Shown here: positions 1-64,000 of the stretch, one piece after another | Numbering within the stretch: position 1 is the first letter of the stretch | Layout of the letters: the number at the start of each line of letters is the position of its first letter | Assembly: GCF_040371545.1 (NCBI RefSeq) | Contig: NZ_AP029048.1 | Span: forward strand, 434,001-498,000 | Source: Synechococcus sp. M16CYN | GTDB lineage: Bacteria; Cyanobacteriota; Cyanobacteriia; PCC-6307; Cyanobiaceae | Direction: 5' to 3' | DNA: 64,000 nucleotides | Program-made: the position numbers and the translations under genes | Notes under the pieces: generated by a model | Database searches by the model: none | What the model saw: only the letters and a program-made list of their open reading frames with translations | Told to the model about the DNA's origin: nothing

Positions 1-227
1 GTCGGGGGATTCAACGAGGTGTTGCTGGGCTATGGCTTTATGACAAAGACTTTCGTTCCCGTATAGAGGCACAGGGCGTTCTTATACGTCGATTGCCGGC
101 TAGCGCCCTTGGGACGATTTCCCCTTCCGTTAAATTTGGAGTCCAGGCTCCTAATGGGGCACCGCAAACGGCGATGGGGCAGGCTGAGTCTCGTTCGCTA
201 AAACGTGCTACAGCAATTGCTAATTGA
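1..227 (+). CDS. C-terminal end of an unidentified protein (5' end outside window)
   Basis: An open frame runs from the window edge (codon register at base 3) to a TGA at 225-227, giving about 74 residues. It reads as ordinary coding sequence: GVAGLWLYDKDFRSRIEAQG early on, then a Pro/Gly/Ala-rich, basic tail. It is followed 36 bases later by the next same-strand gene, so the two may be co-transcribed. I do not recognise the family. The short visible part has no catalytic motif that I can name. Confidence 0.5.
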   Translation, partial: RGIQRGVAGLWLYDKDFRSRIEAQGVLIRRLPASALGTISPSVKFGVQAPNGAPQTAMGQAESRSLKRATAIAN

Positions 228-263
228 ACGCTAGCCGCTAATCACCCTTGGAGTGGTCAACGG

Positions 264-803
264 GTGGGCAGCATGTATAGGGCTGATCCCATTACCGGTG
301 AGCTGCAAGTGCAGCATTCCACAATCCCCGGCCCATCTCTGCAGGTAGACGACGAAGCCCGGCGGTTAAGTCGTCGAATCTATTGGGGATTGTTCTTCAG
401 CCTTCCTGAAAAATTCGTGATGCGCATGCCCATAGGTCTGCTTTCCAACGACATTCGGGGTCGCTTTCCTTTAAAGTTAATGCATCAATGGGCTTGGTAT
501 TTGATTCGCCCATTTTGGGCTTGGCCGCCACTATTAATGTGGATACTACAACTATCATCGCGGAGTGATTTAGCTAAACGAGACTTTTGGCTTGCTTTGG
601 AGACAACGAACTGTTCTATCTTGTTACAAGCATTAGAACAGCTCCGCCTTAAACCACGTCGAGACTTAATTGAACGGTTGCTGTTTCAGCGAAACCTACG
701 ACCACGAGATATAAATCAGCAAAAGAAATTGTTTACCGACTTGTTTTATTGTAAGATACTGGAAGCGGATCAACGTACCTATGCTGGAGTTGCCTTAGGA
801 TAA
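264..803 (+). CDS. hypothetical protein, 179 aa
   Basis: Continuous frame beginning with GTG at 264; an in-frame ATG at 273 is an equally good start and would remove three residues. The protein is basic and rich in Arg, Leu and Trp. The stretch around residues 75-98, with Trp-Ala-Trp and Pro-Phe-Trp patches, is hydrophobic enough to be membrane-associated, but it is not a clean transmembrane helix. The C-terminal half looks helical and charged. I see no recognised domain. The gene lies just downstream of an incomplete gene and just upstream of a frame-broken gene on the same strand, so the three may once have formed one transcription unit. Probably a lineage-specific conserved protein; function unknown. 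Confidence 0.55.
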   Translation: MGSMYRADPITGELQVQHSTIPGPSLQVDDEARRLSRRIYWGLFFSLPEKFVMRMPIGLLSNDIRGRFPLKLMHQWAWYLIRPFWAWPPLLMWILQLSSRSDLAKRDFWLALETTNCSILLQALEQLRLKPRRDLIERLLFQRNLRPRDINQQKKLFTDLFYCKILEADQRTYAGVALG

Positions 804-815
804 ATTTTGATTCGT

Positions 816-1242
816 GTGGCAGACGTTAAGACAGCATTGCTGCTCGTCAAGCAACTAATGCCAGAGGCCACACAGCTGCAAATAGATCCCGCCACGGTGG
901 GCTGTAAGCGGCGAAACCGTGAAAACCGATAAAGCGGTTAGTGTCTATCTGGGCTGTGGTGATACATTTAGCCCTGCTTTGTAAGCAGGATCAACTGATC
1001 GAAGAAATTCTGCTGCTGCGCACAGCCTCCTGGAGCGCACAGATCTGCTAAAAGGTGACCTGGATCGCTTGAAGCGTGCCGTGCATCACACGCGTTACTG
1101 AGTCAGCGCTCCAGATGAGAACTACCGTCGCTTTGTGGGTGTATTGCAACAACTCATCTCTACGTCACCTAAGTCGCAAGTGTTGCAGCACTCACTCACG
1201 CTTAAGACACCTGAATTGCTTGCGGCTATTCAGCGTTTCTAA
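816..1242 (+). pseudogene. decayed gene of unknown family, helical protein
   Basis: Protein-like sequence continues across several breaks. From GTG 816 the frame reads MADVKTALLLVKQLMPEATQ and onward through a DPATVG segment, then runs into a stop near 930. A shifted frame resumes near 915 (GETVKTDKAVSVYLGCGDTF) and hits TAA at 982-984. A third frame gives a QDQLIEEILLLR helix. The second frame then returns with SLLERTDLLKGDLDRLKRAV, a TGA, and a last block ending LKTPELLAAIQRF before TAA at 1240-1242. The pieces join into one plausible protein of roughly 140 residues with coiled-coil-like helices. At least two frame changes and two nonsense codons make expression of an intact product unlikely. 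Sequencing error could explain one break but hardly all. Family not recognised. Confidence 0.5.
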
Positions 1243-1533
1243 ACGTCCATTCGTTTCTGCTTTCATGACGGTTTAGGTCATAAAGATGGCGCTTAGCATT
1301 GAAATTTATCGTAATCACTAATTAGAATTAAACGTGAACTCATTCTTTATCGATACGACTTTTGATATTTCAAAGAGTGTTCTTGCTAACAACATGGATC
1401 TCAAGCCAACAACACACTTTACCATAAAGATTTGAGCTTTCTTCGGCATTCCTCAAGTGTTAACCACTAATTCATAACAGGCTGCTAAAGCAAAACATTC
1501 AGTGCAGCTATTAGCAAATACTTGACTCAATAT

Positions 1534-2842
<1,309 letters not shown>

Positions 2843-5227
2843 ATGAGTTTTTTGGCGGGCCTTAGCGATACCCAGCGTCGGGTGGTGAATCATCACTACG
2901 GACCTTTACTGGTGGCTGCTGGTGCAGGTAGTGGAAAAACGCGTGCATTAACGCATCGCATTGCCCATCTCATTGGAAAACACGGCGTAGATCCGGCTCA
3001 GATTCTTGCGGTGACCTTTACCAATAAAGCCGCGCGCGAGATGAAAGAGCGACTTGAAATTCTCTTGGCACAGAGCCGGTTTGGTCAGACTTGGAGCACC
3101 TTGTCGTCGGTGCAGCAAAGCCAGTTGCAATCTCAAATTCACTGGGAGGTAACCAAAGAACTCTGGATCGGGACGTTTCATGCTGTGTTCGCTCGAATCC
3201 TCCGCTTTGATATAGATAAGTTCAGGGATACTGAGGGGTTGACCTGGACAAAACAATTTTCGATATACGACGAGGCCGATGCGCAAAACCTGGTGAAGGA
3301 AATCGTAACTCAGGAGCTGCAAATAGACCCGAAACGGTTTGAACCCAAGAAGATACGTTGGGCGATTAGTAATGCAAAGAATCAGGGTTGGCTACCAGAT
3401 CAGCTAGAAGCCAATATAGAGAGCCAGCGCGGCCAACTCACTGCCGATGTTTATCGCCGGTATCGCAAAGCTTTGGCGGCGAATAATGCTCTGGACTTTG
3501 ATGATCTATTGTTGTTATCTGTACAGTTGCTGCAGCAGAATCAACAGGTACGTAGTTATTGGCACCAACGCTTTTGTCACGTGCTGGTGGACGAATATCA
3601 GGATACCAACCGTACGCAGTATGAACTAATCAAACTGTTGGTCACCGATGGCAAGGAGCCGCAGATGTATGACAATTGGGCTGGGCGATCTGTATTTGTG
3701 GTTGGTGATGCTGACCAGAGCATTTACAGCTTTCGTGCCGCCGATTTTACGATCCTGATGGATTTTCAGGAAGATTTCGGCGATCAGGCACCAGATGCTA
3801 CTACCCGTACAATGGTAAAATTAGAGAAGAATTACCGCTCCACGGCGACGATCTTAGCTGCAGCAAATGCTCTGATTTCGAACAACAGCGAGCGAATCGA
3901 TAAGGTATTGCGTCCCACCCGTGGAAAAGGGGAGCTAATCACTCTCACGCGCTATGATAGTGAGATTGCCGAAGCCGAAGCTGTGGTACATCGTCTGCGG
4001 GCGGTGAAGGCTGCTAACTCAAATCTGAGTTGGGGAGATATGGCAGTTCTTTATAGGAGGAATGCTCAGTCCAGAGCGATGGAAGAATCCTTAGTGCGCT
4101 GGGGCACCCCTTACGTAGTTATTGGCGGTCTTCGCTTTTACGACCGACGCGAAATTAAGGATTTATTAGCTTACTTACGTTTGCTGGCAAATCCAGCCGA
4201 CACCGCCAGCTTGCTGCGAGTGATTAACGTGCCCAAGCGTGGGATTGGTAAAACCACAATTCAGAGGCTGACCGATACTGCAAACCAGTTGGACACCTCG
4301 CTTTGGGATGTTGTGAATGATTCAAAAATAGTGCGCTTCCTTTGTGGGCGTTCAGCTAAAAGGCTACTGCAATTTTGCGAGTTGGTGAACGACTTGAAAG
4401 CACAGGTTCAAACAGCTGCGCTATCAGAGCTGCTGCAACAGATCATGGAAAAAAGCGGTTATGTCAGCGAGCTGATTGCGGAAGGGACTGACGAGGCCGA
4501 GGAACGCCGACGAAATCTTCAGGAGCTAGTGAATGCTGCCTTGCAGTACCAAGAGGAGAACCAGGAAAGTGACTTGGAAGGGTTTTTGGCGTCAGCCGCA
4601 TTGTCCAGCGATGTAGACAACAAAGACACAGAAACAGGCCGCGTTAATCTGATGACTCTGCACAGCAGTAAAGGGTTAGAGTTCCCCGTGGTTTGCCTTG
4701 TTGGGTTGGAGCAAGGTCTGTTACCGAGCTACCAGTCGCTGAATAGCCGTGCGTCATTGGAAGAAGAGCGTCGCCTTTGCTACGTGGGAATCACACGTGC
4801 CAAAGAGCGTCTTTTTCTTTCCCATGCTAGCGAGCGTCGTCTTTGGGGTAGCACACGAGAAGCGGCTATGCCCTCGGTATTTCTCTCAGAACTGCCAGAG
4901 GCTCTTATACAAGGGGATCTTCCGCGTGGTAGTAAAGCAAACCTAAGGGGCGAGCACCGTCTGAATCGACTTGCCCACATCCGTCGTAATCGACCATCGA
5001 CTGCATTAGCTAATGCCGCGTGCCATCGTAAAATGGAACAAGACCCAAGTCGCAATTGGACTGTTGGAGACAGGGTCACCCACGCCAGCTTTGGCATCGG
5101 CGAGATCACCCATACCTTTGGGAGTGGAGAAACGATTTCGATTGCTGTCAAGTTTGTAGGAATGGGGTCAAAGATCTTGGACCCGCGCCTGGCACCGATC
5201 GAGCTGGTGAACGGCATCAATGATTGA
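2843..5227 (+). CDS. UvrD/PcrA-type ATP-dependent DNA helicase
   Basis: Superfamily 1A 3'-5' helicase of the UvrD/Rep/PcrA group, acting in nucleotide-excision and mismatch repair and in clearing replication blocks. Visible motifs: Q-motif-like start followed by Walker A AAGAGSGKT (residues 25-33), AVTFTNKAAREM (Ia), DDLLLL, the Walker B VDEYQDTN, GDADQSIYSFRAAD (III), KLEKNYRST (IV), VNLMTLHSSKGLEFP (V) and YVGITRAKERL (VI). The C-terminus carries a GDRVTHASFGIGEI segment, the Tudor-like tail typical of PcrA-like proteins that contacts RNA polymerase. At 794 residues it is a full-length member. Whether uvrD or pcrA is the better name cannot be settled here. It stands alone on the plus strand between kdsA and a glycosyltransferase. 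Confidence 0.93.
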   Translation: MSFLAGLSDTQRRVVNHHYGPLLVAAGAGSGKTRALTHRIAHLIGKHGVDPAQILAVTFTNKAAREMKERLEILLAQSRFGQTWSTLSSVQQSQLQSQIHWEVTKELWIGTFHAVFARILRFDIDKFRDTEGLTWTKQFSIYDEADAQNLVKEIVTQELQIDPKRFEPKKIRWAISNAKNQGWLPDQLEANIESQRGQLTADVYRRYRKALAANNALDFDDLLLLSVQLLQQNQQVRSYWHQRFCHVLVDEYQDTNRTQYELIKLLVTDGKEPQMYDNWAGRSVFVVGDADQSIYSFRAADFTILMDFQEDFGDQAPDATTRTMVKLEKNYRSTATILAAANALISNNSERIDKVLRPTRGKGELITLTRYDSEIAEAEAVVHRLRAVKAANSNLSWGDMAVLYRRNAQSRAMEESLVRWGTPYVVIGGLRFYDRREIKDLLAYLRLLANPADTASLLRVINVPKRGIGKTTIQRLTDTANQLDTSLWDVVNDSKIVRFLCGRSAKRLLQFCELVNDLKAQVQTAALSELLQQIMEKSGYVSELIAEGTDEAEERRRNLQELVNAALQYQEENQESDLEGFLASAALSSDVDNKDTETGRVNLMTLHSSKGLEFPVVCLVGLEQGLLPSYQSLNSRASLEEERRLCYVGITRAKERLFLSHASERRLWGSTREAAMPSVFLSELPEALIQGDLPRGSKANLRGEHRLNRLAHIRRNRPSTALANAACHRKMEQDPSRNWTVGDRVTHASFGIGEITHTFGSGETISIAVKFVGMGSKILDPRLAPIELVNGIND

Positions 5228-5624
5228 CTCTCTTATATCAGCTAGGCTCGTTATTGGTCCGAGGGTTGGGTCTGATGCAAGTATCCTCTTGGGTTTAGCC
5301 CTTAAGTGGTCGTCCCAGTATCATTAGTTTTGAGAAGAACGGTACGTACGGGTGTTGGAGCAGCTTCGTGTTTGTGAATCCCAATAAATGTCTTCAGGGA
5401 TTGCGCAGTAATTTTCACTTAAAACGATCTTATGCCTGTGGTGGACTTGCCAGCTCAGGCGTCCGGCGTGGAGGCCGTTGCTTGCTAAAAAGTTTTTCTG
5501 TCCCTGAGTCTTGCGGTTCGGTTACCGTCTGTTATTAAGACGAACAGGGGATTAGTACACAGCAACGACTTGCTTGGGCCGGTTTGGTCCAGCAGCTTAA
5601 TCTTCCTCCAGTAACCAACGGCCC
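5228..5624. other. intergenic region, no supported gene
   Basis: About 400 bases between two plus-strand genes. One frame (about 5287-5535) is open for some 80 codons without ATG, but it translates to a Cys/Gly/Ser/Arg-rich string that does not look like a folded protein, so I leave it uncalled. No tRNA-like fold and no clear terminator hairpin was seen after the helicase stop. Confidence 0.3.
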
Positions 5625-6338
5625 GTGCCGACCGTCGTCCACCAGCCGATTCCGATTTTTATTGGCTATGACCCACGTGAGCGTGCTGCCACTAATGTGC
5701 TCATCGATAGTCTGTATCAGCACAGCAGCGTGCCGCTGGCAATCACCCCATTGGTGGCTCCTCAACTAGTGAATCAAGGGTTGTTTCATCGTGAGCGAGA
5801 TCCAAAGCAGAGCACAGCATTTTCTTTCACGCGCTTTCTTGTTCCCTATTTAATGGGATATCGGGGCTGGGCACTATTCATGGATTGCGATATGCTTTGT
5901 CGCTCTGATATCAAAGCTTTATGGGATCAGCGAGATGATTGTTACGGTGCCATGTGTGTTCAACATGAGTACGTGCCAGGTGAGACTATGAAGTTTCTTG
6001 GTGAAGCGCAGAGCAATTATCCAAAGAAAAATTGGAGTTCCTTAATGCTGCTGAATTGCAGCCGCTGCACCAACCTTACAGTTGATTACGTGAATACGGC
6101 GACGGGTTTGCAATTGCATCGTTTCCATTGGTTAGAAGGCGATCACGACATCGGGGCCATCAAGGGAGGATGGAACCATTTGGTAGATGTGCAGCGCCTT
6201 CCAGATCAAGAGGAGCCAACGCCGATGTTGCATTGGACTCTTGGTGGCCCCTGGTTTCGTAAACAGCGCACCATGGGAGGTCGCTTGGCTGCGGAATGGT
6301 TTAGCGCCCGTGATGACGCGATGAAGCTCTGGGATTGA
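5625..6338 (+). CDS. GT8-like glycosyltransferase, 237 aa
   Basis: A cytosolic nucleotide-sugar glycosyltransferase with a GT-A type fold. The N-terminus IPIFIGYDPRERAATNVLID is typical of family 8-like enzymes, and a metal-binding DxD-type motif is visible as Asp87-Cys88-Asp89 in the hydrophobic context WALFMDCDML. A conserved C-terminal His-Trp-Thr-Leu-Gly-Gly-Pro-Trp segment matches the acceptor/diphosphate-binding end of such enzymes. Start is GTG at 5625; no better in-frame ATG exists. Its stop codon overlaps the kdsB start by one base, so translation is probably coupled, which suggests a role in building the KDO-containing envelope polysaccharide. Donor and acceptor sugars cannot be deduced. 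Confidence 0.8.
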   Translation: MPTVVHQPIPIFIGYDPRERAATNVLIDSLYQHSSVPLAITPLVAPQLVNQGLFHRERDPKQSTAFSFTRFLVPYLMGYRGWALFMDCDMLCRSDIKALWDQRDDCYGAMCVQHEYVPGETMKFLGEAQSNYPKKNWSSLMLLNCSRCTNLTVDYVNTATGLQLHRFHWLEGDHDIGAIKGGWNHLVDVQRLPDQEEPTPMLHWTLGGPWFRKQRTMGGRLAAEWFSARDDAMKLWD

Positions 6339-7117
6339 TGGCAATTCAAAGATGTTTGGTGGCTGTCCCAGCTCGTTTGCAGTCGTCGCGGCTGCCGAAT
6401 AAACTGCTGGCAGACATCGGTGGTAAACCGATGATTAGGAGAGTACTCGACCATTGTCGTGAATCGAGCGAGGTGGATGCGGTGATACTTTGCACCGATA
6501 GCCAAGAGCTTCGGCAACACGCAATAGACTGGGGATTCCCTGTACTTATGACTGCCAACTCCTGCAGCTCCGGTAGCGAGAGAATTGCTTCGGTCGCTGA
6601 TAAACTGATCGCCGCCGCCTGGGGAGCTCCAAGCCCAGTTCCTGATCAAACAGGCATAATCAACGTCCAGGGGGATCAGCCATTTATCGAATCTAACATT
6701 ATTGATGATGTGGCGACTAACCTTCGCCGGCTTGACCCTACTACAGCCGTCGTAACCCCTATTTATAGTTTGAAGCCTGAAACTATCCACGATCCTAACG
6801 TGGTTAAGGTTTTGTTGGCCCACGATGGAAGGGCCCTCTACTTCTCCCGTTCGGCTATTCCCCACGTGCGCAATGTGGATCGATCTGAATGGTATCTGCA
6901 CACGACTTTCTGGGGACACGTCGGCATATATGGCTTCCGAGGGGACGTGCTGGTTAACTGGAATCATCTCCCAGTTTCACCTCTAGAGGGTTTGGAACGA
7001 CTTGAGCAACTTCGCCTCATCGAGGCCGGGCACACCATCGCTACCTTTAAAGTGCAGGGAAACTTTCTATCGGTGGATACTGCGGAACAGCTAGAGCAAG
7101 CTCGGGCGATAGTCTGA
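6338..7117 (+). CDS. kdsB: 3-deoxy-manno-octulosonate cytidylyltransferase (CMP-KDO synthetase)
   Basis: Activates KDO with CTP to CMP-KDO, the donor for KDO transferases. Recognisable features: VAVPARLQSSRLPNKLLADI nucleotide-binding N-terminus (PARxxSxRLPxKxL), GKPMIRRV, the ILCTDSQE strand, GSERIA, VNVQGDQPFI-type segment (here INVQGDQPFIE), VKVLLAHDGRALYFSRSAIP, HVGIYGFR and SPLEGLEQLRLIEAG-like C-terminal sequence. The ATG at 6338 overlaps the TGA of the upstream glycosyltransferase, so the TTG three bases upstream is unlikely to be the start. Length (259 residues) is normal. With kdsA, kdsC and kdsD nearby the whole CMP-KDO route is encoded within 8 kb. Confidence 0.95.
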   Translation: MAIQRCLVAVPARLQSSRLPNKLLADIGGKPMIRRVLDHCRESSEVDAVILCTDSQELRQHAIDWGFPVLMTANSCSSGSERIASVADKLIAAAWGAPSPVPDQTGIINVQGDQPFIESNIIDDVATNLRRLDPTTAVVTPIYSLKPETIHDPNVVKVLLAHDGRALYFSRSAIPHVRNVDRSEWYLHTTFWGHVGIYGFRGDVLVNWNHLPVSPLEGLERLEQLRLIEAGHTIATFKVQGNFLSVDTAEQLEQARAIV

Positions 7118-7758
7118 CACTCCTGGCGACTGAGATTGATTGATTTCAACAGATGTTGCATCAGCTACGGCTTGGCGGTTAGTGCCCAGCGACGTAATCA
7201 GTGTCGCTTACAAACCGGTGCACAGCAGTTGTGGCAGGTAAATAGGTAGCGGCCTAGCACCGCTGTTACGTCATGCAAAACCGTCGTGCCGGTGTGGCCG
7301 ACTTTGACCCGTTAGCTTTCATGAGGTTTCTTCGCAAGGAAACCTTCGGCGTGTTGCAAAAGTGCTACTAAGCTGTGTATTGCGAATGAACGTTTGTAGA
7401 ACTCAGTAAAACCAAAATTTGGGGGTAGAAATGTATATAAAGGCATCTATGATATGCCCATAAAGGTCTTATAAGAAAGTGTACAATTGAGCGGCTAGAC
7501 TGGCATTGTGAGTCGTCTCAGCACGCTCGCTAATTATTCATATTCTTATATCGATCGAACGAGAAAACGTTGACTTTGCCAGATGAATAATTTTAGTCAG
7601 TAAGCATTTCGGGGAAAGTCAAAACATCGAAAATGTACTTACTTTCAGAAAACTGAGGTTGGCATACTATTTAACGATTGACTTGGGTGTATGTAGCCAA
7701 GATGCAGTACCTGCCTATGGACACTAGAGACTTAGCAAAAACCTCCACAATGCAATAT
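7118..7758. other. intergenic region between convergent kdsB and kdsC
   Basis: About 640 bases. The kdsB-proximal part has gene-like composition. A short frame at 7273-7371 (ATG to TAA, 32 codons) reads as plausible protein, DFDPLAFMRFLRKETFGVLQ, without any family that I recognise. A 7-bp inverted repeat (7324-7330 with 7339-7345) lies inside that frame and lacks a T-run, so it is not a convincing terminator. From 7380 onward the sequence is AT-rich and stop-dense. Probably remnant DNA of a lost gene. Confidence 0.3.
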
Positions 7759-8310
7759 TTAGTTATCGTAATCACGCCAACCGTTACGCTTTAAACCTTG
7801 CCAGCGCCCACGGGCTTTTAGGATCGCCTCCGCGAGTTCCCTAACGGCACCGTGACCCCCCTGTCTGCGCAGAACAGCATTGGCCCTACACCGAACTGCT
7901 GAGCACGCGTCGGCGGGTGCGAGTAGCAGTCCTACGACTGGTCGAACGGCTAAATCATTCAGATCATCGCCTAGGAAAGCTGTCTCAGCTACACCGACAC
8001 CAAGTTGGTGTTGGAGTTCAGTTAGGGCAGCCAGCTTATCCTTAATGCCTAGCAAACAGTGTTGGATTTCAAGCTGACGAGCTCTACGGTCGGCTGCTTC
8101 CCCGTGGCTACCGCTAAGGAAGGCTATCTCCATACCTGTTTGTTGTAACAAACGAATGCCGAGTCCGTCACGTGCATCAAAGCGTTTGATCAACTGGCCG
8201 CTGGCATCAAACCAAAGTCCCCCATCGGTAAGAACACCGTCTACGTCCAAAACAAGCAGTTTGATCTGGCTTAAGCGTTGCCTTAGTCTCCACCAGTACA
8301 ACCTTCTCAT
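7759..8310 (-). CDS. kdsC: KDO-8-phosphate phosphatase, HAD family
   Basis: Hydrolyses KDO-8-phosphate to KDO, the step between KdsA and KdsB. HAD-superfamily motif I is LDVDGVLTDG with nucleophile Asp22 and acid Asp24. Motif II is the FLSGS segment, a Lys in GIKDKLAAL supplies motif III, and motif IV is AFLGDDLNDL. There is no cap domain, as expected for the C0 KdsC type, which works as a tetramer. Length 183 residues fits. It overlaps kdsD by four bases (8307-8310) on the same strand, an ATGA-type overlap, so kdsD-kdsC form a coupled operon read leftward. Confidence 0.92.
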   Translation of the reverse strand: MRRLYWWRLRQRLSQIKLLVLDVDGVLTDGGLWFDASGQLIKRFDARDGLGIRLLQQTGMEIAFLSGSHGEAADRRARQLEIQHCLLGIKDKLAALTELQHQLGVGVAETAFLGDDLNDLAVRPVVGLLLAPADACSAVRCRANAVLRRQGGHGAVRELAEAILKARGRWQGLKRNGWRDYDN

Positions 8311-9293
8311 ATCAAGCCTGCTCGCACAAGATCATGCAGCCGCAGTAACCCCATGAGTCGTCTGTCATGCTCAACAACAGGAAGGACAGAAATAGGTTTA
8401 CGTCGGTTGTTTTCCATCTGTTCAAGAGCCTTTATCACCAACACATCGCTATGCACTGTGATTGGATCGACTGTCATTAAGTCTGAGGCTGTAAGAGTTG
8501 TCCAGGTTTCAGCATTGTGATTTTGAAGAGCGCGACGCAGGTCACCATCAGTGAGAAGTCCCACCAGGTGGCCTGGTGATGTTGGATTTTCGACCCAGCC
8601 ACTGCCTATTCCATCCCGAGTTAGGCCACTAATCACATCCGGCAAGGGTGTCTGCAGTTGCAATGGATGCAATTCACTAGCCGGAATCATTAGGTCAGCG
8701 GCTGTTAGAGTAAGCTGCTTTCCGAGGGAGCCGGCTGGGTGATTGAGTGCGAAGTCAGCTGGAGAGATACCACGACGTTCCATCCACACCGTAGCCAAAG
8801 CATCGCCAATAGCCATAGCGACAGCGGTGCTGGCGGTTGGGGCTAGATTTAATGGACAGATTTCGCGGTCAACACTGGCTTCCAGCACAACATTGCTGCC
8901 GCGGGCTAGGGAGGAATTAGCTCGTCCGACAATGGCTATTCTGCCGGTACCCCGGCGTTTTAGGTGAGGCAGTACTTCTAGCAATTCAGTAGTTTCGCCG
9001 CTGTTGGACAGCGTTAGGCAGACGTCGTCAGGTGCCACAACGCCTAGATCGCCATGCAAAGCGTCGAGGGGATTTAAGTACAATGCCATCAGGCCGATCG
9101 ACGAGAAAGTGGCAGCAATTTTGCGAGCTACGATGCCGCTTTTACCGACCCCGGTAATCACAAGTTTGGCTTTTTGGTCGGCACAACGCTCGAGCAAACG
9201 GATGGCTGCTTCAACTTGATCGCTGCTCAGTCGTTTTGCTGCAGTGGCGATCGCTGAGGCTTCCTCTTGCAGGCAACGAGTCAGAGCGGACAA
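8307..9293 (-). CDS. kdsD: arabinose-5-phosphate isomerase, KpsF/GutQ family
   Basis: Interconverts ribulose-5-phosphate and arabinose-5-phosphate, supplying the KdsA substrate. The N-terminal SIS domain shows ITGVGKSGIVARKIAATFSS (about residues 47-66), LNPLDALHGDLG and LSNSGETTELLEVLPHLK. Two CBS domains fill the C-terminal third (LLTDGDLRRAL followed by MTVDPITVHSDVLVIKALEQM). Length 328 is standard. It is the first gene of a two-gene unit with kdsC. Because arabinose-5-phosphate has almost no other use in bacteria, its presence supports real KDO synthesis here. Confidence 0.93.
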   Translation of the reverse strand: MSALTRCLQEEASAIATAAKRLSSDQVEAAIRLLERCADQKAKLVITGVGKSGIVARKIAATFSSIGLMALYLNPLDALHGDLGVVAPDDVCLTLSNSGETTELLEVLPHLKRRGTGRIAIVGRANSSLARGSNVVLEASVDREICPLNLAPTASTAVAMAIGDALATVWMERRGISPADFALNHPAGSLGKQLTLTAADLMIPASELHPLQLQTPLPDVISGLTRDGIGSGWVENPTSPGHLVGLLTDGDLRRALQNHNAETWTTLTASDLMTVDPITVHSDVLVIKALEQMENNRRKPISVLPVVEHDRRLMGLLRLHDLVRAGLI

Positions 9294-9339
9294 GGTCAGA
9301 AACCCGTGATGATCAGGCCATTGTCATTCACGCTATACG

Positions 9340-10554
9340 ATGAACCTAATGGGTGTACCGCCCGCTGTGTTGGCTGAGTTGCGGGCTGCGGCTGCGGCGG
9401 CAGGTGTAAGACGCTTGGCGATAGTAGGTGGTGCCGTTCGAGATGGATTGCTGCACCAGCACTATGGCTGGTCCTTAAGTGGTAAGACTGACTGGGATTG
9501 GGTTGTTGAAGGCGATGTGTTGAGACTTGCAGTCGAATTGTCGCAGCGTTGTGGAGTAAAGCGAGTCACAGAATTGCAGGAATATGAGACCTTTGGAACG
9601 GTGGCCTTGCGGCTGGACGGTCTTCCGCTGGATCTTGCTATGGCACGTCGAGAAACATATTTGATGCCGGGCCAGAATCCAACAGTTAAACCCGGATCTC
9701 TGGAATCTGATCTAGTCCGTCGTGATTTCACTATTAATGCAATGGCGCAGGATCTGATTTCTGGGAACTTGATCGATCCGTACCACGGCCAGCGGGATCT
9801 GGCGGCTGGTCGCTTAGTGTTCCTCAGTGATAGGAGCGTTTCCGATGACCCAACCCGGGTTGTCCGTGCGGCTCGCTACGCAGCTCGATTGGGTTTCGTG
9901 TTAGCACCGGAGGCGCGACAGCAAGTGATCGACACTGTGCGGCGTTGGCCCTGGTCTTGGCATTGGTACGACACACCGGAATACGCTCCACCAACGTTGG
10001 CCAGTCGTATGCGAATGGAATTAGATCGTTTATTAGAAAAGGAGCCCTGGCGTGAAGCTCTTGATCTCTTGGAGGACTGGCAGGCTATGTCTTTATTAGA
10101 TCCGGTTCTGCAGGGGGACCTTGATCGAGCCCGCCGCCTTCGCTGGGCGCAACGTCTTAAGATTCCTCTACTACCAGCCTGGTTAGCTGCAGCTTCGATT
10201 CCCGAGGCTGTTGCTCGTCGTTTGTGCTGTCCTGGGCAACAGCAACAATGGCTAAGGCAGTTAAAACTGTTGAAGGAATGGTTGTCGTCTGGAGGCGCGC
10301 CGTCTGTCGATGCCTCGCCTGCGGTTTGGACTGCCGCGCTGGAAGATCAAAACTGGATGCCAGAGACAGTGGCCTTGATGGTGTGCCTCAAACCCCGGCA
10401 ATGGAAACCGTTGCTCCGTTGGTGGGGACGTTGGCGTCGTCTTCGAGCACCAAAAACGGCTCAGGATCTTATGGCTGCTGGTTGGTTGTCAGGTCCTGGG
10501 TTGGGGACTGAGTTACGTCGTCTTCGATTGGAATTGCTAGGTCGTAGTCGATGA
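9340..10554 (+). CDS. tRNA nucleotidyltransferase / poly(A) polymerase family (CCA-adding type)
   Basis: Class II nucleotidyltransferase that adds or repairs tRNA 3' CCA. The head domain shows IVGGAVRDGLL (about residues 28-38) and the catalytic acidic pair in KTDWDWVVEGD. Family motifs ETFGTVALRLDGLPLDLAMAR, RRDFTINAMA and DPTRVVRAARYAARLGF (the base-recognition EDxxR-like region, here DDPTRVVRA) follow. The C-terminal half is basic and Trp-rich. Many cyanobacteria split CC-adding and A-adding activities between two related proteins, and I cannot say which this 404-residue protein performs. Start ATG at 9340; a second ATG three codons on is possible. It is divergent from kdsD with a 46-base gap. 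Confidence 0.88.
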   Translation: MNLMGVPPAVLAELRAAAAAAGVRRLAIVGGAVRDGLLHQHYGWSLSGKTDWDWVVEGDVLRLAVELSQRCGVKRVTELQEYETFGTVALRLDGLPLDLAMARRETYLMPGQNPTVKPGSLESDLVRRDFTINAMAQDLISGNLIDPYHGQRDLAAGRLVFLSDRSVSDDPTRVVRAARYAARLGFVLAPEARQQVIDTVRRWPWSWHWYDTPEYAPPTLASRMRMELDRLLEKEPWREALDLLEDWQAMSLLDPVLQGDLDRARRLRWAQRLKIPLLPAWLAAASIPEAVARRLCCPGQQQQWLRQLKLLKEWLSSGGAPSVDASPAVWTAALEDQNWMPETVALMVCLKPRQWKPLLRWWGRWRRLRAPKTAQDLMAAGWLSGPGLGTELRRLRLELLGRSR

Positions 10555-10917
10555 GATAGTCCTGCTTCCTAGGGGTTGTTGTAATTGCCCTCATTTATTG
10601 ATACGGAGTGATGAGCTGTACAGCGTTGGTAGAAAGCTTTCATCCATTCCTGATTCCTGGCTCCCTGAGCTGCGACGGGAAACCCACCCGCTACTCTATT
10701 TATTGCGACCTTGTTGCCTTAAGCCTTTCATCTTCGTTTACTATTTTATTACGTCTACACCAACCCAACTCTTGTACTACTAGTGGCGATGCTCTTAGGT
10801 TTTACTAGATAAATCTATATTAAGTCGGTTTAATCTCTCCTTCTAGCATAAACTCAGCTTATGTAAAAGTAAGCTAAACAAACTAGTTTGTTTGACGTAA
10901 GGATGGTTCAGAGTCCA
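10555..10917. other. intergenic region, no supported gene
   Basis: About 360 bases between convergent genes. Two overlapping frames of about 61-66 codons occur around 10598-10808, but neither resembles a protein family and they exclude each other. No terminator with a clear stem and T-run was recognised. A small RNA cannot be excluded. Confidence 0.3.
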
Positions 10918-12963
10918 TTAGACATGATCGGCCCTTGCAATGCCAATCTGAATCCATGAATACTCAGCCGTAAGACTTGCTGCGGCTTCTGCTGTGCATG
11001 CTACTAGGAGCGGACCACAGGTCTGGGGATCAACTAGCAAATTCATCATTGCCCTCGATGAGGCAGGGATTAGTTGAACAGGGCCATTAAGACAGTTCCA
11101 TGCCTCACGGTTAGAAGGTGCAAGGCTGCTGGCAAATCCTTTCTCAAGTAGATCCATCGCGCCTTGATGTACTGGTATCAGATTGGTCCATAGTTGAATA
11201 GTTAACGGTTTGCTTCCCTGTAGCATTTCAGTAAGATGACCTAAAAGGCCGAAGCCAGTGATATCGGTACAAGCATGAATAGCTGGTCCGTACCTCCGCA
11301 AAGTGGAAATAAGTTGATGTTGGCTACTGTTCATTACGCTCAGGGCTGCTTCTATATCTCTAGGCTTAGCAGCGCCGACCATAGCGGCAGCAAAAAGCAC
11401 GCCGGTACCGAGAGCACGGTTGAGTAAGAGAGCGTCCCCTATTTGAATTCCCCCTTTTGACCATGGTGTGGAACTCTGGCCATTCACACTGAGAGCAACT
11501 TGTATGCCGAGGCTTGTTGGAGTGGGGATAGGACTACGTGATTCCAAGGTGTGCCCCCCGATTAGCGTTGCTCCTTGTTCATTCAAGACCGATTGAATAC
11601 CTTCCAAAGTTTGAGCCAGCATTTCTTGCTGTTCAATGGGGTGAATTGATGGCAGCGTGACCACGGCCATGGCACTAGTAACAGTGGCACCACAAGCCCA
11701 AAGGTCTGAGCAGGCGTGAAGGGCGGTGAGGCGAGCATTGAGCCAAGGATCACTCAGTAGTGCAGGGAAGCCATCAACACTTTGCAGTAGTGCAGGTGTC
11801 CCGCCAAGATCGATCGCGTCTTCTGGTTGTGTGTCAAGGCCCACCTGTGACAACGCTGCACCTAGGAGACGTGCCGGCAGCTTGGCGGCACAGCCACGGC
11901 AGGCTATAGCTTCAGCTGTTCTCATATTCATGTTTGCTGGACGGGCAAAGCCAGCCATGAAGGCATGATCGATGGTTTGCTTTAAAACCCAGAGCATGTG
12001 AGAAGGACCGATTTGCAAACGGCCCCGTTGCAGCCAAGCCGCACCGTTTTGATCTCCGATCAATTGCAGGGCCTGGCGCTGTGGTTTCCATGGATGCAAG
12101 CTTTGACCTTTGTACGCAGCTTCAAGGTTGCGGGCCAGCGGCTTAGCAGCTTTCACAGCCCATACACCAGAAGCTGGTCGTGGCTGCGACACGACCACCG
12201 CGCAATCGCCACTGGCGAAAATATTAGGATAATCTTTTAGTTGCAAATAAGCATCCGTGTAAACGCGTCCATCCTTATTCACCGCGAAACCACTTTCAGC
12301 AAGCCAAGACGGGGCTTGACTGCCTGTACAGAGGAGCGTGGAATGTCCGGTGTTGTCAGCATTCCTGAGGTTCGTAAGACAGCAAACCCGGGCGCGTTGG
12401 AGGACGCCCCGGATCTTGGCGTTGAGCTGCCCTACGCGAGTATGCAGATGTAACGGTCGGTGTGGCCAGCGATGGCGTAAAGCAAGTACCACCTCTACTC
12501 CTGCAAACCCACCACCTACTACGCGAAACGGTTTTCGGCTCAATGGATCCTGCTGAGATAAGATGCTCAGAGCGGTTTCTAGTGGTCTGATTGGAAAACC
12601 AGAAAGTCCATCAATGTTTTGGATTACTGCTCCCACATCGAGGCTCAACAATCCAAAACGAAGCGCTGGACGACGGTAAAGATTTAAATATCGATGGTGG
12701 GGATCAGCGCCTGTGATCTCAGCTTGTACAAAGGCCACACCAGCTCGATCGCATAGATTCCTCAGATCGATGCTTATCTCATCGAGAGAATATATATTAG
12801 CGATCAGGCCTGGGACCATGCTCGAGTAGAGCGTTGTGGGATGTCGGTTCACAAGAACGATTCCGCATTTTGGTCGTAGCCGTGGCGTCATGGCCCAGCG
12901 TTTGAGCAAAAGAGTGTGGCTATGTCCACCACCTGCTAGGAGTAAGGGGCCCAATGGGTTCAT
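10918..12963 (-). CDS. selD: fusion of FAD-dependent NDH-2-like oxidoreductase and selenide, water dikinase
   Basis: Two-domain protein, 681 residues. Residues 1 to about 340 form a pyridine-nucleotide-disulfide-type flavoprotein: a dinucleotide-binding start LLLAGGGHSHTLLL, FRVVGGGFAGVEVVLALRHR as the second Rossmann motif, and the flavin-binding NIFASGDCAVV. From about residue 350 it is selenophosphate synthase: CRGCAAKL holds the catalytic Cys and Lys (GCxxK), followed by a DPWLNARLTALHACSDLWACG metal/ATP segment, LIGGHTLESR, a KGGIQIGDALLLNRALGTG motif and DITGFGLLGHL. Such fusions are known in cyanobacteria and some other bacteria. The flavoprotein may reduce a selenium species for the kinase, but that is inference. 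The start overlaps the galE stop by four bases (ATGA), so the pair is translationally coupled. Confidence 0.9.
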   Translation of the reverse strand: MNPLGPLLLAGGGHSHTLLLKRWAMTPRLRPKCGIVLVNRHPTTLYSSMVPGLIANIYSLDEISIDLRNLCDRAGVAFVQAEITGADPHHRYLNLYRRPALRFGLLSLDVGAVIQNIDGLSGFPIRPLETALSILSQQDPLSRKPFRVVGGGFAGVEVVLALRHRWPHRPLHLHTRVGQLNAKIRGVLQRARVCCLTNLRNADNTGHSTLLCTGSQAPSWLAESGFAVNKDGRVYTDAYLQLKDYPNIFASGDCAVVVSQPRPASGVWAVKAAKPLARNLEAAYKGQSLHPWKPQRQALQLIGDQNGAAWLQRGRLQIGPSHMLWVLKQTIDHAFMAGFARPANMNMRTAEAIACRGCAAKLPARLLGAALSQVGLDTQPEDAIDLGGTPALLQSVDGFPALLSDPWLNARLTALHACSDLWACGATVTSAMAVVTLPSIHPIEQQEMLAQTLEGIQSVLNEQGATLIGGHTLESRSPIPTPTSLGIQVALSVNGQSSTPWSKGGIQIGDALLLNRALGTGVLFAAAMVGAAKPRDIEAALSVMNSSQHQLISTLRRYGPAIHACTDITGFGLLGHLTEMLQGSKPLTIQLWTNLIPVHQGAMDLLEKGFASSLAPSNREAWNCLNGPVQLIPASSRAMMNLLVDPQTCGPLLVACTAEAAASLTAEYSWIQIGIARADHV

Positions 12964-14021
12964 AAGACGTCGCGATACCCCGTGGGATTAGCCCGTTGCC
13001 AGGCCCAGCTGTCTCGACACATTTGTGCAAGATCGCGCGTGGCAGACCAGCCCAAGATGTTTTTGGCCTTTTGGGGACAAGCCTCGAGCTTGGGTACATC
13101 TCCAGGGCGTCGGCTGACCAACTGATAGGGAATTGAAAGTCCAGTTGCTTCTTCAAAACCGCGTATCACGTCTAGAACGCTGAATCCGCAGCCGGTACCG
13201 ATATTCAGAGTCAGCTGGTGGGGACTTGTTTGCTTTAATAAATGGTTTAAGGTGGAGCTGTGAGCTTCGGCAAGGTCCATCACGTGTAGATAGTCACGGA
13301 CTCCAGTTCCGTCGTGCGTTGGATAATCGCTACCAAAGACATTTAATTTCTTGCGACTGCCTGCGGCAACTTGGGTGATAAAGGGGAATAAATTGTTAGG
13401 AATTCCCAGGGGGTCTTCTCCAATGCGACCACTGGGGTGAGCTCCCACAGGGTTGAAGTAGCGTAAACAAGCGATTCGCCAATTGCCCGAACGACAAAGC
13501 GCATTCAGCATCTGTTCAACTGCTAGTTTGGTTTGGGCGTAGGGATGAACAGGTACCGTCGGCATCTCCTCGTGTAAGGGAAAATTCTCTGGCTCGCCGT
13601 AGACCGTAGAAGTGCTGCTAAATACGAGTGTGCGAAAGTTGCGCTTTTCCATCGTGGCGGCAAGAACTCTGCTACCATTGACATTGACATCCCAGTAGCG
13701 CAGTGGGTTAGTCACCGATTCGCTCACGGCTTTGAGACCAGCAAAGTGGATCACGCCTTCGACGGAGCCACAGTTGTCGAAAGCACGATTTACCGCTGTA
13801 GGGTCGCGTACATCTCCCTCCACAAGTTCCAGTGCCTTGGATCCTGCAAGATCCTTGACTCGATCCAGAGCTTTTGGGTTACTGTTGTCGAAATTATCGA
13901 GAATTACTAGCTCATAGCCCTGTTCTAGCAATACAAGAGCCGTGTGGCTGCCGATGAAGCCAGCACCACCGGTAATTAGGACACGATTGGTCACTGCAAA
14001 TAGTTTCAAATAATCGTCCAT
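12960..14021 (-). CDS. galE: UDP-glucose 4-epimerase
   Basis: NAD-dependent short-chain dehydrogenase-like enzyme interconverting UDP-glucose and UDP-galactose. Motifs: VLITGGAGFIGSHTALVLLE (NAD-binding GxxGxxG), LDNFDNSN, EGDVRD, VIHFAGLKAV, the catalytic Ser in FSSTSTVYGEP, and YAQTKLAVEQM, which contains the catalytic YxxxK. Also RYFNPVGAHPSG, GVRDYLHVMDLA and the C-terminal RRPGDV are as in classic GalE. Length 353 is slightly long because of a 12-residue N-terminal extension before the Rossmann strand; an internal start is possible. It is first in a leftward operon with the NDH/SelD fusion. Confidence 0.93.
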   Translation of the reverse strand: MDDYLKLFAVTNRVLITGGAGFIGSHTALVLLEQGYELVILDNFDNSNPKALDRVKDLAGSKALELVEGDVRDPTAVNRAFDNCGSVEGVIHFAGLKAVSESVTNPLRYWDVNVNGSRVLAATMEKRNFRTLVFSSTSTVYGEPENFPLHEEMPTVPVHPYAQTKLAVEQMLNALCRSGNWRIACLRYFNPVGAHPSGRIGEDPLGIPNNLFPFITQVAAGSRKKLNVFGSDYPTHDGTGVRDYLHVMDLAEAHSSTLNHLLKQTSPHQLTLNIGTGCGFSVLDVIRGFEEATGLSIPYQLVSRRPGDVPKLEACPQKAKNILGWSATRDLAQMCRDSWAWQRANPTGYRDVL

Positions 14022-14854
14022 ATACCCTTTATTCTGATACGACTTTCAACAGCTACCCTCCGGGTTTAGGATAATTCTAATGTTCTGTGACCTTACTTTT
14101 AATTGAGTGGATATTAAAACAAGTCCTAGATAAGTTTAACTAAGTGATTGGAGCATAGGGAGGGGTGCAACCTGCTCCAAGGTTTTGGTCTTCTTAAAGG
14201 TTCTCATCAAAAATATGATTATTGTGCAGCCGTTTGTTGAGGTAGAAATCCTTAATAAGGATCCTAGTCTAGCTGGTTTAGCTTTTCTTAAACGGTATAA
14301 ATATGGAGGTTTTAAGTAATCGTTATGGTTACTGAAAGAGCCTAAATAAATAGAGTAGGAAACCCTAGATCGCTTAAATGACGTCTTGTATTGGTAAACT
14401 TTATTTCGCAAACAATTTGCCACTAGGGTAGAAGCTTATTTTCTCGATAAAAATCAGTTCGATTGTGTGGTCGAAAGTTTGCTTTGAATTAGGAGTTATT
14501 TTTTAGCTCGAGAGCGAATCTAAAAATCGAGACTGGTGAATTCGATTTCGCTAATCTAGCTAAACGCTATGCTTAAGAAGAAGAATTTAATGCTAGTAAT
14601 ATTATTTGTTTAGCTTTTTAAGCAAGCTTATTTTATTCTAACAGGAAAATTTTGAGTTGTCAAACTTAGTAAGCTTTTAGAATTATTTTCGATTCTTAAC
14701 TGATGGTTAATCATTAGGGTAGAGTGCTATTTACTAGCTGTTTGTGCTTAGAAAATTTTAAATTAAATGTGTCAAGAAATGTTGGATGAATGATTTGAAG
14801 AATAATACATTTTTATTTAAAGTAGCTAATATAAGCATATAAATAAATTTATAG
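14022..14854. other. AT-rich non-coding region upstream of galE
   Basis: About 830 bases of AT-rich sequence, stop-dense in the frames I followed. A 95-codon minus-strand frame at 14136-14423 exists, but its composition (Tyr/Ser/Lys/Arg-rich, no domain) gives no support. The galE promoter must lie at its left end. No RNA gene recognised. Confidence 0.35.
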
Positions 14855-15560
14855 CTTTTCAAGCTTAGTACAGTTATAGTTCTTTTTAGTGAACTGGTTA
14901 TATCAAAACTAACCAGACAAAAATACAAAAAGATAAATAATCTAGAAGTTCAGATATTAAAGAAATTCATTCTTCAACTGGAAATTCTTGAACGTTATCA
15001 ACAATTAGAAAAAGTAGGTACTACCTTTAAGCTTTCATTTTTGTCTCAGCATAAAACGGTTGAAAAGACCCGTGATCATCTAATACAGTCAAAGCTAAAT
15101 AGCCTTTGCTAAATATCTCTTTTAAATCGAGCAGATGGCTCAAATTTAAACTTGTCAATCTCATCGATTAGCTAGCAAAAGTCCTAGTAATCTCATGCTG
15201 CTAACAGCTTAAGTCACCTGTAGATGCAGTGGTTTTCAATCTAGAGTTGACAGCATTTGGTTATACGCCTCAATTCACACAAACCATTATGAAATGTAGT
15301 GACTTTTGGTTTGCTTAAAATTAAAATAGAAATCCTTAGTAATAAAATCTGGATTTATCAAGACACTGGTCAGATGCCCTAAGAATCTTTTCACTTGCAT
15401 GGATGTTGATATCAGTGCTGACTTGTATTATGCGATTGATTTCGGTGTCATTGAGAACAATATGATAAAAATTGGTTTTGATGCTTTAAAACCTAATCAG
15501 CAGGGACAGCGACAGAAGCCTAACTTTCCTGTTGCCATTACATTAAAAAACAATAATTAG
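14855..15560 (+). pseudogene. frame-broken coding remnant of unknown family
   Basis: Several consecutive protein-like blocks occur in different frames. Block one (14855-15112, no usual start codon) is a helical, Lys/Leu/Gln-rich sequence containing LEVQILKKFILQLEILERYQ and ending at TAA 15110-15112. Block two (about 15211-15318) includes VVFNLELTAFGYTPQFTQT and ends at TAA. Block three, about 15314-15382, has KIKIEILSNKIWIYQDTG. Block four begins at ATG 15399, MDVDISADLYYAIDFGVIEN, and ends at TAG 15558-15560. Reading the blocks in order suggests one or two former proteins broken by shifts and stops. Block four alone could still be a 53-residue protein. I do not recognise the family. Confidence 0.4.
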
Positions 15561-15704
15561 AGTTGAAGAGTAGCTCTACACTTCCTCTAAAAATGAGTAT
15601 GCCTATGACAACTAATATTAAGCTACGCAAAGTCTCTTATTTGCGGCTTTTGGTTGGTGGATTTTAAAACAAAACGGAATCATTACAATGTATTTGAGTT
15701 TAAC

Positions 15705-16955
15705 ATGAAAATTCTTTTCGTACATCAAAATTTTCCAGGACAGTATATTCACCTTGTTCAGCATTTAGCTCAGCAGGGTAGTCATCAAATGATAGCCTTA
15801 GGAATAAATCAACTAGATCAGAATTGTTTGCTTTCTAATAAACTTCAATATTTTCGCTATAGATTAAGTCGTAGCAACACTAACGGGTTACACCCTTTGG
15901 TTTTGGAAACTGAATCTAAGGTGATTCGTGCCGAAAGTTGTGCTCGAGCGGCGGAGCTGCTCAAAAAAAAGGGTTTTATTCCTGATCTTATATGTGCCCA
16001 TCCAGGCTGGGGTGAGCCACTTTTTTTGAAAGCAATTTGGCCTAATATTCCTTTGCTTTGCTACCAAGAGTTTTTTTATAATGAGCATGGATTCGATGCT
16101 GGCTTTGATTCTGAATTTGAAGATACACGTGATTGGCAATCTAAGGCAAAACTAATAATGAAAAATGCTTACCTGCTACTCACGCTTGAGCAGGCAGATT
16201 GGAATATATCGCCTACTCACTTCCAGTTTAGTAGCTTTCCCGAAAATTATCGACATAGATTTAGTGTTGTTCATGATGGTGTTGATTTAAATAAAGCTAT
16301 ACCGAATAACTCACCTATCCCTCTTACGCTGCCCGATGGTACAACATTGAGAAGTGGACAACCGATTATCACCTTTGTAAGCCGACGTTTAGAGCCCTAC
16401 CGTGGCTGCCATATTTTTTTGCGGGCCATTCCGAACCTACAAAGACTTTACCCCGAAGCACAGATTGTAATTGTTGGAAAGACAAAGGATGTTAGCTATG
16501 GCATGATTTGTCCCCAGGGTGAGTGGAAAGATTTCTTTCTGGCTGAAATTGAAGGACGTTACGATCCATCACGCGTGCACTTTACTGGCCATCTCCCCTA
16601 CGACCAATTCATCCTTCTGCTACAGCTCAGCGCCTGCCACGTCTATCTTACTTACCCATTTGTGATGAGTTGGAGCCTATTGGAAGCTATGGCATGCGGC
16701 TGTGCAGTGGTAGGTTCTGATACCGGACCTGTACGTGAAGTAATTCACCATGGTCAGAACGGTTTATTAGTAGATTTTTTCTCTTCCACGGATCTTGCTT
16801 CCGCGGTGGTTGAGTTGCTTAATGATCGTGAGCGGGCCAAGGCATTTGGTGCAGCAGCCCGGCTTACGGTGGAGCGCACCTACGACCTTGATATTTGTGT
16901 CACTCGTCAGTTAGCCCTCCTAGATTTAGTGGCTAGTGGCAGCATCATTGGCTGA
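15705..16955 (+). CDS. GT4-family glycosyltransferase
   Basis: GT-B fold retaining glycosyltransferase of 416 residues. The N-terminal MKILFVHQNFPGQYIHLVQH is characteristic of a GT4 subgroup in polysaccharide clusters; HPGWGEPLFLK and YQEFFY follow. The C-terminal domain shows TFVSRRLEPYRGCHIFLRAI, the nucleotide-sugar pocket VIVGK, a VHFTGHLPYDQF strand and the EX7E-like region LLEAMACGCAVVGSDTGPVREV, followed by HGQNGLLVDFF. I chose the ATG at 15705 over a GTG at 15654 because the strand-1 sequence starts exactly there and the 17 upstream codons are not family-like. It precedes hisS by 41 bases and the UDP-uronate/xylose genes beyond, so it is a good candidate for an envelope or exopolysaccharide transferase. 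Confidence 0.87.
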   Translation: MKILFVHQNFPGQYIHLVQHLAQQGSHQMIALGINQLDQNCLLSNKLQYFRYRLSRSNTNGLHPLVLETESKVIRAESCARAAELLKKKGFIPDLICAHPGWGEPLFLKAIWPNIPLLCYQEFFYNEHGFDAGFDSEFEDTRDWQSKAKLIMKNAYLLLTLEQADWNISPTHFQFSSFPENYRHRFSVVHDGVDLNKAIPNNSPIPLTLPDGTTLRSGQPIITFVSRRLEPYRGCHIFLRAIPNLQRLYPEAQIVIVGKTKDVSYGMICPQGEWKDFFLAEIEGRYDPSRVHFTGHLPYDQFILLLQLSACHVYLTYPFVMSWSLLEAMACGCAVVGSDTGPVREVIHHGQNGLLVDFFSSTDLASAVVELLNDRERAKAFGAAARLTVERTYDLDICVTRQLALLDLVASGSIIG

Positions 16956-16996
16956 TTAACCCGGCAGACTGGGTTGATTGATGCAAAACCTCCACT

Positions 16997-18289
16997 GTGA
17001 CGCAGCTGCAAAGCCTGAGGGGGATGGTGGACTTGCTTCCTAAGGCTTTGCAACGTTGGCAGGTAGTGGAAGCGATTGCGCGCACTCATTTCCAACACTC
17101 TGGCTTCAAGGAGATTCGAACACCACTAATGGAGACCACTGACCTGTTTTGCCGTGGTATTGGTGAATCCACTGATGTAGTAGGGAAGGAGATGTATACC
17201 TTTCAGGATCGTGGGAATCGTTCTTGTACATTGCGTCCTGAGGGAACGGCCTCTGTTGTGCGTGCTGCGCTTCAGCATGGGTTGATTAGTCAGGGCACAC
17301 AAAAGCTCTGGTACGGCGGACCAATGTTCCGCTACGAGCGTCCTCAGGCTGGGCGGCAGCGTCAGTTTCATCAGATTGGGGTCGAGTGGCTGGGGGCAGC
17401 GAGTGCCCGCACCGATGTAGAGGTAATTGCTCTGGCCTGGGATCTTCTTACTTCCCTGGGTGTGAGTGATCTTGAATTGGAATTGAATAGCCTTGGTTCA
17501 ATAGAGGATCGTCATCTTTACCGCTGTGCCTTAGTGGCTTGGCTAAAGCAGCAATCGGATCAATTGGATAAAGATTCTCGAATGCGTTTGCTAACCAACC
17601 CTTTGCGAATCCTCGACTCTAAAGACAAAACTACCCGGGCGTTGCTGGAAGAGGCGCCAACCTTAGGCGACTACCTGAATTCTGAGAGTCGTACGCGTTT
17701 CAGTGTTGTGCAACGGGGACTGATCACTCTGGGAATCCCATTTCGTTTAAATCCTCGATTGGTGCGCGGCTTGGATTACTACTGCCACACTGCCTTCGAA
17801 ATCACTAGCAAACAACTCGGTGCTCAGGCCACCGTGTGTGGTGGGGGTCGCTACGACCACCTGGTAAGTCAACTAGGCGGTGCCGAGACCCCTGCAATCG
17901 GCTGGGCACTTGGGATGGAACGTTTGTTGCTAATTCTCGAGGAAACCTCCAAAGCCAACCCAGATGGTCGCGCTTCTCGGCTCATTACAGCAACGAAACC
18001 GGATGCTTACGTAGTGAACTGTGGTGAGCGAGCTGCAGAACCTGCCCTCGTTCTTGCCCGTGCTCTTCGTATGCAGGGATTAACGGTTGAATTGGATTCC
18101 AGCGGAGCGACTTTCAGTAAGCAGTTTAAACGGGCAGATCGTTGTGGTGCTCGTTTTGCTCTTATCCTGGGAGATAAAGAAGTAGACCGCGGACAAATCC
18201 AAATCAAACCGCTTCGGGTTGAGGGAGACGAGGTTATCCGGTCGATAAATGCAATTTCCGCGATCGTAGATATATTGCAAAACCGCTGA
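16997..18289 (+). CDS. hisS: histidyl-tRNA synthetase
   Basis: Class II aminoacyl-tRNA synthetase charging tRNA-His. Features: [16 protein letters not shown]-terminus, [20 protein letters not shown] (motif 1 area), [13 protein letters not shown], the motif 2 loop [22 protein letters not shown], the histidine-binding [15 protein letters not shown], and motif 3 [14 protein letters not shown]. An anticodon-binding domain ends the protein. Length 430 is normal. Start is GTG at 16997, which places [10 protein letters not shown] in register with homologues. The stop overlaps the next start (TGATG at 18287-18291), tying it to the nucleotide-sugar genes downstream. Confidence 0.95.
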
Positions 18290-19239
18290 TGCGGATTCAT
18301 TTGGTTACCGGTGGAGCAGGTTTCCTCGGCTCACATCTAATCGACCGGTTAATGGAGACCGGCGAAGAAGTGATTTGTCTTGATAACTACTTCACAGGTC
18401 GTAAGTGCAACATCGAACATTGGATCGGACATCCACGCTTTGAGTTAATCCGCCACGATGTAACTGAACCTATCAAGCTTGAGGTTGATCGTATTTGGCA
18501 TCTGGCTTGTCCAGCTTCGCCGATTCATTACCAGTGCAATCCTGTTAAGACGGTTAAGACCAGCTTTATTGGCACGTACAATATGCTTGGCTTAGCCCGG
18601 CGCGTGGGCGCTCGTTTGTTGTTGGCTAGTACAAGTGAAGTTTATGGGAATCCCGAGATTCATCCTCAGCCGGAAAGCTACTGTGGCTGCGTAAATCCAA
18701 TTGGGCTTCGTAGCTGTTACGACGAGGGTAAACGCATTGCCGAAACCCTCTGTTTTGATTATCAGCGTATGAACGCGGTTGAGGTGCGTATTGCTCGCAT
18801 TTTCAATACGTACGGGCCGCGAATGTTGATCGATGACGGCCGGGTTGTGAGCAATTTCATCGTTCAAGCTTTACGCAGAAATCCCCTCACGATTTATGGA
18901 GATGGTTCTCAAAGCCGTTCATTCTGTTATGTAAGTGATTTGGTGGATGGATTACTTCGGTTGATGAGCGGTCAATATGTTGGACCGATGAACTTGGGTA
19001 ACCCCAACAAATTTACAATTAGGGAGTTGGCCTATCAGGTGCGACAGCACATTGCCCCTAACCTGCCTTTGATCGAAAAGCCTTTGCCATCTGATGATCC
19101 TCGTCAGCGCCAACCAGATATTTCCTTCGCGAGGACAGTGCTTGGCTGGGAGCCGACTGTGTCACTAGAGCAAGGCCTAAGACCGACCATCGACTCCTTC
19201 CGGAGTCTTCTCGCACTCCAAAAGGAGACGGGAGAGTGA
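18289..19239 (+). CDS. UDP-glucuronate decarboxylase (UDP-xylose synthase)
   Basis: Converts UDP-glucuronate to UDP-xylose. Extended SDR fold: [17 protein letters not shown] with the NAD-binding glycines, [16 protein letters not shown], and the family-typical [22 protein letters not shown]. The catalytic Ser lies in [17 protein letters not shown], the YxxxK is CYDEGKR, and [13 protein letters not shown] plus [10 protein letters not shown] follow; together these separate UXS from dehydratases and epimerases. Length 316. One-base overlap with hisS and a four-base GTGA overlap with the UDP-glucose dehydrogenase show a tight operon. The substrate is produced by the next gene. Confidence 0.92.
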
Positions 19240-20642
19240 AGATTAAACGCATCTGTTGTATTGGTGCTGGTTATGTTGGAGGTCCGACTATGGCGGTCAT
19301 TGCCGACCGCTGCCCAACGATTCAATTGACGGTTGTAGATGTCAACCAAGCCCGCATTGATGCTTGGAATGCTTCAGATTTAACCCAGCTGCCTGTGTAC
19401 GAGCCTGGGCTAGATGCCGTGGTAGCGAGGGCTCGAGGTCGTAACTTACATTTTTCAACGGCCATAGACGCGTCAATCGCTTCGGCCGATATGGTATTCA
19501 TCTCTGTGAATACCCCCACGAAAAGAAAAGGTCTTGGTGCTGGTCAAGCTAGCGATTTACGCTGGGTGGAGGCGTGTGCTCGTCAGGTGGCGGCGGCGGC
19601 AAAGGGTCACACGATTGTTGTTGAAAAAAGCACCTTACCGGTGCGTACAGCGGCTGTGATTAAAACGATTTTAGAGGCAACTCAAAAAGAGGATCCTCGA
19701 CGCAGCTTTGCGGTTTTGTCCAACCCTGAATTTTTAGCGGAGGGAACGGCAATCGATGACCTAGAATCGCCTGATCGAGTTTTGATTGGCGGAGATGATG
19801 TCTCGTCCATTGACGCCTTGGCTGAGATTTATAGTCATTGGATCGCGACGGAGAAGATACTGCGCACTAGTTTGTGGAGTAGTGAGCTATCCAAGCTCAC
19901 AGCCAACGCCTTCCTAGCCCAACGGATAAGTTCCATCAACTCGATCGCAGCGTTTTGTGAGGCTAGCGGTGCTGATGTACGGGAGGTAGCGAGAGCAATC
20001 GGTACCGATAGTCGAATTGGTCCCAAGTTTCTGAACGCTGGTCCTGGATTTGGTGGGAGTTGCTTTCAAAAAGACATCCTGAACTTGGTGTATCTATGCC
20101 GCCATTTTGGTCTTCTTGAAGTGGCAAACTATTGGGAAAGCGTAGTGACGCTGAACATTTGGCAACAGCATCGCATTGCTTGCCTTGTTGTTGAGAAACT
20201 GTTTGGCACAGTGACGGGCAAGCGATTAGCAATTTTAGGTTTTGCTTTTAAGGCAAATACCAACGATACCCGTGAAGCCCCTGCCATTCGAATCGCGCGC
20301 GATCTCCTGGAGGAAGGAGCCAAGCTTTCCATTCACGACCCCAAGGTGGCTGAAGCGCAGATCAGCCGAGATCTGCGACTAAAGCCAACAGCTTTCGCAA
20401 CAGAAGCCTTGAATGGATCAGGAGGCTGGAGTCAAGCCGCTTCGATCGAGGAAACGGTTGAGGGCGCCGATGCCATATTGATACTCACGGAATGGCAAAA
20501 CTATCGCTATCTAAATTGGTCTAGTCTTGCTGTATTAATGCGACAACCGGCATGGGTATTTGACACGCGTGCTGTTGTCGAGCCGGCAGATGTTAGAGCT
20601 GCCGGACTTAAATTGTGGCGTATTGGCGATGGCGAGGATTGA
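19236..20642 (+). CDS. ugd: UDP-glucose 6-dehydrogenase
   Basis: Oxidises UDP-glucose to UDP-glucuronate with two NAD. Features: [21 protein letters not shown]-terminal Rossmann motif, [48 protein letters not shown], the central helix [20 protein letters not shown], and the catalytic Cys in [18 protein letters not shown]. The C-terminal Rossmann domain includes [20 protein letters not shown]. Length 468 is close to the eukaryote-like UGDH class rather than the shorter bacterial type. Start is GTG overlapping the upstream stop. It supplies UDP-glucuronate to the decarboxylase before it and the epimerase after it. Confidence 0.94.
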
Positions 20643-21667
20643 TGATGGTACGTACCGTTTTGGTTACTGGCGCCGCTGGCTTTATTGGTGCCGCTTTGTG
20701 TCAAAGGTTGCTTCAACAGGGTGACCGAGTCGTGGGCTTAGACAACCTAAACAGCTATTACGATCGTACTTTAAAACAGGCACGGCTTCGGAAGATTGAG
20801 TCAATTGATTCTGATAGAAGGTGGAGATTTGATTCCATAACCCTTGAAAACAGTAATGCCTTAATGGCATTATTTTCTGCGGAAAAACCTTCAGTGGTGG
20901 TGAATTTGGCAGCGCAAGCCGGGGTGCGCTATTCTCTAGAGAATCCCTCTGCTTATATCCAAAGTAATCTTGTAGGTTTTGGCCACCTCCTTGAAGGGTG
21001 CCGATACCACGGAGTGAGTAATCTGGTATACGCCTCCAGCAGCTCGGTTTACGGCGGTAACCGTAACCTACCGTTTGATGAACTGCAGCCGGTTAACCAT
21101 CCGATAAGCCTCTATGCAGCCAGTAAGAAGGCAAATGAGTTAATGGCGCACACCTATAGTCATCTCTATGGACTTCCAGCAACAGGACTGCGCTTTTTTA
21201 CTGTTTATGGCCCATGGGGTCGCCCGGACACTGCCCCGATGCTTTTCGCGCGGGCAATTTTAGCTGGTGAACCCATCAAGGTGTTTAACTATGGCAAAAT
21301 GCAACGCGACTTCACATACATCGATGATGTTGTTGAAGGGGTAACGCGTTGTTGTAATAAACCTGCCACCACCAATATTGACTTTGACCCTCTCCACCCC
21401 GATCCTGCCACAGCGTTAGCTCCGCATCGGGTGTTTAACATTGGTAATGACCGACCTACGCCTTTGCTGCATTTTATTGAAGTAATGGAGCAAGTTTTCG
21501 GGTGCAAGGCAATAAAAAGCTTTCACCCTATGCAACCCGGAGACGTGGCCTCTACTGCTGCAAACACCCGGGCGTTGGAAAAATGGGTTGGATTTCGACC
21601 TCTGATCCCGATCGAGGTTGGTTTGGCCCGCTTTGCCGAGTGGTATAGATCTTTCTATGAGGTCTAG
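20642..21667 (+). CDS. NAD-dependent epimerase, probable UDP-glucuronate 4-epimerase
   Basis: Extended SDR: TVLVTGAAGFIGAALCQRLL, GLDNLNSYYDRTLKQARL (the LNxYYDxxLKxxRL stretch is characteristic of CapI/LspL UDP-glucuronate epimerases), VVNLAAQAGVRYSLENPSAY, catalytic Ser in YASSSSVYGGN, YxxxK in LYAASKKANELMAH, RFFTVYGPWGRPDTAPM and DFTYIDDVVEGV. It probably makes UDP-galacturonate. ATG at 20642 overlaps the ugd stop by one base; the longer reading from a TTG at 20615 would start inside ugd and is not needed. Last gene of the rightward nucleotide-sugar unit; convergent with psbJ. Confidence 0.9.
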   Translation: MMVRTVLVTGAAGFIGAALCQRLLQQGDRVVGLDNLNSYYDRTLKQARLRKIESIDSDRRWRFDSITLENSNALMALFSAEKPSVVVNLAAQAGVRYSLENPSAYIQSNLVGFGHLLEGCRYHGVSNLVYASSSSVYGGNRNLPFDELQPVNHPISLYAASKKANELMAHTYSHLYGLPATGLRFFTVYGPWGRPDTAPMLFARAILAGEPIKVFNYGKMQRDFTYIDDVVEGVTRCCNKPATTNIDFDPLHPDPATALAPHRVFNIGNDRPTPLLHFIEVMEQVFGCKAIKSFHPMQPGDVASTAANTRALEKWVGFRPLIPIEVGLARFAEWYRSFYEV

Positions 21668-21753
21668 GTTGCAGCAAAGCAGTCATGTAAACCTTCTTAC
21701 TTAGGTAGTTAGTACTCCAAATACCTTTTAATCTTGTTCAGTAAGAATTTAAA

Positions 21754-21954
21754 TTAGGCAGAGCCAACTCCAGTGTAAGAACCGTAGAAAAATAAGCCTA
21801 CAACAAATAAGACTGCCATACCTCCAGCCGTGGCGACAAGCCACAGCGGAAGAACACCTTCGGTCCAGCGAGAACGCCAAGCCACAGCTGGGCGGCCATC
21901 AGGGAGACGATCGGGAATACGTCCGTCGGGATAGAGGGACTTCTTACTGCTCAT
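21754..21954 (-). CDS. psbJ: photosystem II protein J
   Basis: Single-span thylakoid subunit of PSII near the QB channel, needed for assembly of a normal reaction centre. The 66-residue protein has a hydrophilic N-terminus ([18 protein letters not shown]) followed by one transmembrane helix, [20 protein letters not shown], and the invariant ending GSYTGVGS. Last gene of the rubredoxin-ycf48-psbEFLJ series read leftward, 11 bases after psbL. Confidence 0.97.
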
Positions 21955-21965
21955 GATTCAACGCC

Positions 21966-22085
21966 TCAATTGAAAAAGTAACTGGACATAAGCACGCCCG
22001 TGACGAAAACGAACAGCAGTCCTAGATATAGGCTGGTGCGATTCAGTTCGACTGGGAGATTGTTGGGGTTGTTGTTGCGTTCCAT
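21966..22085 (-). CDS. psbL: photosystem II protein L
   Basis: 39-residue PSII subunit at the monomer interface, important for QA function. Translation of the complement from ATG (22085) begins [20 protein letters not shown] and continues through a single transmembrane helix to the typical end MSSYFFN before TGA at 21966-21968. It lies 10 bases after psbF and 11 bases before psbJ, as in most cyanobacteria. Confidence 0.97.
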
Positions 22086-22095
22086 GGCTCAGGGG

Positions 22096-22233
22096 TCAGC
22101 GGCGAATAAATTGCATGGCGGCAAGAGAACCGAGAAAAAATACAGTTGGAATTGCAAGCGTATGGAGAGCGAGCCAGCGAACCGTGAAAATCGGATAACT
22201 ACGAGGTGTGGTGGAAATTGGAGTTTGCGACAT
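22096..22233 (-). CDS. psbF: cytochrome b559 subunit beta
   Basis: 45-residue haem-binding PSII subunit. Complement translation from ATG (22233) begins [20 protein letters not shown]. His24, in [11 protein letters not shown], is the axial haem ligand, and the protein ends FIRR before TGA at 22096-22098. It pairs with psbE 10 bases upstream to form cytochrome b559. Confidence 0.97.
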
Positions 22234-22243
22234 GATCTAGATC

Positions 22244-22492
22244 CTATTTCAAGCGGACGTCGAGTTGAGACTTACCTTCGTAACGTTGGCTCACCACAGG
22301 AGCTTTACTTTCTGTGACTTGGAAGTAAGCATCAGGTCGAGGTGTCCCGAACGCATCATAAGCTAAACCTGTTGAAACAAAAAGGAACCCAGCTAAGAAG
22401 ATTGATGGCAGTGTTATCGCGTGTATTACCCAGTAACGGATGCTGGTGATGATTTCGAAGAATGGGCGCTCTCCAGTGGAACCTGCAGCCAT
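22244..22492 (-). CDS. psbE: cytochrome b559 subunit alpha
   Basis: 82-residue PSII subunit, haem ligand His24 in [15 protein letters not shown]. The N-terminal [20 protein letters not shown], one transmembrane helix and the lumenal tail with GTPRPDAYF and QRYEG are all canonical. It follows ycf48 by 78 bases and starts the psbEFLJ block. PSII cannot assemble without cytochrome b559. Confidence 0.98.
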
Positions 22493-22570
22493 GGTCTTGG
22501 TGTATCAACAGTAAGCATCTCCGAGAGTAGAAGATGATGCCGAACTTCTGAGTCCGACTTCTGACTTCGG

Positions 22571-23572
22571 TTACACAGTGTCGCCGGCCCAACGTAGAAG
22601 ACTGCCGCGCTCTCCTAGGATAAACATATGATCGCCGTCCAGGACAAAACGGGTGAAGTTGCTGGGCTGGAGCTTCCCAACTGGATCCGTCTCCCAGCTC
22701 TCACCTCCGTCACGGCTCACCAGAAGTGTTCCATTGCCACCGCCAACCCAAATACCATTGTCCTCATCCCAAGCCATGTCCATATAGCCATAACCGTTGG
22801 TGATTGGGATAATTGCCTTACCCCAGCTCTCTAAGTTGCCGTCTTCGTTATTGAGACGGATTTGTGCACCTCGGGCAACCATCCAAAGGTTTCCGTCAGG
22901 TTGATAACCGATGCTTTGCAGGCGCTGGCTGCTTACTCTTTGGTGAACCTGCCAAACGGTGTCACCCGGTTTCCAGGTGGCATAAAAATTGCCAAGGCTG
23001 CTCACACTCACGTAATCGCCGTTATCTCCGCGACGCAGATCACGAACAGCACCTGCAGCATCAGTCACTTTTGCCTCCCAACTCTCACCACCATTGTTGG
23101 TCTTGTAGACAGCACCCACGTTCGTGGCAAGCTCGGCAGCGTTTTTGCCGAGAGCTGTGATTAGGTATGGCTCGCCAGGCAGTTTAGTGTCGAGTAAAAG
23201 GCGCGTCCAGTTCTGGCCACCGTTAGTGCTGTGCATAAGCAGACCTGGCTGACCAGCAATCCAGCCTTCTTGTCCGCTGAAGTCAATACTGATGAGTCGA
23301 AAATTTTCCTCATCAGGCAGATCAAGGCTGCGTTCGTTCCAACACGATCCACCATCGTCGGTCTCTTGAACCATGCGATTGCTGCCCACCAAAAAACCGT
23401 GGTTGGGATCTGTAAAAGCGATGTCAAGGGGATTGGATTGTGTTTTGAGGTCGATGGCTTGCCAGGGGCTAGTACTAGCTGTTGGTACCCTTGTGGAAAC
23501 ACAGCCACCCAGTCCAACGCCGAGCATCAGCACCAGGAAGAGATTGATGGCAGAAGACAACAATCGGGTCAT
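22571..23572 (-). CDS. ycf48: photosystem II assembly factor Ycf48 (HCF136)
   Basis: Lumenal seven-bladed propeller that helps insert and stabilise newly made D1 during PSII assembly. A lipoprotein-type signal is visible: hydrophobic NLFLVLMLGVGLGG followed by Cys, which would be lipidated. Repeated blades carry the W/SxDGGxSW-type signature (TDDGGSCWNE, STNGGQNWTRL, TNNGGESWEAK, SRDGGESWETD). Length 333 fits. Cotranscription with rubredoxin upstream and psbEFLJ downstream is the usual cyanobacterial arrangement and groups factors for the same complex. Confidence 0.96.
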   Translation of the reverse strand: MTRLLSSAINLFLVLMLGVGLGGCVSTRVPTASTSPWQAIDLKTQSNPLDIAFTDPNHGFLVGSNRMVQETDDGGSCWNERSLDLPDEENFRLISIDFSGQEGWIAGQPGLLMHSTNGGQNWTRLLLDTKLPGEPYLITALGKNAAELATNVGAVYKTNNGGESWEAKVTDAAGAVRDLRRGDNGDYVSVSSLGNFYATWKPGDTVWQVHQRVSSQRLQSIGYQPDGNLWMVARGAQIRLNNEDGNLESWGKAIIPITNGYGYMDMAWDEDNGIWVGGGNGTLLVSRDGGESWETDPVGKLQPSNFTRFVLDGDHMFILGERGSLLRWAGDTV

Positions 23573-23583
23573 AACAAGTGCGT

Positions 23584-23985
23584 TTAGCGCAGGGAATAGA
23601 GAGAGAGAAAGAAAGCAAAGCCCAGGGCAAGACTTCCAAAGATCAAAACGTTCTTTTGGCCAGGCGTCATGCGGTTAACGCCGAGCCCGTAGCCGAGGTT
23701 TTCCTGAAAACCGCTGGCTTTACTGCGAGGTCCGATATCGCGAAATGCAGCTACTTTGCTACGGCACACAGGACAACGGAAACTAAAAGGGTTGAGATCT
23801 ATAAAGGCCGTACCAACCTCGATGCCGATCTTTTTCACCCCTTCTTCAGGATCGTATACGTATCCGCAACTGCGGCATTCGAACCGATGGGTTCGAGGAT
23901 CAGTCTCAGGAGTTGGTTCAACGGGCGCCTCAACTGCCTTGGCGACAGACGCAATCTGTTCCACGGGCTCGAGATCATTTCCCAC
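23584..23985 (-). CDS. rubA: membrane-anchored rubredoxin
   Basis: Electron-transfer protein with one iron bound by four Cys: Cys37 and Cys40 in [12 protein letters not shown] and Cys71 and Cys74 in RCPVCRSK. An approximately 30-residue acidic N-terminal linker precedes the domain and a C-terminal hydrophobic helix ([17 protein letters not shown]) anchors it. RubA-type proteins of phototrophs are needed for photosystem II assembly, which suits the position 11 bases before ycf48. Start is GTG at 23985. First gene of the leftward PSII unit; divergent from ndhC. Confidence 0.94.
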
Positions 23986-24068
23986 CGCTCTACTGCTGCT
24001 TTAAACAACTCTATCCGCGACAACTCCTTTCAGTGAATGCAAGACTATTCTTGTCTACTGGGGTGTCC

Positions 24069-24431
24069 ATGTTTACCCTGCCGGGTTACGACGCTTTTCT
24101 GGGGTTCTTGCTGGTCGCGGCGGCGGTTCCGGTTCTGGCGTTGGTCACTAATAAATTGCTGGCTCCAAAAAGCCGTGCCGGTGAACGTCGGCTCACCTAC
24201 GAATCCGGTATGGAGCCGATCGGCGGCGCATGGATTCAATTCAACATTCGCTATTACATGTTCGCTTTGGTGTTCGTTATTTTCGATGTCGAAACAGTAT
24301 TCCTCTATCCTTGGGCTGTCGCCTTTCATCGCCTAGGTCTTTTGGCGTTTGTCGAAGCATTGATCTTCATCGCCATCCTATTAATAGCCCTTGCCTACGC
24401 CTGGCGCAAAGGTGCCCTCGAATGGAGTTAA
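24069..24431 (+). CDS. ndhC: NAD(P)H-quinone oxidoreductase subunit 3
   Basis: 120-residue, three-helix membrane subunit of the cyanobacterial NDH-1 complex. Key sequence: [20 protein letters not shown], the quinone-channel loop with [20 protein letters not shown], and [18 protein letters not shown] use the ATG at 24069, where family similarity begins, instead of upstream starts in the same open frame, which would add an unrelated 52-residue extension. First gene of ndhC-ndhK-ndhJ, as in other cyanobacteria and chloroplasts. Confidence 0.97.
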
Positions 24432-24443
24432 CTTACGCCTGTT

Positions 24444-25178
24444 ATGCCTGAAATCCCTTCAGTCAGAGCCATTCGCGACCTGCGAGAGACCAGTTGTGGT
24501 TCCGTTGGTACGCCCGCCGTTACTAGCGAATTAAGTGAAAACGTCATCTTTACTAGCCTAGATGATCTTCATAACTGGGCCCGGCTTAGTAGCCTCTGGC
24601 CTTTGCTTTATGGCACAGCATGCTGTTTCATCGAATTCGCAGCCCTTCTTGGATCTCGTTTTGATTTCGACCGATTTGGTTTAGTGCCGCGTAGTTCGCC
24701 TCGTCAGGCAGATTTGCTGATCGTCGCTGGTACTGTCACAATGAAAATGGCCCCGGCCTTGGTGCGTCTCTACGAGCAGATGCCTGAACCAAAGTATGTC
24801 ATCGCCATGGGTGCTTGCACAATCACTGGTGGCATGTTTAGTGCCGACTCCACGACAGCGGTGCGTGGGGTTGACAAGCTAATCCCTGTGGACCTGTATC
24901 TGCCAGGATGCCCTCCCCGTCCAGAGGCTATTTTTGATGCGGTGATTAAGCTAAGGAAGAAGGTGGGAGATGAATCTCTCGCTGAGCGTCACAAGCATCA
25001 GCAAACGCACCGCTATTTCACCATTTTCCATCAAATGAAACAAGTAGAGCCGCAAGTGACTGGTACTTATTTGCGTGCTGAAACTCAACAAGCGGCTCTG
25101 GCTGCATCCTCTGCCGGCCAATCATTGGCGACCGATGCTGCTGTTGCGGAGGCTACTCCTGAGATAGCTCAACCATGA
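24444..25178 (+). CDS. ndhK: NAD(P)H-quinone oxidoreductase subunit K
   Basis: Peripheral-arm NDH-1 subunit holding iron-sulfur cluster N2. The cluster ligands are visible: the paired Cys in [12 protein letters not shown], the Cys in [12 protein letters not shown] and the Cys of [31 protein letters not shown] is typical. The C-terminal extension of some 60 residues is Ala/Gln/Thr-rich and poorly conserved, as in other picocyanobacteria. It starts 12 bases after ndhC and overlaps ndhJ by four bases. Confidence 0.97.
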
Positions 25179-25741
25179 GTGAGGTTTCACCGTCTGAACA
25201 ACCACCTAAGGATCCCAGTCTTACTGTCGCTACGTCAGGATGTGGCGCTGTGAGCCAATGGCTAAGCAGTCAGAACTTTCATCACGATGTGCTCGAGCCA
25301 GATCATATTGGCATAGAGCAGATTGGGGTCGAACCGGCTGTATTACCAATCGTCGCTGCCGCTCTCAAAAGTCATGGTTTTGATTATCTTCAATGTCAGG
25401 GCGGTTACGATGAAGGTCCTGGAGAGCGACTGGTTTGTTTTTATCACTTTCTTGCCATGGCTGAGCAAGTAGAGTCAACGATGGCAGGAAAAAGTTCAAT
25501 ATTGCGAGAGGTACGATTAAAGGTATTCCTCAGTCGTGAGGGTACTCCATCGGTTCCTTCTATTTACGGTCTGTTTCGCGGCGCTGACTGGCAGGAACGA
25601 GAAATATTTGACATGTATGGCATTCAATTTGAAGGTCATCCTCATCCTAAGCGCCTGTTAATGCCGGAGGATTGGAAAGGCTGGCCATTACGCAAGGATT
25701 ATGTCCAGCCCGACTTCTATGAAATGCAAGATGCTTATTGA
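25175..25741 (+). CDS. ndhJ: NAD(P)H-quinone oxidoreductase subunit J
   Basis: 188-residue peripheral-arm subunit of NDH-1 (30-kDa subunit homologue). Typical sequence: [20 protein letters not shown] followed by [19 protein letters not shown] and [19 protein letters not shown] at the C-terminus. The ATGA overlap with ndhK couples translation. Last gene of the ndh unit; convergent with the YvcK-like gene, with a 90-base AT-rich gap. Confidence 0.96.
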
Positions 25742-25830
25742 TTAAAAATTAAGTGAGATTTGGTTCTATTGGCAACCTATTTCTACACTTCTCGGCTAGA
25801 CACTAGGCATATATTGAGCCGCTTTTTAAT

Positions 25831-27195
25831 TTATGGTGGTACCTGTGATGATTCTTTTTTGTGTTTTCGATAAAATCGCATAATAGCCAGAGCCAAACTG
25901 TGCGGGTCATGCTGTAGCCCGGATGTGGGGTCAGCTCTTTGAAGCGATACCTGGGTCACGTCATATCCGTCTTGTCTTAAGCCATTTGCGTCACATAGCA
26001 CCGGTTCGGCTCCTCGACTTTGACCGGACTCAACTATGGTGGAATTTGGAAGTTCATCTTGCGCCAAAACAGCATGAAATAGCCGTTGGCTTGATCCCAA
26101 GCTCGTGAGTTGTGCTTCAATCGCGCGGAGATGACCTCGTACGTCAAGGCCGTCTGTTTCCCCAGGTTGAGTCATCAAGTTGCATATGTACAGCCGGGGT
26201 GCGCAACTGCGTTGAATTGCTGAAACTAGTTCTGGCACAAGCAAGTTTGGCAGTAGTGAGGTGTAGAGGCTGCCTGGGCCCAATAAGATCAGATCCGCAT
26301 TAGCTATGGCTTTCAGAGCTCGAGGTAACGCAGGAGGATGAGCTGGTAAACAGCCGATCCGCACAATCGGGCTGGGAGCATGCCCGATTGTGCTTTCACC
26401 CTCAATGTACTGACCATTCTCCAATTCAGCCCATAATTTGACGTCTATGTCAGTAGCCGGTACTACCTGACCTTGAACCGCCAGAATCCGACTTGAAGCG
26501 ATGATCGCTGTTTCAAGATTGCCTGTGATGGCTGTGAGTGCCGAAAGGAATAGATTCCCAAAACTATGTCCTTCAAGTCCGTTACCGGAAGAGAACCGAT
26601 ATTGAAAGAGTCGTGTGAGGAGCGGCTCCTCGGTGGAGAGGGCCGCCAAGCAGTTTCGAATGTCACCAGGCGGTAGGATGCCCAGCTCGCGTCTTAAAAT
26701 GCCGCTGCTACCGCCATCGTCGGTCACAGTGACGATGGCTGTGATGCGACTGCTATAACGCTTTAATCCACTCAGCAGCGTAGATAAACCGGTTCCTCCG
26801 CCAATCGCTACGATGCTTGGCCCGCGGTTCAGCCGGTTTTTTGCTCGCAGTGCATCAATAAGCACAGTATTTTTCTCGGGTACTAAAGCTTGTTTGATCG
26901 AACCGAAACTGCGGCTTTGTCCTAATAGGATGAGGGCAACGCCGATAAGGACAACCAGGGGCCCAGTTACCCTTCTTGATAAAGCGGTGGTAAGTTTGCC
27001 CAGTAGCCAACTTAGAGTTTCAAGGATCCAATAAATCGGTTTCAGGTCAGCCCAAATAGCCCCGCCTAATAGGGCCGTTAATAAACCTAAACCGGAGGTA
27101 AATACCCAACGCTTCACCAGTAGGCCGGGTTGTAACCAGCATACGGCGCGCCGCGAGCGCGCCATTAGTTCTTGCTGCCAATGGCGCCGGATCAT
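25831..27195 (-). CDS. YvcK/CofD-like family protein with membrane-associated N-terminus
   Basis: The core has SIVAIGGGTGLSTLLSGLKR, a TVTDDGGSSG motif, LGILPPGDIRNCLAALS and a LLGPGSLYTSLLPNLLVP segment, all diagnostic of the YvcK (gluconeogenesis factor, UPF0052) branch of the 2-phospho-L-lactate transferase superfamily. Bacillus YvcK affects carbon source use and cell shape; the enzymatic reaction is unresolved. Here about 130 residues precede the core, with two hydrophobic stretches (around LGLLTALLGGAIWA and GPLVVLIGVALILL) that look like membrane helices. I prefer the ATG at 27195; an in-frame TTG at 27234 would run into the divergent neighbour. Convergent with ndhJ. Confidence 0.88.
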   Translation of the reverse strand: MIRRHWQQELMARSRRAVCWLQPGLLVKRWVFTSGLGLLTALLGGAIWADLKPIYWILETLSWLLGKLTTALSRRVTGPLVVLIGVALILLGQSRSFGSIKQALVPEKNTVLIDALRAKNRLNRGPSIVAIGGGTGLSTLLSGLKRYSSRITAIVTVTDDGGSSGILRRELGILPPGDIRNCLAALSTEEPLLTRLFQYRFSSGNGLEGHSFGNLFLSALTAITGNLETAIIASSRILAVQGQVVPATDIDVKLWAELENGQYIEGESTIGHAPSPIVRIGCLPAHPPALPRALKAIANADLILLGPGSLYTSLLPNLLVPELVSAIQRSCAPRLYICNLMTQPGETDGLDVRGHLRAIEAQLTSLGSSQRLFHAVLAQDELPNSTIVESGQSRGAEPVLCDANGLRQDGYDVTQVSLQRADPTSGLQHDPHSLALAIMRFYRKHKKESSQVPP

Positions 27196-27316
27196 TTTAG
27201 TTATTCGTCTGCTTGTTGGATTCTTGGGCGCCAAAGGGCGGCTCTTTCAGTCGTTGCCTGAACTGTACGAAGCTCTTTCAGGCGCGGCAGGATGGGCCAG
27301 TGCCTTAGCCTGTGAT

Positions 27317-28102
27317 GTGTTTCAGCCCCAACCCGTAGTAGAAATGCGGAACCTCACCGTACGGTGGGGTTCAAGGCCAGTGCTGAATAGGGTCAATTTG
27401 ACTATGCAGCCGGGCGAGCGACTTGCTGTAGTTGGCCCGTCGGGAGCGGGGAAATCGACGGTTTTACGTTTGTTAGCTGGACTGCAGTTGCCTACAAGTG
27501 GGGAACTACGTCTTTTCGGGGAGAGTCAAGATTATCTTCGACTGGATCAGACCACCCCCCCCGACGTGAGGTTGGTATTCCAGAGCCCAGCTCTACTGGC
27601 GTCACTCATGGTTGAGGAAAATGTCGGCTTTTTGCTGCGTGCAAAAGGACAACTTTCTAATGTCGAGATTCGTGAGCGAGTGGAAGCTTGTTTGGAGGCA
27701 GTAGGTCTTTATGAAGTGGCACATCTCTATCCCGGTGAATTGAGTGGAGGAATGCAAAAGCGAGTGAGCTTCGCTCGCGCCCTGATTGATGACCCCCAAC
27801 GTGGAGATAAGTCGATGCCTCTTTTGCTCTACGACGAGCCCACCGCGGGACTCGACCCTATGGCGTGCACACGTATTGAAGATCTAATCGTAAAGACAAC
27901 AACAGTGGCTCAGGGTTGCTCTGTCGTTGTCAGTCACGTGCGCAGCACAATCGAACGTTCAGCTGAACGTGTACTAATGCTGTACGAAGGACACTTTCGG
28001 TGGGATGGCTCAGTGGATGAATTTCGCAATTCTGACAACCCCTACGTTGAACAGTTTAGGACGGGTAGCCTGTGCGGACCGATGCAACCTGCGGAGCATT
28101 GA
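27317..28102 (+). CDS. ABC transporter ATP-binding protein, Mla/TGD3 type
   Basis: ATPase of an MCE-type lipid transporter (MlaF of proteobacteria, TGD3 of chloroplasts). Walker A is VVGPSGAGKSTVLRLL, Q-loop LVFQSPALLASLMVEENVGF, signature LSGGMQKRVSFARAL, Walker B LLLYDEPTAGLDP, and the switch His is in VVVSHVRSTI. Start is uncertain: an in-frame TTG at 27224 would give a non-homologous leader, GTG at 27317 or ATG at 27344 place VVEMRNLTVRWGSRPVL near the start as in homologues; I use 27317. It is followed five bases later by the MCE-domain substrate-binding partner. The permease gene is not in this window. Confidence 0.88.
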   Translation: MFQPQPVVEMRNLTVRWGSRPVLNRVNLTMQPGERLAVVGPSGAGKSTVLRLLAGLQLPTSGELRLFGESQDYLRLDQTTPPDVRLVFQSPALLASLMVEENVGFLLRAKGQLSNVEIRERVEACLEAVGLYEVAHLYPGELSGGMQKRVSFARALIDDPQRGDKSMPLLLYDEPTAGLDPMACTRIEDLIVKTTTVAQGCSVVVSHVRSTIERSAERVLMLYEGHFRWDGSVDEFRNSDNPYVEQFRTGSLCGPMQPAEH

Positions 28103-28107
28103 TCATT

Positions 28108-28968
28108 ATGCGGCGCAGTGTTCGTGACGCCATTGTGGGGTTCACAATTATCGGCGGAATTGTAGGTTTCGTTGCCACAGCCATGTGGATGCGCGGCATC
28201 AGCCTAGGATCAAGCGAGTGGAAAGTGATCGTTCATTTTAACAATGCTGCCGGACTGACAGAGCACTCTCCGGTAACCTACCGAGGTATCCTAGTCGGCG
28301 CGGTGCGTTCGATCAAGGTCACTTCCAACGAGGTGGTGGCTGAATTGGCAATTGCTAAAGAGGATCTACGTCTTGCGTTGCCTGTTGCGGCTACCGCAGC
28401 GTCGGCGTCATTGCTGGGAGGCGATGCGCAGGTGACGCTAGTGAGCCATGGCAAGCCCTTGCTTGACGATGCTCCACTGCCCAAGGCCACAACTTGTAAT
28501 TTCATGACGCAACTTTGTGATGGCGCCATCATTGCTGGTCGTGAGACGCCCAGCATTGCGACAGTTACCGACACCCTTCAGGAGCTTTTGCTGCAAGTCA
28601 AGGCCGAGGAACTGATACCTAATGCAGTCGCCTCACTTGAACAAATCGACGCCATGGCCAAATCCTTCGAGACATTGACTCTGCAGTTACAGGCCGAAGC
28701 GGTGAAGATAGATCCAGTTTTGCGCAATTTGCAGTTGGCTACAGCCTATGCAAGCAATATTGCGGCTTCATTGGACAACCCAGAGACCTTATCGAATCTG
28801 CGTAAAACGGCCAACAGTGCCGCTCAGCTGACGGCCAGAATTGATTCTGTGGGTGGTGATGTAGAGAAACTCACCTCCGATCCAGCATTTATGCAGGGTC
28901 TTCGTAATGTGACTATCGGGCTCGGAGCAATGTTCTCAGAGGCCTATTCCGTCAAGGCAGGCGAATGA
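28108..28968 (+). CDS. MCE/MlaD-family lipid transport protein
   Basis: Periplasmic lipid-binding component anchored by one N-terminal helix (IVGFTIIGGIVGFVATAMWM). It is followed by the MCE domain, WKVIVHFNNAAGLTEHSPVT then YRGILVGAVRSIKV, which matches the VxFxxxxGLxxGxxVxxxGVxVGxVxxI consensus. The C-terminal half is helical (LLLQVKAEELIPNAVASLEQ), as in MlaD-like proteins that form hexamers or tunnels. I chose ATG 28108 because the hydrophobic anchor follows directly and the upstream codons overlap the ATPase gene. Together with the ATPase it should move lipids between cyanobacterial membranes. Confidence 0.9.
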   Translation: MRRSVRDAIVGFTIIGGIVGFVATAMWMRGISLGSSEWKVIVHFNNAAGLTEHSPVTYRGILVGAVRSIKVTSNEVVAELAIAKEDLRLALPVAATAASASLLGGDAQVTLVSHGKPLLDDAPLPKATTCNFMTQLCDGAIIAGRETPSIATVTDTLQELLLQVKAEELIPNAVASLEQIDAMAKSFETLTLQLQAEAVKIDPVLRNLQLATAYASNIAASLDNPETLSNLRKTANSAAQLTARIDSVGGDVEKLTSDPAFMQGLRNVTIGLGAMFSEAYSVKAGE

Positions 28969-28995
28969 GAACAATCACGCCACGTTTCTTGATCC

Positions 28996-31134
28996 TTATC
29001 GCGATCTGACTGTGCTAATTGCATCCATAGCGATCGATGCAATCGTTTGATCGCTAACTTTGGGTAGTTGAATGTATTTACCGCCAGCAGCCTCTGCGAG
29101 ATCTTTGCCAATACCACTACCGATGAATTTGCGTTCGGTGTCGATTACCAAAAGCTTGATACCAAGCACACGATATCGAGCAGCAAGATCCAGTACCTCT
29201 TGCTTCAGATGGGGCTTTTCTCCTCCCTCTGGCTTTGGCTGACCAAGAGACACACTCAGGGGAACATTGCCACGACCGTCGGTAATGGCAACCACCACCA
29301 CTTGGCTTAGATCGCCCGTGGCTAGAGAGTTGGCACCGATTTTTGCCGCTTGTGTAAGCCCATGGGCGAGTGGTGAGCCGCCGCCGCAAGGCATCAGTTC
29401 TAACCGTCGTCGCGCTGCTGTGATCGAGCGTGTTGGTGGCAACAGCACTTCAGCTTGTTCACCTCGGAAAGTGATCAGCGCTACTTCATCACGGTTTTTG
29501 TAGGCCTCAGTAAGGAGGCGAATGACCGCACCCTTAGCACTTTGCATGCGGTTGAGAGCCATAGAACCACTGGCATCCACCAAAAAAATCACTAGAGCTC
29601 CAGCTGTGCGATGCATCAGCTTGGCGCGAAGATCTCCTTTTTCCACAATCACCAAGCGACCAGGCCGACGTTCCCGACGCACCTTTTGGTACGGGGCGGC
29701 CGCGCGCAGGGTCGCATCAACTGCGATACGACGCACAGGGCCGCGGGGTAGCATCGGTCTAATATATCGACCTCGGCTGTCACTTAACACTACGGAACGA
29801 CTGCCGCCGCTATTGACCGCCTTTCTTGTGCCTGCGTTAAACAGCAAAAGATTTGGGTCCACATCGATGGCTTCTGGGTTCAGCATGAATTCCTCGGGAA
29901 CGACAGATGAAGCTTGGTCCCTCAGCTCATCGTCGTCGGTATCGCCCTCCTCAGTATCATTTCGGTCGTTGTCTTCCTCTGGATTATCACCGTCTTTTGA
30001 ACCTTCTGATGACGGGTTTGGATTCTCCTGTTGTTCTCGATTTTCTTGATTCGATGATGGCCTTTGATCTTGGGGTGGCGGAGGCTCCGTATGTTGTTGA
30101 TCCAGCGGCGGCAGCTGTGAAGCTCTCGGAGCAATCACGAGAGCGACGGCCACTTGTAAATCGTTGGCTTCGACGCGGTCACGCCCACTGAGGGCGGCAT
30201 AAGCGCGGGCGACGCGTACGGCATAGAGATCCGAGCGGTGTCCTTCCACTCCCCCGCGAATTGCCTCGGTGACAAGATATTTAATCTGTTCACGGTTGAT
30301 CTGCACGTCTGGCAGCCATTGACGGGCGAGCAACAGCTGGGTGGCAATAGCGTCGGTTTCTTTGCTCCAAGTTTCAGCAAAACTGCGGCTGCACTGGCCG
30401 TGAGCCAGTACAGCTTTGGTGATCTCTACCCGTTGCTTAATGTTCACCAACTGATTGGCCGAAAGCGCGATAGCAAAGCGGTCAAGCAAATGATCGCGAA
30501 TCGTGCCTTCCTCCGGGTTATAGGTGGCGATCAAAAGTGGTTTGCAAGGGTGGCTTAAGCTGAGGCCCTCTCTCTCAACGTGGTTTTGGCCGCTGCTCAC
30601 AGCTGCCAGCATCAGGTTAACAATGCCATCATCGAGAAGATTAAAATCGTCCACGTAGAGCACACCACGGTGTGCATCTGCTAGAAGACCTGGCTGAAAG
30701 ATCGCGCTGCCATTTGCTAATGAGGCTGCTACGTCAATGGCCCCAATCAGACGGTCTTCGGTTATGCCTAAAGGGATTTGCACAAAAGGCGCTGGAATTA
30801 CCTTGGAGACAACGCCACCCGCGAGCCGTTGTTGCGTTGCAGCATCCCATTCCTCAGAATTCTCGGGATCGAGGTTGCGGCTTATCCCACCCTGGATATC
30901 GACGATATTGATCGGTGGCAGCAGGGCGTGTAACCCTCGTGCCAAAACCGATTTGCCGGTACCCTGCCCTCCAGCAATTACAACACCACCAAGCCCAGGG
31001 TCGACCGCTGCCAGTAAGAGCGCCAGCTTGATCGTTTCATGGCCAACAATTGCAGCCAGCGGAAAGGAATGGATTGTCCGGTCGTTTTTGCAATTAGACC
31101 GCTCGCTAACATAGAAGTGTTCCATTCTATTCAT
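28996..31134 (-). CDS. chlD: magnesium-protoporphyrin chelatase subunit D
   Basis: Subunit of the ATP-driven enzyme that inserts magnesium into protoporphyrin IX, the first chlorophyll-specific step. An AAA+-like N-terminal domain contains [20 protein letters not shown] and [14 protein letters not shown] central Pro/Gln/Glu/Asp-rich acidic linker (about residues 375-420) follows. The C-terminal integrin-I (VWA) domain carries the MIDAS motif [14 protein letters not shown] and [18 protein letters not shown] place the start at ATG 31134, since the upstream reading lacks family character and would overlap the divergent folK; ATG 31125 is the alternative. The partner subunits ChlI and ChlH are not in the window. 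Confidence 0.93.
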
Positions 31135-31151
31135 GTGTGTCAGTCTCGCTG

Positions 31152-31646
31152 ATGGTTGGTTGCAGCGATACCTCTTTAGCAATTGCCTTGGGTGCAAATT
31201 TGCCGCATGCGGGTAAAGAGCCACGGCAGACTCTGCTAGAGGTGCGTCCACTGTTGATCGCATTAGCAACAGAGTGGGCTGACGCGCCATTACGGTTTAG
31301 CTGGTCTCCTCTGTTCGATACAACTCCTATGGGCGGACCGCCCAGCCAACCTCGGTATTTGAACTCCGTGGTGGTGATACGGGGCTGTCTTGGTCAGCCC
31401 GCTCAGACGGCGGCTATCAATCTATTGGATAACTTACATAGTCTGGAGCGCCAATTCGGACGTCAGCGCGTCGCAGAACAACTTTGGGGACCTCGAACAT
31501 TGGATCTTGATTTGTTGTTTTGGGGGGAACTGCGGTTTGAGCATATGCGGTTAACACTCCCTCATCCACGCCTTCACCTACGCAGCTTCGTGCTTGAACC
31601 GCTTTTAGCCGCGATGAAATGCTCAGAAGATTGGGGGACGGCTTAA
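31152..31646 (+). CDS. folK: 6-hydroxymethyl-7,8-dihydropterin pyrophosphokinase
   Basis: Transfers pyrophosphate from ATP to hydroxymethyl-dihydropterin in folate synthesis. Signature blocks: LAIALGANL near the start, [30 protein letters not shown], and the catalytic [13 protein letters not shown] with two metal-binding aspartates, followed by [19 protein letters not shown] take ATG 31152; a GTG at 31137 would also work and adds five residues. Divergent from chlD with under 20 bases between the starts, so the two share a promoter region that extends into at least one gene. Confidence 0.92.
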
Positions 31647-31704
31647 AGGCGATGACGTGTTTAGCGATCTAGCCATGCTAAGTATCTAAAATATTGTTGA
31701 TTCC

Positions 31705-32265
31705 ATGGCACCGTTGCCAACTCCGGAGCCTTTTGAGTTGTTGGAAACCGTAGAAACGGTAGCTGTTCGCAAGCTCCGGTTTGAGCGAAACCGGATCAGG
31801 TTACCCATAGCAATGGAGGGCACCTTTGGCATGATTCGCCATCCTGGTGCATCACTGGCAGTGCCAATCACAGACGACGGCCAGGTCATCCTATTGCGCC
31901 AATATCGTTTTGCTGTACAAGCACGGTTACTTGAGTTTCCTGCCGGCACCCTAGAAGAGGGTGAAGATCCGCTTGCGTCCATGCAGCGAGAGCTTGGGGA
32001 AGAAGTGGGCTACAGCGCAGCACGTTGGGATGGTCTGGGCTCAATGCTTCCCTGTCCTGGCTACTCTGACGAAGTAATTCATTGCTTCCTGGCCCGGGAT
32101 CTCATACCCTTGGAGAATCCCCCGGCTGGAGACGACGACGAGGACTTAGCCGTGGTAACTATGACTCCCGCTCAGCTAGATCGCGCTTTGGCTTCTGGTG
32201 ATGAATGGCTAGACGGTAAGAGCGTCACGGCCTGGTTCCGGGCGAAACAATTGTTGAGTCTTTGA
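31705..32265 (+). CDS. NUDIX hydrolase, ADP-ribose pyrophosphatase-like
   Basis: The Nudix box is complete: GTLEEGEDPLASMQRELGEE followed by VGY, matching Gx5Ex7REUxEExGU. Upstream is VILLRQYRFAVQARLLEFPA, the ADP-ribose pyrophosphatase-type strand just before the box, and downstream PGYSDEVIHCFLARDL, also typical of that subgroup. It probably hydrolyses ADP-ribose or related nucleoside diphosphate sugars in the cytosol. 186 residues. Its TGA overlaps the ATG of the photolyase gene by one base, so the two are coupled; a link to repair or flavin nucleotide turnover is conceivable but unproven. Confidence 0.88.
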   Translation: MAPLPTPEPFELLETVETVAVRKLRFERNRIRLPIAMEGTFGMIRHPGASLAVPITDDGQVILLRQYRFAVQARLLEFPAGTLEEGEDPLASMQRELGEEVGYSAARWDGLGSMLPCPGYSDEVIHCFLARDLIPLENPPAGDDDEDLAVVTMTPAQLDRALASGDEWLDGKSVTAWFRAKQLLSL

Positions 32266-33698
32266 TGGCGGTCCCTCGCGTTCTGTTCTGGCATCGTCGC
32301 GATTTGCGTCTAGCTGACAACCTTGGCATCCATAAAGCTGTTGGCATCAGCCCCGCTGTGACCGGGGTATACGTTCTGGACCCAGCGCTGATTAACCCAC
32401 CCGAATTTTTGCCACCAACGGCCCCAGCCCGATTGTGGTTTTTGACTGAAAGCCTGGTCGAGCTGCAGCAACGCTGGCTTGCAATCGGTAGCCGGTTATT
32501 AATTCTTGAAGGTGATCCGCTGGAAGTGGTGCCACAGTTGGCCAAAAGGATCGATGCTGAATCTGTTGTATGGAATAAGGATGTAGAGCCTTACAGTCGT
32601 GAACGCGATCGGCAGGTAGCAAGGAGTCTACAAGCTGATGGGCGCAAGGTGCTAGTTGGCTGGGATCAGCTATTGGTAGCACCTGAGTCGCTCAAAACTA
32701 GTACTGGTAATCCTTACCGCGTTTATGGTCCTTTCTTTCGCAATTGGCGAAACAAGGTGCAGGCCAATCGGCCTGCAACGGTCGATGCTCCTGCAGGACT
32801 GATTGATCTAAGTTCCGACTTGATCCCGGCTAGAGATCCACTAACTGCGATCCGCCACAACCATGGGTTTCAAGGAGCCGAGATCTGTCCGTGTCGTCCT
32901 GGCGAGGCAGCGGCACTGGAGCAGCTTACCAATTTTGGTAACAATGCCATGTCCGACTATGAGCTAAATCGTAATCTCCCGGGCACCGACGCCACCTCTC
33001 ATCTTAGTGCAGCATTGAGTGCCGGCACACTCAGCCCTCGTCAGGCTTGGTGCGTCGCGCAACTGGCTCGTAGTCGTATCTGTAATCACCAACAGCATAT
33101 GGCAATTGGTGTGTGGGAGCAAGAATTGGGTTGGCGCGAGTTTTACCAGCAGTCTTTGTTTCATTTCCCGCAGTTAGCGGACGGCCCGTATCGCGAGCAG
33201 TGGAGTCGGTTTCCGTGGAAGAACAACGCGGATTGGTTCAGTATTTGGAAAGAGGGCCAGACTGGTGTTCCTATTGTTGATGCAGCAATGCGTCAACTCA
33301 ACCAGAGTGGCTGGATGCATAATCGCTGTCGAATGATTGTCGCTTCTTTCTTGGTGAAAGATTTAATTTGTGACTGGCGTTGGGGCGAACGCGCCTTCAT
33401 GGAGATGGAGGTAGATGGAGACCTAGCTTCTAACAACGGCGGTTGGCAGTGGAGTACGAGCAGTGGAATGGATCCCAAACCGCTGCGTATCTTTAATCCT
33501 GTGACCCAAGCTGCAAAGTTCGATGCTCAGGGCGATTACATTCGTCGCTGGTTACCCGAACTAAAGCACGTCAACACCAAGGACCTGCTTACTGGGGAGA
33601 TTGGTGCGTTGGAGCGTCATGGCTACCCACAACCGCTTGTTGACCATAAAAAGCAACAAGCTCTATTTAGAACACTCTATTCTACAATTCGATCTTAA
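32265..33698 (+). CDS. phr: deoxyribodipyrimidine photolyase (class I, full length)
   Basis: Light-driven repair of cyclobutane pyrimidine dimers. The N-terminal antenna domain begins VLFWHRRDLRLADNLGIHKA and ends near residue 130. The FAD-binding domain shows GVWEQELGWREFYQQ, GQTGVPIVDAAMRQLNQSGW followed by MHNRCRM, FLVKDLICDWRWGERAFMEM, and DLASNNGGWQWSTSSGMD with RIFNPVTQ. The electron-transfer and FAD-contact residues (WMHNR, DxDxASNN, WQW) are all present. 477 residues, normal. ATG 32265 overlaps the NUDIX stop, so the TTG at 32262 is unlikely to be the start. A second photolyase-like system lies 2-3 kb downstream on the other strand. Confidence 0.94.
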   Translation: MAVPRVLFWHRRDLRLADNLGIHKAVGISPAVTGVYVLDPALINPPEFLPPTAPARLWFLTESLVELQQRWLAIGSRLLILEGDPLEVVPQLAKRIDAESVVWNKDVEPYSRERDRQVARSLQADGRKVLVGWDQLLVAPESLKTSTGNPYRVYGPFFRNWRNKVQANRPATVDAPAGLIDLSSDLIPARDPLTAIRHNHGFQGAEICPCRPGEAAALEQLTNFGNNAMSDYELNRNLPGTDATSHLSAALSAGTLSPRQAWCVAQLARSRICNHQQHMAIGVWEQELGWREFYQQSLFHFPQLADGPYREQWSRFPWKNNADWFSIWKEGQTGVPIVDAAMRQLNQSGWMHNRCRMIVASFLVKDLICDWRWGERAFMEMEVDGDLASNNGGWQWSTSSGMDPKPLRIFNPVTQAAKFDAQGDYIRRWLPELKHVNTKDLLTGEIGALERHGYPQPLVDHKKQQALFRTLYSTIRS

Positions 33699-34818
33699 TC
33701 ATATTTCATAAATCTCCAGTTGAAGGTGTTAGTTATGCGATAAGCCGGAGCGTAAGTAACCCCAAGCTCTTATTTTTCCTTTGCGAGAAACTTAATTATA
33801 GAAAATTGACAGACTTTAAAACTTCATTCAATAACTGTTTCATAATGAGAAGTAGATTTTAAATATAGCCTGGCTATCATTAAAGTAATTGAAAGTCCGT
33901 TATAATTGCACACTAGACAATTATTCTGACTCTAGCTTCCTTTCTGCGAAGTTTACTTTAGGCTAGCGCCTATGAGCCACGACTTCCGTTAAGATATTAA
34001 GCCGAAATTGTAACTAATTAACGCATAGTAGGTTTGACCAGAAGTGAAGCTGCTCAAGCCAATTTACGGCTCATATTACTAACTAGTTCCGGCTGTAACT
34101 ATGTACAGTTATTGATTAATACCGGTTAACCTAAGGCGTTAGCTTCTGTTAGCGCACAGTAATCGACGATGTTGCGATTGCTAATCTAGTCTATGTTCGA
34201 GGCTGCTGCTTGCACCAAGGTGTCAAGGCGTTCGCCCATCATAATGAAAGATGTGTAAGAAACTAGCTGGCGTATCATTCACGGCAAACTCATGCATAAA
34301 TTACATTGCGGTTAGCGTTGCTTATTTGCAACACACACGGCAACTTTGCTTAATAGCAGAATTCTTGGCGGGGTAGGTCTGAGCTAATAGCTGAATGATT
34401 GGCCCATTTAATAAGTTAGCCGTTTTTGGACCTGATTTCGGTGCCAATCAAGACTGACCAAGAGGATGGAGCTAAATCCATATCTGTAAACACCGAAGCC
34501 TTACTCAGTGACAGTGCTGATGGTTTCTTATTGTTGTGGGGAAACCAGATAAGCTAGTTGCTGCTTTGCTTCATCGCCTATTTCGATTCCAGGGGCTTAT
34601 CAGGTCAAAATTAAGGAATATCAGGCTCTGCTATCGCAGTTTATAGCACCTAAAGGTTAAGGGTTTAAAACATAAAGTATTTTCGGCTTATTGGTTGATT
34701 CATTATTTAATGCCATATTTATATGGTGTTGTTCCTCTAATAAAGTTAGCACTCAGATTAATAATTGCTTGATTGAGGTTTGAAGGTGATGTCTGTACAT
34801 AAGGAAACTATGAATGTT
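33699..34818. other. long intergenic region with possible coding remnants
   Basis: About 1.1 kb between convergent genes. The left half is AT-rich and stop-dense. In the right half a GTG-initiated frame at 34441-34557 (38 codons) reads as a plausible protein fragment, VPIKTDQEDGAKSISVNTEA and onward, and a second protein-like scrap lies near 34185-34265. Neither is recognised. I read this as a graveyard of one or more lost genes rather than functional sequence. No tRNA or clear terminator seen. Confidence 0.35.
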
Positions 34819-35403
34819 TCAGATGAACCATTGTGGTTCTTGACCAGGGTTCCATTTTATATTGCACCCTACTGAAGCCAATTGTTTGGGGTTGACCGCC
34901 TCACCACTAAGTGTGGCATTGAGCGCTGCACGTAAGTCGGATCCGGTCAGGGGTTCGTTGTTGCCGGGTCGACTGGAATCAAGTTGACCCCGATAACGAA
35001 GAGTTTGCGTCGTGCTGCCTTGTGGACTAAACAGATAGAATTCAGGTGTACAGGCAGCCCGAAGAGATTTTGCAAGACTGTGCTCTGTGTCCAGAAGGTA
35101 TGGAAATTGCCAGCCATGTTTATTAGCTTGCTCCGTCAGTTGCTCTGGCCCATCTTGGGGATGTGTGGCTAAGCTGTTGCTGCTCAAACCGATGATCTGG
35201 ATTTGGGTTCCAAAGTCTTGATCTAAGCGAGTGAGCTCCGGTTCGATGTGCTTTACAAAAGGGCAATGTGCACAGAGCACCATCAGCAATACCGGTTGTT
35301 GATTCAGTTGCGTCGATTGAAATTTCTCTCCACTCACCCGCCGCAAACTGAAAGTCGGCATTGGTGTTCCAAGGGCTAACATTGTTGAAGATGTGAGAGT
35401 CAT
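34819..35403 (-). CDS. thioredoxin-fold peroxiredoxin-like protein (AhpC/TSA family)
   Basis: 194 residues. N-terminal MPTFSLRRVSGEKFQSTQLN is the usual start of AhpC/TSA-like domains; the active-site segment is VLLMVLCAHCPFVKHIEPEL, with Cys44 and Cys47 as a CxxC pair in the thioredoxin position. IIGLSSNS, FPYLLDTEHSLAKSLRAACT and PEFYLFSPQG follow, including the conserved cis-Pro region CTPEFYLF. Such proteins (a CAHCPF/CNHCPF motif) are common in cyanobacteria and other bacteria as cytosolic redox proteins of uncertain partner. No signal peptide. Start is the ATG at 35403; an internal ATG seven codons later is possible. Confidence 0.85.
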   Translation of the reverse strand: MTLTSSTMLALGTPMPTFSLRRVSGEKFQSTQLNQQPVLLMVLCAHCPFVKHIEPELTRLDQDFGTQIQIIGLSSNSLATHPQDGPEQLTEQANKHGWQFPYLLDTEHSLAKSLRAACTPEFYLFSPQGSTTQTLRYRGQLDSSRPGNNEPLTGSDLRAALNATLSGEAVNPKQLASVGCNIKWNPGQEPQWFI

Positions 35404-35795
35404 CGCAGTGTCCGTAAATCTCGACTATTCATCAGGATGGCGCTAATTGGCATTAATTGACACGGTAGTTGTTCTTAACCCCATTGATAGTGATGTTGTC
35501 AGTAAGTTGCGATTGCCCACCTAAGCCGATAAGAAGAAAGATTGTACTTTACCGTTCGTATGGTCAGTTCTGAGGCAATGAATCAGGAATCAATGAATAA
35601 CAAAACGGTCTTTCTAGTTCACATATAACTAAAAACCGGTTAACCCTTAGTGTTGGTTTCGCCGGTCGTGGTCAACTTTCCATCTTCGCAAACTGCGGTA
35701 ATGCAATGAAAAAACCTCTCATAATTACGATCGTGAACAAAACCCTATTTTATCGGAGCATTAAAAATATATAAAAACAAGCTATTTCAACTACG
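35404..35795. other. AT-rich intergenic region
   Basis: About 390 bases, mostly AT-rich and stop-dense, with no supported gene. The right boundary adjoins an unassigned open frame at 35796-35924 (minus strand), discussed under findings. The promoter of the thioredoxin-like gene should lie at its left end. Confidence 0.3.
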
Positions 35796-35910
35796 TTAGT
35801 CGCAATCCTCAGCACGGTTATTTTTCTCTGATAGAGAGAGTGAAGCACTTATTGGCCGGCCTTGCAAAGCTTGTAAAGCAACCCGAGCGACTTGAGTAAT
35901 TGCCGAACGA

Positions 35911-36351
35911 TCAATGTCGCACACCGTAATGCTGCCAAATTGCTGGTTCGGCATCGTGCCAGTAGTGACTAAATCGTCCCAAGCGAGGCGGATGCGCGAG
36001 CTCTACAAACGTCTCCCCATCAAGCATCCGGAGAGGACATTCTCGGTTAATGGCATCTCCAATCCGTTTGATTCGAGGATCAACGGCTCTGCTGCTGACA
36101 ACTCCATCTGCTCCACAACGTTCAGCAAAAGCCAGGACTTCGGCAGCAACATCTCCTTTGCGTATTGTGATAGGCAAATCCAAACAACATTCGTAAAGGA
36201 AACCTAGTCGTTTGCGACTAATGCGCTGCATCTCAATCCAGACTTGATCAAAGACAAAAAGCCCAGGCGCTTCAGGGTAACTCTTGAAGGCAGGGTTAGC
36301 TGTTCCAAGTGCTTCTTCATGAAGCCAAATGATCGGCCGTTTCAGTTCCAT
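35911..36351 (-). CDS. photolyase N-terminal-like (Rossmann antenna) domain protein, stand-alone
   Basis: 146 residues that match the pattern of a photolyase/cryptochrome alpha/beta domain: strand 1 RPIIWLHEEALGTANPAFK corresponds to the usual LxWFRRDLRLxDNPAL, GLFVFDQVW to the second strand, RKRLGFLYECCLDLPITIRK then GD to the RxxFLxxxLxxLxxxL..GD region, and AAEVLAFAERCGADGVVSS to the next helix-strand. The arginines and aspartates of the RRDLRL antenna loop are replaced by EEALG, so the usual chromophore contacts may be altered. It lies 22 bases downstream of a gene encoding only the FAD-binding domain, so the two products could form a split photolyase or cryptochrome. The end may be truncated by a frameshift. 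Confidence 0.6.
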   Translation of the reverse strand: MELKRPIIWLHEEALGTANPAFKSYPEAPGLFVFDQVWIEMQRISRKRLGFLYECCLDLPITIRKGDVAAEVLAFAERCGADGVVSSRAVDPRIKRIGDAINRECPLRMLDGETFVELAHPPRLGRFSHYWHDAEPAIWQHYGVRH

Positions 36352-36373
36352 TGAGATTACTAGCTGCCTGGAT

Positions 36374-37249
36374 TTAACTTTTTATGGTCGACTTACTGCG
36401 GTTGCTTCGTCGTCGCACAGGTGTGTTGCGAATTGGGGGTGCATAGGGGAATAAATCGCTACCGAGCCTGTCGTAGCTGCCCTCAAACGGACAAGATGTT
36501 GCACTTGTACAGTTCTCGCAAAAACTACCCCCGCTGTAACGCTCCAGGGTGTCGCGATTGAAAAAATAGGGCTTATGGCTGAAAGTACTGGCGACCCACT
36601 GCCAGCTCAGGTTATTGCTGGCGGGATCGCCGTCAAGCAAATGCTCAAGAAACCAATCGGCCCCTGTCTTCCAGTGTACACGTCGCCAGTGCACCAACCA
36701 GGCTGCCATCCACATACGGGCGTGATTGTGTAACCAACCGATACTGACAAGCTGCTTGTAAAAACTATCCATGCAGGCCAAACCGGTGCATCCGTAGCGG
36801 ACATCTTCCGGAATCTCTCGGCTGTAACTAGCACTTACATAACCAGTTTTAAACTCTTCCTGATCATCGTTGATTCCATCACCAAGGTTTTGCCATATTC
36901 GTTGCCAGAAATCGCGCCAACCCAGCTCATTGATCAGTTTAGCCCCGTCGTCGCGATTGTGAATACTCTTGAAGACTGTGTCGCGCACTTCTGCCAGGGA
37001 AATTACACCGTGGCGGATGTAAGGCGATAAGCCTGTGACGAATCCGCCGAGGTGGTCGCGACTGCGAGCATATAGTTTCGCGTCAATGCTCTTTAGCCGT
37101 TTCTCAGCAGCCTCTCGCCCGCCACGGATTGAGCTAATTAAGCCGTTCGCTTCAGGAAACTCCCTCTCTAGCAATTCATTGAGATCATCGCGACAATTAA
37201 TAGTGCGCGGCATGTCGCCGGCAATTGGAGGCAACGGAGTAACTGGCAT
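36374..37249 (-). CDS. photolyase/cryptochrome FAD-binding domain protein lacking the N-terminal domain
   Basis: 291 residues. The FAD-binding domain is complete: RSRDHLGGFVTGLSPYIRHG, LGWRDFWQRIW, GCTGLACMDSFYKQLVSIGW with LHNHARMWMA, HWKTGADWFLEHLLDGDPAS followed by NNLSWQWVASTFSHKPYFFN. These carry the Asn, Asp and Trp positions used for FAD binding and electron transfer in class I photolyases. No antenna domain precedes it; only about 40 residues lie ahead of the first FAD-domain helix. Cys159 (in TGLAC), Cys244, Cys247 and Cys253 recall the four-Cys arrangement of iron-sulfur bacterial photolyases, although the rest of the domain is class I-like. Upstream of the antenna-like gene on the same strand; divergent from fabI. 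Confidence 0.8.
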   Translation of the reverse strand: MPVTPLPPIAGDMPRTINCRDDLNELLEREFPEANGLISSIRGGREAAEKRLKSIDAKLYARSRDHLGGFVTGLSPYIRHGVISLAEVRDTVFKSIHNRDDGAKLINELGWRDFWQRIWQNLGDGINDDQEEFKTGYVSASYSREIPEDVRYGCTGLACMDSFYKQLVSIGWLHNHARMWMAAWLVHWRRVHWKTGADWFLEHLLDGDPASNNLSWQWVASTFSHKPYFFNRDTLERYSGGSFCENCTSATSCPFEGSYDRLGSDLFPYAPPIRNTPVRRRSNRSKSTIKS

Positions 37250-37334
37250 CCGTCCTTATGAAATGACTGGTGCTTGATCTTGGCGGTTGATGGGAGAGAA
37301 TGGCGCGAGTTTACCTCCGTTCCGGTTCGTTCTG

Positions 37335-38117
37335 ATGCTGCTTGATCTCACCGGTAAAAAAATTCTGGTTACCGGCATCGCTAACAATCGCTCGATTGCC
37401 TGGGGCATTGCTCAGCAGTTGGAAGCGGCAGGGGCGGAGCTCGGCATCACTTACCTTCCAGATGAGAGAGGTCGTTTTGAGTCCAAGGTGCGGGAACTAA
37501 CCGCACCGTTGAAGCCCAGCTTGTTTCTTCCTTTGGATGTCCAAGATCCTGCTCAAATAACGAGTGTTTTTGCGGAAATCAAAAATAAATGGGGAGTCAT
37601 GGATGGTTTGGTGCATTGCTTAGCTTTCGCTGGCAAAGAAGAACTGATTGGCGATTACAGTGCCACAACAACCGAAGGTTTTGCACGCTCCCTCAATATC
37701 AGTGCCTATTCCCTAGCGCCGCTTTGCGCTCATTCCAAGCCTCTATTTAGTGAGAAAGCCGGCGTAGTCACTCTCTCCTACTTGGGAGCTGAGCGTGCTG
37801 TTCCTAATTATAATGTGATGGGCGTAGCCAAGGCTGCTTTAGAGGCCTCCGTGCGCTACTTAGCAGCTGAGCTTGGTCCCGAGAAGCAAGTTCGTGTCAA
37901 CGCTATCAGCGCTGGTCCGATTCGCACTCTAGCCAGCTCAGCTATTGGAGGCATTATCGATATGATACACAATGTAGAAAAGAAAGCCCCATTACGTCGC
38001 ACGGTCACCCAGATAGAAGTCGGTGGTGCTGCTGCATTTTTATTGAGCGATTTGTCCAGTGGGATCTCGGGTCAAACTATTTATGTAGATGCGGGTTATT
38101 GCGTAGCTGGCATGTGA
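37335..38117 (+). CDS. fabI: enoyl-[acyl-carrier-protein] reductase (NADH)
   Basis: Last reduction step of fatty-acid elongation. SDR-type protein of 260 residues: LLDLTGKKILVTGIANNRSI then AWGIA is the characteristic FabI N-terminus, LPLDVQDPAQI, GLVHCLAFAGKEEL, TLSYLGAERAVPNYNVMGVA with the catalytic Tyr and Lys (YxxxxxxK), VRVNAISAGPIRTLASSAI and SGISGQTIYVDAGY. ATG 37335 matches the family start; the upstream GTG-type start in the same frame adds 16 unrelated residues. Divergent from the split photolyase pair, with under 100 bases between them. Confidence 0.96.
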   Translation: MLLDLTGKKILVTGIANNRSIAWGIAQQLEAAGAELGITYLPDERGRFESKVRELTAPLKPSLFLPLDVQDPAQITSVFAEIKNKWGVMDGLVHCLAFAGKEELIGDYSATTTEGFARSLNISAYSLAPLCAHSKPLFSEKAGVVTLSYLGAERAVPNYNVMGVAKAALEASVRYLAAELGPEKQVRVNAISAGPIRTLASSAIGGIIDMIHNVEKKAPLRRTVTQIEVGGAAAFLLSDLSSGISGQTIYVDAGYCVAGM

Positions 38118-38849
38118 TCTGCTTTTGTACGGTTCAAACACAGCTGGCTTGAATTATTTTTATCTCGGTACAGCGTGGGTGCCATACACAGAGTCGGCTT
38201 GTCTTGCACTATTGGTTGTTCTATTTGGGCCTCTCCTGAACCTGTAGGCATACTGGTATACGATTTTGGGGTCCCTCTGCGGCTGTGCTTAATAACCGTC
38301 GCCGGCATAAAGACAAAGGGCACTTTGAGTGGAGCCGATCAATCTAAGCCTCAACATTTGGATGTATTAATTGTCGTCTGATGCACCAGTAAATGAGATC
38401 GGTAACGCACAGGCTGCGTAAGCCAAAAATAAACTGCCTCTCCTTGTTTGATGTATAGATAAGCTCCTCAAGATTAAAAATAATGAGGCTCCCATTCTAT
38501 CAAAGTTTGTTATTATCTGCCATTACATCAATCTTTCTTAAACAGTTCAAAGTCCCGTAGTAGTGCAGTCAGCCTTTCAAGTTTTGATTTATGCGCAACG
38601 TAGTCTGTAGCGTGATGTAACCGTGCCCCGCATTAAACACATTGAGAACTCAGATGTATTCTTGGCCTGATACTCGTAGCGGAGCACCGAAGTATTTGAA
38701 AATCCATTGATCAAATGTCCCGGCGGACGCCTTAAACAACAGTTGTGTCGATACCCATCGATCTTTTGGTTGATGTTGAAGATTCGCATTGCTATGCTTA
38801 CGATTCGCCATGACCACTGCTTTGGACATATCGGCGGGAGCCTTGAAAC
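38118..38849. other. intergenic region between fabI and hisB
   Basis: About 730 bases. I find no frame that looks like a protein, although short open frames exist on both strands around 38100-38380 and 38590-38990; the latter overlaps hisB in antisense and is a shadow. Moderately AT-rich in the middle (38450-38560). No hairpin of terminator type was recognised after the fabI stop. Possibly decayed sequence. Confidence 0.3.
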
Positions 38850-39455
38850 ATGCGCACAGGGGAAATCCATCGCCATACCGGTGAGACTGACGTGAAAGTC
38901 CTTCTTAATCTGGAAGGCAGCGGTCAATGTCAAGTCAACACCGGTGTACCTTTCCTCGACCACATGCTCCACCAAATCAGTAGCCATGGCTTGATTGACT
39001 TAGTAGTCAACGCTGTGGGAGACACCCATATCGACGATCATCACACCAATGAAGATGTAGGTATTGCCGTGGGGCAGGCCCTTGGTCAGGCCTTGGGTGA
39101 TCGGAAGGGCATCCGTCGTTTTGGTCATTTTATAGCGCCTCTTGATGAAGCTTTGGTGCAGGTAGCCCTCGATTGTTCTGGTCGGCCTCATCTCAGCTAC
39201 GGGTTAGTGATCCCAACTCAGAAAATTGGTTCTTACGACACTGAATTGGTGAAGGAATTTTTTGTGGCGATGGTGAACAATAGTGGTCTCACGCTACATA
39301 TTCATCAACTAGATGGAGTAAATTCGCATCACCTTGTCGAGGCTTGTTTTAAAGCATTTGCTCGTGCATTACGCATGGCGATAGAAATTGATCCCCGCCG
39401 CGCTGGTGCAGTTCCAAGCAGCAAAGGCATTCTTGAGCAAGCTGGCGCGCATTGA
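38850..39455 (+). CDS. hisB: imidazoleglycerol-phosphate dehydratase
   Basis: Manganese-dependent dehydratase of histidine synthesis, 201 residues. Signature motifs: [20 protein letters not shown], the metal-binding [51 protein letters not shown] and [20 protein letters not shown], the second His-rich motif. Monofunctional: no phosphatase domain, as expected in cyanobacteria. It starts with ATG at 38850 ([17 protein letters not shown]). It is followed after 57 bases by a carotenoid oxygenase gene, unrelated in pathway. Confidence 0.96.
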
Positions 39456-39512
39456 AATCTTCGAGCGATGCTCCACGTTTTGCAGTCTTTTACGAGATGA
39501 TGAGGCTCGCAG

Positions 39513-41006
39513 GTGTCCTTGTCCGTGACCATTACCCCTACTCGTATTTATAGCCGCGAGGATTGGTCGAGCGCTTTCGTTAATGTGCAGGAGGAACTCA
39601 CAAACGTGACGCTTAATCCGGCGCGTGGTGAAATCCCCACAGACCTGAAAGGCACATTCTATCGAAATGGCCCCGGTCGCCTGGAACGCAATGGTTATCG
39701 GGTTCATCACCCTTTTGATGGTGACGGCATGATTGCCGCGATGCGCTTTGAGAATGGTGCTGTTGCCTTTACAAATCGGTTCGTCCGCACAGAAGGCTGG
39801 CTCGCGGAGGAAAAGGCCGGCAAAGTCCTCTATCGCGGTGTCTTCGGGAGTCAAAAACCCGGTGGACGCTTCTCTAATGCTTTTGATCTGCGGTTAAAGA
39901 ATATTGCCAACACCAATGTGGTGCGGCTCGGCGACCAACTTTTGGCTTTGTGGGAAGCAGCAGAGCCTTACACAATGGATCCCGTCAGTCTCGACACCCG
40001 TGGTTTGTCACATCTGAATGGTGTGCTGAAAAAGGGAGAATCCTTCAGTGCGCACCCACGCTTCGATCCCAGTCATCAAGAACGCCCACGCATGGTGACC
40101 TTTGGTGTGAAGACATTCCCTCCATTTCCTAGTAGCACTATTCGTTTAATGGAGTTCGCCACCGACGGTCCCGATGCTGGCGCACTTCTCAACGACCGTT
40201 CGGATAAATTCCCGTGCTTTGCATTTCTGCATGATTTTGCAATTACACCCAATTGGGCTGTATTTCTGCAAAATAGTCTCTCGTTCGATCCTTTCCCCTT
40301 TGTGACCGGTAGGAAAGGGGCGGCGCAGTGCTTAGCCTCACGGCCCGGGGGTAAAGGACAATTTTGGTTGATTCCTCGTGACTCTGGTCGTTTCGCTGGC
40401 AAAGAACCCCTAATCATTAAGGCACCTAGCGGCTTTGTTTTTCACCACTTAAATGCTTTTGAGGAAGGTAATGACATTATTATCGATAGCATAGTCTACG
40501 ATAGCTTCCCGCTAATTGGCCCGGACGACGATTTTACTCAGGTTGATTTCGATAACCTTCCAGAAGGAATTTTACATCGCTGTCATTTAGATTTGAGCCG
40601 TAGGATTGTTCAAAAAAATGAGCGAATCACAAGTCGCACTTGTGAGTTTGCCATGGTTAATCCCCTGCGTCAGGGGCTGTCAGCTCGCTATGCATGGATG
40701 GCTGTAGCCGAACGAGAGGTTGGCAATGATCCGCTACAGGCAATCCAGAAACTTGACCTAATTACAGGGAATACGAGGACGTGGAGTGCAGCACCCCGAG
40801 GATTTGTGAGCGAACCGTTAATGGTTAGTCGCCCTGGAGTATCAGTAGAAGATGATGGCTGGGTGCTAGATATAGTCTGGAACGGAGCACGCAAGGCTTC
40901 TGATTTAGTCATCCTGGACGCTAGTGATCTATCCGAGGTGGCTTTGTTTGAACTGCCCTTGGCGATACCCCACGGCCTGCACGGCAGTTGGGCTGAGTTC
41001 CCTTGA
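39513..41006 (+). CDS. carotenoid oxygenase (RPE65/CCD family)
   Basis: Non-haem iron dioxygenase that cleaves carotenoids or apocarotenoids to aldehydes such as retinal. Family features: GEIPTDLKGTFYRNGPGRLE, VHHPFDGDGMI, FSAHPRFDP, the iron ligands expected in FLHDFAITPNWAVFLQN, FVFHHLNAFEEGNDI and the C-terminal IPHGLHGSW. Together these give the four conserved histidines of the seven-bladed propeller. Length 497 is typical of cyanobacterial enzymes. Start is GTG at 39513. Substrate (carotenoid versus apocarotenoid) cannot be read from sequence by eye. Not obviously co-transcribed with hisB, though on the same strand. Confidence 0.92.
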   Translation: MSLSVTITPTRIYSREDWSSAFVNVQEELTNVTLNPARGEIPTDLKGTFYRNGPGRLERNGYRVHHPFDGDGMIAAMRFENGAVAFTNRFVRTEGWLAEEKAGKVLYRGVFGSQKPGGRFSNAFDLRLKNIANTNVVRLGDQLLALWEAAEPYTMDPVSLDTRGLSHLNGVLKKGESFSAHPRFDPSHQERPRMVTFGVKTFPPFPSSTIRLMEFATDGPDAGALLNDRSDKFPCFAFLHDFAITPNWAVFLQNSLSFDPFPFVTGRKGAAQCLASRPGGKGQFWLIPRDSGRFAGKEPLIIKAPSGFVFHHLNAFEEGNDIIIDSIVYDSFPLIGPDDDFTQVDFDNLPEGILHRCHLDLSRRIVQKNERITSRTCEFAMVNPLRQGLSARYAWMAVAEREVGNDPLQAIQKLDLITGNTRTWSAAPRGFVSEPLMVSRPGVSVEDDGWVLDIVWNGARKASDLVILDASDLSEVALFELPLAIPHGLHGSWAEFP

Positions 41007-42349
41007 ATCTAGCTGAATTTTCTAGTTGTTGCTTTTTATTCAACAAGTCTTATGGCCGCCGTTAGATAGCTTTTTCAGTCATTTACTGGAATGAAGAAGT
41101 GAAAAAATATGTTTAAAGCTTTAATTTAGATGAAAATATGACTTACCAAAGTTCAGAGTTAAACACATGTTTTAGTCATGTTAATATTGAGTGAGGTGAT
41201 TTTTACTATCAGCTTATCGTGTTGCCAGTATCGACTTACACTTCGTGGCTTAAACACTATCAAACTATTATCAACGTTAGGAACGGATTAATTCCTGCCA
41301 AAATATGAGCTCTTCAATATTAAGCGTATGTATCATTTATATAAAAGATGATCGATAATCTAATATCTTTAAGAAGAAAGAACATTGGCTTTCTTAAAAC
41401 TGTGCTAAATAAGGTTAAAGATAGGTTATTGGGTTGTAGGTCAATATAAAGCCAATTTATGCATAGGCAGTGCTCAAATCAGCTTATATCGTAACACCAA
41501 TGCAGCAATGTTTGATAGTAAGTTGCATTTTTGTTTAATGCGTGAGTTCGTATGAACAGGGATTTTTGTCTATACGGTAAATTCAATATTTAACCGGTTT
41601 ATCTGGTCGGGTATAAGTAGCAGATGGCCATGATTTTTCGTAGATTTTCATTATTCGCTTTCTTAAAAGGGAGAGAAAATGTGACATTCATATCACTGCA
41701 AAACTACATATGAAGGCGTGCAAATAAAGTTGCTATGTTGAATGGCTGAATTTGAGTACATCATCCATATTCTTTGCATGATGATTTAAACATTATTTTA
41801 TCTTTTTGTGCTAATTGTTTTTACTAATTATTAATCAATAGCGATGAGTAGATGTGTGGATTTATATTAGACTTTATAAAGTAATTTATAGATATGTGGC
41901 AGAACATTTGTATGAAAACTATCTATTCTGATGATCTGGGTGGGTCGTGCTAATGGGCGATTATAGTATTTACTTTGTAAAGCTTATTGCTATAAAAAAA
42001 TTGTCAAACTCTCTTTTCTTAAGATTATCATTTAACTTTGGTCATGCCTATAATTAGCTAATGCGCTTGAAATCTGTTGGCGCGTTATGTGTGAATTAAA
42101 TTCCTAGCACGCCACTTAGAACAAGAACAACAGAGTTGAAGTCATTAGCTAGATTCCAAATTCTAGCGGTAAAAATCACTGTTAAGAATTTTGATTTAAC
42201 CCTCGATAGTAAATACCGCAAATTTTGTAATAGACCTCTTCGATTTTCCTTCAGATTCTTATTGGCTACGACTCCACTCTCGAAGCAATCCTCTAGACAA
42301 TTGTCGAAACGCACAGATTCCGCCCCGATCATTAATCATCATCAACAAA
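41007..42349. other. long AT-rich non-coding region
   Basis: About 1.3 kb between two genes that converge on it. It is AT-rich and densely interrupted by stops in the frames I followed. A 78-codon minus frame at 42096-42332 and a 98-codon plus frame at 42136-42432 overlap each other and part of the phosphohexomutase end; neither looks like a protein family. No tRNA, repeat array or obvious hairpin seen. Either decayed genes or an unrecognised RNA. Confidence 0.4.
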
Positions 42350-43834
42350 TTACAAGCGCTTATCCTTTAACCATGTCGCTTCCGCAAATTGTCTTGCCCA
42401 ATCTAGAACAGCCCCAACTCGACCAGAGCTAGGTCCCTCGCAGTACAGGCGCAATAATGGTTCAGTGCCCGATAAGCGTAACATCAACCAGTGGTTCGGT
42501 CCCATTCTTAGCTTGATGCCATCAGTTCGAATGATCTCTTCAACAGCCTGTCCGGCTACCTCCTGCGGAGTGGTATCGGCTAGTAGATGCTCCAGCCGCT
42601 GGCGAGCATCCATATCGGCGAGACGCAGATCGAGCCGGTTGTAATGGCTGACTCCACCATGTTGTTCTTGAAGAGCCGTTAGTCGTGCTCCGAGCGGTAA
42701 TCCTTCTTCAACTAAAGCTTCTAGAACTAGTATAGCAGCATAAAGAGCATCCCGTTCAGGTAAATGCATGCCAAACCCCACTCCTCCTGACTCCTCTCCA
42801 CCAATCAGGACGTCCCCGGTTAATATTTCCGCCGCGATATACTTGAATCCGACTGCTAACTCGAGAACCTCACGTCCTTGTGCTTTAGCAACCGACTGCA
42901 TCAGATCTGAGCCGCTTACGGTTTTCACTATGGAACCAGGGAACTGCCGGACGCGAGCTAGGTGATCAATAAGTAACGGTATCAGTAGCTGGGTGCTGCA
43001 AAATCGGCCCGTCTCATCGATGGCTGCGATCCGATCGCCGTCACCATCAAATACCAGCCCCACTGCAGGGGTACCCACTGCTGTGGAGGCTTGAACAGCG
43101 GTAATAATTTCCTGCAGGTACGGACTCAAAGGTTCGGGGGGATGACCCCCAAAGAGTGGGTCGCGTTCGCTACGTATCTCTTCGACCCATCCGTTTGCTT
43201 TAGAACCCAGTAGCTCTGAAATACAGCCGGCGGCTGAGCCGTGCATCGGATCAACTATTACCTTCAAGTTCATCGCTTTGAGCCCGTCCACAATTGAGGC
43301 TAGGCCAAGCTTGTGGCGGAGTCCGTCTAAGTGCTCTTGCCTTCCTTGAAATCGTGGAACCTTTGCTTGGATAGGAACCGTAATTCCCCCGGCAGCTAGA
43401 CGCCGTTCGACTGCGGCTGTAAAATCATCTTCCACAGATCCTCCGAAAGGACCTTTGATTTTGAGTCCTAGCCATTCTGGAGGGTTATGGCTTGCCGTAA
43501 TCACGAGGGCACCTAGAGCTTGACGCTCAACGACTGCCCAACTACAAGCAGGTGTTGGCACCGGAGTGTCTGTGAGAAGAGGCTCAAGCTCGCATCCATA
43601 CACAGCTGCAGCGATCGCTTCTGCCATTTCGGGTGCCAGGAAGCGACGGTCATGGCCGATTACCACTGTGCGGCTGTTGAAACCTTCAGGGGAGCGGTAG
43701 GCCAACTCTTGAGCAGCGGCGGCAGCCACGGGGAGAAGACGTTCCAACGTGATGTCTACCCCTAATACTCCGCGCCAACCATCTGTGCCGAATTGAATCG
43801 GAGTAGGGCCGAGAGGTAATGGAGCCGATGCCAT
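42350..43834 (-). CDS. phosphoglucomutase/phosphomannomutase family protein
   Basis: Alpha-D-phosphohexomutase of 494 residues. Motifs: IQFGTDGWRGVLGVDITLER N-terminal, the phospho-serine loop LGALVITASHNPPEWLGLKI, the metal-binding DGDGDRIAAIDETG, the sugar-specificity loop LIGGEESGGVGFGMHLPERD (GGEESGG fits glucose/mannose-type enzymes), and the C-terminal phosphate-binding LRLSGTEPLLRLYCEGP. It should interconvert hexose-1- and hexose-6-phosphates, feeding UDP- or GDP-sugar synthesis for glycogen and envelope polymers, which fits the sugar genes elsewhere in the window. Exact substrate is not decidable. Divergent from the RecB-like nuclease gene. Confidence 0.9.
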   Translation of the reverse strand: MASAPLPLGPTPIQFGTDGWRGVLGVDITLERLLPVAAAAAQELAYRSPEGFNSRTVVIGHDRRFLAPEMAEAIAAAVYGCELEPLLTDTPVPTPACSWAVVERQALGALVITASHNPPEWLGLKIKGPFGGSVEDDFTAAVERRLAAGGITVPIQAKVPRFQGRQEHLDGLRHKLGLASIVDGLKAMNLKVIVDPMHGSAAGCISELLGSKANGWVEEIRSERDPLFGGHPPEPLSPYLQEIITAVQASTAVGTPAVGLVFDGDGDRIAAIDETGRFCSTQLLIPLLIDHLARVRQFPGSIVKTVSGSDLMQSVAKAQGREVLELAVGFKYIAAEILTGDVLIGGEESGGVGFGMHLPERDALYAAILVLEALVEEGLPLGARLTALQEQHGGVSHYNRLDLRLADMDARQRLEHLLADTTPQEVAGQAVEEIIRTDGIKLRMGPNHWLMLRLSGTEPLLRLYCEGPSSGRVGAVLDWARQFAEATWLKDKRL

Positions 43835-43891
43835 GGCGACATCTTGACAAGGTGGAGGGTTTAGCAGCTCGCAGTCGCCTAGGGTCGATCA

Positions 43892-45415
43892 ATGGGTGCT
43901 ACTCCGTTTGCCGACAATGTTCTGACAGATCGGCTGCTGCGCAGTTGGTTGCGTTGCCGCCGTAAGGCTTGGCTTGACTGTCATGGCGATGCAGATGAAC
44001 GGCACTGGACAGCTCATCGCAACCTTTTACTTGATAATCAGCAGCGGTGTTTCATCGCGTTGTTGACCGATAAGCCAGGCCATGGTGAAGCAGCTTGTGC
44101 CGCTGGTCAAGAGGGGGTAGTTGGTTTGCGATTGAAAGGGCCTGGGCCCTCTGGGGAGCGCCTAGAGGCTCATCCCCCTTTGCTAATCCGGGTGAATGGG
44201 CAGAGCCGTTGGGGTGCTTTTGCATATCAGCCTGTACTTGCGCGTCAGGGAAGACGGATGACTCGGGAGCACCAGTTGTCATTGGCCTTAATGGGACATC
44301 TATTAGAGCAGTACCAGCAGGGGCCTGTACCGGAGTTATTGGTGATTGGTGGGGGAGGACGGCCTTTGGAGCAGGATCGAATCAAGTTGACCAGTGGTCT
44401 CCGGAAGCAACTATACAAGGCACTGAGAAAACTCCGTATCGATTTAGCTCGACCTCAGCCACCCCCTCTAGCAGCGGATCGCCGTAAGTGCACGCTCTGC
44501 GGTTGGAAAGAAAGCTGCAACCGCATTGCTGTGACTAACGGACATCTAAGCGAGGTAAGTGGTATTGGTTCGAAACGTCAAGACATATTGCAGAAGCTGG
44601 GGATTAATGCTCTCAAAGACCTCGCTTTGGCCGATCCAGATTGGTTGACTACTCAAATGGAACGCCACGGAGAGCACCAAGGAAAGGTGGCCCGAACTTT
44701 GGTAGCCCAGGCGATAGTTCAGTGTGATGGCCGTGCGGAACGTCTTGGACTCTCCCCTGCTCTCCCTGAACTTGACAGTGCTCCAGGCGTTCTGCTCTAC
44801 GACATCGAGTCGGACCCAGACGTAGGTCATGATTTTCTACATGGCTTTCTGCGTCTACCGCGTCAAAGTGATGATCAGTGGGATCTTGCAGTGGCTTCCT
44901 ACTGTCCACTATTGGTACTAGCTGAGCACGGAGAGCACAGCAGTTGGTCACGTCTGCAGCGGCTACTCAATCGATATGAAGGATGGCCGATTCTTCATTA
45001 CGGCGAAACCGAAACTATTTCATTGAGACGAATGGCGCATAGTCAGGGTGCCTCCGACACACAGTTGGGTCGATTAGAACGGCGATTAATTGATGTACAT
45101 GCAAGGATTCGCAGTCACTGGCGTTTACCCCTAAGCAGTTACGGACTGAAGTCTGTGGCAGCATGGCGAGGATTTAGTTGGAAACAAACCCGCGTTGACG
45201 GAGCCAGATCGTTACTTTGGTGGCGTCAATGGTTAGGAGAAGGTCCTGAACGACGAGGAAGCCTTCATAACCTAGGCTGGATTTTCGCTTATAACCGCGA
45301 TGATTGTCTGGCTACTTGGACGGTGGCAGCATGGCTACTGGAACAAGATAGGCTGTTGCACCGGCATCAGCAGCCTGCTGGCAGAGATTCAAAGGCTGGC
45401 AGGGAGTTGAGCTGA
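43892..45415 (+). CDS. TM0106-family RecB-like putative nuclease
   Basis: 507 residues. An N-terminal RecB/Cas4-like part starts LLRSWLRCRRKAWLDCHGDA and ends at a Cys cluster, KCTLCGWKESCN. One N-terminal Cys plus CxxCx5C is the layout of iron-sulfur-bound nuclease domains of Cas4/AddB type. Next is a helix-hairpin-helix-like LSEVSGIGSKRQDILQKLGI, then an RNase H-like exonuclease domain with the acidic strand VLLYDIESDPDV (DxE) and a late YNRDDCLATW. This order is that of the TM0106 family, whose role in vivo is unknown but presumed in nucleic-acid processing. No CRISPR array accompanies it. The 3' end overlaps the convergent ygfZ-like gene by 49 bases. Confidence 0.85.
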   Translation: MGATPFADNVLTDRLLRSWLRCRRKAWLDCHGDADERHWTAHRNLLLDNQQRCFIALLTDKPGHGEAACAAGQEGVVGLRLKGPGPSGERLEAHPPLLIRVNGQSRWGAFAYQPVLARQGRRMTREHQLSLALMGHLLEQYQQGPVPELLVIGGGGRPLEQDRIKLTSGLRKQLYKALRKLRIDLARPQPPPLAADRRKCTLCGWKESCNRIAVTNGHLSEVSGIGSKRQDILQKLGINALKDLALADPDWLTTQMERHGEHQGKVARTLVAQAIVQCDGRAERLGLSPALPELDSAPGVLLYDIESDPDVGHDFLHGFLRLPRQSDDQWDLAVASYCPLLVLAEHGEHSSWSRLQRLLNRYEGWPILHYGETETISLRRMAHSQGASDTQLGRLERRLIDVHARIRSHWRLPLSSYGLKSVAAWRGFSWKQTRVDGARSLLWWRQWLGEGPERRGSLHNLGWIFAYNRDDCLATWTVAAWLLEQDRLLHRHQQPAGRDSKAGRELS

Positions 45416-46167
45416 ACAGGTTGGCCACTCGGTCCGTCTAGCACTTCTGCGTCGAGATGTCGACGTCGCACTAGAGCGAGGCCGATCGAACCGTGTGGTG
45501 TGTTCAAAACACTGGTAATCGTTGCTGCTAGCTCACCGTTGTAGCTCATGGTGTCGCGAACAGCTAGTTGGGTGCCGCTACTCCACCCCCTGAGCTGCTG
45601 TTTAACTTTGCCGAGTCTTGCAAGCTTCGCTACGACCTCCTGGCCGAGGTAACACCCTTTATTAAGATCCACCCGATCGGAGAGACCTAACTCAAATGGA
45701 TTGGCATTGGCCTTCAGCTCTCCAGGGCCAATCGCCAGCCCTTGGTCAATACGCCAGTATTCTAATTGTTGAGAATTCGCAGGTTGGCTAGTCCAATCTC
45801 GAGGCAATGAGGATTGAGGTTTGAGCCACAATGCTGCACTTTTAGTAAGGAGTTGCTGAATACGCCGTTGCTTGCTCATAGGACGTAAACGCACGCGATC
45901 TGTGGGAAAAATCACCTGGCTGAATCCCTGCTCTAACGCAGACGAGTCTCCAGCCAGAACGAGGACATCAGCACCGTTGCGATCAAGACGAACTTCTAGC
46001 AAAGCCCTTAAGTGCCCTGTAGTGGTTAGCCAACAACTCTGAACCAATGCTCCGTCTAGTGCGTTGGCGATATTAGCGCTGGTTTGCCCTTGGAGAAAGC
46101 TGCAGGCACTCTCGCCTTCTAGTCTCAGCAATGGAAATACAGCATCCCAGTGAAGGTTTTTACTCAT
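45367..46167 (-). CDS. ygfZ: YgfZ/GcvT-family folate-binding protein
   Basis: 266 residues. The diagnostic motif [20 protein letters not shown] (KGCYxGQE) is present, preceded by LSDRVDLN. The N-terminal [20 protein letters not shown] followed by GQTSANI is the usual start of YgfZ proteins. They bind tetrahydrofolate and help assemble or repair iron-sulfur clusters, including for tRNA methylthiotransferase. The start overlaps the pyrE stop by four bases (46164-46167), so it is translationally coupled to pyrE. Its 3' end overlaps the convergent nuclease gene. Confidence 0.9.
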
Positions 46168-46748
46168 CTATTCAGCTTTGCTGCACATATGGAGATTTCT
46201 GAGAGGCGGTACAGGCTGATTAGTTCAAGGCCTGCCGCCTCAATGGAGGCGGCTCCTCCTTCTTCGCGGTCTACGATCGTGACCACGCGAGTCACTGCGT
46301 AACCTGCCTCGCGCAGTTGCTTAACGGCTTTCAGGGATGATCCCCCGGTCGTGACAACATCTTCTAACACTGTTATTACGGCACCGGGTTGAGGAAGAGG
46401 ACCTTCGAGCCAAGTACCTGTTCCGTGGTCTTTAGCTTCTTTTCGGACGATGAGCGCATCCAAGTCTTGGTTGGCTAGGGATGCAGCCATGGCCACCCCA
46501 CTCACCAGAGGGTCGGCTCCAAGGGTGAGCCCTGCGACGGCAACGGCTTTCGCATCTACATAATTCAACATCGCAGTGCTGATTAGGGAAAGCCCCGTAC
46601 CACTCAAACTGACGGGCTTGCAATTCACATAGTACCTGCTCTGGCGTCCAGAAGCCAAGGTAAAGTCGCCGCGTTGGTATGCATACAAAGCCAAGCGCCT
46701 TGTTAGTTCGCCGCGCTGCTCCTCGGAGAGTCCGGGCAAAGTAGGCAT
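46164..46748 (-). CDS. pyrE: orotate phosphoribosyltransferase
   Basis: Pyrimidine synthesis enzyme joining orotate to PRPP. 194 residues with [20 protein letters not shown] (the substrate-binding FxLxSGxxSxYYxxxK), [38 protein letters not shown] and the PRPP loop [20 protein letters not shown]. First gene of a two-gene leftward unit with ygfZ. Start ATG at 46748. Confidence 0.94.
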
Positions 46749-47203
46749 AAGGTCAACCGGTTGTCATAAGGTTCCTTCCAGCTTGCGATAGTAGGGCCGG
46801 GATTTGTTTTGATGCTCCTAGATCTGGTTTCAACCTCATTCGTAGCATCTGGCTGCCGTGGCTGATTTTGCTAGGTAAGTCTGCATAAATGAAATGGTTT
46901 CTATCCGGCCTTGGAGGCTCCTAACTAGCTAATGCTAGTCTACTACCGATGACGAAAAGCTTTGATACGACCCAAGCAATCATAAGATCCGTTGATTCGA
47001 ACAATTAGCTATTGACGGTTAGGTCTTCATTAGCTTCAAACGGATTCAAGTCTGGCAGTTACACTGAATTGGGAGCATCATTACAACACAAAGCTTTTTG
47101 GTCTTATTTCACAAGTTGAGCTTTAACCTTACCTGGAGCTTTGAAATCGTCCAAGACGAATGAGCCTTCTTCCAGCGTTGCTCCTGTGATAACACTGCCT
47201 AAG
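46749..47203. other. intergenic region upstream of tRNA gene, with a short coding remnant
   Basis: About 450 bases. Mostly stop-dense. Immediately left of the tRNA gene, on the minus strand from about 47200 down to a TAA at 47104-47106, there is a protein-like reading containing GATLEEGSFVLDDFKAPGKV and ending QLVK. It has no start codon and its 5' side runs into the tRNA, so it looks like the stranded C-terminal end of a lost gene. The pyrE promoter must lie at the left end. Confidence 0.3.
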
Positions 47204-47276
47204 GGGGGTCTAGCAATCTGGTGAATGCAGCGAACTCATAATTCGCCTGAGGCGGGTTCGATCCCCGCGACCCCCA
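47204..47276 (+). tRNA. tRNA with CAU anticodon, probably elongator tRNA-Met
   Basis: 73 bases that fold completely: acceptor stem GGGGGTC (47204-47210) pairs with GACCCCC (47269-47275), discriminator A at 47276. D arm about 47213-47228 with GCA/TGC stem and a GG in the loop. Anticodon stem GCGAA/TTCGC (47230-47234, 47242-47246) with loop CTCATAA, anticodon CAT at 47237-47239. T stem GCGGG/CCCGC with TTCGATC loop. G1-C72 pairing argues against initiator tRNA. Elongator Met is most likely; tRNA-Ile with lysidine-modified CAU remains possible. CCA is not encoded, in keeping with the CCA-adding enzyme in the window. Confidence 0.93.
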
Positions 47277-47289
47277 TTGAAGTCACCTG

Positions 47290-48582
47290 ATGCGGCTCCT
47301 CTTGCTGGCTGTCTTGTTGTTTTTACCGGCATTTTTCGCCGCTGCGGAAGTGTCGCTTTTACAACTGCGGCCTAGTCGGGTTGAGGTACTGATTGAAGAA
47401 GGACGTGTTGGAGCATGTGCAATTCAACGTCTACAGCGCAGGCTAAGGCGAGCCCTAATGGTTTCTCAGCTCGGGGCAACTCTGGCTTTGGTGTCCTTAG
47501 GCTGGACTGGCCGGGGCTTGGGAGAGCACCTTTGGACTGCTGAGTCTTTCGGTTTGCTCTGGTGTGATGCCGCGTTGTTTATAGGAATTGTTTTGGTAGC
47601 CACATTTTTTGGGGGTTTGCTTCCTAAAGCTTGGGTATTGAATCGACCGGAAACAGCGGCCCTGCGCTTGACGCCGTTGTTAGAGGTGTTGATGCAGTGT
47701 CTTGCGCCGCTTCTCAATGTGCTTGAGGCATTCGCCGGTTTGTTAATGCGCCTTTTAGGGCTAGCTCCTCAATGGGATGTACTAGTGCCAGCATTGTCCG
47801 CAGGTGAATTAGAAACCTTGGTCGAGTCTGGCCGAGTAACGGGGCTGTACCCAGATGAGCGCAACATCCTTGAAGGAGTTTTTGCTCTACGTGACACTCA
47901 AGTGAGAGAGGTGATGGTGCCGCGCTCCGGAATGGTCACGCTGCCAGCAACCGTTTGTTTCGCTGAGTTAATGGAAGTGGTGCATCACACTCAGCATGCT
48001 CGTTTTCCGGTGATTGGTCAGTCCTTGGACGATGTGCGTGGGGTGCTAGATCTGAGACAGATGGCCGAACCGATCGCTCATGGACAGCTGGAAGCTGGTT
48101 CTCCATTAGAGCCTTACCTTCAGCCTGCCGTGCGCGTATTAGAAACCTGCACGCTAGCCGAACTTCTTCCCATAATCCGTAGCGGTCAGCCGTTGCTGTT
48201 GGTGGTGGATGAGCACGGCGGGACGGAAGGGCTCGTGACCGCCGCTGATCTCACAGGGGAGATAGTTGGTGATGATGTGCAAAATGAGACCCATGAACCA
48301 GAGTTACAAACTGAAGACGGCCGCCCAGGGTCATGGTTAGTAGCTGGTGAGTTCGAAATCGTTGAGCTGAACCGCCAGCTCAACCTCAATCTGCCAGAAG
48401 CGGACGATCACCACACTTTAGCGGGCTTTCTCTTGGAACGTCTTCAGCACATCCCTGCTCCCGGAGAAGCCCTACGTTTTCAGGGCCTACAGTTCGAAAT
48501 CATCATCATGGCCGGTCCACGTATTGATCAAGTCCGGTTAGTTCTACCGAATTCGAACGAGGTTGCTTCTGAAGGCCAGTAA
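47290..48582 (+). CDS. CNNM (DUF21)/CBS-domain membrane protein, HlyC/CorC family
   Basis: 430 residues. The N-terminal DUF21 membrane domain begins LLLLAVLLFLPAFFAAAEVS and contains further helices near residues 57-70, 95-115 and 130-160. Next come GRVTGLYPDERNILEGVFAL then RDTQVREVMVPRSGMVTLPA, the standard entry into the paired CBS domains, with HARFPVIGQSLDDVRGVLDL and LLLVVDEHGGTEGLVTAADL. The C-terminal CorC/HlyC domain shows AGEFEIVELNRQLNLNLPE and ADDHHTLAGFLLERL. Such proteins are linked to magnesium/cobalt export or homeostasis. The start lies only 13 bases after the tRNA gene. Confidence 0.9.
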   Translation: MRLLLLAVLLFLPAFFAAAEVSLLQLRPSRVEVLIEEGRVGACAIQRLQRRLRRALMVSQLGATLALVSLGWTGRGLGEHLWTAESFGLLWCDAALFIGIVLVATFFGGLLPKAWVLNRPETAALRLTPLLEVLMQCLAPLLNVLEAFAGLLMRLLGLAPQWDVLVPALSAGELETLVESGRVTGLYPDERNILEGVFALRDTQVREVMVPRSGMVTLPATVCFAELMEVVHHTQHARFPVIGQSLDDVRGVLDLRQMAEPIAHGQLEAGSPLEPYLQPAVRVLETCTLAELLPIIRSGQPLLLVVDEHGGTEGLVTAADLTGEIVGDDVQNETHEPELQTEDGRPGSWLVAGEFEIVELNRQLNLNLPEADDHHTLAGFLLERLQHIPAPGEALRFQGLQFEIIIMAGPRIDQVRLVLPNSNEVASEGQ

Positions 48583-49030
48583 CCCTCCCCCAGCAGTCTT
48601 AAATCAGCCTATGCTTGCTGGCCGCATCTTTAACTGGTAAAGGGTCGCCATAATTAGACAACACCGATTGGCGTCCAGCACCTAGTTTCCAACCTATCTC
48701 TGTACGCTGCTAACCAGATTGCGAGGGCTACTTTGATCATATTGATAGAGGTTTTGTTGCCCCATTCTCATATGTCGTAGTCAGTGCGCGATAAGTCCTA
48801 ATTGCGATGCAATGAACTAAACTTTGGGTGGTCATAGTATCTACCTCATCTCGACTACGTATGAATCGAGATATAGGCTTCGGGCTCGCTCTATCTCAGC
48901 TGTAGCCGGGACAAGGCATCGACGTCGCCCTGAAGATGCTTCCGGCGCGATCAGCGGCTGCAGGACTCTCGTACAGCATCACATTTTGCGTCAAAAACGT
49001 CGAGAATATTCAGGCTGTTGGTTAAAGTCC
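48583..49030. other. intergenic region, no supported gene
   Basis: About 450 bases after the CNNM gene. A plus-strand frame of 94 codons starting at 48824 (to 49108) is Arg/Ser/Tyr-rich without family character and overlaps, in antisense, a more protein-like minus-strand reading at 49031-49150. No RNA gene recognised. Confidence 0.3.
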
Positions 49031-49190
49031 TCAATCCTCTTTGATTGGGACAGCATAGACCGTAATAGGCTTTTCATCAGGCTTAGAACCCGCTACTTCA
49101 ATTTCTGACTCTTGGTCAGCCTGCGTTATGAAACCAGCTATGCGCGAAGCTTAGACCCCCCAAAACACCGAATGGAGTACACGCAACCCT

Positions 49191-49450
49191 TCACTCACGC
49201 GTTTCTAGTAATTGCCACAGATCATTGTGGGTTTGCTGGTCGGTAAAAAATCACTGAATGAGATCCTAGCGATCAAGAATCACCTGCTCAACAATTTGAC
49301 CGAGCTGCCTGAGATCCGGTCATGATGGCTATTACCCCGGGAGTCCTTGTCCTAAGCATAGTTATGCCTGGCTTAATCACTAACCCTAAACTTTCCGACA
49401 CGGACTTATGGTAATACAGCCAGCCACCAAAGCCTGTGGTGGCTGTCACC
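49191..49450 (-). pseudogene. decayed gene fragment of unknown family
   Basis: On the minus strand, protein-like sequence runs from about 49450 downward: [20 protein letters not shown] then SLGLVIKPGITMLRTRTPGV, up to an IAIMTG segment. A frame change near 49320 leads to PDLRQLGQIVEQVILDR, a TAG, DLIQ, a TGA, then FFTDQQTHNDLWQLLETRE and a final TGA at 49191-49193. One frameshift plus two nonsense codons in an otherwise continuous protein-like reading indicate a pseudogene. The upstream part seems lost at the junction with the WecG-type gene on the other strand. The look of the first block recalls flavodoxin-fold reductases, but that is only a guess. Confidence 0.45.
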
Positions 49451-50157
49451 GCTACCGCGTGCTTGGTTTTCCCGTAGATGTCTGTTGTGATGTACAAGTT
49501 GCCGCTTTAGACATGCATGTAAGCGGTGGCGGACGCATCGTCACCCTGAACGCTGAAATGACGATGGCAGCGCGGATGGATAAGGATCTCGGTAGTGCAA
49601 TCATTAATGCTGAGCTCGTGATCCCCGATGGCGCCGGCGTCGTTTGGGCTCTCTCTAAGCAAGGGGTGCGGGTAGTGAAGACGGCAGGAATCGAGTTGGC
49701 CTGGAGCTTGCTCAACTACGCGGCTTCCCACGGTTGGACCGTTGCTCTTGTGGGCGCATCTCCAAATGTGATGGCCTCGCTCAAAATCATGCTATTTAAA
49801 AGATTCCCTGGCCTAAGATTAGTCTTCGCCGTTGATGGTTACCAGTCAGCCGAAGCTTGGCCTCACCTTGAGTCAAAACTCAGAGAACTTCGACCTGATT
49901 TGGTGTTGGTTGCGTTGGGTGTGCCTCGTCAAGAAACCTGGTCACATCGAGTACAGAAGGGTCAGCATGGTTTGTGGATGGGTGTTGGTGGCAGTTTCGA
50001 TGTCTGGGCAGGCACCAAAAAAAGAGCGCCGAAGTGGATGTGTCGGATGCAAATTGAATGGCTCTATCGACTGATACAAGAGCCCAACCGTTGGAAACGC
50101 ATGTTGTCCCTGCCAGCTTTTGTTTGGCAGGTCATTAAGGGTGAGCTGAATGATTAG
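49408..50157 (+). CDS. WecG/TagA/CpsF-family glycosyltransferase
   Basis: 249 residues. GT26-type motifs: VLGFPVDVC near the start, [35 protein letters not shown], the [18 protein letters not shown] strand, and [20 protein letters not shown] followed by [20 protein letters not shown], all diagnostic. Family members transfer N-acetylmannosaminuronic acid or N-acetylmannosamine to lipid-linked acceptors for surface polymers. Start is uncertain: ATG 49408 gives 17 residues before VLGFPVD, but that stretch overlaps, in antisense, a decayed gene; GTG 49459 would start at VLGFPVD. The stop overlaps the convergent psbK stop by four bases. Confidence 0.85.
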
Positions 50158-50297
50158 CGGAAACCTACAGATGCCTGCCACACAAAGGCGAGAAGTAGGA
50201 AAAACACTGGAATCAGTGGAAGAATGTCAATAAGCGGAGAGAAAGCTTGATAGGCCTCAGGCAGCTGGGCCATCAAGTCGGGGGTAAAGATGATCAT
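50154..50297 (-). CDS. psbK: photosystem II protein K
   Basis: Small PSII subunit with one transmembrane helix, made with a short leader that is cleaved. From ATG 50297 the 47-residue product has the leader MIIFTPDLM, then the mature part beginning around [20 protein letters not shown] and the helix ending [10 protein letters not shown], which is nearly invariant. A longer reading from 50336 would overlap the tgt end and lacks support. It follows tgt by 32 bases on the same strand, a common picocyanobacterial arrangement. Confidence 0.96.
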
Positions 50298-50329
50298 CCC
50301 TAAGCGTGAAGCAAGCATCGAGCCGGACG

Positions 50330-51448
50330 TTACCACGTGTGGTGGGCTGGTGAGTTCCGCTGCCAGGGAGCGAAATCCTCTGAAAAAGAACCATCCTGAA
50401 TGGCCTGCGCCATAGCACTGGTAAATCTCAATAGGTGTGTGATGTTATGCAAGCTCACAAGCGTGAGACCTAGCAATTCCTCGCTGCGGATCAGATGATG
50501 GAGATAGGCTCGACTATGGTTTGTGCAGGCCGGGCAGGAGCAGCTGGAATCAAGGGGGGTGTGATCATTACGAAAGCGTGCATTTCGTAGGTTCCAGCGC
50601 TCTCCACCAACGAGTGCTGTGCCGTGTCGGCCCAGTCTCGTGGGAAGGACACAATCGAACATGTCGGTGCCATTTGCAACGGCAATGGCCATCTCGCATG
50701 GTGTCCCGACCCCCATTAGGTAACGGGGACGATCTATTGGCAGGAGTGGGTTGATGTCGCGAATGATTCTATGTATGTCGTTGACCGGTTCGCCAACGCT
50801 TACGCCACCGATAGCGATGCCCGGAAGGTTGAATGCTGCCACAGCGTGGGCGCTATCTCGACGTAGATGCGGGAAACAACCCCCTTGAACGATGCCGAAC
50901 AGGGCTTGGTCGTTTCGGGTATGAGCATTGACGCAACGCTCAAGCCAAGCATGGGTGCGTCGACAGGCATCAATCACATCATTTTCGGTGGCTGAGTAAG
51001 GCGGACACTGGTCAAAGGCCATTACCACATCAGCCCCCAGAGTCATCTGAATGGTGGTGGCCTGCTCCGGAGTCATGTGGATAGTGCGACCGTCACGTGG
51101 GCTCTGGAAGATCACCCCGCGTTCATCAACAGTGTTGAGATTCCCGAGACTAAATACTTGGAATCCACCCGAATCGGTAAGCATCGGCCCGTGCCAGCCC
51201 ATAAAACGGTGGAGCCCACCTGCGGAAGCTACAATATTCTCACCCGGCTGAAGATGTAGGTGATACGTGTTAGACAACACCATCTGTGTGCCAGCATGTA
51301 TCAATTGCTCTGTACTAATCCCTTTCACTGTGGCCAAAGTCCCCACAGGCATAAATTGGGGTGTTTGTACTGGTCCGTGCGGTGTGTGAAAACAGCCACA
51401 GCGGGCCTGGGTGTTTGAACAATGCGCACTGATTTCGAAGTCGAACAT
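50330..51448 (-). CDS. tgt: tRNA-guanine transglycosylase (queuine tRNA-ribosyltransferase)
   Basis: Exchanges guanine-34 of GUN-anticodon tRNAs for the queuosine precursor. 372 residues. [44 protein letters not shown] with the catalytic Asp, [51 protein letters not shown] with [10 protein letters not shown], and the zinc-binding [17 protein letters not shown] (three Cys and a His). All catalytic and zinc residues are visible. Upstream of psbK in a leftward pair. Confidence 0.95.
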
Positions 51449-51542
51449 GTCGGTACTTTCTCTTTTGCTGAACCTAGGGTTAGGCCAGGGAAGCGAAGCT
51501 GCTGGACTTGTGCCTTACGTATTGAAACTCCTTACGTTTTGA

Positions 51543-52328
51543 TTGTGTTCAACTGACCTACGGTTGAAGTCAGATGCAGGCTCTGATCGCTCGGAAGTTT
51601 TTCCTTGGCTCGCTGATCTGGCCGGGGCATGGATTTTCTATTCAGTTTTGCCGCCTTGGCCCTGGCCACAACCTAGTTTCAAACGTATTGCTCGTTTTGC
51701 ATCTTGGATCGGGCTGTTGATTGGCGCGTTCCAGGCAATGCTCTGGTGGGGAATGACAGTTCTTGGCTGGGGGACTTTGGCTTTAGCTCCCTTGGTGATG
51801 GCTGCTGGAATTTGTCTTGGTGGCGGCTTACATCACGATGGATTGATGGATACTGCGGATGGCTTGGCTGCTGGTTTTTCAAGACGCCTGGAAGCAATGC
51901 AAGACAGCCGTGTCGGTGCCAGCGGCGTGCTCGCCTTAGCAGTAGCCCTATTGCTTGAGCTTGCTGCATTGGTGCAACTTAGTGATCAGGCTCCTGTAGC
52001 GCTTTGTCTGGCAGGGTTTTGGGGTCGTGTCTCCCCTTTGTGGGCAATAGCCCGCTTTAACTATTTACGACCAGACGGCACAGCAAGCTTCCATCGGCGT
52101 CATTACCAGAATTGGTGGGATGCCTTGCCGGCCGGCTTAGGACTGCTAGTTTTAGCCCTATTTATTCCGCTCTTTCCCCTCCTCGTAGGTGCACCTGTGT
52201 CGTTAGTCGTTGCTGATTGTCTGGGGCGACATCTAGGAGGATACACTGGAGATAGCTATGGAGCTGCTGTAGTGATCACAGAGGTGTTCACTCTATTGCT
52301 GCTGGCAGGGTTGGCTGCAGCCAGCTGA
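51543..52328 (+). CDS. cobS: adenosylcobinamide-GDP ribazoletransferase (cobalamin synthase)
   Basis: Integral membrane enzyme joining adenosylcobinamide-GDP and alpha-ribazole, the last steps of the corrinoid nucleotide loop. 261 residues, mostly hydrophobic, with the family signature GGGLHHDGLMDTADGLAAGF followed by SRRLEAMQDSRVGASGVLAL, and a C-terminal DCLGRHLGGYTGDSYGAAVV plus ITE. The best available start is TTG at 51543; no ATG lies between it and the first conserved segment (DLAGAWIFYSVLPPWPWPQP), so the exact N-terminus is uncertain. The 3' end overlaps the convergent histidine kinase gene by 41 bases. Confidence 0.92.
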   Translation: MCSTDLRLKSDAGSDRSEVFPWLADLAGAWIFYSVLPPWPWPQPSFKRIARFASWIGLLIGAFQAMLWWGMTVLGWGTLALAPLVMAAGICLGGGLHHDGLMDTADGLAAGFSRRLEAMQDSRVGASGVLALAVALLLELAALVQLSDQAPVALCLAGFWGRVSPLWAIARFNYLRPDGTASFHRRHYQNWWDALPAGLGLLVLALFIPLFPLLVGAPVSLVVADCLGRHLGGYTGDSYGAAVVITEVFTLLLLAGLAAAS

Positions 52329-53412
52329 GTCGAAACGCGTTACCTTGTTTCGGTAGATTCGTGTTGATTCGCCACGGCTCAACGGACAGCGTGAGTTGTC
52401 CTCCGTTGCGCTCGGCCAGAGCGCGGGCAAGAGCTAGACCAAGCCCGGTACCAGGCCGATCGCGACTGGTGATGCCACGTTCCCCTCGCCGAAAAATCAA
52501 CTGACGTTCGTCTGTTGCAATAGGAGGACCGCCATCCCAAACACAGAGACCATCAGCCAACAGAGTCAGGCCAACCGCACAGCCTGGCGGGCTGTAACGG
52601 AAAGCGTTCTCAAGCAGATTGGCAACGATCTCAGCAGTGCTTCCGTCTCCTGCAGAGCAGCCACCCCAAGCTGGCCATTGCGAGGGGCCATGCCATTGAC
52701 GTCCTTGCAAGCTGGCTGTTGCACTCGCTCGTTCGATGAGGGGAATCAGGAGTTCTTTTAGATTTTTGTTTTGTTGAGCGGCATCAGGCGGCAGTAGGTA
52801 GGGGCTCGAGGTATCTGATCCGCTGGGAAGCTTCTGTTGACCGAGCGTTTCGATGGCATCGATGTATCGTCCAAGCTGTCGCTGTTCTGTCAGGATGCCG
52901 TCGATCAAAGGTAAATGAATATTCTCGGGCCCCAAGCGTCGAATTATGAGTTGGGCGTAGGTACGCAGCGCGGCAAGTGGGTTGCGGAGTTGATGCACCA
53001 GCATTTTGAGTTGGTTACGCTCATGGTGAAGTTCCTTTCGCAGCTGCATACATTCCAGGTCGCGACCAAGAGCGTTGCTAATGGACAATGCGCATCTGCA
53101 CATTTGCTCGTCGAGATCTTTGGTCCAGCTAAGACCCGGTTCAAGCTCAACATGAAGAGCACCTAAAATTAGGTCAGCATCCTGAAGTGGATACCACCGG
53201 CGCTCTTCATTGGTTTGCCTAAGCTCAATATCCACGCTTGTTGCAGGTAGGGCGTGGCTCGACGATGACCATTGCTGAATTAAGATTAGTGGCGGCCCCG
53301 GCTGTTCTGGCGGAGCGCTTAGGTACAGGTCTAGATGACTGAAAACCTTTCTCGAGACCAATGGATCGAGCTGCTGGTCTGCGAAGTCGAGAAACCGATT
53401 GGTCAGCTGCAT
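52288..53412 (-). CDS. sensor histidine kinase, Hik2/CSK-like
   Basis: 374 residues. The N-terminal part (about 1-125) looks like a GAF-type sensor without membrane helices, so it is soluble. The H-box is LVHQLRNPLAALRTYAQLII, phospho-acceptor His in HQLRNP; this sequence resembles the cyanobacterial Hik2 / chloroplast sensor kinase group, which responds to plastoquinone redox state or salt. The ATPase domain carries the N-box VANLLENAFRYSPPG, a G1-type box with an atypical VWDGGPP, and G2 RPGTGLGLALARALAERNGG. A cognate regulator is not adjacent. Overlaps cobS at the 3' end. Confidence 0.85.
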   Translation of the reverse strand: MQLTNRFLDFADQQLDPLVSRKVFSHLDLYLSAPPEQPGPPLILIQQWSSSSHALPATSVDIELRQTNEERRWYPLQDADLILGALHVELEPGLSWTKDLDEQMCRCALSISNALGRDLECMQLRKELHHERNQLKMLVHQLRNPLAALRTYAQLIIRRLGPENIHLPLIDGILTEQRQLGRYIDAIETLGQQKLPSGSDTSSPYLLPPDAAQQNKNLKELLIPLIERASATASLQGRQWHGPSQWPAWGGCSAGDGSTAEIVANLLENAFRYSPPGCAVGLTLLADGLCVWDGGPPIATDERQLIFRRGERGITSRDRPGTGLGLALARALAERNGGQLTLSVEPWRINTNLPKQGNAFRLSWLQPTLPAAIE

Positions 53413-53794
53413 GTGGAGTGAAACGGACCCATCGGGTTATATGAAGTTGAAAAATCCGAAAAAAATCTTAAATCTTGATGGCATTGGAGTGCCGCTTATC
53501 AAAAGTGAATGCTCGCCAACGCGCATAAAAGTTGCATTCTTAATGCAATCGCAGCTACAGCAGAGACAGGTGGGTCTCCGCTGGATGTCCACTTTGGCAT
53601 TGCTGAGGTGTTGGTGTCCTTTCGATGGCTTGAGCTATTCATGCTCCTCTGTCCTGATGCGGTCCACTCCTAGCGTCTGACGTCTTTCCGTCGACCCGCT
53701 TGTGGCGAAATAACCGAAACTGTGATTTCACTCTTTCGGTTTCCGCTTGCCTTTGCGTCCATCCCTAGTTCTTTTTCCTCAACGGGATCTTTCC
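53413..53794. other. intergenic region between histidine kinase and DUF3155 gene
   Basis: About 380 bases holding both divergent promoters. No convincing gene: a 93-codon frame at 53399-53680 overlaps the kinase start in antisense and lacks family character. The CTTTCGGTTT-type tract at about 53730-53745 faces a similar inverted ACCGAAA at 53713-53719, a possible small hairpin ahead of the DUF3155 gene. Confidence 0.3.
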
Positions 53795-54163
53795 ATGTCT
53801 AAGAAAAGAAAGCGCATCAGCCGTCGCAGGCTTGCCGGACAGCGTGTCCTTACTCGCGTGCAGACGCATTACTTAGAAACTGGTGAATACAAGCCCGTCA
53901 CCGCGGCACGTCGTTATATAGCCGAAGGCGGTCTCGTTCCTCCTGCCCTGCTGAATGTTCGACGCAATGAACACACTACCGATCGCTTTTTTTGGGGTGA
54001 AAAGGGCTTATTTAGTGCTCAGTATGCTGAAGAAAACTACTTTCTATTCCCCTCACTTCGGTTTATAGTCTACTCCGTTGGTGAAGATACGTTGTTTGAG
54101 GGTCTTGATCTAACCTCCGACGACTGGGAGGAAATGGAAGAGTACGAATACTCTTTTGTTTGA
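53795..54163 (+). CDS. DUF3155 domain protein
   Basis: 122 residues, conserved across cyanobacteria, function unknown. A very basic N-terminus (KKRKRISRRRLAGQRVL) leads into HYLETGEYKPVTAARRYIAE and the block NVRRNEHTTDRFFWGEKGLF with SAQYAEENYFLFPSLR, which are the family hallmarks. The C-terminal 35 residues are strongly acidic (DDWEEMEEYEY). I chose ATG 53795, where similarity begins; an upstream GTG-type start would add 16 residues unlike the family. The charge asymmetry suggests nucleic-acid or ribosome contact, which is inference only. Confidence 0.9.
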   Translation: MSKKRKRISRRRLAGQRVLTRVQTHYLETGEYKPVTAARRYIAEGGLVPPALLNVRRNEHTTDRFFWGEKGLFSAQYAEENYFLFPSLRFIVYSVGEDTLFEGLDLTSDDWEEMEEYEYSFV

Positions 54164-54733
54164 TCAACTCAATGTCAGCATTGCTTGAAGAGCGTTTTGA
54201 AGCGGCTGCATCATCTCCGTTGTGATGGTGTGGCCATTTTTCAGCAGTTGATTCTGACATCTTTCAGGCGTAAGCCGAGCTGTGATCATCTCGAGAGCTG
54301 CTGGTGGTACAACTTCGTCGTCAAGACCGTGCAGTGCTAAAACGGGTGGGTGGTCGTGCGGTGGTTGCCAATCCGGATGGGGGTAACCACTACAGCTAAT
54401 CACACCAGCCAAAGGAAGACTGCAACCGCAGCTCAGAGCCATTGCTCCTCCTTGAGAGAAACCAAATAAAACTGTGCGTTCTAGAGGAATGCTATCACTT
54501 GAGATTTTGAGTAGCCGTACTCGAAGGTCATGAACAGCTTCTGGCACTGCAGCCCAATCTGGTGGAAATAGCCCATACCACTGGCGTCCTCCTGTTTGTA
54601 CATGCGGCTGCGGTGCTTCTAAACACATCACATCAAGCTCATTTGGATGCTGTGCAGCCAATTGTCCCCCGAGTGGTCGTAAATCGGCAGCATTTGCACC
54701 CCATCCATGCAGCAGCACAAGGCGTTGAGACAT
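54164..54733 (-). CDS. alpha/beta hydrolase, carboxylesterase/phospholipase-like
   Basis: 189 residues. LVLLHGWGANAADLRPLG has the oxyanion-hole HG, the nucleophile elbow is LFGFSQGGAMAL (GxSxG), and the charge-relay residues are the Asp in LALHGLDDEVVPP and the His in LKNGHTI. This pattern belongs to the Abhydrolase_2 group (carboxylesterase/lysophospholipase). No signal peptide; cytosolic. Substrate unknown. Convergent with the DUF3155 gene with no gap, and divergent from purH. Confidence 0.88.
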   Translation of the reverse strand: MSQRLVLLHGWGANAADLRPLGGQLAAQHPNELDVMCLEAPQPHVQTGGRQWYGLFPPDWAAVPEAVHDLRVRLLKISSDSIPLERTVLFGFSQGGAMALSCGCSLPLAGVISCSGYPHPDWQPPHDHPPVLALHGLDDEVVPPAALEMITARLTPERCQNQLLKNGHTITTEMMQPLQNALQAMLTLS

Positions 54734-54788
54734 ATGGAAAATTAATGATTAATGCGTAAGTTGGCCAAAGACCAAGTCATGTCGACTG

Positions 54789-56351
54789 ATGGCTCCTATT
54801 GCTTTGCTGAGTGTGTCCGATAAATCTGGTCTTGTGCCCTTCGCCGAGGCCCTCCATCTCACCTACGGTTATCGGCTGCTCTCCACTGGGGGTACTGCCA
54901 GAGTACTAGAACAGGCGAGTCTTCCTGTAATACGCGTATCTGACTATACGGGAGCACCTGAAATCCTTAGCGGTCGCGTAAAAACGCTTCATCCTCGAAT
55001 TCATGGTGGTATCTTGGCTAAGCGTGGTGATGCGTCTCATGGCGCAGAGCTCGATCGGCAAAAGATAGACCCAATTGACTTGGTGGTCGTGAATCTATAC
55101 GCTTTTCGAGAGACATCAGCCAAACCTAATGTGACTTGGGATCAGGCGATTGGGGATATTGATATAGGTGGGTCAAGTATGATTCGCGCCGCTGCGAAAA
55201 ACCATGAGTACGTTACTGTCTTGACGAGTCCTGATAAGTACAATCGTTTACTTGAGGTGATGGCCAGGACTGGCGGTCGGGTTCCCCCGGAGTTGCGCCG
55301 TCAGCTGGCTCTTGAAGCATTTCAACATACGGCGACATACGATATCGAAATCAGCCGATGGATGGAGCAAACGGTTGCCACCGAGAAGGCACCCCGACTG
55401 GAGGCAGTCCCTTTGCGTCAAACCCTTCGTTACGGCGAGAACCCTCACCAGAAATGCAGCTGGTATAGCTATAATGACCAGGGTTGGGGCGGTGCTACTC
55501 AGCTGCAAGGTAAAGAGCTGAGTGCCAATAACTTACTGGATCTTGACGCTGCTCTCGCCACTGTGCGAGAGTTCGGATACGGCTGTAATGAGCAGAACTC
55601 TTGTACTCGGCCTTCGGCTGTGGTGGTTAAACACACTAATCCTTGTGGGGTTGCGATCGGCGAGGATGTTGCAATTGCACTCGCCAAAGCCCTCAACACT
55701 GACCATGTTAGTTCTTTTGGAGGAATTGTCGCCGTTAACAGTGTGGTCGGCGCAGCGGCGGCAAGCGAATTAAGCAGCTTCTTTCTGGAGTGTGTTGTAG
55801 CGCCGGGCTTTTCTCCGGAGGCCAGAGAGATTCTTTCAGCAAAAGCCAACCTGCGCTTACTAGAGCTTCATTCTACGGCGATTGATTCAGTGAGATCGGA
55901 TCAGGTACGCAGCATCCTCGGCGGATTATTGGTTCAGGACTTAGATAATCAAGCAATCACCCCGAGTGACTGGACCGTAGTCAGCCAGCGACCTCCAACA
56001 TCTCAGGAAAGGCAAGATCTTGAGTTTGCCTGGCAATTGGTGCGTCACGTGCGTTCGAATGCCGTCGTAGTTGCTGGAAAGGGTCAAAGCTTTGGGATTG
56101 GCGCTGGCCAAATGAATCGGGTCAGTTCCGCTCGCCTTGCTCTCGGTGCAGCTGGAGATCGAGCAACAGGGGCTGTTCTTGCGAGTGATGGGTTCTTTCC
56201 TTTCGATGACACTGTCCGCTTAGCGGCACGTTATGGAGTTACTGCTGTCATCCATCCGGGAGGTAGTCTTCGCGATGTTGATTCGATTAAGGCCTGTGAT
56301 GAACTGGACCTGGCGATGCTACTTACAGGCCGTCGCCACTTCCTACATTGA
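54789..56351 (+). CDS. purH: bifunctional AICAR transformylase / IMP cyclohydrolase
   Basis: Final two steps of IMP synthesis. N-terminal cyclohydrolase: IALLSVSDKSGLVPFAEAL, LLSTGGTARVL, GRVKTLHPRIHGGILAKR, LVVVNLYAF and DIDIGGSSMIRAAAKNH. C-terminal transformylase: RYGENPHQKCSWY, the KHTNPCGVAIGE catalytic Lys-His segment, SSFGGIVAVN, HVRSNAVVVAGKGQSFGIGA and GQMNRVSSA, ASDGFFPF, and TAVIHPGGSLRD. Length 520 is normal. A divergent promoter region of about 55 bases is shared with the esterase gene. Confidence 0.96.
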   Translation: MAPIALLSVSDKSGLVPFAEALHLTYGYRLLSTGGTARVLEQASLPVIRVSDYTGAPEILSGRVKTLHPRIHGGILAKRGDASHGAELDRQKIDPIDLVVVNLYAFRETSAKPNVTWDQAIGDIDIGGSSMIRAAAKNHEYVTVLTSPDKYNRLLEVMARTGGRVPPELRRQLALEAFQHTATYDIEISRWMEQTVATEKAPRLEAVPLRQTLRYGENPHQKCSWYSYNDQGWGGATQLQGKELSANNLLDLDAALATVREFGYGCNEQNSCTRPSAVVVKHTNPCGVAIGEDVAIALAKALNTDHVSSFGGIVAVNSVVGAAAASELSSFFLECVVAPGFSPEAREILSAKANLRLLELHSTAIDSVRSDQVRSILGGLLVQDLDNQAITPSDWTVVSQRPPTSQERQDLEFAWQLVRHVRSNAVVVAGKGQSFGIGAGQMNRVSSARLALGAAGDRATGAVLASDGFFPFDDTVRLAARYGVTAVIHPGGSLRDVDSIKACDELDLAMLLTGRRHFLH

Positions 56352-56411
56352 GTCGCCAAACTACCAGGATTTTTCAACCCCTAACCTCGCGACAGAGTAA
56401 CTACTTTTTTG

Positions 56412-56873
56412 ATGATGCTGGCCACCCTTCCCTTCGCTTTGAATTTCGCCCATCCGTTAATGGAATGGGGTCTTCTGGCTACAAGCGCCTGGGCCCTTTA
56501 CCTCGGCATTAAAGTCAAAAAGACGCGCACAGGAACCCCGAAGCAACGCAAAGCTTTACTGCCTGGGAAGTTTGCTCAGCGCCACTACATTTGGGGAAGC
56601 ATCCTTCTTGCATTAATGACGCTCGGTACACTGGGCGGCATGGCAGTCACTTACCTCAATAACGAGAAGTTGTTCATCGGTCCTCATTTACTCGTGGGCT
56701 TAGCTATGACCGGAATCCTTGCTGTAGCTGCCTCTCTTTCCCCACTCATGCAGCGGGGCAACACAGTAGCCCGCAAGACTCATGTTGGCCTCAATATAGG
56801 GATGCTTACCTTGTTCCTGTGGCAGGCTTTCAGCGGAATGGAAATCGTCAACAAGATTTGGGTTAGCCGCTGA
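56412..56873 (+). CDS. DUF4079 domain membrane protein
   Basis: 153 residues with four predicted helices: around FALNFAHPLMEWGLLATSAW with ALYLGI, YIWGSILLALMTLGTLGGMA, FIGPHLLVGLAMTGILAVAA and THVGLNIGMLTLFLWQAFSG. The helices carry conserved His residues (HPLMEW, RHY, PHL, KTHVG) in positions that could bind haem, as in cytochrome b561-like folds; this is inference from pattern. DUF4079 proteins are widespread in cyanobacteria and plastids, and their function is unknown. ATG 56412 or the next codon may be the start; a TTG just before is unlikely. Convergent with the DUF1997 gene. Confidence 0.85.
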   Translation: MMLATLPFALNFAHPLMEWGLLATSAWALYLGIKVKKTRTGTPKQRKALLPGKFAQRHYIWGSILLALMTLGTLGGMAVTYLNNEKLFIGPHLLVGLAMTGILAVAASLSPLMQRGNTVARKTHVGLNIGMLTLFLWQAFSGMEIVNKIWVSR

Positions 56874-56902
56874 TACGCACTTGTCATTCTCAGCATTTGC
56901 TG

Positions 56903-57538
56903 TTAAAAGGCTGCTTGTCGTCGTGACGGGCAGCTCAAGCCGTGGGACGCATGAAAGTCTTCTTGTACCTTCCACGTCAGCCGTCTTGAAATTTGACGTA
57001 CTATCTGCTTAAGCAAGTGGTTCCCGCTAGACTGTACAAAGTGATTTGGAAGCATGGTAATTACCTGAGGAAGGCGAATCCAAACAGAGAGATCGAGATC
57101 CCATTGAACAGATGTTCCCGTTCTGCGGGATAGTTTGTCGTCCTGGCGATGTATTGGAACTAGGTGCATGCTGGCCTGGAAATCGACGTCGTAATGCCCT
57201 CGTAAATCAAAAGTTTTTGGGGTGAAATGAACTGTTTCAATTCGATAAATGCCTTTATCCTGTGGTAGAAGGCGCAATGCGATAGTAGGCTCGATCTCAA
57301 ATCCAAAATTTTTAAATTTCCCCAAGGTGAGCTTGTATGACTGTGGATCAAGAGGATGTACGCTCATAGGTGTTGCGCAGCGTTCAAACCAAGCTCGGTG
57401 GCGGTCTAAGTACTTCTCAACTGCATCACTAGAAGACAACATCTCCATCTGATCGGAGCACTGGCTGCGGTAACAGCGCACCTGGGGATCATCTCTGTAA
57501 CGCAAATTGATAGTGTCGAAACGCGACAAGAGCAACAA
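56903..57538 (-). CDS. DUF1997 family protein
   Basis: 211 residues, conserved in cyanobacteria and plants; function unknown. Recognised by the block FEIEPTIALRLLPQDKGIYR, DFQASMHLVPI, and WDLDLSVWIRLPQVITMLPN with a helical end GNHLLKQIVRQISRRLTWKV. The DUF1997 fold resembles lipid-binding START-like domains, so a lipid or pigment ligand is possible. Start is uncertain: the first available codon is TTG at 57538, giving LSRFDTINLRYRDDPQVRCY; no ATG occurs before the conserved region. Same strand as ispH upstream, 60 bases apart. Confidence 0.8.
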   Translation of the reverse strand: MLLLSRFDTINLRYRDDPQVRCYRSQCSDQMEMLSSSDAVEKYLDRHRAWFERCATPMSVHPLDPQSYKLTLGKFKNFGFEIEPTIALRLLPQDKGIYRIETVHFTPKTFDLRGHYDVDFQASMHLVPIHRQDDKLSRRTGTSVQWDLDLSVWIRLPQVITMLPNHFVQSSGNHLLKQIVRQISRRLTWKVQEDFHASHGLSCPSRRQAAF

Positions 57539-57598
57539 GGTGAGAAATGGGCTGATACAGAACTAGTAAAACATGAACCAATGTAAAGCTGGCTGGAA

Positions 57599-58798
57599 TC
57601 AGCCTTCGCTCAGTCGTTTCAGCTTGTCGATAACGGCCTCAACAGCACGGTCTGGGGTCGATGCACCTGATGTGATTCCAACAGTTACTGATCCTGCGGG
57701 AAGAAAGTCGGGCTCGCTTTTAAAATCCTCAGACAGCGGCTTATGCTCAATAGAGTTGGCGTTTACGTTGATCCTGTCTGGTGTGTCTATATGGAATGAT
57801 CGGATGCCGCGGCTGATAGCAATTTCTTGAAGATGAGTGGTATTGGATGAATTGAAACCACCAATCACCACCATAAGATCTAGAGGATTGTCCACGAGCG
57901 AGAACATGGCATCCTGACGTTCCTGGGTAGCATCGCAAATCGTGTTAAATGCCAAGAAATGCTCGTCCAGCCGCGTGGGGCCATATTTGCTGAGCATGGT
58001 CTGCTCAAATAAGCGGCCGATTTCTTCGGTTTCACTTTTTAGCATTGTGGTTTGGTTCGCAACGCCGAGTCGCTCTAAATCACGGTCCGGGTCAAAGCCT
58101 TGTGAACAAGCTTTGGCGAAGCGTTGCATAAATGAAGTACGGTCGCCCTTGCCGTGTATGTAGTCGGCGACAATTTGCGCTTCTTCTAAATCCAACAAAA
58201 CAAGGTATGTTCCAGCAAATGAACTTGTTGCAAGGGTTTCCTCGTGCTTCACCCTACCGTGAATTACAGAGGTGAAGGCGTGTTTTTTGTGTTTTTCCAC
58301 CGTGTTCCATACCTTGGAGACCCAAGGACAGGTGGTGTCCACGATGTGACACCCTCGTTCGCTGAGGAGTTGCATTTCTTGGACCGTGGCACCAAAAGCA
58401 GGAAGAATCACTACTTCTCCAGACCTGACCACTGAAAAGTCCTTTATTCCCTGTTCGACGGGAATAAACCGGACATTCATGTCGCGCAGATGATCATTAA
58501 CGGAAGGGTTATGGATGATTTCATTGGTGATCCATAAACGCTTATTGGGATAGTGACGCTGCGTTTCATAGGCCATTGCAACCGCTCGTTCTACGCCCCA
58601 GCAGAACCCAAAGGCCTCCGCTAAACGCACTTTGAGTCGGCCATGGGTCAGTTCATATCCGTTATCTCGAATGCTTCCAATCAAATCACTTTGATAAGCC
58701 CGCTTGAGACTTTCAGCCACTTCTTCAGCTCGTCCAAACCCTCGTCGGTTGTACTGTCCAGAGTGGTGGAGGGAACGCTTAAAGGCGCGGGTGTCCAT
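57599..58798 (-). CDS. ispH: 4-hydroxy-3-methylbut-2-enyl diphosphate reductase
   Basis: Last enzyme of the MEP isoprenoid pathway, a [4Fe-4S] reductase that supplies carotenoid and chlorophyll phytyl precursors. 399 residues, of the longer cyanobacterial/plant type. The cluster ligands sit in [28 protein letters not shown] and [14 protein letters not shown]. Substrate-binding pieces are [51 protein letters not shown] and [11 protein letters not shown]. Separated by a strong symmetrical hairpin from amt, which is read in the same direction and ends before it. Confidence 0.96.
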
Positions 58799-58854
58799 GG
58801 CCTACCTTTGATCGAGTAACTTTTATGGTGCCTACGGTGAGAGCGAAATCTAAT

Positions 58855-58882
58855 TAAAGCCCGGCCCTTCGGCCGGGCTTTA
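58855..58882 (-). terminator. rho-independent terminator after amt
   Basis: Perfect 12-bp stem, TAAAGCCCGGCC (58855-58866) with GGCCGGGCTTTA (58871-58882), and a 4-base loop. It starts 22 bases past the amt stop (58905), reading leftward, and is GC-rich with an A/T base. It is symmetric, so it could also stop transcripts from the other side, but only amt ends here. Upstream of ispH, it isolates the two same-strand genes. Confidence 0.85.
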
Positions 58883-58904
58883 GCGCTTAAACATCCGTAA
58901 AGAC

Positions 58905-60389
58905 TTAGTTGTTGGTTAGGAAACCAGCGTAGGCTTCCATACCGTGTTCGCCAATATCCAAACCGTCTATCTCTTCCTGCTCTGTTACGCGGATACCACC
59001 CAACAAAGCTCCAATTACTTCCCAGGCAATAAAACAGGTAACAACGGTCCAGGTGGCATAAACCCCTGCACCCAAAGCTTGGATACCGAGTTGTTCAAAA
59101 CCACCACCAACCAGGAGACCGATAGGCGAGCCATCGCCCTGAATATTGAAACCCCAAAGCCCGATTACTAACGTACCCCACACACCGCAGACTCCGTGTA
59201 CAGAGAAGGCGCCGACAGGATCATCAATTCCTGAAGAGTCTAGTGCAGAAACAGCAAACACGACGATAATGCCACCCACGAGGCCGGCAAACCATGAGCC
59301 TAACAAGGTGAGGCTGTGACAGCCAGCAGTCACGCTTACTAGGCCAGCTAAGATACCATTAATAATCATAGTGATGTCAGGCTTCTTGGAAGTGACTGTG
59401 GAAATCAAAGTTGCACCTATGGCACCGCCAGCAGCACCTAAGGTGGTTGTGGCGGCTAGATAAGGTACCCATTGGTCCATGGCGAGCTCAGAGCCAGGAT
59501 TGAAGCCGTACCAGCCAATCCAGAGGATCAAAGCGCCGAGGGTGGCGATAGGCATGTTGTGGCCAGGAATTGCCTGCACCTTGCCCCCGACGTACTTACC
59601 AACGCGAGGGCCAAGCAATACGGCGCCGACCAAACCAGCCCAGGCACCTACAGAGTGTACGACGGATGAGCCAGCGAAGTCGATGAACCCTCTATCGCCA
59701 AAGTTGTTTAGCCAGCCACCGTTCCATGTCCAGCTACCGGCAATTGGATATATAAAGGCTGTCAATATAAGGGCGAAGATCACGAACTCACCAAACTTGA
59801 TTCGTTCGGCAACAAGACCGGACACGATTGTGGCTGCGGTGCCTGCGAAAGCAGCTTGGAAAAGGAAATCAACCGTTGGAACTAAACCAGTGTCACTGAT
59901 AGTTTCTGCTGTCACAGTCGGATCAAAGAACAACCCGCCGAAGTAGAGCCACTGACCGATTAGGGAGTCACCGTACATCAAGGAATAGCCCACAAACCAA
60001 TATGCAGTTACCGCAAGGGCGAATACAAACAGGTTTTTGGCAAGGATATTGACGGCGTTTTTTTGACGGCACATGCCAGTTTCCACCATGGCAAAGCCAG
60101 CATTCATGAAAATCACCAGAATTGTGGCGACTAACAGCCAAAGGTTATTAATCAGGAAGCTTACCGACAATTTGGGTAATTCCTCTGCCTTAATGGAGGT
60201 TGTGAAAATGCTGAAGCCAAGCAGTGTCAGAGGGACGCAAGCAAGCCAGGTTATCGCGCGATTGGAACTGAATCCACGGATAATCTTAAAAAACATCACT
60301 GGACCATCAAGAAGACTGACTTCTCGAAGTGTTTTCCGTCGCCGTGTTTTCCGTCGCCATGGAGGCGGGGCTTGGAAGGCGGTTGTCAT
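58905..60389 (-). CDS. amt: ammonium transporter
   Basis: Eleven-helix Amt/MEP channel for ammonium uptake in the cytoplasmic membrane. 494 residues. Signature segments: MNAGFAMVETGMCRQKNAVN followed by ILAKN, FAGSSVVHSVGAWAGLVGAV (pore His), ILWIGWYGFNPGSELA, and DDPVGAFSVHGVCGVWGTLV with the second pore His. An N-terminal region of about 60 residues, Arg/Lys-rich then hydrophobic (WLACVPLTLLGFSIFTTSIK AEE boundary), looks like a cleavable signal preceding the mature channel. A 15-bp tandem duplication gives RRKTRRRKT in that region. A strong terminator follows. Nitrogen (NtcA) control is expected but only a weak candidate box is visible. Confidence 0.95.
   Translation of the reverse strand: MTTAFQAPPPWRRKTRRRKTLREVSLLDGPVMFFKIIRGFSSNRAITWLACVPLTLLGFSIFTTSIKAEELPKLSVSFLINNLWLLVATILVIFMNAGFAMVETGMCRQKNAVNILAKNLFVFALAVTAYWFVGYSLMYGDSLIGQWLYFGGLFFDPTVTAETISDTGLVPTVDFLFQAAFAGTAATIVSGLVAERIKFGEFVIFALILTAFIYPIAGSWTWNGGWLNNFGDRGFIDFAGSSVVHSVGAWAGLVGAVLLGPRVGKYVGGKVQAIPGHNMPIATLGALILWIGWYGFNPGSELAMDQWVPYLAATTTLGAAGGAIGATLISTVTSKKPDITMIINGILAGLVSVTAGCHSLTLLGSWFAGLVGGIIVVFAVSALDSSGIDDPVGAFSVHGVCGVWGTLVIGLWGFNIQGDGSPIGLLVGGGFEQLGIQALGAGVYATWTVVTCFIAWEVIGALLGGIRVTEQEEIDGLDIGEHGMEAYAGFLTNN
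60329..60358. repeat. 15-bp perfect tandem duplication in the amt 5' coding region
   Basis: GTGTTTTCCGTCGCC occurs twice back to back (60329-60343 and 60344-60358) on the plus strand. On the amt strand it encodes a five-residue duplication that creates the RRKTRRRKT run. It keeps frame, so it is a length polymorphism candidate rather than damage. Confidence 0.85.
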
Positions 60390-60475
60390 TTACAAAAAGG
60401 CAAAAACGCTGAGGTGCTTGGGTTCATATATCCCAGCAGATGCCCAATTTGGAACTACGCGGTCCCTCTCAATGT

Positions 60476-61258
60476 TTAACTTGATACCAAATCGTCAAGA
60501 TGTCGTATGGGCTTCAAGCCTTGCCAGGTGATTTTGTTTGATTTGTAACGGAAACAGCAGGGAATAACCTCGACGCCGGCGCTCACGGCGGCACGAAAAA
60601 GGGAGCCATAGCAGGAATCAGCTTGATCGCCAGGTGCGAAATCGTTTACATCAGGACGACTCAAGCAAGGGATCAGAATGGCCCGTGCTTTTGGTAACAC
60701 GTTCATAAGCTGTACCAAGTGTTTCTGACCCCTTTTTGTCACACTGTCTGGAAACAAGGCAGTTCGACCATCCACCCAAGTTGTATTTTTAACTTCTAAA
60801 TAAACCAAGCGTTGATCAGGATTGCTCTCCGCTGGTGTGAGCAGGAGGTCGATCCGGCTACATTGGTTTTCACCGTAAGCCACCTCGGCACGGATGCTCT
60901 TTATATCGCCCAACTGGTCGACAAGGCAACCAACCTCGATCGCAGCTCGAACCAAACGATTGGGGAGGGCCGTGTTTACCCCTACCCAACAAAGTTGACC
61001 ATCTGCACCGGTGACTGCGGCTTGCTCCCAGGTCCATGCCAGCTTACGTTTTGGTGAAAGTGCATGCCGTAGTCGGACCCGCTGCCCCGGGACTAGCACA
61101 CCTCTCATTGAGCCTGTGTTTGCACAATGAGCCGTAACCACCTCCCCATTGTCGATTTCGATGTCGGCAAGGAAACGCTTGTAACGTTTGATCAGGACCC
61201 CCTCCTGTAAAGCTTCAAACTCCAGGAGAGGCATGTCCAACCAAACAGGACCGGTCAT
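60476..61258 (-). CDS. sfsA: SfsA family protein
   Basis: About 260 residues. Core sequence: EGVLIKRYKRFLADIEIDNG with VVTAHCANTGSMRGVL, KRKLAWTWEQA, WVGVNTALPNRLVRAAIE, the acidic nuclease-like strand RIDLLLT and VYLEVKNTTWVDGRTALFPD followed by SVTKRGQKHLVQLM. SfsA was named from E. coli sugar fermentation regulation; the fold has a PD-(D/E)xK nuclease-like core (DLLLT...YLEVKN). Start is ambiguous: ATG 61258 gives MTGPVWLDMPLLEFEALQEG as in homologues; ATG 61234 is next; the longest reading (61339) would overlap the divergent murJ start and adds unrelated residues. Its 3' end adjoins the amt promoter region. Confidence 0.9.
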   Translation of the reverse strand: MTGPVWLDMPLLEFEALQEGVLIKRYKRFLADIEIDNGEVVTAHCANTGSMRGVLVPGQRVRLRHALSPKRKLAWTWEQAAVTGADGQLCWVGVNTALPNRLVRAAIEVGCLVDQLGDIKSIRAEVAYGENQCSRIDLLLTPAESNPDQRLVYLEVKNTTWVDGRTALFPDSVTKRGQKHLVQLMNVLPKARAILIPCLSRPDVNDFAPGDQADSCYGSLFRAAVSAGVEVIPCCFRYKSNKITWQGLKPIRHLDDLVSS

Positions 61259-61329
61259 AGCTCTAGCAGATAGCCTTCCATGCTGTACTGATGTTTCCAC
61301 AATGCGTCCACTGTTAGGGCCTGGATGTA

Positions 61330-62934
61330 GTGCGTTCACTTAAAGACATCGCATTAGTGGTGACCCTGGGCACTTTTCTTAGTAAAGTCGGTGGGTTAGG
61401 GCGGCAACTTGTGATTGCAGCCGCTTTTGGTGTGGGTGCTGCTTATGACGCTTACAACTACGCCTATGTGTTGCCGGGTTTCTTTTTAATCTTGCTCGGT
61501 GGCATCAATGGGCCATTACATAGCGCCATGGTGAGTGTTCTGAGCCGGCGACCTCGTGAAGAGAGTGCTTACATCCTTGCAGCATTAAACACAACGGTTA
61601 GCGCTCCGCTGTTGATGGTAACTGTTGTTTTGGTGCTTGCTGCTGATCCATTAATAACTTTGGTTGGTCCTGGCTTAAGCCCAGATGTCCATGCGATTGC
61701 TGCAATGCAATTGCGGGTGATGGCGCCGATGGCGCTCCTAGCCGGACTGATCGGACTAGGTTTCGGATCACTTAATGCGGCTAATGAATTTTGGATTCCA
61801 GCGATTTCACCACTTATGTCCAGTTTAGGGCTCATATTTAGCGTTGGCCTTCTATGGTGGTGGGCTGGAGGAGGAATTGGTGCGCCAACCCTCGCGATGC
61901 TCGGTGGAGTAGTGCTGGCAGTTGCAACGCTGGTTGGAGCATTCGTGCAATGGCTTATTCAGCTTCCAACCCTGATGCGGCAAGGCTCAGGAAAACTTAA
62001 GCTGGTGTGGTACTGGACGCATCCCGGGGTTCGTGAGGTCTGGCGAGTTATGGGGCCTGCGACACTGTCGTCCGGAATGTTGCAGATCAATGTATTCACC
62101 GATTTATTTTTTTCCTCGGCTATTACCGGAGCAGCAGCTGGTCTTAGCTACGCCAACCTACTAGTGCAGACACCGCTTGGATTAATTTCCAACGCCTTGC
62201 TAGTGCCACTATTGCCTACCTTTGCACGTCTGACTGCTCCAAGGGATCGCCCCCAGTTGCTTGCGCGTATCCGTCAAGGTCTAATTTTGTCGATGGCATC
62301 AATGGTACCGATTGGAGCGCTGTTCATCGCTTTAGGTGCTCCAATAGTGGCCCTTGTATATGAACGTGGAGCATTCGATTCTGCTGCTGCTCAGTTGGTG
62401 ACAGCACTTTTAATGGCATATGGCCTTGGCATGCCGGTTTATCTCGGTCGAGATGTTTTAGTGCGGGTGTTTTACGCTCTCGGTGATGGCACTACCCCGT
62501 TCCGTTTTTCTTTGGTAGGGATTGGTCTTAATTTAGTATTCGATTGGTTATTGGTGGGGGGGCCAACTCCCTGGGGTAATCAGTCACCTTTAAACTTCGG
62601 AGCACCGGGACTGGTTCTGGCCACTGTTGGAATCAATTTCGTTACCTGTTTGGCATTGTTGCTCGAACTCAAGCGCTGCTTGCCGACGTTGACTCTTACT
62701 CTTTGGGGGGCGGATGCAGCGCGTTTACTGGTTGCTGGCCTGCTGTCAGGAGTAGCGGTTTGGGGTTTTTCAGTGCTAGCGGATTGGCCTTTGGGCTGGT
62801 TTGGTCTGCTGGCTCAGGTAGGGTTGTCGAGTGTGCTGGGTTTGGCGTTATTCGGTTTGCTCGGTTCGGCATTGGGAGTCTCCGAGGTGCGTGACATCGG
62901 CAAGATGTTCCTTCGAGGAATCCGATTGTATTAA
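61330..62934 (+). CDS. murJ: lipid II flippase MurJ (MviN family)
   Basis: Polytopic inner-membrane protein moving lipid II across the membrane for peptidoglycan synthesis. 534 residues, about 14 helices. SLKDIALVVTLGTFLSKVGG then LGRQ is the typical N-terminus, followed by AAYDAYNYAYVLPGFFLILL, GGINGPLHSAMVSVLSRR, and the pore region NVFTDLFFSSAITGAAAGLS with YANLLVQTPLGLISNALLVP, then PTFARL. GAPIVALVYERGAFDS and YLGRDVLVRVFYALGDGTTP are also family-typical. GTG start at 61330, under 75 bases from the divergent sfsA start. Confidence 0.94.
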   Translation: MRSLKDIALVVTLGTFLSKVGGLGRQLVIAAAFGVGAAYDAYNYAYVLPGFFLILLGGINGPLHSAMVSVLSRRPREESAYILAALNTTVSAPLLMVTVVLVLAADPLITLVGPGLSPDVHAIAAMQLRVMAPMALLAGLIGLGFGSLNAANEFWIPAISPLMSSLGLIFSVGLLWWWAGGGIGAPTLAMLGGVVLAVATLVGAFVQWLIQLPTLMRQGSGKLKLVWYWTHPGVREVWRVMGPATLSSGMLQINVFTDLFFSSAITGAAAGLSYANLLVQTPLGLISNALLVPLLPTFARLTAPRDRPQLLARIRQGLILSMASMVPIGALFIALGAPIVALVYERGAFDSAAAQLVTALLMAYGLGMPVYLGRDVLVRVFYALGDGTTPFRFSLVGIGLNLVFDWLLVGGPTPWGNQSPLNFGAPGLVLATVGINFVTCLALLLELKRCLPTLTLTLWGADAARLLVAGLLSGVAVWGFSVLADWPLGWFGLLAQVGLSSVLGLALFGLLGSALGVSEVRDIGKMFLRGIRLY

Positions 62935-62969
62935 CTTAATTCCTGCAGTCTCGACTGATTTGTGTAAAT

Positions 62970-63230
62970 TTACTCCTTATGTCGGACTTCTTTGATGTTT
63001 CTCACCTGGATTGGCAGCTCGATTAGACCAGTACCAATCGTTTGTGCACCAGAAACTGATGTAATTTTAGCTTCAATTCCAAATTCCTTAAAAGCAGTTT
63101 CCATTTCCTGAATCAGGGCCTCTTCGACTTGCTTGTCAGGGTCAACGATTTTACCAATCAAGCGTGCGCCTAACTTTCCAATGCGTTGCCGCACGACCTC
63201 ACGTGCGTTGATGACCTCGATTAGCAGCAC
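62970..63230 (-). CDS. conserved small hypothetical protein, 86 aa
   Basis: A compact alpha/beta protein reading MLLIEVINAREVVRQRIGKL, then a K-rich VDPDKQVEEALIQEMETAFKEF helix region and a C-terminal ELPIQVRNIKEVR strand. Amino-acid use is that of a real conserved protein. I do not recognise the family. It is convergent with murJ and separated by about 220 bases of uninformative sequence from the DUF3181 gene, which is on the same strand. ATG start at 63230. Confidence 0.7.
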   Translation of the reverse strand: MLLIEVINAREVVRQRIGKLGARLIGKIVDPDKQVEEALIQEMETAFKEFGIEAKITSVSGAQTIGTGLIELPIQVRNIKEVRHKE

Positions 63231-63451
63231 GTAGGAACTCTGTCGTCAAGTGACTTTATGAGATCTCCATAGCGAGGCCCTCATAAACCGGTCCTAAGTA
63301 ACAGATTCATGGTTTTTGATAAACAAAGACTGCGTAGACTACTTATTCCCACTGAAATCCTTCTTAATGTTAAATCCTGTGTCGTAGATGGATGGATCAA
63401 ACGTCATGCTCGTTCCCTCTTCCGATCAGTCGAAATTAGCTCTGTAATCGA

Positions 63452-63739
63452 TCAGCAGTATGTCTCTAATATTTCTTCAAGGTCACGCAGCTGAGATGGA
63501 GGTAACAAACATGCCAACGGTAGTCGACTCGTGCCCCCGCCTATAGGTACCTTTACAGTTTCTGTGGCTTGACGTGCAGCTACAGCGGCCCCTTGATTAA
63601 TAAAGGCACTGCACTCTATAGCAAGTGCTGCTGCGAGTCCAGCATCCCCCAGATATAAATGCCATCCGCTGACCTGGAGGTAGAGGCGATCAGCGACTGC
63701 AGCCTGAAGATCCTGCAGGTCGGAAGCTAAAAGAGACAT
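63452..63739 (-). CDS. DUF3181 family protein
   Basis: 95 residues, cyanobacterial family of unknown function. DRLYLQVSGWHLYLGDAGLA (the RxYxxVxxWHLYLxDAxL block) and a C-terminal VPIGGGTSRLPLACLLPPSQ with DLEEILE are the family features. The small alpha-helical protein is soluble. It follows the incomplete 2TM-domain gene by 32 bases on the same strand, so the two are probably one operon. Confidence 0.85.
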   Translation of the reverse strand: MSLLASDLQDLQAAVADRLYLQVSGWHLYLGDAGLAAALAIECSAFINQGAAVAARQATETVKVPIGGGTSRLPLACLLPPSQLRDLEEILETYC

Positions 63740-63771
63740 GGCGCCAATTGAAGCATCCTTTTAGGATCATT

Positions 63772-64000
63772 TTAATTGGGTCTGCTTGGTTGACGCTGGG
63801 CAATCACGTTAATCAAGTGGATGGTGAGAATACTTGCCCATATTCCAGTGATCCAAGCAAGAGACGGTTCGGGAAATGGGTGCTTCATTTCCTGCAAAAA
63901 CCATATACCGCTGTTGGTTGCGGCAAAAATTCCAGCATGTAAACAAAAGTTAACAATTCTTTCGAAGTGTCGATATATGGGGTCTTGAGGATTAGCAGGG
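63772..64000 (-). CDS. 2TM-domain protein, 5' part outside the window
   Basis: On the minus strand a frame is open from the window edge to TAA at 63772-63774, giving 75 visible residues. It reads PIYRHFERIVNFCLHAGIFA, ATNSGIWFLQEMKHPFPEPS and LAWITGIWASILTIHLINVI. Two hydrophobic helices joined by a short Pro-rich loop, with Trp and Asn at the usual positions, match the two-transmembrane (2TM) domain pattern found in many bacterial proteins, often in sensor kinases or as small stand-alone proteins. The N-terminal part is cut off, so I cannot tell which. A plus-strand frame over the same bases is a shadow. Confidence 0.6.
   Translation of the reverse strand, partial: PANPQDPIYRHFERIVNFCLHAGIFAATNSGIWFLQEMKHPFPEPSLAWITGIWASILTIHLINVIAQRQPSRPN

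Follow-up and report, generated by a model that had tools for sequence, protein, structure and literature searches.

The stretch of DNA that was analysed, hereafter the window, comprises 64,000 nucleotides of Synechococcus sp. M16CYN (G000:C1:434001-498000) and carries on its minus strand two consecutive genes of what appears to be a split photolyase. The first, phr4 (36374..37249, ATG start), encodes a chain of 291 residues which would be the FAD-binding and catalytic one, presumably of the short photolyase-like (SPL) type. A spacer of 22 bases (36352..36373, minus strand) separates its stop from the start of phr5 (35911..36351, ATG start), which lies 3' of phr4 and encodes an alpha/beta (antenna-type) chain of 146 residues. 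The coordinates, the lengths and the 22-base spacing given in an earlier note on this DNA, made from the sequence alone, are all exact. That note described the 291-residue protein as a FAD domain alone, and indeed PF03441 (80 bits, profile positions 2-127 of 203) is the single Pfam family that matches it at E<=1. The reversed order that it described, with the FAD gene first and the antenna-type gene second, is seen in the ORFs and in the profiles. Both genes appear to be under purifying constraint: in eight comparisons pN lies between 0.16 and 0.27 and pS, near saturation, between 0.72 and 0.89.

A complete class I photolyase (the phr3 of PMC9426592) is encoded outside the pair at 32262..33698 on the plus strand, 2.2 kb from it, where the earlier note had seen a complete photolyase 2-3 kb away. 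The best NCBIfam match of this neighbour is the 8-HDF type, with a score under the cut-off of that model. PF03441 matches two genes in the whole genome (1.96 Mb, 98.5% complete) and four in each of the 18 other genomes of the genus with a completeness of at least 95 (18/18). In G000, a search with the Phr1 protein matches the class I gene only, and searches with the Phr2 protein and with PF04244 give no match; the latter two had no same-genus positive control alongside, and PF03441 does detect the fourth gene of the relatives. The class I enzyme and the phr4/phr5 pair are thus the only ones found in this assembly, from which phr1 and phr2 are absent. That the pair is kept where only one class I enzyme remains suggests that it is worth retaining in a small genome.

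The pair is already published (PMC3441193, PMC7393227, PMC9426592), and the statement in the note that class I photolyases and cryptochromes are known as single chains is therefore outdated. We take PMC3441193 to be Mella-Flores 2012 and PMC7393227 to be Guyet 2020. The third paper (Haney 2022, mBio; PMC9426592) names the genes phr4 and phr5, points out the reversed order and the Fe–S cysteines, gives the name phr6 to the fusion that two strains of Cyanobium have instead, leaves open whether one protein is made by a +1 frameshift or two proteins are made, and deduces a (6-4) specificity from the Fe–S cysteines. It also reports that the disruption of phr4 in RS9916 decreases UV-C survival 20-30 fold and does not lower UV-B survival, and that E. 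coli producing phr4/phr5 is protected against UV-C, with no significant difference between light and dark, and is not protected against UV-B. Since no light effect was seen in E. coli, photorepair by phr4/phr5 stays a prediction. No mutant in phr5 alone was found in the sections of PMC9426592 consulted; this paper is the sole match for phr4, phr5 and photolyase in the literature searched.

The window shares with the Phr4/Phr5 and Phr6 systems of PMC9426592 both genes, their order (consecutive, FAD first) and the four Fe–S cysteines; phr3 lies a few genes off in the window, as it does in that paper. It differs in that its assembly lacks phr1 and phr2, and in that its spacer of 22 bases does not match the seven bases described there, a spacing that we regard as the description of the authors and not as a requirement for membership in Phr4/Phr5. 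The observation made in the note is correct and the system was already known; what the present analysis adds is evidence that the two chains act in trans, the prediction of the cyclobutane pyrimidine dimer (CPD) as the substrate, and a link to the SPLs.

The assignment of the smaller chain depends on the profile of its family. The window Phr5 scores 16 bits against PF00875 (E 0.012), under the cut-off of 26.6. In an alignment of 49 Phr5 rows (the window protein and 48 of 55 after a 92% identity cut, from 72 in named loci), 31 rows match PF00875 at E<=0.01, the best at 1.4e-5, the window protein not being among these 31. A PDB search with a single Phr5 sequence returned only weak matches to orotidine decarboxylase (best E 0.003); with the Phr5 profile as the query, the only match was a weak one, to a cryptochrome (E 0.0067). 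When the alignment is compared to 13 canonical N-terminal domains with hhalign, the probability is 98.3 over 136 columns, with an E of 1.1e-14 (the value for one comparison) and a score of 91.6, vs 21.0 for the best of 60 column shuffles and 10.3 for the reversed version. These profiles make Phr5 a homologue of the alpha/beta domain of photolyases, which bears out the assignment of the small protein to the antenna-domain type in the note. Eight residues (W9, L15, D35, R48, F51, E54, G66, W131) are invariant in all 49 rows. The note had also stated that the RRDLRL loop is lost. The canonical W-H-R-R-D-L-R-L aligns to W-L-H-E-E-A-L-G in the window Phr5, so the arginines are indeed replaced, but the acidic residue is kept, as E or D in 48 of the 49 rows.

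The C-terminal domain of NewPHL, which we take to be the name of Phr7, is said to act as a structural lid. Phr5 could likewise be only a lid of the FAD site, with no antenna pigment: its place after the FAD domain is that of the C-terminal domain in Phr7/NewPHL, and the RRDLRL stretch has lost its arginines. On the other hand, the Phr5 profile matches the canonical antenna domains (the probability of 98.3 above) and not the NewPHL C-terminal domain (0.2 and 2.7). A lid without pigment is a real possibility, on which we would nevertheless not quite bet.

Phr5 was detected in 83 of 386 cyanobacterial genomes, and Phr4, at E<=1e-30, in 92, from which we set aside 10 weak NewPHL-like matches (107-115 bits) and a 451-residue protein of another type (in G082). 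Both genes are present in 81 genomes, and all 81 Phr4 genomes have Phr5. Only two have Phr5 without Phr4: G380, where the match lies at a contig end, and G422, where phr5 is broken over two frames and no phr4 is found at E<=1e-30. The note had proposed to check gene adjacency across relatives, and the pair is kept together, 81 of 386 genomes having both genes against two with phr5 alone. Its idea of a split flavoprotein is likewise strengthened by the co-conservation of the halves, which most likely make one flavoprotein. The system was already in print.

The distance between the matches, measured between their ends and not from stop to start, is below 60 nt in 37 of these 81 genomes, 60-500 nt in 18 (two of them fused) and 0.5-5 kb in 4. 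In the remaining 22 the genes are unlinked: 12 genomes have both on a single contig, at distances from 25 kb to 4.9 Mb, and 10 have them on different contigs of draft assemblies, where the true distances could be shorter. This survey dropped second fragments (one, in G326, from the Phr4 search) and two weak extra Phr5 matches. Among 77 named loci, 58 have both genes as separate ORFs and 5 have them fused; the other 14 lack an intact phr4 in the sequence available, some of them being contig ends or having a broken frame; the co-occurrence outside Cyanobacteria rests on these named loci, which were recovered by Phr5 itself. Two loci of Mastigocoleus testarum BC008 (L118 and L119) carry an identical Phr5 on two contigs, with no phr4 within 3 kb on each side. 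The record titled Blastopirellula sp. NAT61 (L067) has a phr4 that falls inside the marine Synechococcus clade and is probably a misbinned Synechococcus contig.

That a frameshift could yield one protein is raised as a possibility in PMC9426592. A programmed +1 frameshift near the phr4 stop would fuse both ORFs into one protein of reversed domain order. Fused homologues do exist, PMC9426592 reports a constant spacing of seven G–C pairs in all its strains, and at 37 of 51 adjacent junctions (<60 nt) of the named loci the ORFs are shifted and the phr5 frame extends, uninterrupted, beyond the stop codon of phr4, so that the frame alone permits a shift. The other junctions argue against it: at 13 of the 51 both ORFs are in one frame with a stop between them, as in WH7803 (L086), where a TGA and 27 nt intervene, and at one the ORFs are shifted and the second frame is closed. 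Nor is the spacing constant, since the gaps range from -104 to +30 nt over the 51 junctions and equal 7 nt in two (UW105, UW140). In the window and 29 relatives, a set that overlaps the former in genomes and is not to be added to it, the gaps range from -47 to +22 nt, with 7 nt in none, and the frame relation is 2, 0 and 1 in 17, 10 and 3 cases, respectively. In the window itself, the phr5 frame upstream of the phr4 stop is open for 5 bases only. Overlaps of -1 or -4, which are in general a sign of coupled but separate translation, occur at 20 of the 51 junctions. Lastly, the genes are unlinked in 22 of the 81 genomes. Because unlinked genes cannot be joined by a frameshift, and since all three frame relations occur, a conserved frameshift is excluded, and we hold the single-protein explanation to be extremely improbable. 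Two chains acting in trans is the reading that fits best.

Domain fusions are the usual mark of a functional pair, and in all eight fused loci that we saw the FAD domain comes first and Phr5 second. Five of them are named loci from the Cyanobium/Vulcanococcus neighbourhood (L090, cut at a contig end, L091, L096, L099 and L109), and three are on Deinococcus plasmids (three fetched of four Deinococcus matches). The latter encode proteins of 456, 472 and 457 aa, which score 131-142 bits with the Phr5 profile and 337-348 bits with the Phr4 profile. In a Phr5-domain tree with 78 rows, built on few columns and with SH-aLRT as the only support (L108 and L134, at contig edges, omitted), the state "unlinked" needs six changes and the state "fused" four, and in each case at least two are forced by supported branches. 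The genes have thus probably been separated, and also fused, more than once, with both parts remaining in the same genome. On balance, we favour the idea that the antenna-type domain of SPLs is encoded as a separate Phr5 in Cyanobacteria, Chloroflexota, Acidobacteriota and Armatimonadota, that it joins an Fe–S CPD photolyase in trans, even from megabases away in some cyanobacteria, and that it was fused in the same order more than once (in relatives of Cyanobium and in Deinococcus).

The residues of the catalytic chain were examined in an alignment of 38 Phr4 rows (the window protein and 37 of 46 after a 92% identity cut, from 58 in named loci). We use what we take to be the numbering of E. 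coli photolyase and, presumably, the positions and roles of its CPD-contact residues. E274 is found in 37 rows, W277 in 36, N341 in 37, M345 in 35 and W384 in 38, and the window Phr4 has all five. D372, D374, N378, W382 and W359 are each present in 38 of 38. W306, the terminal tryptophan of the class I electron chain, is kept in 24 of the 38 and replaced in 14 (by H, N, D, A, Q or Y), the window protein having Asn127 at this position. The replacement of W306 is found mostly in the marine Synechococcus clade, which hints at another electron route.

The four cysteines of Phr4 are all present in 36 of the 38 rows and all missing in the other two (L132, L137), an all-or-none pattern that is as expected of one cluster. 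In the window they are C159 (codon 36773-36775, minus strand) and C244, C247 and C253 (codons within 36491..36520, minus strand), the last three being in conserved columns; all four are predicted Fe–S ligands, a role that is stated for the cysteines of RS9916 Phr4 in PMC9426592. Three Chloroflexota MAGs (L132, L137 and also L129) have a Phr4 without these cysteines and still an adjoining phr5; they are natural cluster-free forms.

Is the pair a (6-4) photolyase, as the four cysteines typical of the FeS-BCP family would have it? Prokaryotic (6-4) enzymes such as PhrB do have these cysteines in common with Phr4, where they occur in 36 of 38 rows, but they are not decisive for membership in FeS-BCP, some members of which lack them. 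The RS9916 mutant shows an effect of UV-C but none of UV-B, phenotypes that the authors of PMC9426592 read as favouring (6-4) repair; in the FAD-domain tree described below, the FeS-BCP rows also fall, with weak support, on the same side as Phr4. Conversely, at the position of the catalytic His366 of PhrB, 37 of the 38 Phr4 have an asparagine (N175 in the window), whereas four of four Phr2-type references have a histidine. According to PMC4619345, asparagine and methionine are the CPD counterparts of His366 and Leu370 of PhrB, and the H366N variant and the H366N + L370M variant do not repair (6-4) photoproducts. Moreover, PromaPL, which lacks the cluster, is also a (6-4) enzyme (PMC9426592 and PMC9178010), so that the Fe–S cluster is uncoupled from (6-4) activity and does not track the substrate. 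Since Phr4 has asparagine in place of histidine and keeps the CPD residues, and since the cluster is uncoupled from (6-4) activity, CPD repair is predicted, contrary to the published inference. The residues thus make the CPD, and not the (6-4) photoproduct, the most likely substrate of the pair, and we regard (6-4) photolyase activity as unlikely. The Phr4 of Chloroflexi OLB13 (L126), the sole one of the 38 with a histidine at the (6-4)-type position, is a candidate for an altered substrate.

The pair could also be a light sensor of the cryptochrome type devoid of repair activity, which would agree with the fact that the protection that it gives to E. coli is not light-dependent (PMC9426592). 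This is very doubtful in view of the near invariance of the CPD-contact residues in Phr4, and the RS9916 phr4 mutant is less tolerant to UV-C (same paper). The suggestion in the earlier note that the pair may do a different job from the complete photolyase is in part supported: the phr4 mutant of RS9916 is sensitive to UV-C and not to UV-B, and the residues favour a repair enzyme over a photoreceptor.

A tree of the FAD domains (70 rows) decides neither ancestry nor substrate. The nine NewPHL rows form one group (100/100), with the Phr4 rows outside it and weak deep forks, and the four FeS-BCP rows form another (100/100), on a branch of 8.2. A weak split (57/86) puts the Phr4 (bar one), NewPHL and FeS-BCP rows on the side away from class I; the class I, DASH and six other rows are together, across a branch of 3.6. 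The Phr4 rows require four changes on the best tree and are compatible with one origin. The program warned that long branches meet and that the Phr7 rows have an unusual residue composition.

The SPL class reportedly originates from Xu 2021. In papers that cite it (PMC9649867, PMC9178010, PMC9498864), SPLs are CPD enzymes similar to those of class I/III which lack the alpha/beta domain and have an Fe–S cluster, and SePhrC from S. elongatus is counted among them. The Phr4 of the window likewise has a FAD domain on a chain that carries no alpha/beta domain, and its CPD-type residues would agree with the CPD repair ascribed to SPLs. SPLs are described as domain-less, however, and Phr4 has Phr5 encoded apart; no paper that joins the term SPL with phr4 or phr5 was found in the literature searched. 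Phr4 is presumably an SPL, being likened to this class by description and not by a tree with named SPL rows.

One genome allows a closer comparison. Over 411 aa, the class I photolyase of G427 shows 100% identity to a stretch of PDB 1tez, which we take to be the S. elongatus/Anacystis photolyase, and G427 has a single Phr4-type gene followed by phr5, the match ends being 45 nt apart. G427 would then be S. elongatus and its Phr4-type gene SephrC; for this SPL, at least, the gene of the domain said to be missing very probably lies alongside. Three genomes with unlinked genes (G140, G228 and G292) had been considered as S. elongatus, an assignment that was dropped when the G140 photolyase proved to differ from 1tez/1owl at many sites.

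Class I CPD photolyases, such as E. coli phr and the neighbour at 32262-33698, share with Phr4 the catalytic residues and the W382/W359 tryptophan pair; unlike phr4/phr5, they are single chains with an N-terminal alpha/beta domain. We know of no Fe–S cluster in these enzymes. NewPHL/Phr7 (ref. 48 of PMC9426592) has its FAD domain first, as in Phr4/Phr5, and all five CPD-contact residues in nine of nine rows, as in the window Phr4. It differs from Phr4/Phr5, which is on two chains, in being a single chain, and from Phr4 in having the Fe–S cysteine motif in none of the nine rows. The possibility that the C-terminal (Z) domain of NewPHL is a diverged Phr5 is not supported by the hhalign probabilities of 0.2 and 2.7, obtained with shallow alignments, with which a distant link is compatible.

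We think it likely that phr4 and phr5 encode two polypeptides of one light-driven repair enzyme, in which Phr4 would hold FAD and a [4Fe–4S] cluster and act on CPDs, with Phr5 joining it in trans. The homology, the co-conservation, the unlinked and fused arrangements and the conservation of residues are observed; from them we infer the physical complex, the cofactors, the substrate and the role of Phr5. In the mechanism that we propose, phr4 and phr5 would be translated as two chains, in a coupled manner where the ORFs overlap. Phr4, loaded with FAD and the [4Fe–4S] cluster, would flip the dimerised pyrimidines into its pocket, where an electron transferred from excited FADH- would repair them. 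Phr5 would dock onto Phr4 in trans and act as a lid, perhaps also as the carrier of an antenna.

If this is true, there is a photolyase made of two separately encoded subunits, and such an enzyme would be a natural on/off test of the antenna-type domain, since Phr5 can be removed or swapped with the catalytic chain intact. The results bear on two questions in the published work: phr4 and phr5 are not joined by frameshifting as a conserved rule, and the residues point to CPD where the Fe–S cluster had been taken as a marker of (6-4) activity. SPLs have been suggested in other work to be ancestral to the family; should their partner domain be encoded by a separate gene, "short" would not mean domain-less.

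Two further sets of proteins deserve mention. The three Deinococcus fusions (L176, L177, L178) have a CxxC...C motif and are annotated merely as "FAD-binding domain-containing protein", with transposase genes near two of the three. L140 (from G082) and L183 (from a Persicobacter plasmid) encode FAD-first proteins of about 450 aa that lack the cysteine motif (by eye for L183), and their C-termini have an F-x-x-(F/Y)-W-like ending which resembles, by look, the RFSRYW end of Phr5.
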